A stretch of DNA of 64,000 bases from Heterostelium album PN500 (taxonomy: Eukaryota; Evosea; Eumycetozoa; Acytosteliales; Acytosteliaceae): the NCBI RefSeq assembly GCF_000004825.1, contig NW_008805073.1:868001-932000 (forward strand), written 5' to 3'. The position numbers were made by a program, and so were the translations under genes. The notes beneath the pieces were generated by a model, which saw only the letters and a program-made list of their open reading frames with translations, did no database searches and was not told the origin of the DNA. Positions 1 to 64,000 of the stretch are shown here, one piece after another (the stretch's first letter is position 1; every line of letters begins with the position of its first letter).

Positions 1-583
1 AACTCTTGCCTTGGTCTTGTCTGATGTTTCAATAAAATAATACTGTATATATAAATCATTGATTAGTTATAATTATAAAAAGTAAATATTAATAATTAAT
101 ATGATAAGTAATTAATTACCATGCAAATAAAGAAATGGTTAATGCTGTGAAAATGAAAAAAGCAGGTAGAATCTTGACTAATTCCAATGCTTGTTGTGCC
201 TGAAACGTTAGAGTAAGTGTACCGTCCTTGGCAAATATATATACAACGAACATCGTACACCTGATCCCGAAAGCAACGATCAAGAAACTAAAAAACACAA
301 TTGTTGATCTACAAAAAACCCATCCATTTTCTTGATTGAATCTGAATGCCGCTATATATATAGATAAAAGGGTAAAAGTAAGTAGAAGTTCTTTTCTTAC
401 TTCATAATTACAACAATCTGATTGTAAATTGATATTGTTATATTTCTCTACAAATGTAAACTTACATTTCTTTATAACTTTATATACACAGTAAACCAAT
501 AGACCACAATAGATAGCTGCCAATATATAATGACAAATATTATAAACCAAATGGTCGTTTCTCATTGTTGTTTGTGGTTCCAT
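1..583 (-). CDS. Four-helix membrane protein, cut by the window edge
   Basis: I do not recognise the family. The model starts at the ATG at 583 (MEPQTT...); the frame is open upstream but has no ATG. It shows four hydrophobic helices with a lysine-rich loop after the first, and a conserved-looking stretch FQAQQALELVKILP before the last helix. The frame meets a stop at 116. A GTAATT donor right after 120 and a CAG acceptor before 42 would instead splice it to an open frame running off position 1 (exons 583-120 and 42-1), so I read the gene as incomplete at its C-terminus. A decayed paralog lies just upstream at 1255-1600. It is probably a plasma or internal membrane protein; no catalytic residues are visible. 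Confidence 0.6.
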
Positions 584-1037
584 AAAGATCTTTATAGATA
601 CATTTAGCAAAAGTAAGTAGTAGTTCTGTGATGGATTATGTCTCCTGTGTGATCACTTTGGAATAAAACATAAACATTAAAAAAAAAAAAGTATTTGGTG
701 ATATTCTTGTTTGAGAATTCTCAGTGAACAGAGATAAAAAATTAAACAAATTAGTGGGTTGTTCGAAACTTGATGGTTTAATTTTACAACTTTAAATCAG
801 AATAATAGGAGTCATCAAAATCACTTAAATTTTTAATCCGATCTCTAATCAGATTTTTTTATTTTTTTTTTTAGTTTACGCCTGGGTTCAAGATTTTTTT
901 TTTTGGAGATTCATACCTCTCATCATTTATGATTTTTTTTTTTAATAATAAAATATTTATTTACAATAATTAGATCGGTTTAGTTAAAAGTTTAAATTTA
1001 GATTAAGAAAATTGAATCATTGTATCGTATTCATCCA

Positions 1038-1254
1038 TTATTCCAAGTAAAATTGTTTGTTGTTCTTCTGTGCGTGATGATTATCATCGGTATCAAGGGA
1101 ATGACCTCGAGAGTTGTAGAAAATCAGGTCATAGTAGGGAGCATCGATTTGAACGATAAAAGTAGTGATATAAACCAATACAGATCGAACCAAATACACA
1201 GCAAACAGAATGCCAAACAACAGATCAATATGATCCTCCAATGTTTTGGATTTA
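1038..1254 (-). pseudogene. Possible N-terminal fragment of another copy of the membrane-protein family
   Basis: An open frame without ATG reads EDHIDLLFGILFAVYLV and onward. It resembles the first helix region of the intact gene at 1-583 (NDHLVYNICHYILAAIY): an acidic/Asn-D-H start followed by one helix. It stops at 1038 with no plausible continuation. It lies directly downstream of a decayed C-terminal copy, which suggests repeated tandem duplication. The similarity is short and could be chance. Confidence 0.3.
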
Positions 1255-1600
1255 TTATGTTGTTTTGAGTTGTAAAGAGTTTGATTTCTTTTTCTTAGCA
1301 AATAAAGATATAGAGAATGCTGTTAAAACAAAAAAAGATGGTAGAATCTTTAGGAATTCAAGTGCTTGTTGTTCTTGAAAATTTAATTCAAGTTGTCCAT
1401 TCTTAACTAGTATGTAAATAATGAACATGCAACTCCTTTTTGCAAAAACAAGTTGTAGGAACTAAAAAAAAAATCGTTGATTTATCGATTCAATAAGTTT
1501 CTTTTTGGATCTGATTAAGTTAGTAAATTCCATCCTTCATTATTATAAGATTTATAATAACAAAAAAAATAATCAGAATTAATGTTGTGGTTAATTTTTT
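1255..1600 (-). pseudogene. Decayed paralog of the left-edge four-helix membrane protein
   Basis: Read on the minus strand, one frame gives CMFIIYILVKNGQLELNF followed by a QEQQALEFLKILPSFF segment and a last helix ending SISLFA. This matches the intact gene's CTMFVVYIFAKDGTLTLT, QAQQALELVKILPAFF and SISLFA block by block. It then ends in KKKKSNSLQLKTT and a double stop at 1257. Upstream, the match jumps frame inside a run of Ts (STIFFF against STIVFF) and meets in-frame stops, so the copy is broken. Homology to the helix before this (KELLLTFTLL) can be followed to about 1600. No intact start exists. Confidence 0.65.
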
Positions 1601-1954
1601 TGTTTTTTTTGATCCATAGTTTCTCTCTTTATTTCTAACCTATGTTATAACTTGATTATTATCTTTTTCTTCATAAAATGAGTAGATATACAGATAATGA
1701 TGATCAGGATCTACTTGATGATCTGTATTTTCCTTTGGTGATCAATGATCAAGTATTTGTTCTTGAGTTAAAATGGACTGCTCCCCCATACCCTGTACTT
1801 ATTTGATTACAACACTTTGGTCAAGTTCAAGGTTTAATAATCGACCTATCATTCTTCCTAATGCCTTCTTATTTTTTGATTGAATAAAATATTTTTAAGA
1901 AATAGAATTATATTTTTATTTATTCTCTTGCTTTTTGAAGTAGTTGTCTTCTTG

Positions 1955-3085
1955 TCATTTGTCCACCATTTGGAAGTGTAATTTTTTTTTGTTGTTTAAA
2001 AGTGTTAATCCAATGAATCTGTAAACCGATCTTAGTTGTTGACCTAATCTTAGTGATTCCATTAATATTTGTTGTTTTGTCATTCGAACATCATTCTGGA
2101 GTTTGATTGTTTCATATTGGGATAGTGTAATACCAAGATGAAAAAATGAATCGGAATCGGTTGGATTACACTCTATTGCTTTTAAGTATAGTTGTTTTTT
2201 AGTCATTGATTGTGAATTATTTAATGTGATTGATTCACCAATTGAAAGTGTATTTGCAAGGTTATGATATGAACGGTAATTGGTTGGATCACACTCGATT
2301 GATTTCAAGTATAGTTGTTGTTTTGTCATTGATTGTCCATTATTAAGTTTGATTGATTCACCATTTGAAAGTGTATTTGCAAGGTTACAATATGAACGGT
2401 AATTGGTTGGATCACATTCTATTGATTTCAAGTATAGTTGTTGTTCTGTCATTGATTGTCCATTATTAAGTGTGATTGATTCACCACTTGAAAGTGTCTT
2501 TGCAAGGTTAAAATATAAATCAGAATCTGTTGGGTCATATTCTATTGATTTCAAGTATAGTTGTTGTTTTGTCATGATTTGTCCATTATTAAGTGTGATT
2601 GATTCACCACTTGAAAGTGTATTTGCAAGGCTATTATATGAATATGAATCGGTTGGATCACATTCTATTGATTTCAAGTATAGTTGTTGTTCTGTCATTG
2701 ATTGTCCATCATTAAGTTTGATTGATTCACCACTTGAAAGTGTCTTTGCAAGGTTATGATATGAACGTGAATTGGTTGGATCACACTCGATGGCTAATAA
2801 GTATAGTTGTTGTTGTGTCATTGATCGGCCTGATGAAAGAATGATAGATGATCGATTTTCAGTTTTAAGAATTGCTGCCAACTTGAAATAAGCATTTGCT
2901 TTGTTTGGATGAAGATCGATGACTTTCAACAAAAGTTGTTCTTTCGTTACGGGTTCACCTGTTGGGAGAACTATTGTTTGTTGATCATTAGAATTATAAT
3001 GATCAAATGTCATTGAAAGTTGGAGGAGTTCATCATTATCTTCAACATTCGAACTGATACTATCTTGTTCATGTTTTCTTTTCAT
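1955..3085 (-). CDS. Protein of tandem 41-residue TPR-like repeats
   Basis: Single exon, 376 residues, ATG at 3085. After a charged leader (MKRKHEQDSISSN) the protein is a row of 41-residue units of the form LYLKSIECDPTxSxSYxNLAxTLSxGESIxLxNGQxMTxQQ. The first half (A at 8, P at the turn, Y-x-NLA) is like a tetratricopeptide hairpin; the second half carries an extra GES-I-L-NG-Q-MT-QQ loop, making the unit longer than the classic 34. The outer units (AYFKLAAIL near the start; FFHLGITL and VYRFIGLTLL near the end) are more diverged than the central ones. The central units are almost identical in DNA too (123-base period). The expected role is protein-protein binding in the cytosol or nucleus; the partner is unknown. 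Confidence 0.75.
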   Translation of the reverse strand: MKRKHEQDSISSNVEDNDELLQLSMTFDHYNSNDQQTIVLPTGEPVTKEQLLLKVIDLHPNKANAYFKLAAILKTENRSSIILSSGRSMTQQQLYLLAIECDPTNSRSYHNLAKTLSSGESIKLNDGQSMTEQQLYLKSIECDPTDSYSYNSLANTLSSGESITLNNGQIMTKQQLYLKSIEYDPTDSDLYFNLAKTLSSGESITLNNGQSMTEQQLYLKSIECDPTNYRSYCNLANTLSNGESIKLNNGQSMTKQQLYLKSIECDPTNYRSYHNLANTLSIGESITLNNSQSMTKKQLYLKAIECNPTDSDSFFHLGITLSQYETIKLQNDVRMTKQQILMESLRLGQQLRSVYRFIGLTLLNNKKKLHFQMVDK

Positions 3086-3313
3086 TTTTTTTTAAATAAA
3101 TACTATATCAATTAAATATTGTTATGTTATCAATTTATGCAAAACAAAACAAAACTGGCTTTTGCTTGTGACCATACTCACACTTTTGATTTTATCAAAA
3201 CAACTACAAAAATCTGCAAATCAATTTAATTGTTTTTTTTCACTATTTAAGAGAATGAAATTTCATAAGTTTATTCAAAAATACTTATATTTATAAATAT
3301 TTATAACAAAAAG

Positions 3314-4557
3314 ATGACAAAGGTAAATTAATAATTAATATTTATTCGAATCACGTTCATTGAATTGTAATTTATTAATAAATACAATTTTTTTTATTTA
3401 TTTTATTTTAGGGAAATAGATCTTTTACTTTATCAAACAATCATGTAAGTGAGAACAGTTATGCCAAAAAATATACGAATAGAAGACTCAGTCCAGGATC
3501 TAGTGATCGAGAGCCAACAACGACAGAGTTAAATCCACCTACACCAGTTGAGTCAAATCCAAGAACCGTTAGTACAACAACGCATACTGAAGCTCAGTCA
3601 AACGCTCTGACTACATGTGTACCAACTTCCCCAGTAGCGACTGAACCATATCCTACCAGGGGAAGAGGTAGAAAAGGAATAGTGCCAGATGGAAAAGTCC
3701 AATTTAGCTCTAACAAGACAATCACTGGTGTGACTAAAGATGGCTTTGAAACATCTCCTGTGCAATTCATTTCACAACTTTCTCATTCACCTCAAGTAAT
3801 TCCGTCTATTTCTTTTGATAAGCAAATCAATTCCGATCAAATTTCGAGAGCGATCTCCTCCACACAAGAGCCTCTATTGGATTTTGAAAGCAGATTGCTT
3901 CCGATTGAAATAAGAGTGTTTCATCAACTTTCATTTGCTAAAGAACCGAAATGCTTTCAACGTGAGAGTGAAAAGCAAAAACTCAAGCGTCTATCTGCCA
4001 ACATATGTCAGGATGGTCATAGTGTTAAATTACCATTCAATTATTTAACCAACTCCAATCATCAAGAGGAAACTAAAGTCATGCTCCTCTCCACACCAAG
4101 CTATATTTTCAACAATAACCATGCTCTTTTCAATAAAGAAGACCTTACATTCCACAATGTAAATTCCACTTTATTAATGAAAACAATAGCTGTTGCAAAA
4201 TTAAAAGAAGTTTTGCATAACATGGAATTCTTCATTAAAGATCAACTCATAGAATCATCAGTAAAGAAAGTCAGACCATACTGTGTTGGATCTATCTCAC
4301 CTGGTATTTTCAATGATACCAAAATGTCAGTTATTATACATCACTACAAGTGTACTCTACTTGACCCAAATGGAGAGAGAAGTTTCAAGTATCCAAAATT
4401 GATTACCAACGACTGGTGGTTCAGAGATACCCTTAAATCAGGAGTTGCTGCAAGATTTGTGGTTGAATCAATTAGCTTTAAAATCAACTCACTTTTTAAC
4501 ACTGTGACAGTAGAGTTTGAGTATGGTAAATATGCTATCTCAACAAACAGTGAATAA
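3314..4557 (+). CDS. Unknown protein, two exons with a 9-base first exon
   Basis: Not recognised. Exon 1 is only 3314-3322 (ATG ACA AAG), followed by an intron with a GTAAAT donor and a TTTTAG acceptor ending at 3411; exon 2 is 3412-4557. The joined frame gives 384 residues. The first 120 residues are Ser/Thr/Pro-rich and probably disordered, with a basic GRGRKG patch. The remaining 260 or so look folded, with no membrane segment and no motif I can name; WWFRDTLKSG and VEFEYGKYA near the end are the most distinctive strings. Without the splice the frame has no ATG near residue 1, which is why I include the tiny exon. No close neighbour suggests a role. Confidence 0.6.
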
Positions 4558-5267
4558 CGAAGTTTATTGTAAACTAGAAGAAAAAATGCCATAAAACCAA
4601 TAATACTAAATAAAAATTGTTTTTTTTAATAAAATTATATTATATATTACTATCTACATGATTTAGGAATTTGGTCATCAACCTTTTATTATTCAAACAA
4701 TCTGTTTCGAACTCATTTTATGTGAAACAAAAGAGATTGACCACTTGAGAAAACAAATTCATTACTGAATTGCATCTGTCAATCTTTGAACTATTTGATT
4801 TTAGTTCTTTATATGGATCCAAGCGATTACATATTTGAAGTACGTCATTTACTTCTCTATGAATTGTAAATTTGGATATTAATCTTGATTGGCTGTTCAT
4901 TAGTTATAATTTTATAATATTAAAATAATATAAGTAATTTAAATAATATATATATTAGAGATTGACATATTAAAATAATAACATGAACTTCGAAAACTTT
5001 TAAAAAAAATTGTTTTTTGTTTTATTTTTTGGTAATATTGGAAAAAAAATAGTCGAATAAAATGATTGATTGTGAAACAACAGATTTTGTGAAAATATCA
5101 ACAGATCGATTTCCTTATTTGTGTTGGAAAACAAGATAATGCGCAGGCGAAAAGTAATGGGAGCTAGTTTCGTTTTGACATTAAATTAATATGAGTCTCA
5201 AGCAATACAAAAAATTGATTTATTGCAAAAAAAATACTTTTATTGTTTCATGTTCCAACTCACAGAG
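4558..5267. other. Spacer with only one doubtful small frame
   Basis: AT-rich sequence with T and A runs. Apart from the 60-residue minus-strand frame at 4718-4900 I see no coding signal, RNA or repeat. Confidence 0.5.
4718..4900 (-). CDS. Small open frame of 60 residues, doubtful
   Basis: ATG-initiated frame (MNSQSRLISKF...) ending LFCFT. Its amino-acid mix is protein-like (mixed polar and hydrophobic, few homopolymers), but it has no signal peptide, membrane segment or known motif. No convincing splice site extends it. It may be a small gene, one exon, or a remnant. Confidence 0.2.
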   Translation of the reverse strand: MNSQSRLISKFTIHREVNDVLQICNRLDPYKELKSNSSKIDRCNSVMNLFSQVVNLFCFT

Positions 5268-5541
5268 GCTGATGAGAAAGGAATTGTACTAGTTTACTAT
5301 GGTCAACCAAATTGTATTGCTTGCGATTTGGTCAAAGAATATATGAGAACCTTACCAAGTAGATACCCAAATGCTTTCATGTTCCAAGTTCCATTTGGTT
5401 AGTTATTGTTGATTGTATGTGGGCCAATGATGTCGCAATCTATCCATTCGTCAAGGTCTTCAACGCAGTTCAAAAATGTATGGGTTACTTTACTAGCTCT
5501 GGTACTAATATGATCGATTTAATCAAGAAATACTATGAGTA
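5268..5541 (+). pseudogene. Thioredoxin-fold protein remnant
   Basis: The frame EADEKGIVLVYYGQPNCIAC carries a thioredoxin-type CxxC (C-I-A-C) after a beta strand, then DLVKEYMRTLPSRYPNAF. The frame breaks near 5400 (in-frame TAG). It resumes in another frame as VDCMWANDVAIYPFVKVF and ends LIKKYYE at a stop at 5539-5541. The order CxxC strand/helix, then the D...YPFVKVF strand, then a terminal helix is that of thioredoxin. There is no start codon in frame near 5268, and one frameshift, so it is not a working gene as it stands. The stop is directly followed by GGATCC. Confidence 0.6.
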
Positions 5542-5658
5542 GGATCCGATGGGACAATTCTGAGAAAGGTTCTTTGTTCTGGGTATTGAATCAAACTCAA
5601 ACCATTGCCGGTAGAAGATTAATTGTAGAATGGATATGTAAACCATTGATGAGGATCC
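5542..5658 (+). pseudogene. MutS/MSH mismatch-repair gene fragment
   Basis: The frame RIRWDNSEKGSLFWVLNQTQ continues TIAGRRLIVEWICKPL. This matches the start of the MutS core/lever domain, where family members read GSL-L-L--T-T--G-RLL--W---PL; MSH3-like proteins are the closest I can recall. Only about 37 codons are present and the match stops at both ends at a GGATCC. No other part of a MutS gene is in the window. Confidence 0.55.
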
Positions 5659-5940
5659 GGAAACAGGAGGCATACATGTGGTGCACTTCTGTCCACAATT
5701 GGAACACTTTTCAATTAATGATTTATCAACACCCACTAACGAATCTCTTGTATTGGGATTTGCGATATGGAGTGCAGTCTGCAATAATTGAACTACCTGC
5801 TGCTCAATAAAGTGACTTAATTTGCAGACAGTTGCCATATAGGCATCACCATTAACAACCACGACTCTGTTTACTCCTTTTGTAGGAATGCCACATTTGA
5901 AGACCGGCTGAATACTCTTATCGTGAGAAGACACAAGCTT
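5659..5940 (-). pseudogene. Fragment of a Cys-containing protein, unknown family
   Basis: On the minus strand the frame is open from an AAGCTT at 5935-5940 to the GGATCC at 5653-5658. It reads VFKCGIPTKGVNRVVVVNGD and later FIEQQVVQLLQTAL and CSNCGQKCTTCMPP. The three close Cys pairs near the end suggest a small zinc site. Strand, frame and content are unrelated to the two fragments on its left. I do not recognise the parent protein. Past 5653 the frame simply runs on into the antisense of the MutS piece, so the real sequence ends at the junction. Confidence 0.45.
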
Positions 5941-7259
5941 GGGCGTTTTTCAGATCAAAGGTTAAAAATGTTAAACAATTGCTGCTGTCTCACCATAAAG
6001 TTTTAATGTTGATTTGGACTATTGATTAAGTGAGTACTGTTTAGATGGAAAGGAAGGTCCAACATTGAATCTGGCTAATTCATTATATTTTTTCAGTTTC
6101 AGTAATACATTATCATTCAATTTAGTACCATTGTTCAGCGAAATTTAATAGTTTCTCTTTTGATTTTTTGTATAATGTATAAGAGGAAAATTTATCTTTT
6201 TTTATAAATGTAAATATATTATGCTGTTATTTTCATATTTCATTAATTAACTTTCATACTCCTTGGATTCACCAATCTACTTGTATAACTAGATAATCTA
6301 TTTTCAAAAGGTTGTTATCAACATCACTTAAATCCACAATGAAAAATGTTACATTGAGGAATAAAAAACAAGACAAATTTTCTATTTCCTCATTGAGTAT
6401 TTAAAATGAAGTATATTTTTGGTAATTGTTAAATAGGATTGTTTTTCATATTTCCCCTTTAGGATATGTGATGTTGAATAGGAAAATATCATCACCTACT
6501 AAATTTGAAGTGTAAAATTAATTAACCACAAATCTATATTAAAATGAAAACGACAACAACATTAAGATCAATTTAAACTACAAATCTCACAAGTGATATT
6601 CTATCTACTCTTTTATTAGATTTCATTGATTGTTTGATTGGAGATACCAATGTGGTATTCTCTCTATCTTAAAAATAGTAAATTTAGTAGTTGATAAACC
6701 ATAGAATATAAATATTAAAGACATTGGTAAAAATCAAAAAAAGTTAAAAATAGAAATTTCTGTAATTATATTTTTTTCTTTCATCACTGGATGATCACTG
6801 ATTGAAAACATGGTAAACCATACAAAATGATCAACTATCAAATTTTTAACAATAAAAATTTGATTCGAAGTGGGTTTTTGTTTTATGTAATGATATTAGG
6901 ATGCATCTGAAACTCAATGCCGATCCAATCATCATAGGGTAACCCTACTTTCTCTTTTACAGTAGGTGTCTATTTAACACCCACAACTTTCTTTTCAATG
7001 TGTTGGCAACATATATTCAATCAATTGATAGTTTGGTGGTAAATTTTATCATTAGTTGGATGAAAAATGATGCAAAGTAAAGTTGAAAGATGAAAATATT
7101 GTATAAATTATACATTATTCGATACACTTTTGAGTAGGAAGTTGCTAGTGAATTCACACTTTTGTATTTTTTTTTTTAAAAAAATAATAATTAAATCATA
7201 ATTATAAAATTTAAAGAATAAATCATTGAAAATACATTAAGATACATATTAACAACAAG
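5941..7259. other. Long spacer, no gene seen
   Basis: About 1.3 kb of AT-rich sequence without a frame, RNA or repeat that I can support. It separates the fragment mosaic from the G-poor leader of the next gene. Confidence 0.5.
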
Positions 7260-8343
7260 AGATGGTGTAATGAAAATTATTTTATTAATATCATACACCA
7301 CCTATTTTCCAATACCAATAACCCCACACCCAACCCACTCACACACATATTTACCAACAAACATATATATAAATCCAAAAACTTACACACACTCACACAC
7401 TTTGACATTCTCAAACCCCACTACTGTCAATCCACACAACCACCACATATATACAGTTATATATATATATGTATAAAAATGTATATATAGACTAAAAACA
7501 TCATCATCAAAAAAACATAGACCCAAAGTCTAATTGATAAATAAAAAATTAAATAAAAAAAAAATGATAAATTTTCAAAAATACAAATATTTATAAAAGT
7601 AAGTAAAAAGTACAAACTGAGTATAAAAATAAAATAAAATCAAAACTAGGTTTATCAAAACTTTTGCTATTAAAACAATCACTCACAGAATCAACTAACA
7701 AACTATCAGCAACCTATCAAACAAAAACAAAACAACCACATAAGACAAAAATCCAAGAGACAAATAAATCCCAAGAGACAATTCAAATACAACTACGTTT
7801 TCGCACAATTATAAATATTGTTGTTTTCTATTAGGATTCAGAAAAGAATAAATATAATTTTTTTTTATTCTTTCGAATAATATCAATCAGTAGTAGTAGT
7901 AACTAACTATCAACTCAACAAAAAAAATCATCCGTTTCCACAAAACTCTAAATATATATAATTATTAATGATTATTAATTGATTTAAAATTTTATATTAA
8001 TTATATGTGATTCGCCAACTAAAGAAGTTTAACATATTTGATTCACACCACAATAAACAATAATTGTTTTTGATTTATTTATTTATTATTCTAACTACAA
8101 ATTTTTATTAAACTAAAACAAACTTTCTCCCTATCAACCATCAATAACAATTAAACAATCAAAATATCAATCCAAACCAACTAACCATTCAACCAACAAA
8201 TCAATCAATCAAATTCCCTTTTATTTCAAATTCTTTTTTCGAAAATATATAACACTAACACAACAGAAATAAATATTTATTTTTATAACAATTCCCAATC
8301 ATAGACACTAAAACAATACCATCAATATATTTTAGACTAAAAA
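7260..8343 (+). promoter_or_regulatory. G-poor, A/C-rich leader upstream of the Asn-rich gene
   Basis: On the plus strand this 1.1 kb is almost free of G and rich in A and C, with CA/CCA stretches near 7310-7440 and AACAATC-like runs near 7690-8240. The skew ends at the ATG at 8344. Such strand asymmetry is typical of transcribed leaders and proximal promoters in these amoebae. I infer a long 5' leader and promoter; the transcription start cannot be read from sequence alone. Confidence 0.35.
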
Positions 8344-9054
8344 ATGTTTAAAGTTAATGAAAACCATAATAATATTTGGAGATATTCATATCCAATATGT
8401 TCAAGCAACCAGAGTAACAACAACAACAACAATAATGATATATCATCTTGGAAAGATGGAATGATAAATAATAACATTAATAATAATAATAATAACAATA
8501 GTTTTAATTATATTTCACAAAAACGATCAATGACAGAAAATAGTATAGATATAAATAATAATAATAGTAATAGTAGTAGTAGTAATAATAAGAAGAATAA
8601 TAATAGTGTAAATAATAGTTTTAATTCATTAAATAATTATTTTCAAGAAGAAGAAAGAGAAGATAGTGATAGTTGGTCATTCTATTGCAATGAAGAATAT
8701 ACTTGTATATCAGCACCTTCCAATTCATTTGGAAATCTGACAGAGTTTGATCTATCTGCAATCCTCGAACCAAGACCTGTCAAGTCAACCTCGAGAATAC
8801 ATGAACTACTGAAAGGTAAAATCAGAGAGAGAATAGGAAGACTGTTAAACAATGAGGAAATGAGAAAGGAAGGCAAAGCAATAGAGAAAGGTGCAACTGA
8901 CTATGAATTAAACTTGAGCAAAGCACATGAAAGAGCAAAGAAACAAATTCAACAAACAAACAACAACAACAACAATAACAACAATAGTATTAATAATACA
9001 AATAGTACCGACACTAATTGGAACTCAATTGTTCCAATTACAATCTTTAGATAA
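8344..9054 (+). CDS. Asn-rich protein with a CsbD-like segment
   Basis: Single exon, 236 residues, preceded by AAAA at the ATG as usual for dictyostelids. Residues 1-95 are dominated by Asn and Ser runs encoded by AAT/AAC repeats. A folded-looking centre follows (FGNLTEFDLSAILEPRP). Residues 157-190 read KGKIRERIGRLLNNEEMRKE-GKAIEKGATDYE and onward, resembling the KGK-KE-GKL--DEE---EGK pattern of CsbD-like stress proteins, then a basic helix and another Asn tract. CsbD proteins are small stress-induced proteins of unclear function, so the family name does not give a role. The similarity is short, and a plain charged helix is the alternative. No signal peptide or membrane helix. Confidence 0.6.
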   Translation: MFKVNENHNNIWRYSYPICSSNQSNNNNNNNDISSWKDGMINNNINNNNNNNSFNYISQKRSMTENSIDINNNNSNSSSSNNKKNNNSVNNSFNSLNNYFQEEEREDSDSWSFYCNEEYTCISAPSNSFGNLTEFDLSAILEPRPVKSTSRIHELLKGKIRERIGRLLNNEEMRKEGKAIEKGATDYELNLSKAHERAKKQIQQTNNNNNNNNNSINNTNSTDTNWNSIVPITIFR

Positions 9055-9226
9055 ATAATCAATATCTTGAAGAAATGTAATAAAAAAAAAAAAACAATAA
9101 TTAAATATATAGACAAATATATAGAGAGTAAGAGTATAAAGTGTTAATTAATTATTATTTGATTTATTTAATTTGATCCAAGTTACAATATTAAATCTAA
9201 ATATATAAATGGATAGAAGATAAATA

Positions 9227-9227
<1 letters not shown>

Positions 9228-9277
<50 letters not shown>
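9228..9277. repeat. (TTA)n trinucleotide microsatellite
   Basis: About 16 perfect TTA units between the 3' ends of the convergent genes at 8344-9054 and 9323-11422. It is non-coding and likely length-polymorphic. Confidence 0.9.
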
Positions 9278-9322
9278 TTTGTATTTGAATATATATGAAT
9301 ATGATGAATAATATGATTATTA

Positions 9323-11422
9323 TTATGATCCTGTAATTATATGAGATGGTGAAGAATTTGATGATGATGGTGATTGCTCTGTTTCATATGGCTGTGATTC
9401 ATCTCCAAATGAAGATGATTTCGATCCAACAGAATCCATTTCAATGTTGTTTGAAATATCTTGATAGACATTGCTATTCGCGATATGAATATCCAAATCT
9501 TCGCTTCGAACTGAGAATGCCGATGCATTTCTTGTGAACCATCTTTGGAAGTACTTTTCATTCAACTTTGAGAATAAAGATCCGATATTATTGAATCTAG
9601 AATCTATATGTAATGGCTATTCAATACATTATAATGTATTTGATTATAGTCAATATTACTATTAATTAATATATAGATATTTCTTGCTGCTTTTGACTTA
9701 CCTTTCCAATGAAATCTAAACTGATGTCGGTATCAGATGATTTTATCTTGAAAGCTTTGAGTGCAGGGTAGGTTGTAAGACCGAATACGAATATCGTGAA
9801 AAACACCAATATTAGCATAGCAGTCTGTATTTCCGGTCGGTAGTCGCCAGTGAGTTCGTCGGACATACTCAACGAGAATGAGATTGCACCTCTTAGTCCA
9901 GACAACACCACAACCGTTTGAATAGAAATTGGAATACTAGACAGTCCTAATTTATTCAACACTGCAATAATAGGATAAACAGCAGCTGCTCTAAATACAA
10001 TAATGAATATCTAAATAGGAAAAAGCTGTAAATAAAATTGATTCAAGTTGCTTGCAGGTTTGTTAATATTACTTACAATTGCCCAAATCAAAAAAGTAAG
10101 TTTAAATGAAAATTGATGAAGTGGCAATGACATTCCGATGTAGATGAATGTGATTGTTTCACAAACGAAAGAACCCATACGAAGTAGCTGTGTGCAGTTG
10201 TGTTTCGAGTCACTCGAGAGACTGTTGTATCCGTACTGCTGGAATGTAATACCACAGAAAAAGGTGGATAGAATGCCCGAGAGTGAAATTGCATCGGCCA
10301 GCAAATAGGAGATATAGGCAAACAGTATTACAAACAGTGTTTCAATCGCTGGATACTTTCCGATGTTTAGCCATTTCAATAGTAGCGAAACACAGAGTGC
10401 TATCAACACACCCAGTATGACACTTGCAATCGAAACGCCAAAGAACAACAGAATCGGTTTCCATATCTCCGCTAGACTATAGCTATTGACTGCCTGCACC
10501 AAAATAATCGATACGGCATCATTGAGAATACTCTCACCCAGAATAATCATATACAGTTTCGGATCGACATCCAACGCCTTGAAAATTCCAAGAGTTGCCA
10601 CAGGATCTGTAGCACAAGCAATCGATCCAAATCTTTAAATTATAGATACAATTTGATTAGTTAGTTGATAGGTTTAAGAAAATATTAATATACTTACAAT
10701 AATGAATCGAATATAGGTAATTTCATTGATAATCCAAGTTTACCAACTAGATACAATCCGAATGAAGTACCCAAGAACGAAATCAAAGTACCGATTGTCG
10801 CCAGCGTGATGATCGGTGTGATGTTCTTGAAGAACTCTATGCGGTGCACTGAGAAACCTGTTTCAAAGATGATGAATGGCAGTAGGAACAGGAAGAACAA
10901 CTGTGGGCTGAAGTGCTCGACGTGCGTGATAAAGTCATTCTTGATGTACTTTCCGATGATTCCTATCACCACGCCATACACGATGACAGCGATCGACTCT
11001 GGTATGTAATGTAGATCCAGCCGGATCACACCGTACACAACCATCACCGAGAGCAAAACAACGATCAAGAAAAGCAGTACCAGAGTGCTTGCTTCTTTCT
11101 GTGAACATCCGAGGCTAGTACATTCACCGCCTTCTTTACTTCCTTCAGAATTGTCTGTAGTCGTACTGCCAGCAGCAGTTCCACTCGCCTCTACCACAAC
11201 AAGTTGCGACGAAAGCAATGAAAACACAACGATTATCGTTAATAAACCATTTTTGTTGATAAAGTTAAAGTATTTTTGCTTGTTGTTGATGTTGCTGTTG
11301 TTGATGTTGATAGATAATTTACTAAAAAGTTGACCTAGGATGTTGGTGGATACAACATGACCACTGAATCTACTATTTGAAATTGATGTGATTCCATTCA
11401 GTGGAATTAAACCAAAGAGCAT
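9323..11422 (-). CDS. Na+/H+ exchanger of the CPA1/SLC9 family (organellar NHE8-like)
   Basis: Exons 11422-10698, 10632-10077, 10010-9702 and 9616-9323 join to 627 residues. A signal-like helix is followed by a Gly/Ser/Thr-rich loop and then some 11-12 membrane helices. Family hallmarks are FLLPFIIFETGFSV (the amiloride-site helix), then FGSIACATDPVATLGIF and GESILNDAVSIIL. The N-D pair in GESILND is the ion-binding site, and the latter two motifs are closest to NHE8-type exchangers. A later LSGLRGAISFSL matches helix 10-11 with its conserved Arg. The cytoplasmic tail is short (about 100 residues) and acidic/Ser-rich. It should exchange Na+ or K+ for H+ and set organelle or cytosolic pH. The frame is open up to an ATG at 11608, but that extension is low-complexity, so I prefer 11422. 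Confidence 0.88.
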
Positions 11423-12070
11423 TATTATTTGAATCTGTTGTTTTGTTTGTGTTGAATTTAAAATTATTGCTAGAGATTGTTGTATTTGTATGGATGTGTT
11501 TAATGTTATCAATTGTATTAGATAACAATGAGTAAATGTTATTCTTGTTGTGAGAGTGAGAGAACTGCTGAGATGTTGTTGAAGAAGACTACTGTGACAA
11601 TCATTCAATTCGATTAACCAGAAGGTACTACAAAAGAGGAGTAATAGAATAGAATCTATCTATTAAAAAAAATAGACTGTGTAATTATATTATAAATATA
11701 GATTTAAAAACACCACCAATCAACTTTTAAATATTATAATCGATTGATTGATAGAATAGAATGATATATAACAATTTTTATTAGCAAATATATTTTTATT
11801 ATGATAACTTGTTTTGTTTTTTTAAACTTGGTTACTTTTTTTTTTTTTTTAAAAAATTTTAAAAAATTCCAAAATTAAATATTCTTTTTTCTGATCAGAT
11901 CTGCAAATGTAACCCCCATATTCACACACATTCACACTCATAATAATAATAAAATAATAATAAATTTAAAGTTTATACTTAACAAAGTCAGTCAATCATT
12001 GTTTGAGAAGAATGACATTCACTTGAAACAATAATAATAATAATAATTGTTCATTTTTGTGTTTGATTCT
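11423..12070. other. Spacer between two minus-strand genes
   Basis: It contains the promoter side of the exchanger gene and the 3' end of the Cys-rich gene, with T/A runs near 11810-11880. The upstream in-frame extension of the exchanger (to 11608) falls here. Nothing else seen. Confidence 0.5.
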
Positions 12071-13521
12071 TTATTTGTATAAACCGTCAACAACGAAAAT
12101 AGGATTGCATGAATCACAACAACGATAGGGTGGATAGGCAGGGAGGAAGGTTTGGCCTTGTGATAAGCATTGAGCTGGTGATAGAGATTTGCACTTGACA
12201 CTATCACACACATTAGGATAACCGGTGGTTGTGATCGACGATATAGATGATGACGTTGGGGGTGGTTTGCTCTCACAGGATGGACAGCATTTGCCAATAC
12301 TGAAATCCGGTCCGTAATAATATCCACCAGATGCATAACAACTTTGAAAAAATAAGATAAAATAGATAATTAATTAGATATAGATATTATCAAATAAAAT
12401 AAGAGAATATCTATCTACATACATATGTGGATTAACTATTGGACAGATTTGACCTACACACCAACCATAGGTTGTTACGAATGTGGTCGAAGAATATTCA
12501 CAGGTTGGACAGCAACGAGTGGGTGGATTGGCTGGTACTAATACTTTGCCTTGTGCTCTGCATACCCATTCATCAACGTAGGGACATGGTATAGTGCAAG
12601 ACAATGTAGTAGCACCGGTAGTTGTGCTGGATGATGATGATGACGACGATGTTGACGATGACGATGAACTGGTGGAAGAAGAGGTAACGGTCTTACAATA
12701 TTCACAACAACGACCGGCTGTAATATCTTTATCAACAATCTGTCCACCTCTAGCTATACAAATAGTTTTGTTTACAGGTGAACATTGCACATAGTCACAG
12801 TAGTTTTGACAGGAATCACAGCAGATTCCATCTTCAATTTTCTTTGGAATTATTTTACCTTTGCAATTGTTGCTATTAACAGGAATACAAAATGAATTCT
12901 CACACTGAGCATTTGGATTGCTACTACCAGTAGTCACTCCACTTGTGCTTGTTAATACTAAACATCTATCACAACATCTACCATTAACTATTTAATTAAA
13001 CAAATTGTTAATAGTGATTATCCAATCAATTACAATTATATATATATTACATACTTGGATCTGCTTTAATAATGATACCATTGCAATTGATAACAGGTGC
13101 ACAAAACACTCTATCACAAATACTTTCACACTTATCACAGCATCTATTTGAATATGCTCTTTTGAAGACACCTCCATTCAATAGACACTCTGTTTCATTA
13201 ACTCTTCCACACTTAATAGTTCGACAGCTTAAAAAAAAAGTAATAGTAATATTTTAATTAGTTAACTAACTTTTGCTAAGGAAACTTATTTTTATATTCT
13301 TACTCGCACTTTGGACAACAACCTCGAGGATTAAAAGGTATATCATAAATTGAACAATCTGTTATGACTGCATAGCATTCATCAACAGGTGGGCAAATTA
13401 CACCATCATCATTCTCAACCTCTTCGACTGTCTCAGCTACATCGACCACCTCTTCATTTCCTAAAACTACTAAAGTAGAGATTAGCAATAATAATAATAT
13501 AAAAAATAATTTCTTTGACAT
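12071..13521 (-). CDS. Secreted Cys-rich repeat protein
   Basis: Exons 13521-13304, 13227-13055, 12987-12423 and 12341-12071 join to 408 residues; the last frame ends VVDGLYK-stop. A clear signal peptide (MSKKLFFILLLLLISTLVVLG) leads into an acidic stretch. About seven short modules follow, of the form C-x(3-5)-C-x(5-8)-C-x(3)-G-x(6-12)-CC-x2-C. A Ser/Thr-rich linker near residues 225-250 separates two groups of modules and is a likely O-glycosylation site. The protein is probably exported to the extracellular matrix, spore coat or slime sheath and held by disulfides. A paralog with the same module and layout is at 49668-50600. I do not know a named domain for the CC-x2-C module; it is loosely like short VWC-type modules. 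Confidence 0.75.
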
Positions 13522-13739
13522 TTTATAAAAAAATATATGAATAAATAATTTATATCATTTCAATTATCTTATTATCTCATTGCAATTTTCTATATTATTG
13601 TAAATTAATTAAATTGGTGTGGTATAATCATGATCATAAATTAAATACCACACTTAAAAATATTTCAGCTGCGCAAGTATTATATCAACAAAATATATTT
13701 TATTTATTATACAAGTTGTCATTATTAAATAATATTCTA

Positions 13740-13985
13740 TTTGTATCAAAATTTCTTTTCGGTTACAAATATCACAACTTTGTCAAATCAATACAAACTT
13801 GATATATGATGATCTCTTGGGAATCATCTTGTTACCTCTTTAGACTATTTTAGTAAATATTAATTTTAAATATTTAAAGTTTACAGATTTAAAAGTGAAT
13901 TCTTTAGGATCAAATTCATAAATATATGCAATAGATCATCATTATAAACAAGAAGTTCTGAAGATTGTACAATATTTGTTTAAGT
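13740..13985 (-). pseudogene. Decayed copy of the 3' end of the VWA-GTPase gene
   Basis: The sequence tracks 14275-14535 of the neighbouring gene base for base with many changes: the TTTTCGGTTACAAATATCAC block, the last exon, the intron/exon border CTTACAGATTTAAAAGT (the donor now TTTACAG), and part of the penultimate exon. Stops and lost splice sites make it non-coding. It lies directly 3' of the intact gene in the same orientation, so it is a partial tandem duplication. Confidence 0.75.
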
Positions 13986-14260
13986 GTTAATAGTCATCAT
14001 GTTCAATATTATTAATTTAATATTTAATCTTGTTTAATTTTTATTATTTATTTACAAAAATGGGTATCTTTATTTACTAATTTAATAAATCAATTTAATT
14101 TATCTTTTAATAATGATTCCCTATTACAATAAAAAATTCTTTTGAGTGATCGAAATATTTGATCATTTTATTTATTAAATTTATTACTTTTGAATTGTTA
14201 ATTAGATTGTACAATTATATTAATAATTTCACTTAAAAAATTTAATACCATCATTTTGAA

Positions 14261-16766
14261 TTAAATTCTTGTTTTCTTTTCAGTTACAAAGATAACATCT
14301 TTGTCAAAATCAATACCAATTTGATGTAACATGATGTTGTCACGTGGAAGAATCATCTTGTTTCCAGACTAGTGTGAAATAAAGTTTCAAAAAAATAACA
14401 AATTAATAAATTGTAAATTGGATAAACAATTTTTCTACTTACAGATTTAAAAGTAAATTCTTTTTGATCTAAATCATAAATCTCTGCAATAGATTCTCGA
14501 AGAGATAAACAGGAATCATCATTATACACGGGAAGTTCTGATATTTCATTCTGGAATGAGACTTTGACATTAATTAATTGTTTAGTTGTTTTCTCTTCAA
14601 TATTTAATTTGGACATTGGTTGTGTGATGTTACTTGGAGAATGGAATTGTGGTGTTGATTCAACAGAAGATAATGTTTCGGTGGGTGTTGATACGACTAA
14701 AGATGTTGAAGGTTGTGGTGAAACAACAGTAGATGAAGGTGGCTGTGAAACAAATGAAGATGTAGATTGTTGTGAAACAACTGTGGAAGGTTGTGGTGTA
14801 TGAGTAACTATTTCAGTTTCTTTTTTAGCTTCTGCTAGTTTTTTTGCCTCCAATTGTCTCAGTTTTGCTGGTGAAATGAATTTGTTATTCTGGATTCTTC
14901 TACTTGACAGGGTTTCTTGTCCAATGGTCAAAACTCTCTTTTAAAATGAAAAGAGACTTACATCTTTTCTTGGATCTCTTTGATTCTCTCCTTCAATATA
15001 AGGATAGATTTCAAAGATATTCTTTTTTTCTATTCCTTTAATTGCATAGATCTTTTGGATAATCTTTCTCTCTTCTTCTGAGAGCTCATCGATATGATTG
15101 ATTGCTATCACAGTTGTTATACCAGCTGCAATAGTTTCAGACAAGTTTTGAACCAAAAACTTGAGATCATCTTCGCTCTCAACTGAGGTAATTGGGAAGA
15201 TGTAAATGAAGGCATGAACTGCATCTTCTTCATTAGGTGCAACGTTGGACACATCAGCTTCAGTCATAGAAGTACCATGTGAATAACGACCCCTATTGAA
15301 AATAAAGAAGTTTAATTAGTAAGAATAAAAAATACAAATTAGAACAAATACACACTCTGTGGCATGTTTAATATTAAATGGACTTTTGGTAGTGACACCC
15401 CATTTGTCACAAAGATTTATCTGAATGTTTTTAATAACTTCTTGGATTATTGGAGTTTTGGAAATACTGAGATTTGATAAAATATTTGAAATATGTATTT
15501 TCTGAAAGTTGGTTGTTACATGGGTTTCTAATTTTGCCATTTTGAAACTACAATCAAAAATACTGGTTCCTCCAATGAAAAGATTACACAAAGACTGAAG
15601 AGTGGTAGATTTTCCAACTCCAATTCTTCCATTTACACCAATATTTATCTCCTCTTGGGTAATCAAATCCCCAATAACCCATACTAATAATTTTACATTA
15701 ATAGATTATTCAAATAAAAATATAAAAAAGTTAATTATAAACTTACACACTTCAAAATTAAAGAAGCAGTTACAAGTTAAATCCTTGAAATTAACTTTAA
15801 ATAGAATTGAAGGAGGGAGTTGAACTGTACCATTAGTGGCTTCCTGGGTTAAGTATAATTTGAAATCCTTCATAACACATTTTTCATATTCAAGTTTACT
15901 ATCAAAAACTATCTCATTCTTTGAGTAATATCTATTGGGTAATATTTCTATTTTGAGTTGATTTGCTGGAATTTGAAGGTTGTTGTCAACAACTGTCACC
16001 TCAACCTTTAATTTTAAAGGTTCATTGGATTTTTGATAAGATGGAGAATTTGGTGAGAATTTAATGATAAATGGTAATGTTGGTTTTTTGTTTCCAGTAA
16101 CAGAATCCACAAACTTATATAATTCACTATATGTTTGGAACATTAATGATTTTTGTTTTGGGAAATTCTTTTCAAAAAATTGTCTTTTGATTGATCCAAC
16201 TCCAATCAACAAAATATCAACATTCTTAAAAAAGATAAAAAAAAAATTTAGCTAAATTAATACTAAAATTAAGTTATATTCCAATAATATAAATACCTCT
16301 TTTAAAAGTGTTCTTATTGCACTACTTGGATCATCTGTAGGCTCACCATCAGTAATTAATACAATTAAATTCTTACCATAGCTTACAGAAAATAAACCGT
16401 CATGAGTTTGAATAAATGCCTTTTTCATTTCAGTTCCACCACTCATGAAAACAAGATCTAAAAAAACAAACATAATTGAATTAGTTTATAATATATAATA
16501 CATATAATTGAGATCTTACTTTCAATGGATTTAGAAATTTCATTTCTAATCTTGGTAAATTCCAAATGCACCTTACTATCAGAAGAAAAATTTATTATTC
16601 TGATATACATTTGAGGATCCAACTTATCACAAAAACTGGTGATAACCATCTTTGCGTACTTAAAACCTTCATTACCAACAGATCCACTTGAATCAAGGAT
16701 AAAGGTACAAGATATATAATTACTCTCTGAAAATAATTGTGTTAAATATCCATTATCATCATTCAT
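14261..16766 (-). CDS. VWA domain plus P-loop GTPase-like protein
   Basis: Exons 16766-16520, 16457-16297, 16224-15747, 15683-15356, 15292-14962, 14937-14443 and 14368-14261 join to 715 residues. Residues 20-195 form a von Willebrand A domain with an intact MIDAS start (DSSGS at 25-29), the MSGGTEM Thr site and the ITDGEPTDD strand. About 100 residues of beta-rich sequence follow. Then comes a P-loop GRIGVGKS at 314-321 and a G4-like NHID at 470-473, so a GTPase-type fold. A Ser/Thr/Pro-rich linker leads to a small C-terminal domain (residues 620-715) that looks ubiquitin-like or beta-grasp in length only. The junction between exons 5 and 6 is odd: either a 24-base intron (GTAAGT...AAAAG) or one in-frame stop; the two sides share a frame. 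The exon 4 donor is GTGTGT. Function unknown; probably cytosolic. Confidence 0.7.
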
Positions 16767-17580
16767 TCTAAATTAATATATAAACTATTTCTATAGTTTT
16801 AAAAAAGAAAAAAAAAATAATGAAGTAGAAAATTTATAGAGATTGTATCTATATATATGTGTTCATTTCTCAAGAACAAACTTAAATGGGTAGTTTCTTC
16901 TTAAATTTTTCATTTCAACTTGAAAGATTAATTCAATCAAAAATCAAAGTATTAAGTTTAACTCTAATATTTTTAAACAAATGAATGAATATTCAAACAC
17001 CTTGTATTTCGAACAATTTTATCTATTTTGTTAACCCACCACAAAAAAATTAATTTTTTAGGTAGATTTTTATGTTTCTTTGCTTTCAAAATGAACATAC
17101 ATTTACAGAATGAGTTCAGTTCATTTATTTACCATCAATTATGAACAAAACAACTAGCTTTTCTTTGTTGTATTCAAAAAATACTAAAAAAAATTTAAAA
17201 AAAAAATTAGAAGATACTAAAAATTGGAAGTTTACAATTGAAACTTTTAATTTAATTAAAAGAAAAATAGAACTTATTTTGGTATCAGTGTGCACGATCC
17301 TAAAAAGATATTTTAAAAAAAATCAAAGGATCCTTAAAATTGTAAAAAGTGGTTTTCAAAAAAAAAATATCTTTTTTAAAATTTTTGTAAAAAAAAAATC
17401 TTACACCAGGATGTTTTAAGTTTGGGAAATTTGCGTAAAATAAAAACAATCGACCAGGATACCACACTACAAGATCTTTAAGCCCTTAAATCCCTTTAAA
17501 TTTATAGGAACAGCTTGAATCACTTTATTTTTTATAAAACATACAGATAGATTTTTCTTTATTATCTAAATAGATAGAAA
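16767..17580. other. Divergent promoter region
   Basis: It lies between the minus-strand VWA-GTPase gene and the plus-strand secreted-protein gene. It holds Lys-codon-rich A runs that make a spurious frame at 17141-17419. No convincing gene or RNA. Confidence 0.5.
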
Positions 17581-18105
17581 ATGAACAAATTATTTATTGT
17601 AACACTATTCTGCGCATTATTTGTTGTTGCTAGCACTAACGCAAGTGCTGCCTCAGACCTCGGAGACTTGGTCTTGGGTGTTGTTGAGGGTTTGGAGTTC
17701 ACCGTTAGCTCACACGCCAAGCAATGCATCAGAGACACCAAGCACACCGTCACCGCCATCAAGGACGGTCTCGAAGATATCGATCATGGATTCTCAAAGA
17801 AGTCGGTTCACGACGTCGCCGATGGTCTCAAGGACTTTGGTGGTGCCCTCATTGTGATCCCAGAGATCTACGAAGAGTGTGGTATCAGCAAGTTCGTCAG
17901 CGAAATCAAGACCCTCGCCTCAAGATTAAAGTCCGGTGAAGCTGGTGTCATCGATGTCGTCCTCCGTGAATTGATCAACATCTTCCATAACCGTCACGAC
18001 CTCACCTCCTACTTCAAGGATGCTATTGCCGACGAGAAGAAAGGATCATACACCGACTGTGGTATCAACGTTGGTAAAATCATTGGTGTATTATTAAGAG
18101 ATTAA
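17581..18105 (+). CDS. Small secreted protein, dictyostelid-type family
   Basis: Single exon, 174 residues. A signal peptide (MNKLFIVTLFCALFVVAS) with an ASA-type cleavage site precedes a helical domain with regular K-S-V-x-D-V-x-x-G-L-x-x-F-G spacing. Three cysteines (CIRD, YEECG, YTDCG) and a C-terminal GKIIGVLLRD complete it. I do not recognise a named family. Codons are biased toward C-ending and TTG/GTC/ACC choices, unlike its AT-rich neighbours, which suggests strong expression. A frameshifted paralog follows at 18605-19100, sharing most positions including the cysteines. Confidence 0.8.
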   Translation: MNKLFIVTLFCALFVVASTNASAASDLGDLVLGVVEGLEFTVSSHAKQCIRDTKHTVTAIKDGLEDIDHGFSKKSVHDVADGLKDFGGALIVIPEIYEECGISKFVSEIKTLASRLKSGEAGVIDVVLRELINIFHNRHDLTSYFKDAIADEKKGSYTDCGINVGKIIGVLLRD

Positions 18106-18604
18106 AATTTTTATAAAAATATTATAAAATATTATAATTATTATTTATCAGATATATTAATATTTGATCAACACGCCAAAAACAATCTTGAAATGTTGTT
18201 TAAATAAAACTAACATTTTATTAAATTTAAATTATTTGAAAAAAAAAAACAACTAAAACATAAATTGTCTAGAATAAATTCTATAGTAATTCGCCCTGAT
18301 AATTAGTAAAACCATTGGTGAAATCTGATTAGGAGATAAATAAAAATATATAAATATTTCTTTATTTTTGCTAAACAAAAAACTGATTGGTAGTTGATAT
18401 TTTTTAATATTAAAATAATAAACTCATCCAGTAAATGTCCTTTTGATTATTTAAATACACTGAATCGTTTTAAACTGTGAAGTTGGACTAAATGATAATA
18501 GAATTAGTGATGAGTGATAAAACTAAAACCCAATAAGGAATTGATTAAAGGTTCATTAATTAATTTCTTTTGTAAACAGATAGACTCTACTCTTGCTCAA
18601 AGAA
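18106..18604. other. Spacer between the tandem secreted-protein copies
   Basis: AT-rich, with a promoter-like stretch before 18605 that partly resembles the region before 17581 (...AGATAGA...ATGAACAAATTATTTATTG). No other gene. Confidence 0.5.
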
Positions 18605-19100
18605 ATGAACAAATTATTTATTGTTACTTTCTTCTTTGTACTTTTAGTTGCTACTAAGACAGATGCAAGCGATCTCGCCGGCGAATTTAGGTTTTGGGGG
18701 TAGTTGAAGGTTTGGAGTTTACTGTTAGTTCTAATGTTAAACAATGTATCTTAGATACTAATCTTACTGTAACTGCCATCAAGGACGGTCTTCAAGACAT
18801 CGGAGTTGGAATGTCAAAGAAATCAGTTCACGACGTCATTGAGGGTATCAAACACTTTGGTGGAGGCCTCATTGTCATTCCACAGGTCTATCAAGAGTGT
18901 GGCATCAGCAAGCTAGTCAGTGAAATCAAGAGCCTTGTCGCTAGGTTAGAGTCAGGTGAAGCTGGTCTAATAGATGTTATCATCCGTGAACTCATCTTAC
19001 CGATTACTTCAAGAATGCTATTACCGACGAGAAGAAAGGTTCATACACTGACTGTGGTGTAAATATTGGTAAAATCATTGGAATTCTATTAAAAGATTAA
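18605..19100 (+). pseudogene. Frameshifted paralog of the small secreted protein
   Basis: It starts with the same MNKLFIVT signal peptide and shares the body of the gene at 17581-18105: VVEGLEFTVSS, KQCILDTNLTVTAIKDGL, KKSVHDV, then YQECGISKLVSEIKSL. A shift near 18690 puts a TAG in the signal-peptide frame, and a deletion near 19000 removes the IFHNRHDL segment and shifts the frame again. The last part (KKGSYTDCG-like, ending at TAA 19098-19100) is intact only in a third frame. Two separate lesions argue against a sequencing slip. Confidence 0.8.
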
Positions 19101-19540
19101 AAAACAAAAAAAAAAAATAATAATAATAATAATTTATAAATATTTACAATAAAATATTATCAAATCAATCTGCTCAACAAAATTAATCAATTTATTGATA
19201 ACAAATGATCATTAATTAATTTTATTGTTGTTTAAACTATTGGATTACATTATTTGAAACAATAAAAAAAGATATTTTAAAAAAAATGAAATGAAATTTC
19301 CAAAGTACAGTTTGATGATTTATGATCATTAAATGGGCAGTGGTGGTTGTTGTATGAAAGTTCTCCAGAGAACCTTGAAAAACTTCTACACTTTATTTTT
19401 TATCTTCAAAAACAAGAGAAATTTAAATTAATTTCCTGGAAATTGAAATATTCTTTTTTTTTGTCTATTTATTTTCATTAGCTAAACAAATAACTATCTG
19501 TAAAGATACATAATATTAATAAACCAATAACCAAAACAAA
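19101..19540. other. Promoter region of the first glutathione transferase
   Basis: AT-rich spacer ending in AACCAAAACAAAATG at the start of the next gene. No other gene or RNA seen. Confidence 0.5.
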
Positions 19541-20146
19541 ATGTCATTACCAACTTTATACTATTTGAATGGAAGAGGAAGAGCTGAGGTCTCTCGTATT
19601 ATCCTTAACTATGCCGGTGCCAAGTTCAATGACCACAGAATTCAAACCTATCCAATTCCAGAGGATATCCGTAACTTGACTACCTTTGGTCAATTCCCAA
19701 ACTATATTGATGCCGATATCCAATTGTCACAATCGATTGCCATCGAGACCTATCTTGCCAACAAGTACAACTTGAACGGTTCAAATCAAATCGATCAAGT
19801 AAAGATCCTCAGCTACGCTTTGTCATGCGGTGACCTCTTCCAAGCCTATTTCACCAGTAAGTACGCCGGAGAAGCCGGAATGACCAAGTTCCGTAGCGAA
19901 CTAGCTCCACGTACCATCAAGTGCTGGGAGAAGATCATCTCTGAGAACGGTGGTAAGCACACCTACGGTAACACTCTCACCTGGGCTGATATCTCCATTT
20001 TCAATGCACTCGACTACATCTACTACATGAAGGAACAAAGTATTTTGGAGCCATTCCCAGCATGTCGCCAATTCCACCAACAAATCTTAGAGTTACCACA
20101 ACTCTCTGCCTACTTTAAATCACGTCCAACTGACGACAAATTCTAA
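19541..20146 (+). CDS. Glutathione S-transferase, sigma-like
   Basis: Single exon, 201 residues, the normal GST length. The N-terminal thioredoxin-like domain shows LYYLNGRGRAEVSRIIL with the catalytic Tyr in the first strand and the RGRAE helix start of sigma/mu/pi classes. The gamma-glutamyl site is SQSIAIETYLA, where S-Q-S replaces the usual Q-S pattern. The all-helical domain carries the N-cap/hydrophobic staple region TWADISIFNALDY. It should conjugate glutathione to electrophiles in the cytosol; some sigma enzymes act as prostaglandin isomerases. Codon use is strongly C-ending, suggesting high expression. A second, more diverged copy is at 45540-46228. Confidence 0.92.
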   Translation: MSLPTLYYLNGRGRAEVSRIILNYAGAKFNDHRIQTYPIPEDIRNLTTFGQFPNYIDADIQLSQSIAIETYLANKYNLNGSNQIDQVKILSYALSCGDLFQAYFTSKYAGEAGMTKFRSELAPRTIKCWEKIISENGGKHTYGNTLTWADISIFNALDYIYYMKEQSILEPFPACRQFHQQILELPQLSAYFKSRPTDDKF

Positions 20147-20303
20147 ACAAATAAATAATTAGTTATATATTATTGTAATGTTTAATTAAAAAGAAAGCAA
20201 TTATTTATTGTTTTTAAAAAATATATTATTTTATGTTATTAATTGTTTTTTTTTGTTTATTTGTTTTTGTTTTTGTTTTTGATTATTATTATTATTTTTT
20301 TTT

Positions 20304-22365
20304 TTAGAGTTTTGGTTGTTTAACATTGAGTACATCGAATAGATATTTCTTTTGACCATTCTCTTCCTCTTGGGTTGGCATGAGTTTTCTTGGATTGCAA
20401 ATATTCTTTGGATCGACGACCTCCTTGATTTTTCTGTAGACATTGATCCAACCGTTGGAGACGTATCTGTTCATCCAGGGTACGTGTTCATAACCGACAC
20501 CGTGGTGATGACTGATGGCACCACCGTGCTTCAAAACGATATCGGTCATCAAACGCTTACCTTCGGTGTATGGTGTCATCTCGTTGTCGGCATTCTGCTT
20601 CGAGGCAAAGATAAAGTAGAGACAGACACCATTCGAGTAGGTATGTGAGATGTGAGCGCAAATCCACGATGGAATACCCTTGGAACGGAAGTGGTCGTTG
20701 AATGCCTGCTTGGCTTCCTTCCAGAGTGGCAGCAACGACGACCATGAAACAGTGGTTTCGGCGACGTCCACCCACATGTTGTGGTTCAACAAAAAGTCAC
20801 GGATATAGGGAAGATCGTAACGCTTCTCTGCCCAGGTCTTTCCTGGCGATTGTCCCAATCCGAATGCTCCGTTCTTCGAGAGGATATCAAAGACGCTCTT
20901 CTTGTGGAAATCGACTTGCTTCTTGGAACCTTCGAATCCGATGATCGACAAACAGACGCTATTGAAATCGAACGAACGAATGTAGTGAAGATACTGCTTG
21001 ATTGCCGACGAGATAAACTCTGAGAATGCACCCTTGCTTGGCTTCGAGGAGAACGACAATCTGGTTTCATCGGGGTCGTAGATACGGATCATGGTTGGCA
21101 AGATATCGGAACGACGAATCTGCTCCAACGCATTGATGGCGTGAGTGAACGATGGGAACATGAATCCAAAGTACTCCTCAGCCTGTGGCAATGGATGAAC
21201 TCTCATGACGGCCTCAGTAATAATACCAAGAGTACCTTCCGATCCCAAAATAATATGTTTATAATTAATACCAGCACCTGCTCTCGCACCATTTCTCAAC
21301 TCTAAAGTACCAGTTGGTGTTACAGTCTTGAAAGAAACTGCCATATCTTCGATATCTCCATACTAGTAATAAATAACAAAACATAACTAATAAGTATATT
21401 ATTACAAACAAACCTAACTAATTATAACATTATATTAGCTTTTAACTTACTTTATCAGATTGATGACCAGATGAACAAGTTGCTAACCAACCACCAAGTG
21501 TTGAGAATTCGAATGAATCTGGATCGTGACCAAGACTGACACCAGACTTACGGAGTTCCTTCTCCAAGTCTGGACCCATGATACCTACTTGAATGCAAGC
21601 GGTCATCTCTCTACGATCTACCCAGAGAACCTTGTTCATTCTTCTCATATCGACTGAAACAACGAATCTATCGGTTGTAACTGGTTCACAAGCACCAACA
21701 ATATTCGATCCACCACCATAAGCAATAACAATAACATTATATTTATTAGCAGATTGCATCAACTTTTCTACTTCATCATGTGATTGTGGTAATATAATTA
21801 AATCTGGTGCATTATTAATTTGACCACTGTAAAATAAACAAAGTTATAATATTAATATCTATCTATCTATATATCTATCTATCTATCTATTATCTTCTAC
21901 AACTTACATTCTAAGACGAACTAAATCACGAATTGATTTACCATAGACATGAGTGATACGTGCGAATTTATCGGTCTTGAGTTGATCGGGAGTGAAAATC
22001 GATTGGAGTTCACGTTCGAACGATGGGTTGATTGGACGTGGTGCAGCGATGTTGATTTGATCGAGTTGAATCGATGGTGTGTTCTCGAGATTGGAGGTCT
22101 GTCCGTTCAATGTCAACTCCTTCTTGATGTAGTTGGCAAGCGATGGCAATGGCACGGCAGAGGCAGTCGGTGTTGTAATTGCAATGGTTCCACTTGGCTC
22201 CAAGGTATGCAAGAACTTACGAGTGTCACCCCAACCGTTCCACTTGATCTTCTGATAGTAATCGACGTTGTCCTGTGGGAACTGTGCCAACTCTTGTCTC
22301 TCTGGAGCAATGGTTGCAGTGGTATTAGTACCACCCACTTTATTATCTTCTACTTCCAATTGCAT
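20304..22365 (-). CDS. eapA: Alkyldihydroxyacetonephosphate synthase (ether-lipid synthesis)
   Basis: Exons 22365-21908, 21826-21451 and 21362-20304 join to 630 residues, the usual family length. The N-terminal region has KWNGWGD, typical of AGPS. The FAD-binding PCMH domain follows with IAYGGGSNIVGA, then HDPDSFEFSTLGGWLA and the SSGHQSDKYGDIEDM stretch. The C-terminal part holds the active-site Tyr in ..KQYLHY.. and the HHHG segment (AISHHHGVGYEH) needed for catalysis. The enzyme swaps the acyl group of acyl-DHAP for a fatty alcohol, the step that makes the ether bond, inside peroxisomes. The protein ends P-K-L, close to a C-terminal peroxisomal signal (PTS1); I see no clear N-terminal PTS2. 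Intron 2 has phase 0 and a TACTAG acceptor. Confidence 0.93.
21856..21893. repeat. ATCT tetranucleotide repeat inside an intron
   Basis: Imperfect run of ATCT units in the first intron of the alkyl-DHAP synthase gene. Confidence 0.75.
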
Positions 22366-23416
22366 TTTTGTTTTTCTTAAAATTAAAAAAAAAAAACAAC
22401 AAATAAATAAAATAATTCAACAATCTTAAACCACTTAAAAAAAAAATTATTAAAAAGGAATCAAAAAAAAAAAATTATTAAAAAAAAAAACAATTCATTG
22501 ATATTTTTGAAAAACGATGACCACTTTTGCATCATAATGATTTTTTTTTTTTTTTTCATCAATTCATTTGGGAAATTGAAATTGAATTTTGTTTATTTTT
22601 TATTTATTTTATTTATATAAAAAAAATCCAAAAGATAATATTTTAGATAACATATAAGTCATTATTGTAGTTTATCTGAGTCACTGAAAGTATAGAGATA
22701 ATATTTTAATCTATTTGATATTAAAAATCAAGCACGCAAGAGAACATTATATCCAAAAGTAGTTAAAGATTTTATTTTCTTCACACAAAGAAATTAAAAT
22801 TATTTTCAACAAAAAGTTTTATTTATACAGCTTGGTGACTTTAAAACAGAACAAATTAAAATTGATTTTCGTATTATTTTTGTCCATTTCTTCAATATTT
22901 GTCTGTATATCTATCAACTTTTGAACAAATTGTCATGATTTTTTTAATCTTTTGTATATGCAGAACTTGTTACAAAATGATATAGCTAGTCTTTTCTTGA
23001 TGTAGAAAGGTAAAGAAATATTAAAAAAGTAAATAATTAAAGTCTCAGCTAGCTAACGGTAATTAAGATTTTGCACAAAGCTTACCATTAAAATTTAATT
23101 TGTTATGTTTTAAAGTCTTCCTGAAATCAATATATATTTGCAACATGTGAAACTTCTACATCTAAATTTATTACTTCATATAAATTTATTTACAAAGTAA
23201 AAATGAAAAGTTTGTTGTATTTAATTAATATTATAAAATAAACAAAAAAAGTTGTTTTAAATTATAGATAACCATCTTTTTATAATTAAAACAAATAAAT
23301 AAAAATAGACAATTATTGTTTTTTTTTTTTTTTGATTATAAAATATAATAATAATGTTTATATTCGAAATTTTATTACATTATCTGTGAAAGTTGAATCT
23401 TTTTCAAAAGAGACGT
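22366..23416. other. Spacer, no gene seen
   Basis: One kilobase of AT-rich sequence with A and T runs (22440-22555, 23320-23333) between two minus-strand genes. The first part is the promoter side of the synthase gene. No frame, RNA or repeat family recognised. Confidence 0.5.
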
Positions 23417-25273
23417 TTAGATTCTCTTTGGATCGATGGCAAGATTCATGTTGGAATCCATGATGGCTTGAGCATTTCTAAGAGCAGCTGCGGTTGGTAC
23501 TGGGAATTGAGTAAGACCTTCGGAGGCAAATTCGTCAATGGTACCCCAGTTGTCTCTGAGTTTTTGACGGAGATTGTGCCAACCTTCGGTGGTGAGGATT
23601 TGGTCGACGGCTCGGTAGGCAGAGTTGAGTGCACCGATGATCCAGGCATGGTGGACACTGGTTGCCTCACCGGAGAAATGGAGGGTTCCGTTGACCTCGG
23701 ACTTGGTGATGTCGGCAAAGTACTTGGAGAATTGGCATGGTGAGAAACCAGCGAATGAACCGGATTCGAATTCAACTTCATCCCAGTTCCACATCTCCCA
23801 GTCGACGAGTTGAGCACGGAGGAAATCGTAGTCGACACGATGGAGAACGGCGAGATTCTCGAGGAGCAACTTCTTCAATTGGGAACGGTCGTTTTGGATG
23901 GAGGCGAGACGGGTGGCGTCTTGTCCCCATGTGTAGGCGACGAGGAGAGTGTATGGACCGGAATGGGTAGAGTTGATACCGTACGATGGGTAGTTGACAC
24001 CACGGATTGGAAGATCAGTCTCTGATTGACCACCGAAAATTGGCTTACCCTTCATGATGACGGGATCTTCCCACCAACGAGTCTTGAAGGACATACCGAC
24101 CTTGACGGAACGATCGTAAGTGAGGACACGGTAGGCTTCGTTCTTCTTGTAGGAGAGACCGCATTCGGTGGTATCGATTCTCTGGAGGACACCGAGTGGG
24201 ACGGTTGAGATGACGTGGTCGTAGACACGGGGATTACGTTCACCGTCGATGGAGACACGGAGAGTTGGTCTAGTGACGTTGGCAGAGTCGAGACGGGAAA
24301 CACCTGGAGCAATCTTGGTGACACGTTTCTCGAGTTCAACCTTTCTTCTTCCGATGGATCTGACCATGTTCTCGGCGAATTGGTAAGTTCCACCACGGAT
24401 GTAGTACCAGTCCTTACCGGAGTAGTCGTAGAAGTTCAAGATACCTTCAGTCAAGGAGTCGAGGTCGAAGAATCCCGAACCGGTGTTCATTGTTTCGAAC
24501 CAGGTAATGGCCATTTGGTCGTAACCAGCCATGGTATGGTTGGGAGTACATGTGTTGTCCTTCAATACCTCACCCATGTAGTTACGGATGGAGTAACAGT
24601 CGAACTTCAAGAGCTCCTTGTAACCGTTGTCAAAGTCCATAGTCAAATTGACAATGAATGGCATGATAGCCTTTCCAAGCCAGTAGTTTGGAGTGATTTG
24701 AGCGTAGCAGTCTGGGACGGCAGAACCTGGACCACCGTGATATTGGTCACCGAAATGGAGTGGATCTCCCATCAAGCTGTCGCTGGCGTAGACGTATTGA
24801 CCGTTGTGGTAGAGAATGTTGTTGTCGTGGCTCAAGTAGAAGGTTCCGGTGGTGACTGGATTACCGAGCGATTGGAGCTTGTTGACCAAACTCCATGGTT
24901 GTTGACCGACGACACGATCCATGACTGGTGTTCTTGGGAAACGCATGGCACCGAAATCGACATAGTCGTATGGAGCACTCGAGAATTTGAAGGTGTGAGC
25001 ACGACCTCCGAAACGGTCGTTGGCTTCAACAATTTCGTAGGAGATACCCAAGTCTTCCAAGAGGAGAGCAGCGTAAAGTCCGGACATACCAGCACCTACA
25101 ATACCGACTGTCATTGGTCTGCTTGGCTTGGAGAAAGTTTCTATTGGAGCGGCACCAGCACCTGCTTCATTGAGGAGCGAGTTGGCATAGTGACCACGCA
25201 GTGAAGTTTGTTGTTGGGCCAAAACACCGGCAACGGTGATGGCCAAAATTACTGTTAATACAAGTAATCTCAT
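23417..25273 (-). CDS. Secreted flavin amine oxidase (MAO/L-amino-acid oxidase family)
   Basis: Single exon, 618 residues. A signal peptide (MRLLVLTVILAITVAGVLA) precedes the mature part, so the protein is exported or vesicular. Near residue 57 the FAD-binding beta-alpha-beta reads VGIVGAGMSGLYAALLLEDL with the acidic end YEIVEAN, followed by the RFGGRAHT motif of the amine-oxidase family. The C-terminal FAD site is LHFSGEATSVHHAWIIGALN. N-x-S/T sites are present (NLT, NHT, NVT, NGT). It should oxidise amines or amino acids to aldehyde or keto acid, ammonia and H2O2; I cannot fix the substrate. Codon use is strikingly C/G-ending for this window, a sign of high expression. The long antisense frame at 24215-25204 is a by-product of this bias. 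Confidence 0.9.
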   Translation of the reverse strand: MRLLVLTVILAITVAGVLAQQQTSLRGHYANSLLNEAGAGAAPIETFSKPSRPMTVGIVGAGMSGLYAALLLEDLGISYEIVEANDRFGGRAHTFKFSSAPYDYVDFGAMRFPRTPVMDRVVGQQPWSLVNKLQSLGNPVTTGTFYLSHDNNILYHNGQYVYASDSLMGDPLHFGDQYHGGPGSAVPDCYAQITPNYWLGKAIMPFIVNLTMDFDNGYKELLKFDCYSIRNYMGEVLKDNTCTPNHTMAGYDQMAITWFETMNTGSGFFDLDSLTEGILNFYDYSGKDWYYIRGGTYQFAENMVRSIGRRKVELEKRVTKIAPGVSRLDSANVTRPTLRVSIDGERNPRVYDHVISTVPLGVLQRIDTTECGLSYKKNEAYRVLTYDRSVKVGMSFKTRWWEDPVIMKGKPIFGGQSETDLPIRGVNYPSYGINSTHSGPYTLLVAYTWGQDATRLASIQNDRSQLKKLLLENLAVLHRVDYDFLRAQLVDWEMWNWDEVEFESGSFAGFSPCQFSKYFADITKSEVNGTLHFSGEATSVHHAWIIGALNSAYRAVDQILTTEGWHNLRQKLRDNWGTIDEFASEGLTQFPVPTAAALRNAQAIMDSNMNLAIDPKRI

Positions 25274-26570
25274 TTGTATTGTTTATAAATAATATTTGTT
25301 TTTTTCTACAATAATAAAAAAATATTTTCTATTTTTAAAATTAAAACAATTTGAAAAACAAAACAAAACAAATAATATTGTTGGTGGTATTGATACAAAT
25401 AATTATAAATTAATAGATGGTATTGATACAAAGAGATATAAATATATTATTATAAATTAATAATAATATAAATATATCAAAATATATTTATAATAAAGGT
25501 TTAGATGTGAAATGAATTGGACAATGAACTATCTGGAAGCTCTTTTATAACCAAACAGTTGTTGGGTTCACACATAGTATGAAGTTTCTTCCAATCGGAT
25601 GAGGGAACAGGTGGCTATAGTTCGCATGTTTTCAACAGTCTGAGACAAATCAGATAACAACATATATCTCATTCTGCAAATCTGGACCGCACACCCTAAA
25701 GGATTTTTGTGATTACTTCGAGATTTTTCAGGTTCACCAATTGGAATGTTTGATTAAACACACTCCACAAAAAAAACCATCAAAAAAAACTGTTTTTCGT
25801 AGTTTTTTTGCGAGTGACCATAAAAGCAATTTTTTTATTTTTTTTTGAATTTTGCAAAAACAATGTTTTTTTTGTTTTGTTTTTTTGATCGCAATCAAAT
25901 AATTTATTAATAAACTAAACCCCCTCCATAACCCTTCCATATTCTATCGTTTCAACAAAAACAAATTTCTTTTTTTCAAATCTTTGCCTTTCAAAGAAGA
26001 AGATGTATCAATTTGATGTGATGATTGCAATGCCAATGATATATTACTATTTGCAGTCAGATTTTAGAAACCTTTTTATGATTTTGTGATCATTATTAAT
26101 ATTAATTTCTATTTTCTCAAATCAATTAATTTTCTCATACACCACTATTTAGTAAGTCCATCAGATTGGTTACCACTGAAAAATAAAAAGTTTGTTTTTT
26201 TGTTTTTTTCTTTGCAAATTTAATGGTCACAAGTCTGTGATCATTGGACTACGTAGTCCATTTGCAGCTTTCAGACAATTAAATATCTCAATTTGTAAAT
26301 GAACCACAGAAAAAAATAGAAAAATAAAATAAAAATAAATAATTAAATAAAAATGATAATATTTTATTGATTTAAGTTATATATAAATATTAAATTCTGG
26401 TTTTTCATAATTTTGTTGTTGAATAGATAGATTCGGTGGGTGGGGAGGGAAATTTGGCGCGAACTTATGTTATTATTGTTTTGTTTGGATGTTTGTTGTT
26501 TTTACTTTTGGTGAATGAATGAATATAGATTATATGTATATATGTTTAGTTAGTAATTGTTTTAAATTAT
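25274..26570. other. Spacer with one orphan open stretch
   Basis: Mostly AT-rich with long T/A runs (25780-25890). At 25568-25749 on the minus strand a less AT-biased stretch stays open for 60 codons (see findings). The rest holds no gene I can support. Confidence 0.45.
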
Positions 26571-29549
26571 TTACTCAAAATCAAAGAATCGTTCATTGTT
26601 TGTAAATAATTTTCTTTTACAGAGTAGGATAACAGCTACTATGATACCAACTAGTAGGATACCAGCGAGTGGTACGTAGATAAAGAGTTCCCAGTGAGTG
26701 GGTGGATCGATTGAGCATGAGGTGTGGAAAGAATCGGATGCTCTGAGTAATTCGATTTCCAGTGGCTGTTTGCAGTAGTCGCAGTAAGGGAAGTCAAAGT
26801 AGACTTGGCTGGTTTGACGATTCACTCCTGTGTAGCTCTTGATGTAGTAGGTCGATCTGCCATTCGATTCCAATCCGGCGGTAACATTTATCAGTAGCGC
26901 AGTCTTGTCTTGTGAAACACGGAAATACTCGAGATCGTCATTTGCGAAACGGTAGTCGGTGTAAACGAAATCACCACATTCGTCAGTTGGCAATGGAACG
27001 GTATTCACTGACAGACTGTAGAGTAATCTCAGATGATTGTTTATCGATTGATAAGTATAGTTATTGACTATCAACTCATAGTGGAATGCAGGTGCAGTCT
27101 GCGCACCAGCAATGTTACTAATAGTTAGAAGACCGAAATTATGATTCTTCTCGTCGTAGAGATTAAAGAATGAATTGCCACCGGATGTAGCGATGATCTG
27201 TGGTTTGAAGGAACGTGCTTCGGCACCCATGACATTCATCTCCTTGATGGCGGTCACCTCCAACTGATAGACTTGGTTACCAACATAAAAGTTGAAATAG
27301 TTTGCATTGTTTGGCGAGCTCGAGCTAATTCCATGCTTGATATCGGTGGCGCCAGTGAAATACTGTGAGTCACATCTGAATCCACTCCAACCATCCTCAC
27401 ACACACATTCTCCATTCTCAACCTTACCATTACCATTACAAGATGTAATTTGTTGTTTAATATCTTAATTATATAAATAGATCAGTATGTTTGAATATAT
27501 TTGTTCATCTTTTTAATATAATACTTACAGAAGAACATTAGATTATTGGAATAATAATTGAATTTACCAACAGTTAGTTGAACAATTGGTAATGATTTAC
27601 CTGGCTTGATAGAGATGCTACAAACTAATTCTTCGGTGGTGACAGAAACAACTTTACATGGTTGGTTAGAAATGGAGATCTTTGTACTATTGACAGGATT
27701 TGGACCAAAGTTACCACGGAAACTGAAAGTAAATGGTGAATCATCATTATCGAAAATAATACCATGATTATTTCCAACCTCTGTTACAGATGTAATAAAT
27801 GGGTATGCTATTATAATTTAAATAGTTTAGTTATTTAATCAAACCGAATATCATATATTAATATACTAAATAGTACTTACTTGGTTGAACTACAATTTGT
27901 TTCAAATCATTTTGACCATTGATATTTACAGAGACATCGTTATTACCGGGAATCAGCACACCGCTTTGACAGACAATCTTTGTATTGCTTGTTTCATTGA
28001 GGAAGCATGGGAATGAATTGATTGATACTGTAACTGTTGGCTTTGTAAGATTGAATGCACCGGTGATAGTAAAGATAAATCCACTATTAATCTGGGCATA
28101 AGAGATGGTATCAATTGCAGCATCTATATATATAAAAAAAAAGATAAGTTAGTTAATAATCAATCGTATTATAAGTTATCTATTAAATGACTTACTATCA
28201 ATTAATAAAGTGTAATGTGCTGGTATTTTATTTCCTCTGAAATCAATTGTACTATCATAGTTCTGTGTTAACTCACTTGTTTGTTTTGTTTAGGAAATAG
28301 AATAAAGATATTAATATAACTAGTCAAGAGATAATAATATAATATTTAAACTTTCAAACTTACAGAGTGTCAATGACGGAAGTATTCAAAAAAGTAATAT
28401 TCATTCTACCAGTTCCACCGACTCTTAGCTTTTGAATAGTAGTACTATTAAAGATGAAAGTGTAGTTTCCTGGTCTCTCAGTATTCAAATATAAAAGTTG
28501 GGCAATTGGGAAGTTTTGGTCAAATGTATATTCTCCTGGTAACAATGTTAATGTTCTATAAATAGTAAATTTATTAATAAAAGGATTGAATAATTATTGT
28601 TTAGCAGTATAAACTTACGGATCAATAATATATTTGAAAGTTGTATTTCTGTCGAATGAAGTTGGAGAATCAATTTGTCTATTAAATAGATTTAAAAAAA
28701 ATGTTAATAAGTGATGTTTTTAGATATTTTTTATATTATTAATTACAATTTAACTAATTTAGTTAGATTCTTAAGGTTTGAGAAATCTTGAATGGTTCCA
28801 ACTTTTTGTAATATCCTAACATGTTTATTAGGGGTTAGTCCATGGTTTTAAAGTATGTAATCCTAAAGATACTTACAAATTAACTAGCATATCATATTTG
28901 AAAACTGGAATTGAGGTTATAGATGTGTCATTTTGAATACTAAAAATAAAAAAGATTTAGTTATTCTTTTCTATTAATTGTTTAAAAATATTAATATTTA
29001 CGCTATGAAATATAATTTTGGAGAATCATTTAGAAGCTCTAAAATGTTTACTGATGGATCAACAATGGTAGTAGCGTACTCAACATTATAATTTGTTAAA
29101 AATGGTAAATTGAATTTGGGAGGTAGTAAAGTTGGATTTGGTTTAATATTTAAATTAATTGCATCTGGTCTTTATTTTTTGTTTGTAAGTTTGTTAGTTT
29201 TAAAATGATTTTAAATAATAAATTGTTTAATTTTAAACCTTACATGTAAATTGAATTTATATGTTTTCTACCATTGGTTATTATACATTCAATATATGGT
29301 TTACAATTACAAAAATCGGAAGAATTAAAAGGAGCACCAAGTTGGTATTGGTTTACATACCAAACCATTGAATCATCTTTTTTAAAAATAATAATAATAA
29401 ATTAATATTAAATTATTAACAAATTTGGAGATTATTTTGTTCTTACATTCAACTTGGTCTAAAGGTAAATCTGTGGATTGTCCATTTATAAAAGTCAAAC
29501 TTAATGTTATTAAAGATAGTATTAATAATTTTGAATATTTATTTATCAT
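26571..29549 (-). CDS. Cell-surface receptor-like protein: LRR-like, TIG-like and EGF domains, one TM
   Basis: Eleven exons: 29549-29447, 29376-29244, 29169-29002, 28939-28877, 28815-28747, 28678-28619, 28555-28364, 28275-28196, 28123-27881, 27807-27529 and 27463-26571; 760 residues. A signal peptide (MINKYSKLLILSLITLSL) leads into a Cys-containing cap and then an LRR-like stretch (DFSNLKNLTKLVKL; most of these exons share phase 2). Two beta-sandwich blocks follow with the IPT/TIG style (GAFNLTKPTVTVSINSFPC and GNFGPNPVNSTKISISNQPC, each ending in a Cys then V/N-G strand). Next is an EGF-like module (CNGNGKVENGECVCEDGWSG-F-C), a further extracellular domain, a TM helix (IYVPLAGILLVGIIVAVILL) and a short basic tail. 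This is the layout of dictyostelid adhesion/recognition proteins such as the TgrB/TgrC group. Ligand unknown. Confidence 0.78.
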
Positions 29550-30895
29550 AATTTAAAAAATTGAATTGATTTAAGAATAAAATAAAAAAAAAATATATAT
29601 AAATAAATATTTGTTAACTATGATGTAATTGAATGATTGATTGATTGTTATAAACAATTGTGCAATTGAAATGAAGAAGAAACAAAGCAAACAAGAACAA
29701 GGAAGAATATTGTGTTATTGATGTTGAATTTAAATAATCTATAGAGGTTTAATTAAATAAAATAAACTAATTCAATTCGAATTTATTTATATATAATATT
29801 TATATAAATTAATTTAATTAAATTGGATATATGATGATGATGATGGTATTGAAAATTAAATCAACACTTAGAAGCAGAGACTGTGAGTGTGTGAATTGTG
29901 ATTGTTAAGATTATAGGATAATACATTATTGTTATTTTTTATCTTCGATTGGATAAGGAATGAAAACTTTTTTGGAATAGGGTGTTAAAGATAGAGTACA
30001 TATTGTAATGTTTGATTTAATGTAAATATTTTACATATTGCACTTACATTTTTAAAAACACACATATATATAAATATATTCACACACTAAAAGTAAAAAA
30101 ACTCACAAAAAATTAAAGTCAAAATTAAATTTATTAACACAAAAGTGTTTTGATAGTGTTGGTAATATTATTTTTGGTTGGGTTGAAAAGTAAATATATA
30201 TTTATATATGTGGGGAAAATGACAAAGATCATGATAATGTTTTAGTGTGTAATAAAGAAAAAGGCAAATTTTAACTTCATGGTTTTGTTTGACCCTAAGA
30301 TTAGGATCATCGATAGACTTTGAAGAAAATGTACTGAAGATTTACAATTAAATCTTAATATTTAGAGTAGAGAATTTGATTCTTTTTTCAAGTTGTTACT
30401 CTATTTATTTAATTTAAATAAATTTGTAGATTTTAAAGACAAAATTGATAACCAACAATCTTTTAAAAAAAGATCTCAAAATTTGCCAAATTTTACATGT
30501 AGATATTTAAGAATACCAGACTATTATAACTGAAGGTATTATTTTTGCAAAAAAAAAAAAAAAAAAAACGATGAAAAACAGGTGGTTGGTCATTAAGTCT
30601 GTTCATTTAAATTTTTTTTAATTAAAGATATATTTTGTTGTTGTTATTTTTGTTTTCAAAACTTATAGTAGTATTTGATTGAATCGATCGATCGATCTTT
30701 TAATTGTACATATCTTTCACTATAGTAGTAGTAACATAAATCAATATATTTGCATAATGAATGTATTATTATCATTATAGTATTTAGTATAGTAAAATCT
30801 TGTAATATCATTTATAATTTTAAAATAAACATTTTTATTTATTATAATTAGAAAGATAAATAAATAATCAACATTAAAAGATATATAAATATAGT
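29550..30895. other. Divergent promoter region
   Basis: About 1.3 kb between two divergent genes. Its left half is C-poor on the plus strand (G-poor on the minus strand), matching a leader for the minus-strand receptor gene. An A-run lies at 30550-30569. No gene or RNA recognised. Confidence 0.5.
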
Positions 30896-33056
30896 ATGAA
30901 TAATTTAATATTAGTATCATTATCAATTGTATCGATTTACATTGCAAATACATTATATGATTGGTCGTTAGAAGGCAAAAAAGATGTAGATTGGATACAT
31001 CATCACATCGGTATATTCGGTGTCTATATAATTACAGCCAGTATTTTGTATTTCAGTGCATTCTTTATTCTTATAGCTTTATCTTTCACAAGTTTCTACA
31101 ATAGAAATATCAACAATAATAATAATAATAATAATAATAACAATAATAGTAATAATAGATTTGGTAAATTATTTTCATTTAATATCGATAGGAAAATAAT
31201 CATTGCATTACTATTTATATGTACATTGATAACATTGTTTCAATTGCTCAGCGATACAGGAGCGTCACTTGAACATCATGGTCAATACAACCTAATCATT
31301 CTGGTTGGTATAGAACTTCTTTATATTTCCATTGCATTGTTTTGGATTATATCATTAAAGTATGTTAACATATTTATAATCATTTCCGGAAAGAAATATT
31401 AATATTACATATTAATTTATGAAATAATTTTATAGATTATTTAAATTTAAGAATATTATAATTGGTTTGGTTATTTGTGGTATTTTCGTTGGAATTGTTT
31501 TCCAGTCTTATCGGACTGGCTTTGTAAGACAATGGCCGATTGGAATTGCCGGCAAGCGAATGTTGTTCCGTGGCGAGAACGGCGAGTGTAAGATTCCCGA
31601 GAATTTTACACCGTGGCCAGATTTCATACCGAAGGGATTCACCAGAGCGTTGGTTGGAACTCAGGAGTGTCCTACGGAAGTACCGTTCGCCTACTTGACT
31701 GCCGACCACATGCTGCACATGGAGTGTGATGCGTCCGACCCCGACAGCTCCTACACGCAGTCACCGAATTTCTTTACATCGATTGAAGACGCCGGAAATC
31801 TCGGTCGTGAAATACGTCCGCTTTTCGAAAAGTATTCGACGTTTGAGCGGCGTGACAAGTGGAATGGCGAGCCCGTCAAAGTGGTCGACGAGACGGTGTT
31901 GGCGCGCTGCGGCGACAAGACAGAAGTTCTAATGCAAAACGTTAGAAAGCAACATATTCACGAGAGAGCATCGCATTTCACTGATAGTCAAAGAACTAAT
32001 ATTAAACAGCCGACCTCGACAACAAAGAAACCTATCAATATTATGTTTTTAATGGTTGACGCTTTGTCGCGCGCACACTTTAAACGCGCGCTACCCAAGT
32101 CTTTCCAAGCGCTGGAGAAAGTACACACCGATGGCGCCGCTCATGTATTCCAATTCATGAGATATCACTCATTGAAACCCTATACCGATCCCAACACGAT
32201 TGCCATGTACACCGGCTACAATTCGCTGCGCTACGACCAGACGCACGACCCCGAACTCTCGAAGGTTCCACATCCCTCGCACGAATGGCGTCGCAATCCA
32301 ATGTATTTCCAATCGTTCCGTAACGATAGCTATACCACGGCATGGGTGTATGGATTCTGTGAAGACTGGTTCCAGGCGTATCTCTCAAAGGGCAAACCGG
32401 TCGATTCCATTGACCACGAGCTGGTACTGCCGTTCTGCGCGCCAGAAGCATACCCGCCAGCTCAGCCATTCGGTAATTTCGCCGGACCATTCTCATTCAA
32501 ACGTCGATGTCTCGGAAACAAGCATATTCATCAGCGAATCTTTGATTATATCAATCAATACTGGGCAAACTACGAGGAGGTCGGTAAGATTGTTCACGCG
32601 ACGTTCATGGATGCGCACGAAGGCACGATGGACGTGATAAAGTACGCCGACGAGGGGTTCCTGCAGTTCATTGGCACCGATATGTCGGAGCGTTGGAACG
32701 ACACGATGATGGTGATGGTCGGCGATCACGGATCACACATGGGACCCTACTATCTCTGGGCACAGGGCGGTCACGTCGAGGTGGCAATGCCGACACTCTA
32801 CATCACGCTGCCACTCTGGTTCCTCGAGGCACACCCCGAAGTCAAAACCAAGTTCCTCAGCAACGAAAACAAACTGTCGACACCGTTCGAGCTGTACAAC
32901 ACACTGCGAGCACTCTCAAACTACCCAGAGTTTGGTGGAATCGATATCATGGATCAATTGAACGAACGACTAGAAAAAGGTTATCTCAACGACATCAAAG
33001 ACGACATTCAATGTAAAGATATTGGAATACCCTATGATTTCTGTCAATGTCATTAA
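30896..33056 (+). CDS. DUF229 membrane enzyme of the alkaline-phosphatase/sulfatase fold
   Basis: Exons 30896-31359 and 31436-33056 join to 694 residues. Exon 1 encodes several membrane helices (residues 1-22, around 38-65 and 100-160) with an Asn run in a loop. The splice completes a further helix (IIIGLVICGIFVGIVFQS), after which the lumenal/extracellular catalytic part starts. That part has NIMFLMVDALSRAHFKRALP, the DUF229 signature with the first metal-binding Asp, then the MVGDHGSHMG metal site near residue 580. The family is related to sulfatases and phosphoethanolamine transferases, but reactions are mostly unproven. Exon 2 is much richer in C/G-ending codons (GCG, CGC, GTC) than exon 1. 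Many N-x-S/T sites and cysteines (ending C-Q-C-H) fit an exported domain. Confidence 0.85.
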
Positions 33057-33488
33057 CCAAGTCAACTGTTTATAACATTATTAATTCATCATTAAAAAAC
33101 AAACAATCTGATGATGAAATCAAATCAATCAAATACTCAAAAAAATAAATTATTATTAATAATCTCTTTATTATCATTTTGTAAAACTATTCTTTTGATT
33201 AACATCAAAAATTCTATGAATATTAGTATAATTTTGCGATTATAATGATCACACATACAGTCATCAACCATCGATCCATTTTTTTGAATTTTAAACTTCA
33301 AATTTAATTTAATTTTCATTTTTTTTCTTAATTTATTTTACAAACTTTTATTTTTGATTAATTATTATTTTATTATTATTATTAATTAATTATTTTTTTG
33401 AAAAAAAAAAGATATTTGAATATTTGTAAATATTATATATTAGTTAGTTTAGTTTAGTAGATTATATTATATTAGTTGGTTTTTTTGA

Positions 33489-36400
33489 ATGAAAAGATTA
33501 TTGTTTAAGCTTGCAGGTCAGGATGGTGAACAACCTGAAGCAGGTGCTGGTGATAATAATGCTCAGGACAACCAGCCTGCTGCTGAGAATCCAGAGGCAA
33601 CTGCAGACGATATGAGAAGAAGAAGAATGGAGCGATTCCAACAGATGGAAGCAGAGAGTCAAGCTCAAGGTTTAAAACAATTGGAACAAATGAGTAAATC
33701 ACCATCTCCACCACTTACATCTCCAAAATCAACATCTCCACCACTTGCTTCTTCTAAACTTGCAGCAGCTGCAACACCATCATCATCAACTACATCTGTA
33801 AAGCCAACGACAACAACAACAACAACAACTACATCCACTTCTAAACCTGCAGCAACAACAACTCCATCATCATCATCCACAACAACATCAACAGTATCAG
33901 CAAATGCTCATGTAAATATCAAAAATACAATCAAGATTATATACTTTTTATGTTAACATATTTATCATATTTAGAAAATAAGAGAATGTGAAGTTCCAAT
34001 GACAGAGTCTGATTATTATATATTAGAAAAGATATTATACATTTACTTGAAACCAACTGTATGTTAAATGAATTTAAGTTTGTTTAAATATGTTTATTAA
34101 CGAAAATTTATTATTATTACACTTTAATTAATATAATAGTCAGAAAATAAAGCTGTATTTTTGAAATCGTTGGCGACAGAGTTGAAAAGTGAATTGGCGG
34201 CAAGCGGTGAAAAGTGTTTCAAATTGACACCGGATGTGTTGGACAGATTCATGGTGGAGCGTTTGTCGACGGCCGCCAACTATCCCGCTGTAGAATATCT
34301 GATTGCCACCTACAATCGTCTGAAGAACGAATCAAAGAAAAAGGTGAAGCAATTCGTTCAGGACCAAGCGTTCTCCAATCAATTGGTAGAGTTGATCGTT
34401 CGCTACCTAGGAATCATCTTGACGATACCCGACATGTTCCAAAACTCATCGACACCGGCATACGGCACCGGTCCAGTACAACTACTTCCATACCTCACAG
34501 GAGAGTTCACCGAAGAGTTATCCTATGAATTCTTACAGTCATTCATTGATCTCTATCAAGAAGATAAAAAAGATGTAAGTATACATAACTAATTCATTCG
34601 ATCAATTCCATCCATTCCATCCATACTAACTAATTCGATCCCAACGATTATCTCATCTAGATTTTCCAACCAATTTTCAGTTATATGTCAACCAAAATGA
34701 CAACTATCACACTTTTAGGTGATTTCCTGTCATATTTCAAAGCATTTTCTTCGCTTATACAATTCAAGTCACTTTCTGATATTGTAAGTTAGTTTTGTGC
34801 ATGCAAATTAATTTGATAGATATATATATATACTAATGATATTTCAATTGTTATTATCATTAGTTTATTGGATCACAATATTGGAATCCACCTGGAAACA
34901 ATGGAGCTCAAATGGAAACAGCAACGTTGTTGGGTGCTTATTTCTCACCGAGTGCGACATCCAATGACCGTGCTGTGTTGAATCAATACTTCCCGTCGGC
35001 ATCGCAACTCTCACAACACAATATCAGAGAAGCTTTCGTTTCGATTCACTCGGTACTGAAGAACTACGATCAGGGATTGTATCAGTTGGTGCGTTCGTTG
35101 TTACGCTCGTCACCCGAAGCCAAAGAGGCATTCTTGGTTTGGATTTGCAGTGCCATCGATAAGAATGCCGGTCGCACCAAGATGAATGTGAACGCAGCCG
35201 AAGTTGCATCCGACGGATTCGCACTCAACCTCGTTGCAGTGATGATCCTGCTGTGCGAGGCATTCGTCGATGTCAGCTTCTCAAAGGTATCGATGGTCGA
35301 CACCAACTTCCTATTGAACAGCAAGCGTCATGATCTCTCCTCCTACACCAGGCTCTCTGCAACCTCTGAAGAGGTCGAGGAATGGCAGAAATCAAAACAA
35401 TTAGAACCAAGTCGTAAGTTCAAGAAACAATAATACCGAACAACAAATAACAACTTGTTTTATTAACATTCTTTATCTATTTATAAATATCATCATAGCC
35501 AATGTTAATTTTATTACGGAATGTTTCTTTGTTACTTTGAGATGTATTCATATTGCATTGAATCCATCATTCTCAAAGATTAAAAATATATCGAGAGCTC
35601 TTAGAGAGAATGATAATCTAAAGAGAAATCTTAATGAAACTAGATCATCATGGCAAAATGTATGTATAATTATTATTGTTGTTATTATTTAGCTATTCTA
35701 ATAATTAATCTAACTCTTTTGATCAAAATAAATAAATAGACACCACAAGCTAGATTGCATGAAGCAAATCTTGAAATGGTAAAGAAGAGAGAGGATCTAT
35801 ACAAAGGTTTATTGCTATCGTTGGAAGCACAACTTTTTGAACAACAATTCATTCAAAAGACTGCTTTCTTTTTGATTTTCACAACTAAATGGTTACTTAA
35901 AGTTATCAATCCAAATGATCAAAAGTAAGTGTTTAATCAGCTAGCTAGCTTTGTTTTTAAAAACTAAATTTAACTAATTTAATCTTTTAATAGACTTCCA
36001 TTACCATTACCACCAAATATTCAATTCGTAGCATTACCAGAGTTTTGTATTGAAGATGTAGTCGATTTCTTTGCAAATGTTTCAGCGATGTTCCCTCATT
36101 ATCTTGAGAATCTACCATTGGAGGTACTTGTAAACTTTTTCATTACAGTCTTGTCTGCACCAGAGAATGTAAAGAATCCATATCTTAAAGCAAAGATTGT
36201 TGAAGTAAGTAACAAACTACATCATAAATATCCACTACCGAATTACTTAACTTACTAATATTGTGTTATTTATTTATATTAGATTCTCTCTGAATTCATT
36301 CCAAGAGATAATCATCCAAGTAATAATTACTTTGCTTCGTTGTTTGAATGTAGTGATTTGGTAAAGGAGAATCTAGTTCCTTCGATCATGAGATTCTATG

Positions 36401-37383
36401 TGGATATCGAGTTTACCGGTGCTCACAATCAGTTCTATGAGAAGTTCAATTACCGTTATCAAGCTGCACACATCTTGAAGTACCTCTGGAACAATCCATA
36501 CTTCCAGAGCAAGATCATCGCCGAAAGCAGAAAGCCAGAGTCATTCTTGAGATTCAACAATATGATGATCAACGATTCCATCTATTTGCTCGATGAATCA
36601 CTCTCAAAGCTGGCGGACATCAGAAACTACACGACTCTCTCGGAGGGACCGGAATGGGAACAACTGACACCGGATGCCAAGCGTGAAAAGGTTGAGTCGT
36701 TCCATCGCAATGAAGATATCGTCAAATCGTGTTTGATGCTTGCCAACAACAATGTCAACATGCTACACTTTTTGTCGCAAAAGGTGGTCGAGCCATTCAT
36801 GAGACCAGAGATTCTCGACAGAATCTCGGCGATGATGAACTACTTCCTCTCGCAATTGGTCGGACCGAAATGCACGGAACTCAAGGTGCGCGAACCGGAA
36901 AAGTATAACTTCAGACCAAAGGTGCTATTGGAGCAGATGACCGATATCTATTTGTTCTTGGCAGTGGACGAGCGTTTCGTGCAGTCGGTCGTTCGTGACG
37001 GTAGAAGTTTCAAGGTGTCGATGTTTGCCACCGCCGACAAGATCATGAGAAGAGAACGCTTAAAGAACGACGATGAGATGGACAAGTTCAGCAAGCTCAT
37101 CGAGCGATTCGAACAAGCCGCCAGAGAAGAGGAACAAGAAGAAGAGGATCTCGGTGAGATTCCAGACCAGTATCTCGATCCCATTCTCAGCACTTTGATG
37201 CGTGATCCAGTTACCTTACCGTCGAGTAAGACAATCGTCGATCGTCAGACCATCGTCAGACATTTACTCAGTGATCAAACCGATCCATTCAATCGTTCGA
37301 AACTCACCGAAGACATGCTCATACCCAACACTGAACTCAAAGCAGAGATCGATGCATGGATAAAGTCAAAGAAACAAAAATAA
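33489..37383 (+). CDS. ufd2: Ubiquitin conjugation factor E4 (Ufd2/UBE4 family, U-box)
   Basis: Nine exons: 33489-33911, 33975-34058, 34140-34574, 34661-34783, 34864-35413, 35499-35659, 35740-35924, 35994-36204 and 36283-37383; 1090 residues, the usual E4 length. The N-terminus is Ala/Glu-rich with an Arg cluster (MRRRRMERFQQMEAESQAQG), then a Thr/Ser/Pro linker. The long Ufd2 core follows (helical, with the LMLANNNVNMLHFLSQ and YNFRPKVLLEQM-D-Y segments typical of the family). The U-box is at residues 1018-1085 (DQYLDPILSTLMRDPVTLPS, then VDRQTI...DPFNRSKL). It extends ubiquitin chains on proteins already marked, working with Cdc48/p97 in proteasomal turnover. It converges on the Emg1 gene with a gap of about 90 bases. 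Confidence 0.93.
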
Positions 37384-37473
37384 AATAAACCAACATGTTG
37401 TTATTGTTATGTTAAATTTATTTAAATTAGATAGTAAAGTTTGAATGAATGTTTGATGTTGAAGTTGTTACTT

Positions 37474-38625
37474 TTATAAAATACCCCATTGCTTTTCAAA
37501 TACTGTTGTTAGTTTGAAACAAGCACCGGCAGCGGAAAGTGGGTAGTTGGAAAAAGCAATTTCTTCGTGGTGATAGTCGATGTGTACGGAACCTGTGGAG
37601 AGAGCACCGATTACGATTGCACATTGTTGTAATCCATTTAATTTATCGTCGATCTTTTGTTTCTTTTTGGCAGCCTCTTTCTTTTCGGCGTTCTTTCTCT
37701 TCTTTGACTCTTCTTCCTTTTCCTTTACATCGTCTACACCCTCTACAAAGCTGTCACCTGCACTTCTTACAATATTATCTGAATCTCCACCGTTGTTATT
37801 ATTGTTATTCTCTTCGTCTGCTGATACTGGTACTACTGGTAATGGTGCATATCCAAAGATCTCTGGTACCCACTCAAACAAATCAACACATTTTGGTGCA
37901 CTGAATGATGTCACTATATATTTTAAGATTATCATTATAATAATGAATAGGTCAATATCTATATTCTTTCTCTCTTTATATATATTTAAACTAATTTTTG
38001 TAACACTTACAAAATACACGGCAACCAGGTGGAAGGAAATCGGTAACTGGATTCTTTATAACTTTAAATAATTTATCTGGACCATTGGTAGCTCTAATAC
38101 TTAATTTATTTAATAATTGAACTATAAGTTGATCAACATTAGTAACAATATTAACTATAGCTATGGATATAAATAAATGATAAACATACCCATTAAACCA
38201 GCAAATCTTTGGAATGTTCTTGGAATTCTAGTCTGTGGATGTACTTCAATCAATACATTCTTGGTAGTTCTAATATATACTTGTAAAAATCCTGCTTTAT
38301 TTAAAGGACTATCGAATAGTGCTAACAAACACTATATTAAAATAAGAAGAAGAAGAAGAAGTCACAAAGTTAAATATAATGATTTTAACTATTATAGTAA
38401 TAATGCTAATTAACAACATACTTGATGTAAGATATCAGGTCTTGCTTCTGATGCTTCTCTTTTGAATTTCTTTAGGAAATCGGCATGATCATCACAATTC
38501 AACAATTGATAGCTATCTTTTACTTTAACTGTTTCCAAGGTGGCATGCTCTAAGATGATGATCAACTTCTTTTGATCCTTCAAAGGTAAATCTTTTTGTT
38601 TAATAGCGCTTGATACTGCTGACAT
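37474..38625 (-). CDS. emg1: rRNA pseudouridine N1-methyltransferase Emg1/Nep1
   Basis: Exons 38625-38422, 38331-38190, 38121-38011 and 37913-37474 join to 298 residues. Signatures run the whole length: [16 protein letters not shown], the [20 protein letters not shown] core, [18 protein letters not shown], then [29 protein letters not shown], and the SAM-site end [16 protein letters not shown] plus [12 protein letters not shown]. The enzyme methylates one pseudouridine in 18S rRNA and is needed for small-subunit assembly in the nucleolus. Between the APLPV segment and QQCAIVIGA lies an insert of about 65 residues, Asn-, Glu- and Lys-rich ([17 protein letters not shown]), that could act as a nucleolar signal. 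It explains the extra length over the usual 240-250. Confidence 0.93.
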
Positions 38626-38709
38626 CGATATTTCGTCTTTAATAAGAGTGTATAAATGATTTTTATTGTATTTCGTGAGTTTTATTTAAAATTAATTAAA
38701 GAGTCGTTC

Positions 38710-38710
<1 letters not shown>

Positions 38711-38740
<30 letters not shown>
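38711..38740. repeat. Poly(T) tract of 30 bases
   Basis: Uninterrupted T run between the divergent emg1 and papain-like genes. Such tracts are common in dictyostelid promoters. Confidence 0.9.
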
Positions 38741-38944
38741 CATAATTTTTATTTTTTTCAGCTGAAAAAAAAGAATCAGATATTTAAAAAAAAGCCACTA
38801 TATCATCGTGATATTATCTGTTAGATACAGAATTCTTTCTAAACATATTTAATTGAAAAACAGTGAGAGAATTTTTGTTTTTATCTATCTTTTTTTTTTT
38901 GTTTTTTGACTCTCCCAACATTAAAAAAATTCGATTGACTATCT

Positions 38945-40437
38945 ATTATTTATCTTTTCACTTTTGTTGGCTTTGTCAGCTTGCCAATTGGAGAATAATG
39001 AATTTTTATCAATTACATTGACTCTTTCACCAACATCAGCCCACATCATCACAACCAACTTCAACCTCGACAACAATCAGCACAACCGGTGCCACAACAT
39101 TGACAACATCTCCAAGCACCACAGGTACAACAACATTACCAATATCAACAAGTATTTCAACATTACCAGCAACAACCATAAGTTCAACAACTTCAAGCAA
39201 TTCAGAATATCAACAACAATTCACAGATTGGATGATTCAAAACAATAAATCATACACAAACAATGAATTCTTGACAAGATTCAATATTTTTATTGATAAT
39301 CTCCTTTATGTCAATCAATTTAATTCGTTGACTGGAAATGATACAGATGCAATGAAATTAGGCATGAATGTATTTGCAGATTTGACACTCGATGAATTCA
39401 CCAACACATTCCTTATCAAAGATTTATTAAATTTCTCAGCAAATTCAAATACTACTTCTACAAGTACATCAACAACAACAACAACAACAGGAGGTGGATT
39501 ATTAGGAGGACTATTAACTGGTGTTTTAACAATTGGAACCGGAGGATCTACATCAGATGGTGGACTTTTAACAGGTTCATCTAAATCATCAAGTTCATCT
39601 CTCAGTACTTTAATGGCTGTGGATTGGCGAGCTGCTCTACCTGGAGTTAAAAATCAAGGATCGTGTGGAAGTAGTTATGCATTTGCATCGTTAGCTCCAC
39701 TTGAAGCCTCATTGGTAAGAAAAGGAGGTCAAAGAGTTTCTCTTTCTGAACAAGAAATTGTTGATTGTACAAGTATGTAGGTTTTGTTTGTTTAGAAAAT
39801 TCATATTTTACTTATCAGAAATTAATAGATGGAAAAGGCAATTCTGGTTGTAATGGAGGTTGGATGACAGGTGTTTATGATTATATTAAACGAGCAGGAG
39901 GTGTAAGTGAAGAATCATCATATCCATACAATGGTGTTGTTCAAAAGTGTAGACCCTCTGGATCCAAATATGGAGCCATTGTTAATTACGTTATTATTGA
40001 TAATGAACAAGCAATGGTAAATGCTTTGACAAATGTAGGACCAGTTGCTATTGCTTTACAGGCCGGTGTAAGATCATTCCAAATGTACAACGGTGGTATC
40101 TATTATGATGCTGGAGCAGGTAGCATCGATCATGAAGCTACACTTGTTGGTTTAGGAACAGAGAATGGAGTGAATTATTATATTGTAAGTACTGTAAAAT
40201 TTATAAAGATTATCTCCATTTTATTTTATTAACAATTGTTCATTAAAATGTCAATAGATGAGAAATAGTTGGGGTACTGGATGGGGAGAAGGCGGGTAGG
40301 TTACATTAAAATTAAATTTTTAACATGAAAATTCTATTAATTTTAATATTCTAACGATTTTGCTTTCTAATAGATATATGAGAATATTGCGTAAATCAGG
40401 GCATGTCAATACATATGGATATTATCCATTAGTATAA
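38945..40437 (+). pseudogene. Papain-family homologue with Ser in place of the catalytic Cys; start lost
   Basis: Exons 39019-39772, 39829-40184, 40258-40295 and 40374-40437 join in frame. The I29 propeptide is recognisable (FTDWMIQNNKSYTNNEFLTRFNIF, LGMNVFADLTLDEF), followed by a Thr/Gly/Ser-rich insert. In the mature domain the oxyanion Gln and disulfide Cys are kept (KNQGSCGSSYAFA), but the nucleophile position, normally C-W, is S-Y. The His (SIDHEATLVG) and Asn (MRNSWGTGWGEGG) are kept, as is GCNGG. At the N-terminus a signal-peptide-like frame (LLFIFSLLLALSACQ) at about 38945-39000 is in another frame. It has no ATG, and no ATG precedes the main frame for over 150 bases. Either this is a young pseudogene or the first exon is unusual. 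A Cys-to-Ser papain homologue could be a non-peptidase binder or a serine-type enzyme, as proposed for Plasmodium SERA proteins. Confidence 0.6.
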
Positions 40438-40753
40438 CAATAAATCAATAGATTAGCCAAAGGAATTGATTTACCAATAGGCACTATAAAAAAGATTGAA
40501 TTAATCAAGGTATTAAAGTCTCCAAAATTAAATAGTAGCCATTTTATTAATGAGATAAAAAAATTGAAATAGATAACAATCTTTGGATATATTGAATAAT
40601 AGCTCCATATGAACAATTTGAAAAAAATAATATTTATATCTATATTATATAGATACCAAACATTCAACTTATTAATTGGAGCTAACTTTCTTTTTATTTT
40701 AGTATTACTATTGGTTTACCCTTTCTCAATAATTTTTTTTGTTTTTGTTTTTT
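40438..40753. other. Short convergent spacer
   Basis: AT-rich 3' flank between convergent genes; the frames here are hydrophobic by composition only. Confidence 0.5.
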
Positions 40754-43247
40754 TTATATATCTACAAGCTTATTATCCTCTTGTACTGAAACAGAGTCAA
40801 TAGTAAGGTTGGTGTTTTGAGTCGTGTCACTTGATTTGCTGGTGAATGGATCCAACTCGTCAAATGAGATCGCATTGTCATTGATTGTTTGTTTACCGAG
40901 CATAATTTCATCGGTAAATTTAAAGGTTTCTTGTGGTTGTTGTTGTTCAAAGGTAAAAGTGGTATCTTGATGATTGACTCCATTACCATTTGTGGTTTCT
41001 CCTACGAGTTCATCGGTCTCTTCTACTTCTAATTCCTCTTCTTGTTGTTGTGGCTCTACTACGACTTTTTGTTCGACTTCTTCCTCGACTTGATCAACTA
41101 CTGCTGCTTCGCTATCGTCATCCCATACACCATCATCTTCACCTGCTACAACTGTAGTTGTTTGAATTTTGTCATCATCGAAAACACCATCATCTTCATC
41201 AGCATCGTTGTTGTTATTGTTGTCATTGTCATTCTCATGAACTACTTCTTCAAATACTGGATTTTCAATCTTTTCTTCTTCCTCTTCAACGAATGATTCC
41301 TCTTGGACATCATCTTCTTCTTCTACTTCTTCATGAATTAATGGTTGCTCTTCATGAACTGATTCTTTTTCCTCTTCGTGGACTGATTCAACTTGAGCTG
41401 GTTCTTCATGAACTGGCTCTGCATGTGCTGGTTCTTCAATTACTGGGTGAGTTGGTTCTTCGAGAACTGGCTCAACTGGCTCTACATGTGCTGGTTCAAC
41501 ATTAGCTTCTGTCTCTTCAGATTTTGGGTTGATTTGTTTTTCAAGAACTGGTTCGAGAGTGTCTTGTTGTACTGGCTCTACATGTGCTGGTTCTTCGAGA
41601 ACTGGTACAACTGCGTCTACTTGTGCTGGCTCTACATGTGCTGGTTCTTCAAGAACTGGTTCTACATGTGCTGGTTCTTCAACAACTGGTTCTACGTGTG
41701 TTGATTCTTCAACAACTGGCTCTACATGTGCTGGTTCTTCAACTACTCGTTCTACATATGCTGGCTCTCCAACAACTGGCTCTACATGTGCTGGTTCTTC
41801 AACTACTGTTTCTACATGTGCTGGTTCCTCATGAATTGTAACATCTTCCTTGATGTCCTTAGATACAACTTCTTGTGGTTGCTCAACGATTGCTACTGGT
41901 TCAACTTTTGCTGGTTCCTCGACAATTGGATCTACCTTTAGTTCGACTACCTCAGTGGTAACCACTGTTGCACCGTCAGCAGCAGCTGATGTTTCTTCAA
42001 CTGGTGGTAACAATTCAATCTTAATCTCTGCTACCTTGAGTTCATCAACTTTAGGTGATTCAATAACAATTGGTTTCGATTCGACAACTGTTGTTGAAAT
42101 TGTTGCTGCTGCTGCGGCAGGCTTTGTTGTGGTAGTCGATGTTGTCTTTGTTGTAGTAGTAGTGGTTGTTGTAGAAGTAGAAGCTGCTGGCTTACTTGAA
42201 ACCACTGGCTTCAGTCCACTTGATGATCCTGTCTTTGTCAATGGACTACTTGGTTTGACATTATCTTTTGGTTCAACTTTCTGGAAATTATATTATAATT
42301 ATAAAATATTAGAAATCAACAATCGATATTATTAATTATTTCTATTGGGAATTACAATTAATATTTACCTTTAAACCATTGGTTGTTATTGGCTTTACAA
42401 TATTTGATTTAGAGGATGTCGATGATGTTGTGGTTGTTGATGTGGTTGTGGTTGTGGAGGAACCGGCTGGTTCTTTCAAGTTGGACGATGAGTTTGATGT
42501 TGTCGATTTGGTGATGGTGGTTGGCTTTGGCGATGAGATTTTAGAGACTGTTTTGGTGCCGGTGGTTGGAGTTACATTTTGTTGGCTTGGTGTCTTTGTG
42601 ATGGTTTTGTTGGCTGCCGATGGTGATCCAGTGGTGACAGTGGCGGTGGTGGTAGGTTTCAAAGCTGAGGTTGTAGTGGTAGTAGTAGTGCTGCTGGTGG
42701 TGGTCGGTGTCTTATGAAGTGAAGTTGATGAATTTGACTTTGTAACTGGTTTTGGTGGTGTAGAAGTGGTTGTAGCAGCAACGGGTTTTGTAACTTTTTG
42801 AGTTGCTGGTGACGAGTGAGGAGTTGCTGCTGTTGTTGTAGCAGTTGGTTTCTTAGTGGCTGAGACTGGTGTTGTTGAGGTGGTTGAGGTTGAGGTTTTA
42901 GTTGGAGTACCAATCTTTGAAGGAGTTGTAGATGTTGGTGTCTTGGTAACAACAGGTGATTTAGTGGTAGGCGTAGTGGTGGTTGTCTTTACTGGTGTTT
43001 TCGAGGTACTAGCAGAAGAAGTTAAGGATTTACCAGTTGTTGTTGTGGTTGTTGTTGCCGATTTAGATGATGATGATTGTTGTTGTTGTTGTAATTCTTG
43101 TATTCTGTTGGTGAGTGATTGATTGTCCAAACGAACTTGTTCCAACTCTTGAATCAACTTTTGATTGATAGCCAACACCTCGGCAACCTGTACCTTGGAT
43201 GCCTCGAACTCCTTCAACAAAGTATCATAATCTTGCTTTACATCCAT
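40754..43247 (-). CDS. Coiled-coil protein with Thr/Ser-rich middle and acidic EEPAHVEPV repeats
   Basis: Exons 43247-42369 and 42280-40754 join to 801 residues. Residues 1-55 are a coiled coil (DYDTLLKEFEASKVQVAEVL, then QKLIQELEQVRLDNQSL). Residues 60-370 are basic Thr/Ser/Pro/Lys low-complexity sequence. The C-terminal 400 are strongly acidic with 8 or more copies of an 8-10-residue unit around EEPAHVEPVV, then Glu/Asp runs and DDGVFDDD/DDGVWDDD motifs. A short hydrophobic/acidic end follows. The charge split (basic centre, acidic tail) suggests a filament- or microtubule-associated scaffold, but that is inference. I do not recognise the family. Antisense frames over the repeats are artefacts. 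Confidence 0.75.
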
Positions 43248-44325
43248 TTTTGTTGTTGTTGTTGTTTATTGTTAAAAATAAAAATAAAAATAAAAACAAT
43301 TTGTCCGATTTACTATTAAATTAGAACTACTACTACTAACAAATAACAACAACACTGTGGTAGAGATTTGGTATTGCTATTTATTTGTTATTTGTTATTA
43401 GAAATTAAATCTATCTATATATCTTCTTTAAACACAATAATAAATTAATATATGCTTAGTTTTCAAAGTATAGTAAATGAATGATAATAAAAAAGAAAGT
43501 GGTTTTGTTGGAGGTGTGTTGTTAAGAGGTATATTGATCAATCAAACACTGATTAAAATTAAAAGTTGCTTGTTAAAAAAAAACAAAAAAAGTTTGAAAC
43601 ACAACTTTTAAAACAAAAAAAACATAAGAAAAGATTAATTGATTGGTGAATGAATTACTTACTTATTTTTTTTATAAAACAGTTTTTAAATAATTTTCTA
43701 TTTTGGTACAAACAATAATAATCAAATCTTATAAAATGTTTTCTTTATGAACTAACTAATTTAAAACTGATCAAAAAATAAAAAAAAACCAAAAACAATA
43801 ATGATTTAAAAAAAATTTGGATATTATAGATTTTTTTTTTCAAAAGAAAAAAAATGATCATCAGCAAAAAAACATAAATAATAAAGATATAAAAAAATCC
43901 TTTTGAATTTTGTAAAATAACTTATTTAGCTGTATTTATGACAAGTAATTTTTGTGTAGAACTGAGTGTTTAAACATCCCAACTAAGGTTTGGTCATAAT
44001 TATATAAAAATAAAATCATTTATATATTAAAAGTTATCTTATTTCTCTTTTGCTTGAGAGATAATTTCTTTTCATTTCTTTAATTGTTTGGTGTTGTTAG
44101 TTATCTCTATTTGAAAAAACAAAAAATTTAAACTTATAAAAAATTGTGATGTGTTGTCATGATTTAAATCTATTATTTTTTTTATTTTTTTTTGTCTAAT
44201 TTTTTTTAATTAATCATTTTTTTTAGAACAGTAGTTCAACATCACTAATATTACTAATTTTTTTTGAGTTAGTAATATTCAAATTGTATAATATATATAT
44301 TAATATACCCTTTTAAATAGAGAAA
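43248..44325. other. Divergent promoter region
   Basis: About 1.1 kb with many A/T runs and no frame or RNA I can support. It holds the promoters of the coiled-coil gene (minus) and the SPCS1 gene (plus). Confidence 0.5.
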
Positions 44326-44860
44326 ATGGTATGTTTATATAAACTAAAGAAGAAAATAGCGTATAATGATATTTAAATTGTATTGACTTGTTTTTTTTTA
44401 CCTCCTCTTCTTAAGGATTTTGAAGGTCAGAAGCTAGCTGAAAAGCTGTATCAATACTTGGTTATCATTTTTGGTGTATGTAGTTTGCTAGAATAGTTAG
44501 ATAGATAGTTAGTGAGATAGAGAGAGATTTATATATCTAATACTAGTCATCGAATATACTAATATTATTCATAACTTTGTTTAACAGATCATTGGTTGGA
44601 TTATAGGATTCTATCAACAAAGTTTCTTGATTACTTTTTATTTTGTAGCAGCAGGTACTCTTTTAGCTTTAATTGTAAGACTTTTTACTTTATAAATTTG
44701 CAGAAATGAGAACAACTTGTTTATCATTGCTTAATGAATGGTTTTAACTAATCACTTTTATTCATTATAATCAACAAACATACAGGTTTGTTTACCAGAT
44801 TGGAGTATTTTTAATAAGCATCCACTCACATGGCAAAAAGAACAAACATCATCAAAGTAG
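44326..44860 (+). CDS. spcs1: Signal peptidase complex subunit 1 (SPC12/SPCS1)
   Basis: Four exons, 44326-44328, 44416-44475, 44588-44674 and 44786-44860, join to 74 residues. The first exon is the ATG alone, directly followed by a GTATGT donor. The protein starts M-DFEGQKLAEKLYQ, the same D-x-x-GQKLAE start as animal SPCS1. It has two membrane helices (LVIIFGIIGWIIGFY and FLITFYFVAAGTLLALIVCL) joined by a short loop. It ends DWSIFNKHPLTWQ, matching the family's P-W-x-x-x-x-HPLKW end. It is a non-catalytic ER-membrane subunit that tunes which membrane segments the signal peptidase cuts. The exons are 60-87 bases, so no long open frame marks this gene. Confidence 0.9.
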
Positions 44861-45539
44861 TAGTAATCAATTTAAACATACATTATGCACAAAATAAATA
44901 ACAAACAAACACAATCTTTTATTTATAATTATAATGTCTATATATATATTACAATCAAAACAGAACATAACATAAACCAAAGACAAATTTAACAGGTAAG
45001 AACAGAACAGAATCATTAATAAGATTGTTATTACTCCAAAAGATTTGATTTATTTATGAGCGGCAATCTTATACAAAATCATCAAAAGTTTAGCTTTTTG
45101 AATGGTGATAAATATCTATTTATTCTTTATTATTCAAATAAATATAAAGATAATAAATGACTCATTAATGAAGATGATGTTTTCCGATGATTTTTGAATG
45201 ATGTTCAAAAAAAAATTAATTAAAAAATTAAAAAAATTAATATTCATGAAGGTTTAATTAATTCTGGAAGCTCAATGGTTTTTGATAAAATTAGAATAAC
45301 TTCTCTGATCAAATGTTTGATCAAAACATCAAGAATTACTTTAAAAATAGATAGAATTACTTAAAAATAAATCGAAGCTTTCATTTTAATTTAAATAGAA
45401 CTAAATTTCAAAAATGATAAATCATTCAATTAAGTCAAATATATTTCAAACAACAGCAACAATCAAAGTAAAAGATTAATATCATTTACAACTAAATTCT
45501 TTTATATATCTATCAAAAAAGTAAATCAATACATTAAAG
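44861..45539. other. Spacer, no gene seen
   Basis: AT-rich sequence between two plus-strand genes; the 3' flank of spcs1 and the promoter of the second GST gene. Confidence 0.5.
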
Positions 45540-46228
45540 ATGTCATCAAATCAAATCCCAACATTACATTATGTATGTATAATCAAGAAATATGAAAAAG
45601 ATAAATAATCAACAGATTACTTATATTTCTAATGAATATGAATATATTCCAGTTCAATGGACGTGGAAGAGCTGAAACCAGTAGAGTTCTACTGACTTTG
45701 GCGAATGTCGAATTCAACGACGTCAGAAACACACTGCCATTTGCCGACGATGGAATCAAACAAAAGGCAACCTATAAACAGCTGCCATACTACATCGACG
45801 GTGATTTCGAAGTTTCACAATCGCTGGCAATCGAAAACTACATTGCCAACAAATATAATCTGGCAGGTGATAGTCTGACCGACAAAGCTAAGGTACTCTC
45901 GATTCAACAAGCATCCTACGATATTTCCATTCCAATCTTTACGAACGACACCGATGAGAAGAAAGAGTTGTACAAGAATGAAACATTGCCACGATTCCTA
46001 GCTGCCTGGGAGAAGATCTTGTTGGATAACGGTGGAAAGTATTTCGTTGGCACTCGATTGAGTGCAGCAGATGTCAGTGCATACACCACCCTAGAGAATC
46101 TATACGCCAAGAACTTCAAAGAAATCGTCGACCGATTCACAACACTAACTAATTTCAAATTAACATTTGAAACAATTCCATCGATTTCAACTTATTTATC
46201 AAATAGACCAACTGATCTTATTTTCTAA
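45540..46228 (+). CDS. Glutathione S-transferase, sigma-like, second gene
   Basis: Exons 45540-45572 and 45653-46228 join in phase 0 to 202 residues. Exon 1 gives MSSNQIPTLHY with the catalytic Tyr as its last residue; exon 2 resumes FNGRGRAETSRVLL. The glutathione site is YKQLPYYIDGDFEVSQSLAI with the family's proline turn, and the helical domain has LSAADVSAYTTLENLY. It shares the fold and the SNRPTD end with the GST at 19541-20146 (SRPTDDKF there), but differs through most of the helical domain, so substrates probably differ. The intron after the active-site Tyr is absent from the other gene. Confidence 0.9.
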
Positions 46229-46838
46229 ACGAGTAGCAGTAAAATATGTATAAATAAATTTTTTATAAATAAATCAATATCACCACCATTTTTTGTTTTT
46301 TTTTCTTATCTCTTTTTAAATCGATTAAAAGAATCCTCATTTTTTTGCAACACGTTAATAATACTTTGTTTGTCATTGCAAACATAACAGTAAAGTCTTT
46401 TTTGCTTTCCGAACAATTTTTTTTCCATCCAAAACTATCAATCAAAATCTTGACGTGTTGGGTGTTCAGTTCAACTATTCAATTAATTTAATTTTTAAAA
46501 AATTAAAATCAAATGAAATAAATAAAATAAAATAACAATAATCACCACACACTTATAACTTATTTTTTTTTATTCAACTAATACAAAAGACAATATTATG
46601 TAAATAATAATCATATGATATGAGTATAAATAAATAATATAAATAAATAATTGTGTATTAAAAAAAATAAAATAAAATAAAATTAATATTAAATTTAAAA
46701 ATTAAGTTATTTAAATTAAATTAAATTAAATTATTGTTATTTATCATAGTTAGTTTTTAATACATAGATATATATATCATAGAGATAGATAGTTAGTAAG
46801 ATAGTTAGTTTTATTAATAATAAGAGAGAGAGTTAAAT
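46229..46838. other. Spacer, no gene seen
   Basis: AT-rich with (AAATAA)-like stretches near 46500-46740 and GATAGATAG just before the next gene. Nothing else recognised. Confidence 0.5.
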
Positions 46839-48102
46839 ATGTCTAAAAAGAAATACTTTTTGATGAAAGGAGATGATTATGAAGATGAAGTGGAGTATAA
46901 GGATGATCATTTAGATAGTAGTACTGATATTCTGTTGAGTAACAACAACAGTAGTGGTGGTAGTTCGAATAAAAGATCAGATTCACCTGTAGTATTACAT
47001 TTCGATCATGACGATGACGACGATGAAGATGGAGATCATCACAATGACGAAACACAAGAGATTGATTTAAATGAAGATCGTAATCATTCAAGTAATAATC
47101 ATAGTAACAACAACAACAACAACAACATGACAATTATAAACTTTTCAGATAATAATGATCCATTCTCGGCCAACTCTACTCTACAGACTTCATCAACACC
47201 CTATTCAACATCACTCTCAAATTGGAGAAATATAATACGTAATTATAGAATTGTAAATAATAATAATAACAATAATAGTAATAATACAAATACAAATGCA
47301 ACAAATACAACAACATCGACTTATTCTACACCAACAGCTACTACTACTACAACGACAACACCAACAACACCACCAACGACAACTACAACAAATAGTCACT
47401 TTCCATTTCCAACACCAGCAAGATGGGAGAATTCTCATTTGAAAGATAAAGATACTATTATAATTAAGCAGCCGAATGGACGTATCTCATTGGGTCTGAA
47501 TGAAAAGAAGTTCTATCATCATCTTCGTACTGGAGAGCATGACCCGAACGGTCTGTACATGGGACTGGCAGATCCTGACATCCTACTGCAACACTACAAC
47601 CAAAATGGAAATAACAGTAATCAAAACGATATCTATATCAACGAATTCGATGGTTTCATTCATTCCGGTAATTTTGAAAGTTATAGAAGAAAGTAAGCAT
47701 AAACAAACAAACTAGCAAAAAAAAAAAAAACAAACAATGTTAATAGTTAGTTACTAATCAAATAATATTTAATTATTTATCTCATTTCTAATATTATTAT
47801 TATTTTTTAGGAAATTCCTGATATCTTTAATCACATGTGAGATATTTTATAGTGCATTGTTGATGGCAGAGGTATTAAGTTTCAATCCGGCGATGCTCAT
47901 GTTGATTCTTGTCATCATTTGTAATATAATAGGATTGTTCTCGCTGACAAGAAACAAAACCAGAATTTTCAACGTATTCCTAATGTTTAATGTCCTAACC
48001 ATCATCGGCCAGATTCTAATCAAAATGTTTACACCGCTTTTCTTACTACGTCTTTTAACTCTCATGATTGGAATAAGAGTTCGTCATGAGATGATTCTGT
48101 AA
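46839..48102 (+). CDS. Low-complexity protein with a C-terminal membrane domain
   Basis: Exons 46839-47692 and 47811-48102 join to 381 residues. Residues 1-200 are acidic (HDDDDDEDGD), Asn-rich and Thr/Pro-rich. Residues 205-285 look folded (KDKDTIIIKQPNGRISLGLN, KKFYHHLRTGEHDPNGLY). After the splice come four membrane helices (LISLITCEIFYSALLMAEV; AMLMLILVIICNIIGLFSL; IFNVFLMFNVLTIIGQILI; FLLRLLTLMIGI), ending RVRHEMIL. The final CTG-TAA overlaps a GTAAGT; a further splice would add only a few residues before another stop. Family not recognised. Acidic soluble N-terminus with a small TM bundle suggests an organelle or plasma-membrane protein. Confidence 0.65.
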
Positions 48103-48344
48103 GTTTATTAATCATTAATTAATATAATAACAATATATTAACAAAAACAATTTTATAAAATTTAATATAGTGGAATATAAAATATTTTTATGTATAGTGA
48201 TTATATCAATAACAAATTAACATATTACAATTAAATAACAATAGTTATATAATAGTATAATTATAATAATAATAAATATTTAATAACTATTGGTTTTTGG
48301 TTATGTTATTTTTAATTAATTAATTAAGTTTGTTTGTTTGTTAT

Positions 48345-48935
48345 TTAGTTAGAAAGAAAGTATGCGAGTAAATAGATTGGAATTGCAGCACAGGTACAGT
48401 CGAAGAATGTATGGAGTCTAGCTTCATGGAAAACTGCACTATTTGAATTCGATACCAATTCATCTATTATACCACTATTGTATTTAGATACTCCCGTTCT
48501 ATAATATTTATATATAGATTTCATATTATATCCATAAGATAAAAATGGTCTAATAATAATAATAGATAATAGATTTTAAATTAGTTATATTATAATAAAT
48601 AATTATTTATTATAGCTATTAGTTAGGTATTCAACTTACTTGATTAATTGAAATGCATGTATTGTTGTAAGAAGTCCGAATAATAAGATATTGGTTTTGT
48701 TAACTTTCATCAGGAGTTTGGTCCATCCGTAGGCGATAGTGAAACCAACCACTGCCGAGAGTGGAATGCATAGAGCTGCAGAGACACGAAATCTAGATCT
48801 TAGTCGCTGAAGAGAAGGATCCTCTTCCGGAACAGGATAGCCTTGATAGTTCAAACCGAATAACACAGCCACATCAAAGATCAGCTGTGACATTGAAACA
48901 CCCAAGAAACCAAATGTAATTATTTCTTTAAACAT
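48345..48935 (-). CDS. Small multi-pass membrane protein
   Basis: Exons 48935-48640 and 48549-48345 join to 166 residues (splice ...AFQLI-K-PFLSYGY). Helices: ITFGFLGVSMSQLIFDVAVLF; VSAALCIPLSAVVGFTIAYGW; a moderately hydrophobic NILLFGLLTTIHAFQLI with one His; and a last CTCAAIPIYLLAYFL. Charged loops carry LQRLRSRFR and KYYRTGVSKYN. The layout is loosely like AIG1/FAR17-type proteins, but the residues I would need to claim that are missing, so I leave it unnamed. A short decayed copy of its N-terminal part lies upstream at about 49160-49225. Confidence 0.65.
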
Positions 48936-49667
48936 ATTTTATTTTATTTTATTATTTTATTTTTATTTTTATTATTATATCGATTGTAATTGTTTATTAT
49001 TATTTTTAAAAGATGATGATAATGTGTACACATTATCTTTTAAATAGACAAAAACCATGGTATCCAAAATAAAATCTTTAAAGCTCGAGACCACCTGATT
49101 TTTGTAAAATTCCGTCCTATAATAATAAAAAATATAAATATTTATTTATAAAGAAGGACCATGATCTTCCGACACAGATAACCTTGATAGTTCAACATCA
49201 AGATCAGTATTTAAAATTGTGTGCACTTTTAAGTAAACAAAAGCATGGTAAAATGCAAAAAAAATTAATTTTTAATAACAAAATAATAAAATATACATAT
49301 TCTTTTTTATTATTATTATGTATATTTTAAGAAGAAAAGTAGAAAAGTTGACCAGAACATGATTGATTTACTATTTTTAACAAAACAATGTGTATGTCAA
49401 CTTTGAAATTGAGTGTTTAGGTTGTGTGTTTTATTCATACAGATAATATACAGCAAAGCAAGTACCCCTTCATAAGAACATCAATAATCATTGATTATAA
49501 TTTAACCCTTTCTCTATTTGTAAAAAGTGCTAAAAATCTTTTATTTATTTATTTTATTTATACATGTTTTTAATAGAGTAATAGCAAGAATGATCATTGT
49601 TTGTTTAATAAAATTGTTTTTGTTATTCTCATAATAATAATAATAGTAATAATTATTATTACCTAAA
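48936..49667. other. Divergent spacer
   Basis: AT-rich promoter region for the two flanking genes. Apart from the small scrap at 49160-49225 I see no gene. Confidence 0.5.
49160..49225 (-). pseudogene. Scrap resembling part of the upstream membrane-protein gene
   Basis: The block around TAACCTTGATAGTTCAA, with GATCTTCCGACACAG before it, matches 48815-48860 of the gene at 48345-48935 (TCCTCTTCCGGAACAG, then TAGCCTTGATAGTTCAA). It encodes a remnant of the NYQGYPVPEED loop. No open frame remains. Confidence 0.45.
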
Positions 49668-50600
49668 ATGTTTAAATATATATTTGTTGTTTTAATTATT
49701 TTATGTCTGTTCTCTATGGTCTTGATGGCGAAAGATCACCCGGAGAATGACAAGAAGAAAACAGCGTGTCCAAAGATTGCATGTCCCAAGGTAGATGAGA
49801 AGAGATGCAAGAAGGAAGGTGGTACTTTTCTACCAAGGAGCAAAGAGAATTGCTGTGCAAAATGCCAGACACCCTGCTCAACAGTGAAATGCATTGGTGT
49901 AGATCGAGCAAAATGTGAATCATATGGTGGTATTTACATAGAGGTAAAATAAAATAATATATATATTTAAATAAAGAAAAAGATAATCTTAGGAGTTAAT
50001 ATTAATTAAAATTAATACAATACAATAATTTAGGCAAATCATAAAAAAGGTATTTGTTGTTCACAATGTCATTCGATTTGTTCGGTTGTTAGATGTAAAC
50101 AAGTGGAGCCGGCTGATTGTAAGAAACAAGGATTGGCTTATGTTCCTGAAAATCAAATCGAAGGAATTTGTTGTTCGTATTGTACCAATCAAACTATACC
50201 GACTCCATCTCAAACACCTACACCTACACCTACACCAACACCAACACCCATAAATCCAACAACAACAACATCAACAACATCAACAACAACAACAGCAACA
50301 ACAGCTACACCTATAACAACAGCTACACCAACACCATCTTCTACAACATCACAATCATCTACAAACTCTACAACTACAACATCAACCCCTACTACAGGCA
50401 CTGAATCAACAACAACAACAACAACAACAGGTTCAACAATCAATTGTTCGGTTGTGCTCTGCCAGAATGTAAATATTCAAATATGTAAACAACAAGGTAA
50501 AATATTCATACCTGCTGATCCACCCAGGAGATGTTGTGGAGCTTGTGAAGTTCGCTTTACCATTGAACCACATTCATTAGGATCAGTAGCAAATAAATAA
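49668..50600 (+). CDS. Secreted Cys-rich repeat protein, paralog of the one at 12 kb
   Basis: Exons 49668-49943 and 50034-50600 join in phase 0 to 280 residues. A signal peptide (MFKYIFVVLIILCLFSMVLM) precedes three CC-x2-C modules (ending NCCAKC, GICCSQC, GICCSYC). A Thr/Pro linker of about 75 residues follows, then a fourth module ending RRCCGACE. The unit C-x3-C-x2-V-x4-C-x3-G, then CC-x2-C is the same as in the protein at 12071-13521; even the linker-then-VPANPP/IPADPP-xRCC pattern is shared. Likely an extracellular matrix, sheath or coat protein, disulfide-linked and O-glycosylated on the Thr tract. Confidence 0.8.
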
Positions 50601-50637
50601 ATAAAAAAAGAAAAGGAATTCATTTTATCATGTAATT

Positions 50638-53600
50638 TTATTTATTTGTTTTAAAATTAGTTATATAGAGTTGTTCACTCTTTGATATATGTTTAATATT
50701 TTTTTGAATGATATCAAAGTTGATTTCAGGACATGCATATCCACCACACTTTAGTATTTCTTTTGTTGTGTTGGTGTTGTCAATAGGATACTGTGAAAGT
50801 GTTGGGATAATTTGATTGAATGCTTTAAACATTGTATGCAAAGGATTGTTTTTTTGTTCTAAAAGTAAATCTTTCCAATTGTCGAAACTTGTCATCTTCA
50901 AAGGATGGATTTTAGAAATAGATAAACAGAAATCATTGAATGTGATTGATTTCTGATTAGTCAATAAGAATGTTGGTGTCTTATCATTGTTATCATCAGC
51001 ATCATTCCATGATCTATTCAAAGAAATATTGATGATTGATGAAGATATCCAATCAACTGGACCGAGATTCAAAAGATTAATCTTCTCCTCTGAAAGATCT
51101 GGATAGTATCCAAGATATAATATTCCAGACAAAACCAATCTGATGTAGTCATTGGAATTATCAACACCTGTCTCTGTATGGCTGTAGATGACACCTGGTC
51201 TGAACATAATGATTGGTAGGCCTCTTTGGAAAGCTATGTGAATAAGTTGCTCCGCAATTAATTTTGATTGCGAATATCCTGACATTCCATTCAAGTTCTT
51301 CAGGTCTGGTTCTATAGTGTCATCTATTTCTTGATTGAATTGGTGTAATGTTCCTATGGAGGAAATATGTGAAACTGGTATGATATGGTCTCCAATTGTA
51401 GATAGTCTTAATACTTCCTCAGTGCCTTTAACATTTGCCATTTTCATATTTGAATAAGGATTCATCAAATGAACATATGCACCATTATGAATGATAAGAT
51501 CGGTTTGATTTGAAAGATCAATGAATTCATTGATATTCAATCCGAATAATGGTAATTCTAAATCACCAATGATTGGATGAATCTTTGAAATTTCATTTTC
51601 TTTGATCATCATATTATTCTTTAATCTGATGATGTCAACCAATTTACTTCTTGCATCTGATTGTGAACCTGATGATCTTATCAAACAAAATACTTTTGAA
51701 ATATTTTGATTTCTAATGAGATCATACAATAAGAATGAACCATTGAATCCAGTTGCACCAGTCAAGAATATATTGTTAAATCCACTTGATTTCATTGATT
51801 TTCCATTGGTTTGAATTGAATCATCCAATTTCATTTCATCTTCCCAATTGATTTCATTGTTTTTGATAATATTCTTGAAGATATCAATTAAATTCACATT
51901 CTTATCTAAAATTTGCTGAGGTTTAACATCTATTTTCGCTTTATCTTTGAGAAGAGTTGAAAGTTTAACAGCTCCAATTGAATCCCCTCCAATTTGCGAA
52001 AAAGATAACTTTGATAAATCAACTTCTGAAAGTGTATTGATATCAAGTCCCAAAACAAATTTAAGATAGTTAAACAACAAATTTGTTTTATCTTCTGATT
52101 CTGATGAAAGACCTTCTTGAATCGAATTCAATGTTTGAAACATAGATTCAATATCATCTTTATAATATTTATAAAGATTTGGTCTACTAAATTTACCAGT
52201 TGGAGTCAAAAGTTCATTTTCGATTGTCCATTGCGTATTATCAAGAGAGATCATCTTGGGAATTTCATAATGTGGACTCTAGAAAAATAAAAAACAATAT
52301 TAATTAAAAATATAATTTTTTAATTTTCTAAAAAAAATAAATACCTTATTCAATTTAGATATTCTATCAATTTCCTCAAGAATCAATCTTTTCAATTGAT
52401 TATTATCTTGATATTTAATAAAATCAATTAAATCAATCTTGTCAAGTGCATTTTGAGATGGAACAACTATTGCAACTAAATATGATTGATTTATATTACC
52501 AAAAACAAAGATATTCTTGATGAGTGGAGAGTTTGAATAAAGGGATTCAATAATTTCACAACTAAAAGGATTGGATTAAATTAATTTTTGGAATATTAAA
52601 TAAATTTTATAAACTTACCAAACGAATTCACCATTACTCAATTTGAAAGCATTCTTCTTTCTATCAATGATTCTGATTGATCTTGTTCCATATTCTTCCA
52701 CAATATCACCAGTATAATACCATCCATCTTTAAAAGCAGTATTAGCTTCTTTGTTGTTATAATATCCACCAGAGATGTTTGATGTATTTACAATCATCTC
52801 ACCTCTTGGATACGGTGTATCATTGATTGTGAATCCCAATTCTGGAACAGATTCCAATCTGTATTCAAGGTGTGGAACGACTTTACCATTGAAAGCAATT
52901 GACTGAGTTTCAGTAGTACCATAATAGTTGGTTATGGTAAGCTTACCAATAATACCATTTATTAAATTGGAGACTGACAAATTTAGCGGTGCGCCAATTG
53001 AATACAAATGAACAATTCTGTCCCCAAATATATTGTTATGGAGTTTCTTTACATCTTTTGTACATTGTTCTATTGATAAATGAGGATGATCCGAGATGTA
53101 TGATTTCAAAATAGATTCAAAATTTGAATACACAAATTTCCAAAATCTAAATAAAAAGTATCAATTATTAGTATCTCTTTTATAATAAAGAATAATTAAA
53201 AATAATTACACAGGGACAGAAAAGATTAAATGGGGTCTTGTCATTTTAATATAATCAAAGATATGCTCCATCTTTCCTGAATATAAAGCAACTCTACCAC
53301 CAAATCTGAATCTACCATAATCAAATGATCTTTGGGCATGTGCTAAACTTGAAAAACTTAATGTAATCAATGTAGAGTAATCTGTTTGTTCATTTACATA
53401 GGTCTTTAAAGTATTGTTTATAAACACAACACCTTTCGGAATACCTGTGGAGCCAGAAGAATAGCCTTAAAAAAATAAATTAATTTTTTAATGAATAACT
53501 TTATATGCAACATAAGATAAAGATTAATAAAACATACCTAATGATTTAATTTTACAATTTGTTTTCTTTGGTTGAATTGTTTCTTCTACTAGTAACATTT

Positions 53601-54573
53601 GTGAAAACAATTTGAAAGAGATATTCGAAGGTAACTTATTTCTTAAATCTTGGTTAAATGTATCCTCTAAATGAACTATTAGTTTTAACTGTTTCTTAAT
53701 ATCTTCATTTGTTTCTAAAAGATAGGAAAGATTTTGAAATGAAATTCTATCTACAATAATAGCACTTGTTTCAGAATTATTCAAAATTGAATATAGATTT
53801 TCTAAATCTAAAACAATGATATTGTTAGTATAAACTTTTAGTATTTTATTATCCAGGTATACAAACTTGTTTGATAATTATAAGGGACAATTATAAATCC
53901 ATACCAAAGACAAGCTAAATCAACAATATACCACTCAGGAACGTTTGTCAAATAAATACCAACTTTAGATTCCTATACAATTTCATTCAAAGATTTAATT
54001 AATTAGTCTTTGTTTTATGAATTTATAAAATAAATACTAACAATAGGAATAGTTTCTAAAAGAGTTGTACCAAACATTAAAGCTCTTTCATATACTTGTT
54101 GATAAGTTAACCATTCCACAGTAGGATCTAAAGAGAGATCACGATTATTAATCCAATGTCCCAAGCAACGTCTATTTTGCAATGTTTTGAACACATTTCT
54201 AATATTTTATTTTTGTTAACTATTTTGCATTATTCGAATTAACTTAATGTAATACTTACAAAATGGTAGTAGAAAAATCTGGGTCTTCTGTTAGAGATAT
54301 AATTTCTTCATTTGTATCTATTTATTAATATTTAATAAATTTATTAGTTGTTTTGTTTTCATTTTTTGATCATTAAAGACTTTTACATTTTTCAATTGTA
54401 CAATAATGCGGAAGTGGAGCCGAGTCTGTGTGAATGTCTGAGAGAGTATTTGAATGTGGATAACACTCCAAACAAATAGTAAGATCAGTACATTCCGAAC
54501 AAACGTATCTCTCTTGACCAGAAACAATAATCTTTGAACAAACTTTACAATTTCTATCAAAGTTATTAATCAT
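50638..54573 (-). CDS. ZZ zinc finger plus carboxylic-acid-reductase-like A-T-R enzyme
   Basis: Nine exons: 54573-54387, 54317-54260, 54198-54042, 53972-53867, 53807-53538, 53465-53210, 53146-52619, 52561-52345 and 52278-50638; 1139 residues. Residues 6-60 are a ZZ-type zinc finger (CKVC, CSEC, CLEC pairs, then H and H). The adenylation domain follows: GYSSGSTGIPKG at 260-271, YGTTE, GWYYTGD and DRKKNAFKLSNGEFV, the last closest to carboxylic acid reductases and acyl-CoA ligases, with Lys621 in TPTGK. The carrier domain has GGDS (Ser692, the phosphopantetheine site). The reductase domain has TGATGFNG at 765-772 for NAD(P)H and Y-SQS-K at 927-931. It should activate a carboxylic acid with ATP, load it on the carrier arm and release it as aldehyde. 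One donor (GTTTGT at 53866) and one (GTTAGT at 54041) are weak. Substrate unknown; a fatty acid is plausible. Confidence 0.85.
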
Positions 54574-55666
54574 AGTTTTTAGCTTATAGTTTTTTTTTAA
54601 AAAAAAAATATGATGACAAATAATTGACATCACTTTCTAATCAGATAATTCATCATTATGTTTATTTGTAAATTAATTTAAATATCACTTATGAATTATA
54701 TATCGTCATGTTACCACCAAAAATCCAAAACAAAAAAAAAATTAAAACATTTTGTGGGGTACCCCCCCTATCAGTTTTGGTGATACAAACAAATCATTAT
54801 TGTAGATTGTGCAAATAGTGAAGATATGAAATCATAACAGTTGACCATTTTTTTTTTTTTTTTTTTGAGAGTTTTTGATTTCATATCAAATTGTTCCACA
54901 GAATACTTTTTGTTACGAATACAGATATGAGAAAAAGTAGTAAATTAATATTAGATAGTAAATCATAATGAACAAAAGAAGCTTATGAAATATATACAAA
55001 ACAATTTATAGATTTCTAATGAATATTGTCACTAGATACCAATATTTAGTGAACTTCAGAATTTCATATCGTCACTAGTTAAAATATGAAAAAATATCTC
55101 AACTCAAAATAATATGATCAAAAAAAATTTTGTAACTGAGTAACAAAAATGTATTTTAATTCACTAGTACTTCTCTTCTCAAACCCACCAAATTTTTTTT
55201 TTTTTTTTTTTTTTGATTTCTCAAAAGTGGAGATTCAGGTTTTGGGATGAGGGATTAAATTTTTTTTTTACTTTTATGTGGTTTGAGTTGAATTCAATTA
55301 GTGCACCCCCATTCTTTTATCATTTTTTCATTCAAATTTCACAAGGTTTCCAAAATGCATGCATGAAAAAAAATCAAAAATCTAATTTTTGTTTTCAAAA
55401 TGATCAAAAACTAAAAATCTAATTTTAAAAAATTTTTTTTTTTATTTTAAAATTCAAGTTCGAAAGGATTTTTATAAATTCTATTAAAAAAGTCTAACTT
55501 CAAACCATTTCACTTTTAATTATTAATAAAATTATCCTTTTTATTTGTATACAATTTTTTTTTTTTTGGTATGTATTGTAATTATCCACAGAGAACAGTG
55601 ATATTATTTATAGAATATTAATAATCTTGATTTAGAAATTAATTTATTAGATTTATAAGAATAATA
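54574..55666. other. Divergent promoter region with long T runs
   Basis: It holds T runs at 54849-54866 and 55195-55214 and no convincing frame. The frame at 55213-55422 is T/A-run sequence. It contains the promoters of the reductase gene (minus) and the GTPase-SecA gene (plus). Confidence 0.5.
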
Positions 55667-58600
55667 ATGGTTTCAATAGCAATCGCAACACAAGAATCAA
55701 ATGATGATTTCATGTATAATATTAATAACAATAACAATAAAATTGTTCCAGGTAAATAAATATTGATCTTTTTTATATTTTAATAATAATAAAATTAATT
55801 TTAATTAAAAATTTTAATTTTTTATTAATTATAGATAAAAAGAAAGAAGATGAAACTGTTTTTTCAGACAGTATAGAGGCGATGCTCAGTACCATTGCCA
55901 AAGCCATTGAAGCTTCTAATCAGACCAAAGATCGTGTTATCAATTTGCTCTTAGGAAGAACCGGTGCTGGAAAGACCACTACCACTCATTATCTCAGTGG
56001 AGAGAAAATGGTTCTCAAAGATATCAAGACTGTTGTCGATGTGGGAGGTGGTATGATCGAAACATCGATCAAGAAGAAGATAGATGTCGAAAATCCCAAT
56101 GCCAAAGGAGGTCCCATTGGCCATGAGAAGAAATCGGAAACCAAGGTAATCTCCTGTAAATCTACTCCAGGTGGTGATCTCTTTGTCGATACTCCAGGTG
56201 CTTTGGATGACCAAGGTCCTGCCGTCGATCTTGCTCATTCGATTGGTGTCACCAAAGGTCTCCATTCAGCCAAAGCAGTTCGTCCCGTCATTGTCCTAGA
56301 CAAAGATACAATCTCCGCTATTCGAGGACCAGAGTTTGGCCAGATTCTCGATTTCTCTTCTAATCTAATTGAAAGAATCCAAGAAAGATTGGGTTCATTC
56401 TCAGTGTTGTTCACTCATTATGATTGTAGTAAATCATCAGAGGTAGAAAACTACACTACAATCAAGGAAAATTTACTTGACCAAATCAAATTCGAGAATG
56501 CAAAAGATCAAAGCAGCAACAGAGCTATTCTCCTACGTTTCATTTACACAGGAGTAGCAACTAAGATTAACTTCCTTACTGTTGGTGGCCAACCCGAAGG
56601 TGTATATGTTCACATTGTAAATCCACTCAATCCAGATGGTGTCCAAGAGATCCTTTCAATGATTAAGAGTCGTCCACCAATTGAGAATCCCAGTCAAGTG
56701 TTCAAGTACAATATATCTAATGCTTCAAAGACATATATTGATAATGAATGTGTTACACTTCAGTACAAAATCAGTCAGTCCATTGATGTTGGTGAATATT
56801 CACAAGCAGTGGAGTGTTTGGATCTAATCAAATTGTTGGCAATTAAACTTGACTTAAAGTCTTTGAAAGAATCGTACAAGGTATCTCTTGCTGGATTTGC
56901 GAAACATTACAATCAACTTTCAGTTGATGTCAAGTCATATCTCGGTGGTGCTTTGACACCAGCTGGTTCACTTTCGATTGAACATTTAGAATCTCGTTTA
57001 TCATCAATCAGATTGATTGATCATCTCATGAAAAACCGAAAGGACGAAGAGAAAACACATTTTACAAATGATATTGAATCTTATGATCATGTAGTTCAAT
57101 GTCTATTTCAAAGTTCGAATGATTTTGAACGTTCATTGAATACAATCACTTCATTTGCTGTTCTCAAAGATCAAATCGTTAAACTTCATTCACTTTCAGA
57201 TTTCAATGATGTATTCACACCTTCCAAAACCAATGCAATCAAATCATTGACAAACAGAATTAATGATTTATTGGAAGATACAATCAATGAAATCAGATCC
57301 CATAATTGGGAGATTTCATTCAATTCGATCCAATCAATTCAACAATCAAATTGTATTCAAGAGTTTATCAAAATTCAAATTGAAAATGAAGTTCAAACTT
57401 TGATTAGTTCAATAATCAAAATAATTGAAATTTCAAGTGAATTCATTAATCAAATATTGAATAGAGAAGGTAGTCTATCTCTTCATGATTTAGGTAGAGT
57501 AAGAGATCATTGGGCGGTAATTCAAACTTCATCTTCATTCAAACCACTCAGTAAATTGTTGGAAATCAAAATTGAAGAAGTTTATTACTCTCCAATTGTT
57601 GATTCTATTGCCAAATATACCAATGACATCCTTAATAATCTATCAGATCCAGCTGGTTTGGTTTCCTCTCTTGAAAAAGTTTCAATTCTTCAAAATTTGG
57701 ATGCAAAGATCAATGATCGCACTTCAAATTCTTATAGATTGGCACTTCGCACAATTAATGATAAAGTTAAATCTATGAAGGAGGAAATTTGTTTATCACT
57801 CAAGGTTACTAGTGATCAAATTACTCTCCAAAGATTATTCAACAAACTTTGCGAGATCAAAAAACTCTCACCGATGGATCCACATTTTTCAGAACCTATA
57901 TGTATGATAACCTACCTCCAAACCATTGAAGAGATTCGTCTTTTCATTATTGGTGTTGAGGATGCAATCGTTGATTCATTCTCTCATAATAATCTTCCAC
58001 TTTCAAATTCACTCTCACAATCACTTCACTATCTAATCAGACCGATAGAATTTGGTCAGAATGCATGCCAAGAAGAACAACAATTGTCTGTTTGCATTGA
58101 AAATACAAAGAATCATGTAAAGGAATTGGTTTCAAGTATTTGTAATATCAATTTGGAGATTATTACAAATGGACAATGGTCAACACTATCCAAACAGCTT
58201 GAAAAACTTGCCATTTTCAGATATAATCAAATGTGTTCTACTTCATCAACTATCACGACCATTGAAACAAAGATTGTTGAACATTGTACAACAAAATGGG
58301 AACAATCATCAAGGTATATCTCATCGAACGATTATAAATCGGCATATGATAGTTTAAATCAACTTCAAAGAGCAAAAAAGTTTGATAATATCAAAACAAT
58401 AATCAGTGACGACAAGTATTCTGAAATTGAAGAAACACTTCGTCGTTCAATCTCCAACTTCCTTTCAAAGATGAGATCATTCATTGATGATGGTAAATTT
58501 AATGAATTTAGACTTCTCCAACCCCAACTTAATTGTTTAGTGGATCTTGAACATTATTATCCCTCTCTCAATACAATCGTTTATGAAATTAATAACCAAT

Positions 58601-61600
58601 TTAGAGAGTATCAGAATGGTTTATTGACATCATTTAGTGAGAAGATCACTACTCGGAACTACTCAAGTCTCAAAGACACTTTTCTCAATCTTCCTGAAGA
58701 CTCTAGAGTTCGAGTTGATCTTCTCACTCAAATTATCAATGTTCTCAGAAATGATGAACAGATCATCATGATATTTGTCAGTCAAATCGAACAAATGAGA
58801 GTCGATAAAGATAAATTTTCTAAATCATTATCCTCTTTTAATAGTGGATCAATTCTATCTTCAATTCTCCCAGAAGAACACAATTTCGAGAGACGGTTGA
58901 AGAATATCGAAGATATTATCATCAAACAGATTAAACTCATTGTTGACAAACTCAAAGGTTCAGTTGCTATTCATGATTTCTATTCAGTTGATCAATATTC
59001 CAATTATATTCAAACTCTGTGCCAACAATTGAGATATTGTTTATCATTTGGAAATCAAATCAATGATATTACACATCAAGTAGACTCAATTGTCAGAGAA
59101 TCCCTTGACAATATCAATGAAAAGATGTTTGAAGAGAAACAATTTTTCTCGATTTCAGCAATCATCAATGGTTTGAAGAAAGTCAGCAACAACTACACTT
59201 TTGTTCTTAAACTTCAACAGATTGAAAACTTTTTCTTCAATCATATTGTAAAGAGATCAGATTCTGTCAGAAAAATGATCAATGATGGTCTTATCATTGA
59301 AGCAAGATCGAATGTTAAAAATATTGAAAGTGATATTCAAAATATTTCAGGACTAATTGCCACAACTCAAACCTCAACTATATTAGAAGAATTGAGGAAC
59401 TTTGTTGCAGAATTCGAATCTCTTAGATCTAACAATATTGCTTCTATTATCAAATCAGGCAATTTTGATAGTATCACAGAGAAAGATTTGGACTCTCAAA
59501 CAATTAAGAATCTCAAAGATAAGATTCTTGAATGTTTATCTTCAATTCAAAGAGATCTTTCACCACCAAGATTTGAACAAGTTGCTGAAAATCTATCATG
59601 GTTTATCGATTTGTGTTCCAACTCTGTCATCTCAAAGAAATTAGGAAATTCATACCAAGCTGAACTCGATAAGATTCAGAAACAAATCTTAAAAATTGCT
59701 AAATCATCAATCCAAAAAATCGTTGATCATCAAAAGGATGATAATCTTCAAAAGGATGATATAGATCATTACTATTCTATCAAAACACATCTATCAAAGT
59801 TCATCAAAGATTTCAATGTCATGGACCAACATTTGATAGAATCAATGAAATCATATTTCAAAACATTCTCTGAAATAATTTCAAGAAACATTGATAATTG
59901 GAAGAAAGATGTCATTCCATTTGAAAAGAATGCAATTTCAGATCTTCTTTCCAAACTCAATACTCTCAGAAGATGTGATAATGCTATCTCAGCATGTTCT
60001 ATTTTGATAGGAAATGTACCCACATACAGAATTGCAATCGACCAATTGAAATCAAAGATTCAAAATCGTATCAGTACTCTCTCAAATGATTTGGATAGTT
60101 CGAAATATGATAAATCAGCATCCACCATTCTTCTTGTTTATGAAGTATATAATCAATTAAATGCACATGATGTTGTATCAAGCAATGATCATCCACTCTT
60201 GATTGGAATTGGACAATCTCATATGGAAATGTTGGTAAACACAGCAAAGAGATATTGGGAAAGTGATGACCTTGAAAACTATAATCAAACCGCTGTTAGA
60301 GCCACCAACTTTGAAAATCATATGAATCGAATTCCTCAAATCAATTCAAATACCTTGGTGAAATCTATTGTTGTTGTTGCCAAAAAGCATATCGAAGAAT
60401 ACTCAGGTCAACTCCACAACAAAGATGGCAATGAACTTGTTCCAAGTTTGACAAAGTTAAAGGAATTTTCTGATAGATCACCACTTCTCAAAGAATTTGT
60501 TAATTTTAATATTAAAGTTGTTTTGGATCGTTTTATAGAAGCCCATGGATTAGGAAAAATTCAACAAATTGGAAAGGAACTTGAAATCTCTGGTCGTCTT
60601 GGAAAAGAAATCATTTCTGAATTCACACAATTCACTGCATATAAAATCTCAATGTGGAATACAAGATCAGCAAATCTACCCATTGAATACATCTTGGAAC
60701 ACATGACCGGTGATGAGATTTCAAAGGAAATATTGAAATCAAGTTATGATTCATTCTGTGCTCAATATCAGACAATTGTGGAAAGAGAAGTCGTCAAATA
60801 TCAAGATGCTGCCAAGAATATTGTCACAAATGCAAAGATGATTGCAGCCAGAATACCTAAGAAAATACAATCCGAGACCTCAAGAGAGAATGTCATCAGT
60901 TTGTTGGCTCATATTTTCGCAATGTGGACTGTTTCAAAATCTGGTGAATCATATGTTGCTCTTAAATTTGATCCAACTGTATTAATTCGCCCTCATCATG
61001 CTCAAGTTTTGGCAATAATGAGATTACTAGGAATTGATACGAAAGAATCTTGGATTAAAAGTAAATTAGGAATGACTGGGGGTTCACCATTTGACAATCA
61101 TCTCATTGAAATATTGACTGGTGAAGGAAAATCAATCACACTTGCAGTTCTCAGTACCCTTCTTTCACTTCTAAAGTTCAAGGTTTCATGTGTTTCTTAT
61201 AGTGCATATCTATCAAATCGTGACTTTACTGCATTTGAAGATATCTTTTCACTATTTAGTGTCACTGATATGATTACCTATTCAACATTCGGTGAATTGT
61301 GTGATTCTTTGATCAAAGAAGGTGGTGATGTCAGAACTCTAACAAATCAATTCATGCACAGCAAATTGAAACCAGCTACTAAAGAAAATCCAACACCATG
61401 TTCAAGAATTCTTTTGATTGATGAAGTCGATGTATTCTTTGGTGATTCATTCTATGGTCAAACATATAATCCAGGAACATCTCTTCAGTCAGCATCAATC
61501 ATTCAACTTTTTGAATACATTTGGAAGAATCGCAAGAACATTACAATTTCTACCGTCTCTAACCAAAATGAATACAAGAAAGTAATGGCTGAGTTCCCCG

Positions 61601-62682
61601 GACATGAAACAATTCTTTCTCAGAAGATTTACTCTATGGTTAGAGATGTCAACAGCTACAATATTCCAGCTTATGAAGTTGATAAAGTGAATCAGAGAAT
61701 TGGATATCGTGATCAAGATGGTATTTCATTTACAACAACCTATGGATCAAAAACAGCATTTGCATACATTGCTGAATATGAACTTGGTAATATCACAGAA
61801 GAGGTTATGAAGAAAAATCTTAAACTCTCAATTGTTTGTGGTCATTGGTCGTTTGCAAACATTCCATTCAAATTTGAAAGAATTCTTGGAGTTACTGGAA
61901 CTTTGAAGACACTAACACCATCTTTAATGAAAATCATCAAAGATGATTTCAAGATCAACAAATATACATTCACACCTTCAATCTTTGGTAAAACACAACT
62001 TGATTACAAAGAACAAGATCATGTTTTGATGGAAGAGAACAAAGACCTCTGGTACAGAAAGATTGCTGAAGATATCCTTGAGAAGACAAAGAAAGAAAGA
62101 GCTGTCATCGTTGTCTTTGAAGATGAAAAGATATTGATCGATTTTGAAACATCACATTACTTCCAACAAGTTGACAAGAGTTCGAAATTGGTTGAAAGTA
62201 CAATCGATAGAGATACAGTGATCAAGAAAGCAACAACATCAAATCAAGTAACACTCATAACAAGATCATTTGGTCGTGGTGTTGATTTCATTGTCAATGA
62301 TGATAAAGTGATTGATAATGGAGGTGTTCATGTCATTCAAACATTCCTTTCAGAAGAGATCACCGAAGAAATTCAAATCAAAGGAAGAACCGCTCGTCAA
62401 GGTCAGAAAGGATCATACAAGATTATTCTCCAAAAACCAGATCTTGTGAAGATGGGAATGACATCAGAGAGTCTTGACAAAGGAATCAAGAGCGAAGGAT
62501 TCTACAAGATGATCGATGAGAAGCGTCAAGAATTGTTCTCTTTGAAATGTGAGAAACAAAAGAAGGTTGTCAGTGAAGCCAATGAACGGGATAACCTATC
62601 GAACAAATATTTAAGTTTAATTTGCAATTATAGTGAATCCAAGAAATCTGAAATTTCAAATCTATTATCTCAATTCAATTAA
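55667..62682 (+). CDS. Giant GTPase - SecA-type ATPase fusion protein
   Basis: Exons 55667-55751 and 55835-62682 join to 2310 residues. Residues 60-250 are a GTPase-like domain: P-loop GRTGAGKT at 69-76, DTPG at 147-150, and a FTHYD strand where G4 (N/TKxD) is expected. Residues 280-1700 are long and helix-rich, without motifs or membrane helices I can name. Residues 1700-2260 match the SecA motor in order: LTGEGKS (Walker A, 1790-1795), the LSNRDF motif like SecA's LARRD, DEVD (1891-1894), the ILGVTGTLKTL motif, the SFGRGVDF motif, then GGVHVIQT and GRTARQGQKGS (from 2212) like SecA's GGLHVIGTE and GRAGRQGDPGS. SecA drives protein export in bacteria and plastids; dictyostelids have no plastid, and no signal or transit peptide is visible, so a cytosolic role is likely. 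Codons match the genome, so transfer, if any, was old. A truncated copy follows at 63017. Confidence 0.85.
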
Positions 62683-63016
62683 TTAAAATATAAAAATAAA
62701 TAAATAAAAATTTTAATTCTAAATGATTTTTCATTTTATTGGTTGGGTTTTTTTTTTTCTTAGTATTCTCACATTATTTTACAAAAAGCACACAAATTTT
62801 TTTTCTTTTTGGGGAGGCTTAAAATGAAATTAAACAATTTTGAAGGTTTAGTGAAGTATTATAAAATCTAATTCATATTTAAGTATTAAATAAATTGAAA
62901 TAAATTTTGTTTTAAATCAAATTTTAACACTAACAAAAACCAATAGGTATTTATTTATTTTTAAATTTTATTTTGTTATTAATCTATATTTTTAATTTTT
63001 TTAAAGATCTCAAGTC
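62683..63016. other. Spacer between the giant gene and its broken copy
   Basis: AT-rich 3' flank with T runs; no gene. Confidence 0.5.
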
Positions 63017-63646
63017 AAAGATCAAATAGATAAACTCTTTCAACTTACAATGATGTATTCACATCTGTCAAATTCAATACAATCAAATCATTGACAAACA
63101 GAAGTAATGATCTTTTGGAAGATACAATCAATGAAATCAAATCACATAATTGGGAGCTCTCTAGTGATCAAGAAATCAACAACATCAAAACAAGTATCAC
63201 TCATAACAAGATCACTTGGTCGTGGTGTTGATTTCATTGTCAATGATGATAAAGTGATTGATAATGGAGGTGTTCATGTCATTCAAACATTCCTTTCTAA
63301 GTACATCACTGAAGAGGTTCAAATCAAAGGAAGAACCGCTCGTCAAGGTCAGAAAGGATAATACAAGATGATTCTTCAAAAGACAGGCCTTCTTAAAATG
63401 GGAATGACATCAGAGAGTCTTGACAATGCAATCAAGAGTGATGGATTCTATATGATGATTGACTCAAAACGAACAGAATTATTTAGTTCTGAATGTGAGA
63501 AACTCAAGAAGGTTGTCATTTAGGCCAAGATAAATGATGGTATTTCTAACACCTATTTAAGTTTACATACCAATTATTGTGATTCAAAGAAATCCGAAAT
63601 TTCAAATCAATTAGAAGAATTTAACAAATATTTTATTCTAAAATAA
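63017..63646 (+). pseudogene. Internally deleted copy of the GTPase-SecA gene
   Basis: 63017-63154 follows bases 57172-57311 of the giant gene (AAAGATCAAAT..., AATGATGTATTCACA, ...CATAATTGGGAG). Then, within about ten bases, it jumps to the match with 62218 onward (GTGATCAAGAAA...ACATCAAA, ...GGTCGTGGTGTTGATTTC) and follows it to the C-terminus near 62670. About 4.9 kb is missing between the two blocks. In-frame stops occur at 63359 (GGA-TAA) and near 63520 (CAT-TTAG region), and the start is lost. It keeps the GGVHVIQT and GRTARQGQKG coding segments. Confidence 0.85.
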
Positions 63647-64000
63647 ACATAAACATTAACAAGTATCAATAATTACTATTTTAACTGATTGTTGTTCAAT
63701 TAAATATTTAACTGGAGATACGATACATGTTCTTATTATAGACTCACTGAAACTGATAAGATCGGTTCAACAAAGTTGCTGCTCCTGGTTTAATAGATAC
63801 CTTTATTGATATTATAATCAGTTCCATTTTGTCTACTTAGTTTTATCTTAAATTTAACTAAAACCAGATCCAAACTTCTTCTTTATCTCTATTTGTAGCC
63901 ATGTTTTACAAAGCCATTGGCAGACTCCTCGATCAGTCATAAATACTGCATGAGGCACGTACCGACCTTTTGATTTCGTCAAGCTCCAGAAGTATAAAAC
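63647..64000. other. Right edge, unresolved
   Basis: The last 150 bases are less AT-rich. On the minus strand they are open in one frame (about LTKSKGRYVPHAVFMTDRG, then VCQWLCKTWLQIEIKKK), which may be the end of a gene or element lying to the right. It is too short to name. Confidence 0.3.

What the first reader, a model, noticed from the sequence alone, without database searches (positions are those of the whole stretch)
55667..62682. A eukaryotic SecA-type motor fused to an N-terminal GTPase
Directly visible: a P-loop GTPase start (GRTGAGKT, DTPG) and, some 1500 residues later, the ordered SecA motif set (TGEGKS, DEVD, VTGT, SFGRGVDF, GGVHVIQT, GRTARQGQKG). SecA is established as a bacterial and plastid export ATPase; this host has neither plastid nor transit peptide, and codon use is native. 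A two-nucleotide motor of 2310 residues suggests a large mechano-enzyme, perhaps acting on proteins or membranes of ingested bacteria or in self-defence; that last step is inference.
Basis: partly seen in the sequence, partly recalled or inferred. Interest (0 to 1): 0.85.

Follow-up and report, generated by a model that had tools for sequence, protein, structure and literature searches.

The report
GTPase–SecA fusion motor in amoebae
A social amoeba carries a giant protein that joins an immune-type GTPase to a bacterial-style protein-pulling motor (SecA); it belongs to a widespread, apparently undescribed family shared by microbial eukaryotes, some simple animals and several bacteria, so it may be a tool or weapon in the contest between them.

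The parts
55667..62682 (+). whole gene, 2310 aa, two exons (55667-55751 and 55835-62682)
   Evidence: spliced translation identical to P0002
55752..55834 (+). intron, 83 bases, GT..AG
55900..56784 (+). N-terminal GTPase domain (residues 51-345)
55954..55977 (+). G1 / P-loop GRTGAGKT
56188..56199 (+). G3 DTPG
56410..56424 (+). probable G4 FTHYD
   Evidence: alignment A4
56785..60699 (+). helical arm, about 1300 residues
   Evidence: nearly all helix in the two modelled stretches; residues 645-1444 were not modelled
60706..62679 (+). SecA-type motor (two nucleotide-binding domains, clamp-like insert, long scaffold-like helix)
61117..61134 (+). Walker A TGEGKS
61417..61431 (+). Walker B / motif II IDEVD
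61891..61902 (+). motif III VTGT
62272..62286 (+). motif V GRGVD
62383..62403 (+). motif VI GRTARQG
63034..63625 (+). broken tandem copy: a piece like residues 481-523 next to one like 2143-2310, with in-frame stops; further pieces run past the window end
   Evidence: tblastn, translation

Best explanation
The gene encodes a cytosolic two-nucleotide machine. SHOWN (sequence and predicted structure): a TRAFAC-type GTPase nearest to GIMAP and Toc34, a long helical arm, and a SecA-type ATPase with its catalytic motifs and a SecA-like insert between motifs II and III, but without room for the helical wing and most of the two-helix finger of SecA. INFERRED: the GTPase recruits or dimerises the protein on a membrane or target; the motor then grips a polypeptide in its clamp and pulls or unfolds it with ATP, as an unfoldase/segregase rather than an exporter. 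In most relatives a C-terminal VWA domain would help hold the substrate; the dictyostelid rows lack it, probably by loss. INFERRED: the family diversifies under conflict between eukaryotes that eat or house bacteria and those bacteria, some of which have acquired it.
For: SecA identity. Catalytic motifs intact. GTPase conserved: 83 of 120 listed relatives, 69 of the 70 that are at least 2500 aa long, 40 of 46 further relatives and 8 of 8 close bacterial loci, none of them HMM seeds; fold. VWA-like C-terminal domain: 95 of 120, 43 of 46; Pfam VWA families over cut-off at the C-terminus in three proteins picked because the list already showed them. Unfoldase reading: U-box in 3 of 120; accessions that I recall as ubiquitin protease (PF00443) and UBA in three members of the sister group (P0231, P0267, P0273).
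Against: No experiment, expression or localisation data, no known substrate. dN/dS against the neighbouring open copy is 0.38-0.47 in the four regions tested, so this one pair shows no positive selection. Ubiquitin-type fusions are rare and none was seen in dictyostelids. 9 of 12 aligned GTPase domains lack the Asp of G4, so GTP specificity is unproven. VWA is not matched by Pfam in P0059, P0024, P0062 or L020-L022, although the family HMM finds the domain; a profile comparison of its two types is weak (89.6%, 58 columns). All eight close bacterial loci are MAGs.
Confidence: 0.45

Rival explanations
1. A general trafficking or proteostasis factor without a role in conflict: the helical arm tethers membranes and the motor remodels protein complexes.
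For: First Foldseek hit of the N-terminal model is Exo70, a rod of helices, at E 3e-4; purifying selection in one pair; presence in many eukaryotes.
Against: Tandem arrays and decay and exchange with bacteria are unusual for a housekeeping factor. The Exo70 match is weak (TM about 0.25, rmsd 20).
Confidence: 0.2
2. A true protein translocase: the motor threads proteins into a channel (Sec61 or another) of host or phagosome, as SecA does with SecY.
For: SecA-type motor and clamp-like insert; Toc34, a translocon GTPase, is among the nearest folds of the GTPase.
Against: Only 92 residues follow motif VI against 322 in E. coli SecA, too few for helical wing and full finger; no long hydrophobic segment.
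Confidence: 0.12
3. A nucleic-acid helicase, as NCBI's name says.
For: SecA motors belong to helicase superfamily 2 (general knowledge); Helicase_C 11.9 bits, under its cut-off of 23.5.
Confidence: 0.08
4. A decaying relic of a gene taken from a bacterium, without present function.
For: Neighbouring copies are broken or have lost the P-loop; the VWA is absent.
Against: 2310 open codons, catalytic motifs kept, intron; dN/dS about 0.4; the dictyostelid rows form one clade, 100/99.
Confidence: 0.08

Closest known systems
SecA / SecA2 preprotein translocase ATPase (bacteria, plastids)
   Same: Motif set in order, insert between motifs II and III, fold over 544 aligned residues.
   Different: 16% identity in that alignment; 92 instead of 322 residues after motif VI, so no room for helical wing and full finger; fused to a GTPase and a helical arm.
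GIMAP/AIG1 and Toc34 GTPases
   Different: No Pfam AIG1 match for the window's domain; 4 of 12 members match, best E 0.0003; joined to a motor.
Ankyrin-SecA-like group: Heterostelium PPL_05043 and Legionella, Parachlamydiaceae and other bacterial proteins
   Same: SecA-like motor in the same kinds of organisms.
   Different: Outside the clade of the window gene; motor matches Pfam SecA models far better (177.5 bits); ankyrin and other domains in place of the GTPase.
lfa2470 of Legionella fallonii, 'SecA DEAD-like', in a table of genes acquired from eukaryotes (PMC4256840, section 18 read)
   Same: Published hint that a SecA-like gene moved from a eukaryote into an amoeba-dwelling bacterium.
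   Different: One table line; its sequence, architecture and subgroup were not examined here.

Membership tests
SecA-type motor superfamily | SecA profile match above generic helicases | tested here: met
   SecA_DEAD 34.2 > 24.6, but P-loop_SecA 22.2 < 27; family profile: 24 SecA sequences, then a helicase at 3e-3; hhalign 100%, E 1e-41
SecA-type motor superfamily | ordered catalytic motifs | tested here: met
SecA-type motor superfamily | fold nearer SecA than other SF2 motors | tested here: met
SecA-type motor superfamily | preprotein cross-linking domain in the motif II-III insert | tested here: inconclusive
   insert of similar length (157 residues DEVD to VTGT; 182 DEVD to TGT in E. coli), but no SecA_PP_bind match
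SecA translocase proper | helical wing and two-helix finger after motif VI | tested here: not met
   92 residues remain against 322 in E. coli; one long and one short helix end the model
SecA translocase proper | SecYEG-dependent export | not testable with these tools
   needs experiment
AIG1/GIMAP/Toc34 GTPases | Pfam AIG1 match | tested here: not met
   none for the window's own domain at E <= 1; 4 of 12 members, best E 0.0003
AIG1/GIMAP/Toc34 GTPases | nearest fold | tested here: inconclusive
   GIMAP7 14.2, GIMAP2 14.0, Toc34 13.2, but Era 12.7 close behind
GTPase-helical-SecA-VWA family (defined here) | GTPase plus motor of the same clade | tested here: met
GTPase-helical-SecA-VWA family (defined here) | C-terminal VWA with MIDAS-like DxTGSM or DxSGSM | tested here: not met
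   no HMM match in the six rows of the dictyostelid clade, no such motif in their last 450 residues
dynamin or IRG large GTPases | dynamin/IRG fold and profile | tested here: inconclusive
   mitofusin, Irga6 and dynamin appear in the lists; Dynamin_N in 7 of 12 members, best E 0.004

The most novel reading that the evidence does not exclude
Eukaryotes possess a SecA-powered cytosolic unfoldase/segregase gated by an immunity-type GTPase: a further kind of protein-pulling engine beside AAA+ machines, Hsp70 and translocons. It acts in cell-autonomous defence against intracellular bacteria, and those bacteria have repeatedly captured it to turn it on their hosts.
Probability: 0.28. Interest if true: 0.9.

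Novelty: new variant of a known kind. Interest (0 to 1): 0.68.

Why it matters
SecA is taught as a bacterial and plastid export motor. A conserved family in which that motor is welded to a GIMAP-like GTPase and mostly a VWA domain, spread over amoebae, ciliates, foraminifera, diplomonads, rotifers and Hydra and shared with bacteria of groups that live in protists, would widen what SecA motors do and offer a new candidate system for cell-autonomous immunity, testable in a lab amoeba.

Tried and rejected
Tried without result: viral-contig scan, 59 pattern matches, none confirmed. Search of the own genome with the whole protein: tool unreachable eleven times, so the copy number rests on the SecA_DEAD search, which gave a lower bound, and on tblastn over 50 kb of contig C12. 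Membrane reading: no support from hydropathy. Positive selection: not seen in one pairwise comparison. A profile of the GTPase against the PDB did not decide its family: the best rows are bare P-loop matches to an ABC transporter and SRP54 (3e-7, 1e-6), then midasin; GIMAP4 0.007, septins 0.014-0.03. Pfam gives MMR_HSR1 in 11 of 12 members, but ABC_tran and RsgA in 12 of 12 as well. A regex look for repeats in the helical arm gave scattered hits and no claim. A dictyostelid without the family was not searched for; among the 120 listed hits only Heterostelium and Acytostelium are named.

Void results of mine: the tree (rows taken as aligned by mistake); the tree (some rows cut short because gapped alignment rows had been read in); the census (parse failure). 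replace them. The AU tests used groups named after a similar tree had been seen, and kept 37 of 77 rows, dropping metagenome rows of unknown origin and many bacterial outgroup rows; seven of its 23 eukaryotic rows bear only the source label eukprot, no species. The two HMMs were each built from 12 sequences, all or nearly all of them among the 120 counted; one search repeats the count on sequences not used for building. The tree holds 22 of the 47 weaker loci; the other 25 were not placed.

Papers: ten searches listed no paper on this family. I read section 18 of PMC4256840 (one passage) and two passages of PMC8195603; all others were seen as listings with the starts of their abstracts. The library holds open-licence papers only.

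Full report
WHAT IS THERE. The spliced gene 55667-55751 + 55835-62682 gives exactly the 2310-residue protein P0002, which NCBI names 'helicase' of Heterostelium album PN500. Codon use is ordinary for the window (RSCU correlation 0.84; GC3 0.28 against 0.21-0.60 in nine other ORFs), and a GT..AG intron of 83 bases splits it. It is a native nuclear gene.

THE FAMILY. A search of 5.8 billion proteins with the motor gave 784 hits at E <= 0.001; of the 120 listed, the named ones come from Heterostelium, Acytostelium, Reticulomyxa, Rotaria, Adineta, Didymodactylos, Hexamita, Blepharisma, Arcella and one gammaproteobacterial MAG. A search with a bacterial relative added Tetrahymena and Hydra. Of the 120, 83 have the GTPase (69 of the 70 that are at least 2500 aa long), 95 the C-terminal domain, 64 both, 6 neither (HMM seeds are among the 120). 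Of 46 further proteins, not used for building, 40 have the GTPase, 43 the C-terminal domain, 37 both; the eight Tetrahymena proteins have both, two of four Hydra proteins have both and two the C-terminal domain only. That domain is VWA-like: it carries DATGSM or a near form in the 12 sequences printed, and Pfam VWA_4 or VWA passes its cut-off at the C-terminus of P0075, P0099 and P0031, which I chose because 12 of the 120 rows, these among them, already carried a Pfam VWA accession. Against this, Pfam found no VWA in P0059, P0024, P0062 or L020-L022, and comparison of the two VWA types gave 89.6% over 58 columns only. The usual architecture is GTPase – helical arm – SecA motor – VWA. The six-row dictyostelid clade (four rows named Heterostelium or Acytostelium, two unnamed) has no match to it; five end 93-97 residues after the motor's last motif, P0006 runs on for 479. 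Rows beside it in the tree have VWA, so loss is likeliest.

ORIGIN. A scan of one genome per prokaryote species gave 55 loci; eight (L020-L027) are close relatives (E 3e-71 or better), in MAGs of Legionellales, Gammaproteobacteria, Chlamydiae, Margulisbacteria and Actinomycetota. All eight have the GTPase domain; L020, L021, L022 and L027 have the VWA-like domain too, L023 and L026 do not, and L024 and L025 are cut by contig ends. L020 is on a truly bacterial contig, with DNA polymerase III alpha and RecJ genes and an ankyrin-PARP gene. In the tree (77 rows) 51 rows form one clade at 100/100 on a long branch; it holds these eight and none of the 22 other bacterial loci included; the dictyostelid rows form one clade at 100/99. 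With 37 rows, both 'all eukaryotes of the clade together' (p 0.0025) and 'all nine close bacterial rows together' (p 0.001) are rejected (groups chosen after a similar tree was seen). With E. coli and Paenibacillus SecA as outgroup the deepest branches of the clade are bacterial (L023-L026; the support for L026's place is 97/76), and other bacterial rows are nested among eukaryotes. This fits an old origin from bacteria and later transfers, at least some back into bacteria; the long branch makes the root uncertain. A paper on Legionella genomes lists one L. fallonii gene, 'SecA DEAD-like', as acquired from eukaryotes (PMC4256840, section 18); its subgroup is unknown to me.

THE NEIGHBOURHOOD. 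The gene heads a tandem cluster on contig C12: a broken fragment starts at window 63034; copy 3 (57 and 61% identity in two stretches; open frame of 2062 codons) has lost the P-loop and DTPG; copy 4 is split by about 4.8 kb that holds reverse-strand frames, one with a GEGKT motif, and has an in-frame TAG. The same genome has three other SecA-like genes, one with ankyrin repeats and two with L-type lectin-like domains, one of these two read from two overlapping frames that I take to be one gene. dN/dS between the window gene and copy 3 is 0.39 in the GTPase, 0.43 and 0.47 in the arm, 0.38 in the motor: constraint, no detectable positive selection. Clustered relatives also seem to occur in Tetrahymena, Hydra and Hexamita (neighbouring locus tags, or equal contig lengths).

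HOW IT MOST LIKELY WORKS. The motor should bind a polypeptide in the clamp between NBD2, the insert and the scaffold helix and move it with ATP; without wing and full finger, unfolding or pulling apart of complexes seems likelier than a membrane channel. The GTPase, of a group known (general knowledge) to dimerise with GTP, some on membranes, would provide recruitment or an on-switch; the helical arm would set the distance. Rare relatives with U-box (3 of 120) and, in the sister group, accessions that I recall as ubiquitin protease and UBA (three proteins) suggest ubiquitin-marked substrates, as for p97 (general knowledge). Occurrence in bacteria-eating eukaryotes and in bacterial groups known to live in protists (general knowledge), plus the decaying cluster, suggest host-bacterium conflict. 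These last steps are inference; I give the combined reading 0.45.

VERDICT. Observation confirmed, interpretation partly supported. A real and, as far as ten searches of an open-access library show, undescribed architecture built from known parts.

Noticed in passing
63034-64000 and on to C12:932961 (L008): Broken tandem copy in which pieces of the gene stand out of order, with in-frame stops.
   Followed up: partly
L019:2977-7353 (minus strand): Reverse-strand frames inside tandem copy 4, one with QLQMGEGKTSVI; from memory this resembles DUF3638 proteins (not scanned). DUF3638 matches the two lectin-SecA genes below its cut-off, so DUF3638 and SecA motors may be related.
   Followed up: no
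L016:736-8877 (-), L013:3107-9899 (+): Two genes of the same genome seem to join an L-type lectin-like domain to a SecA-like motor (lectin 74.4 and 70.4 bits, cut-off 78.3; in L013 the two parts lie in overlapping frames).
   Followed up: partly
L012:792-5465: Ankyrin-SecA gene (PPL_05043); apart from itself every named protein among its 120 listed relatives is bacterial (Legionella, Chlamydiae, Margulisbacteria, Gammaproteobacteria), some with further domain accessions.
   Followed up: partly
L020:14829-17159 (-): Legionellales MAG: ankyrin-PARP protein one gene away from the GTPase-SecA-VWA gene.
   Followed up: no
L054:2161-17925, L056:3416-16714: Elusimicrobia frames of 5255 and 4433 codons with a SecA-like motor inside.
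   Followed up: no
nine window ORFs scanned: GC3 falls into two classes: 0.55-0.60 in the four between 20307 and 37380, 0.21-0.34 in the other five.
   Followed up: no
1958-3085 (-): TPR_17 match of very high score (241.6 bits in 376 aa, 7 stretches), perhaps nearly identical repeat units.
   Followed up: no
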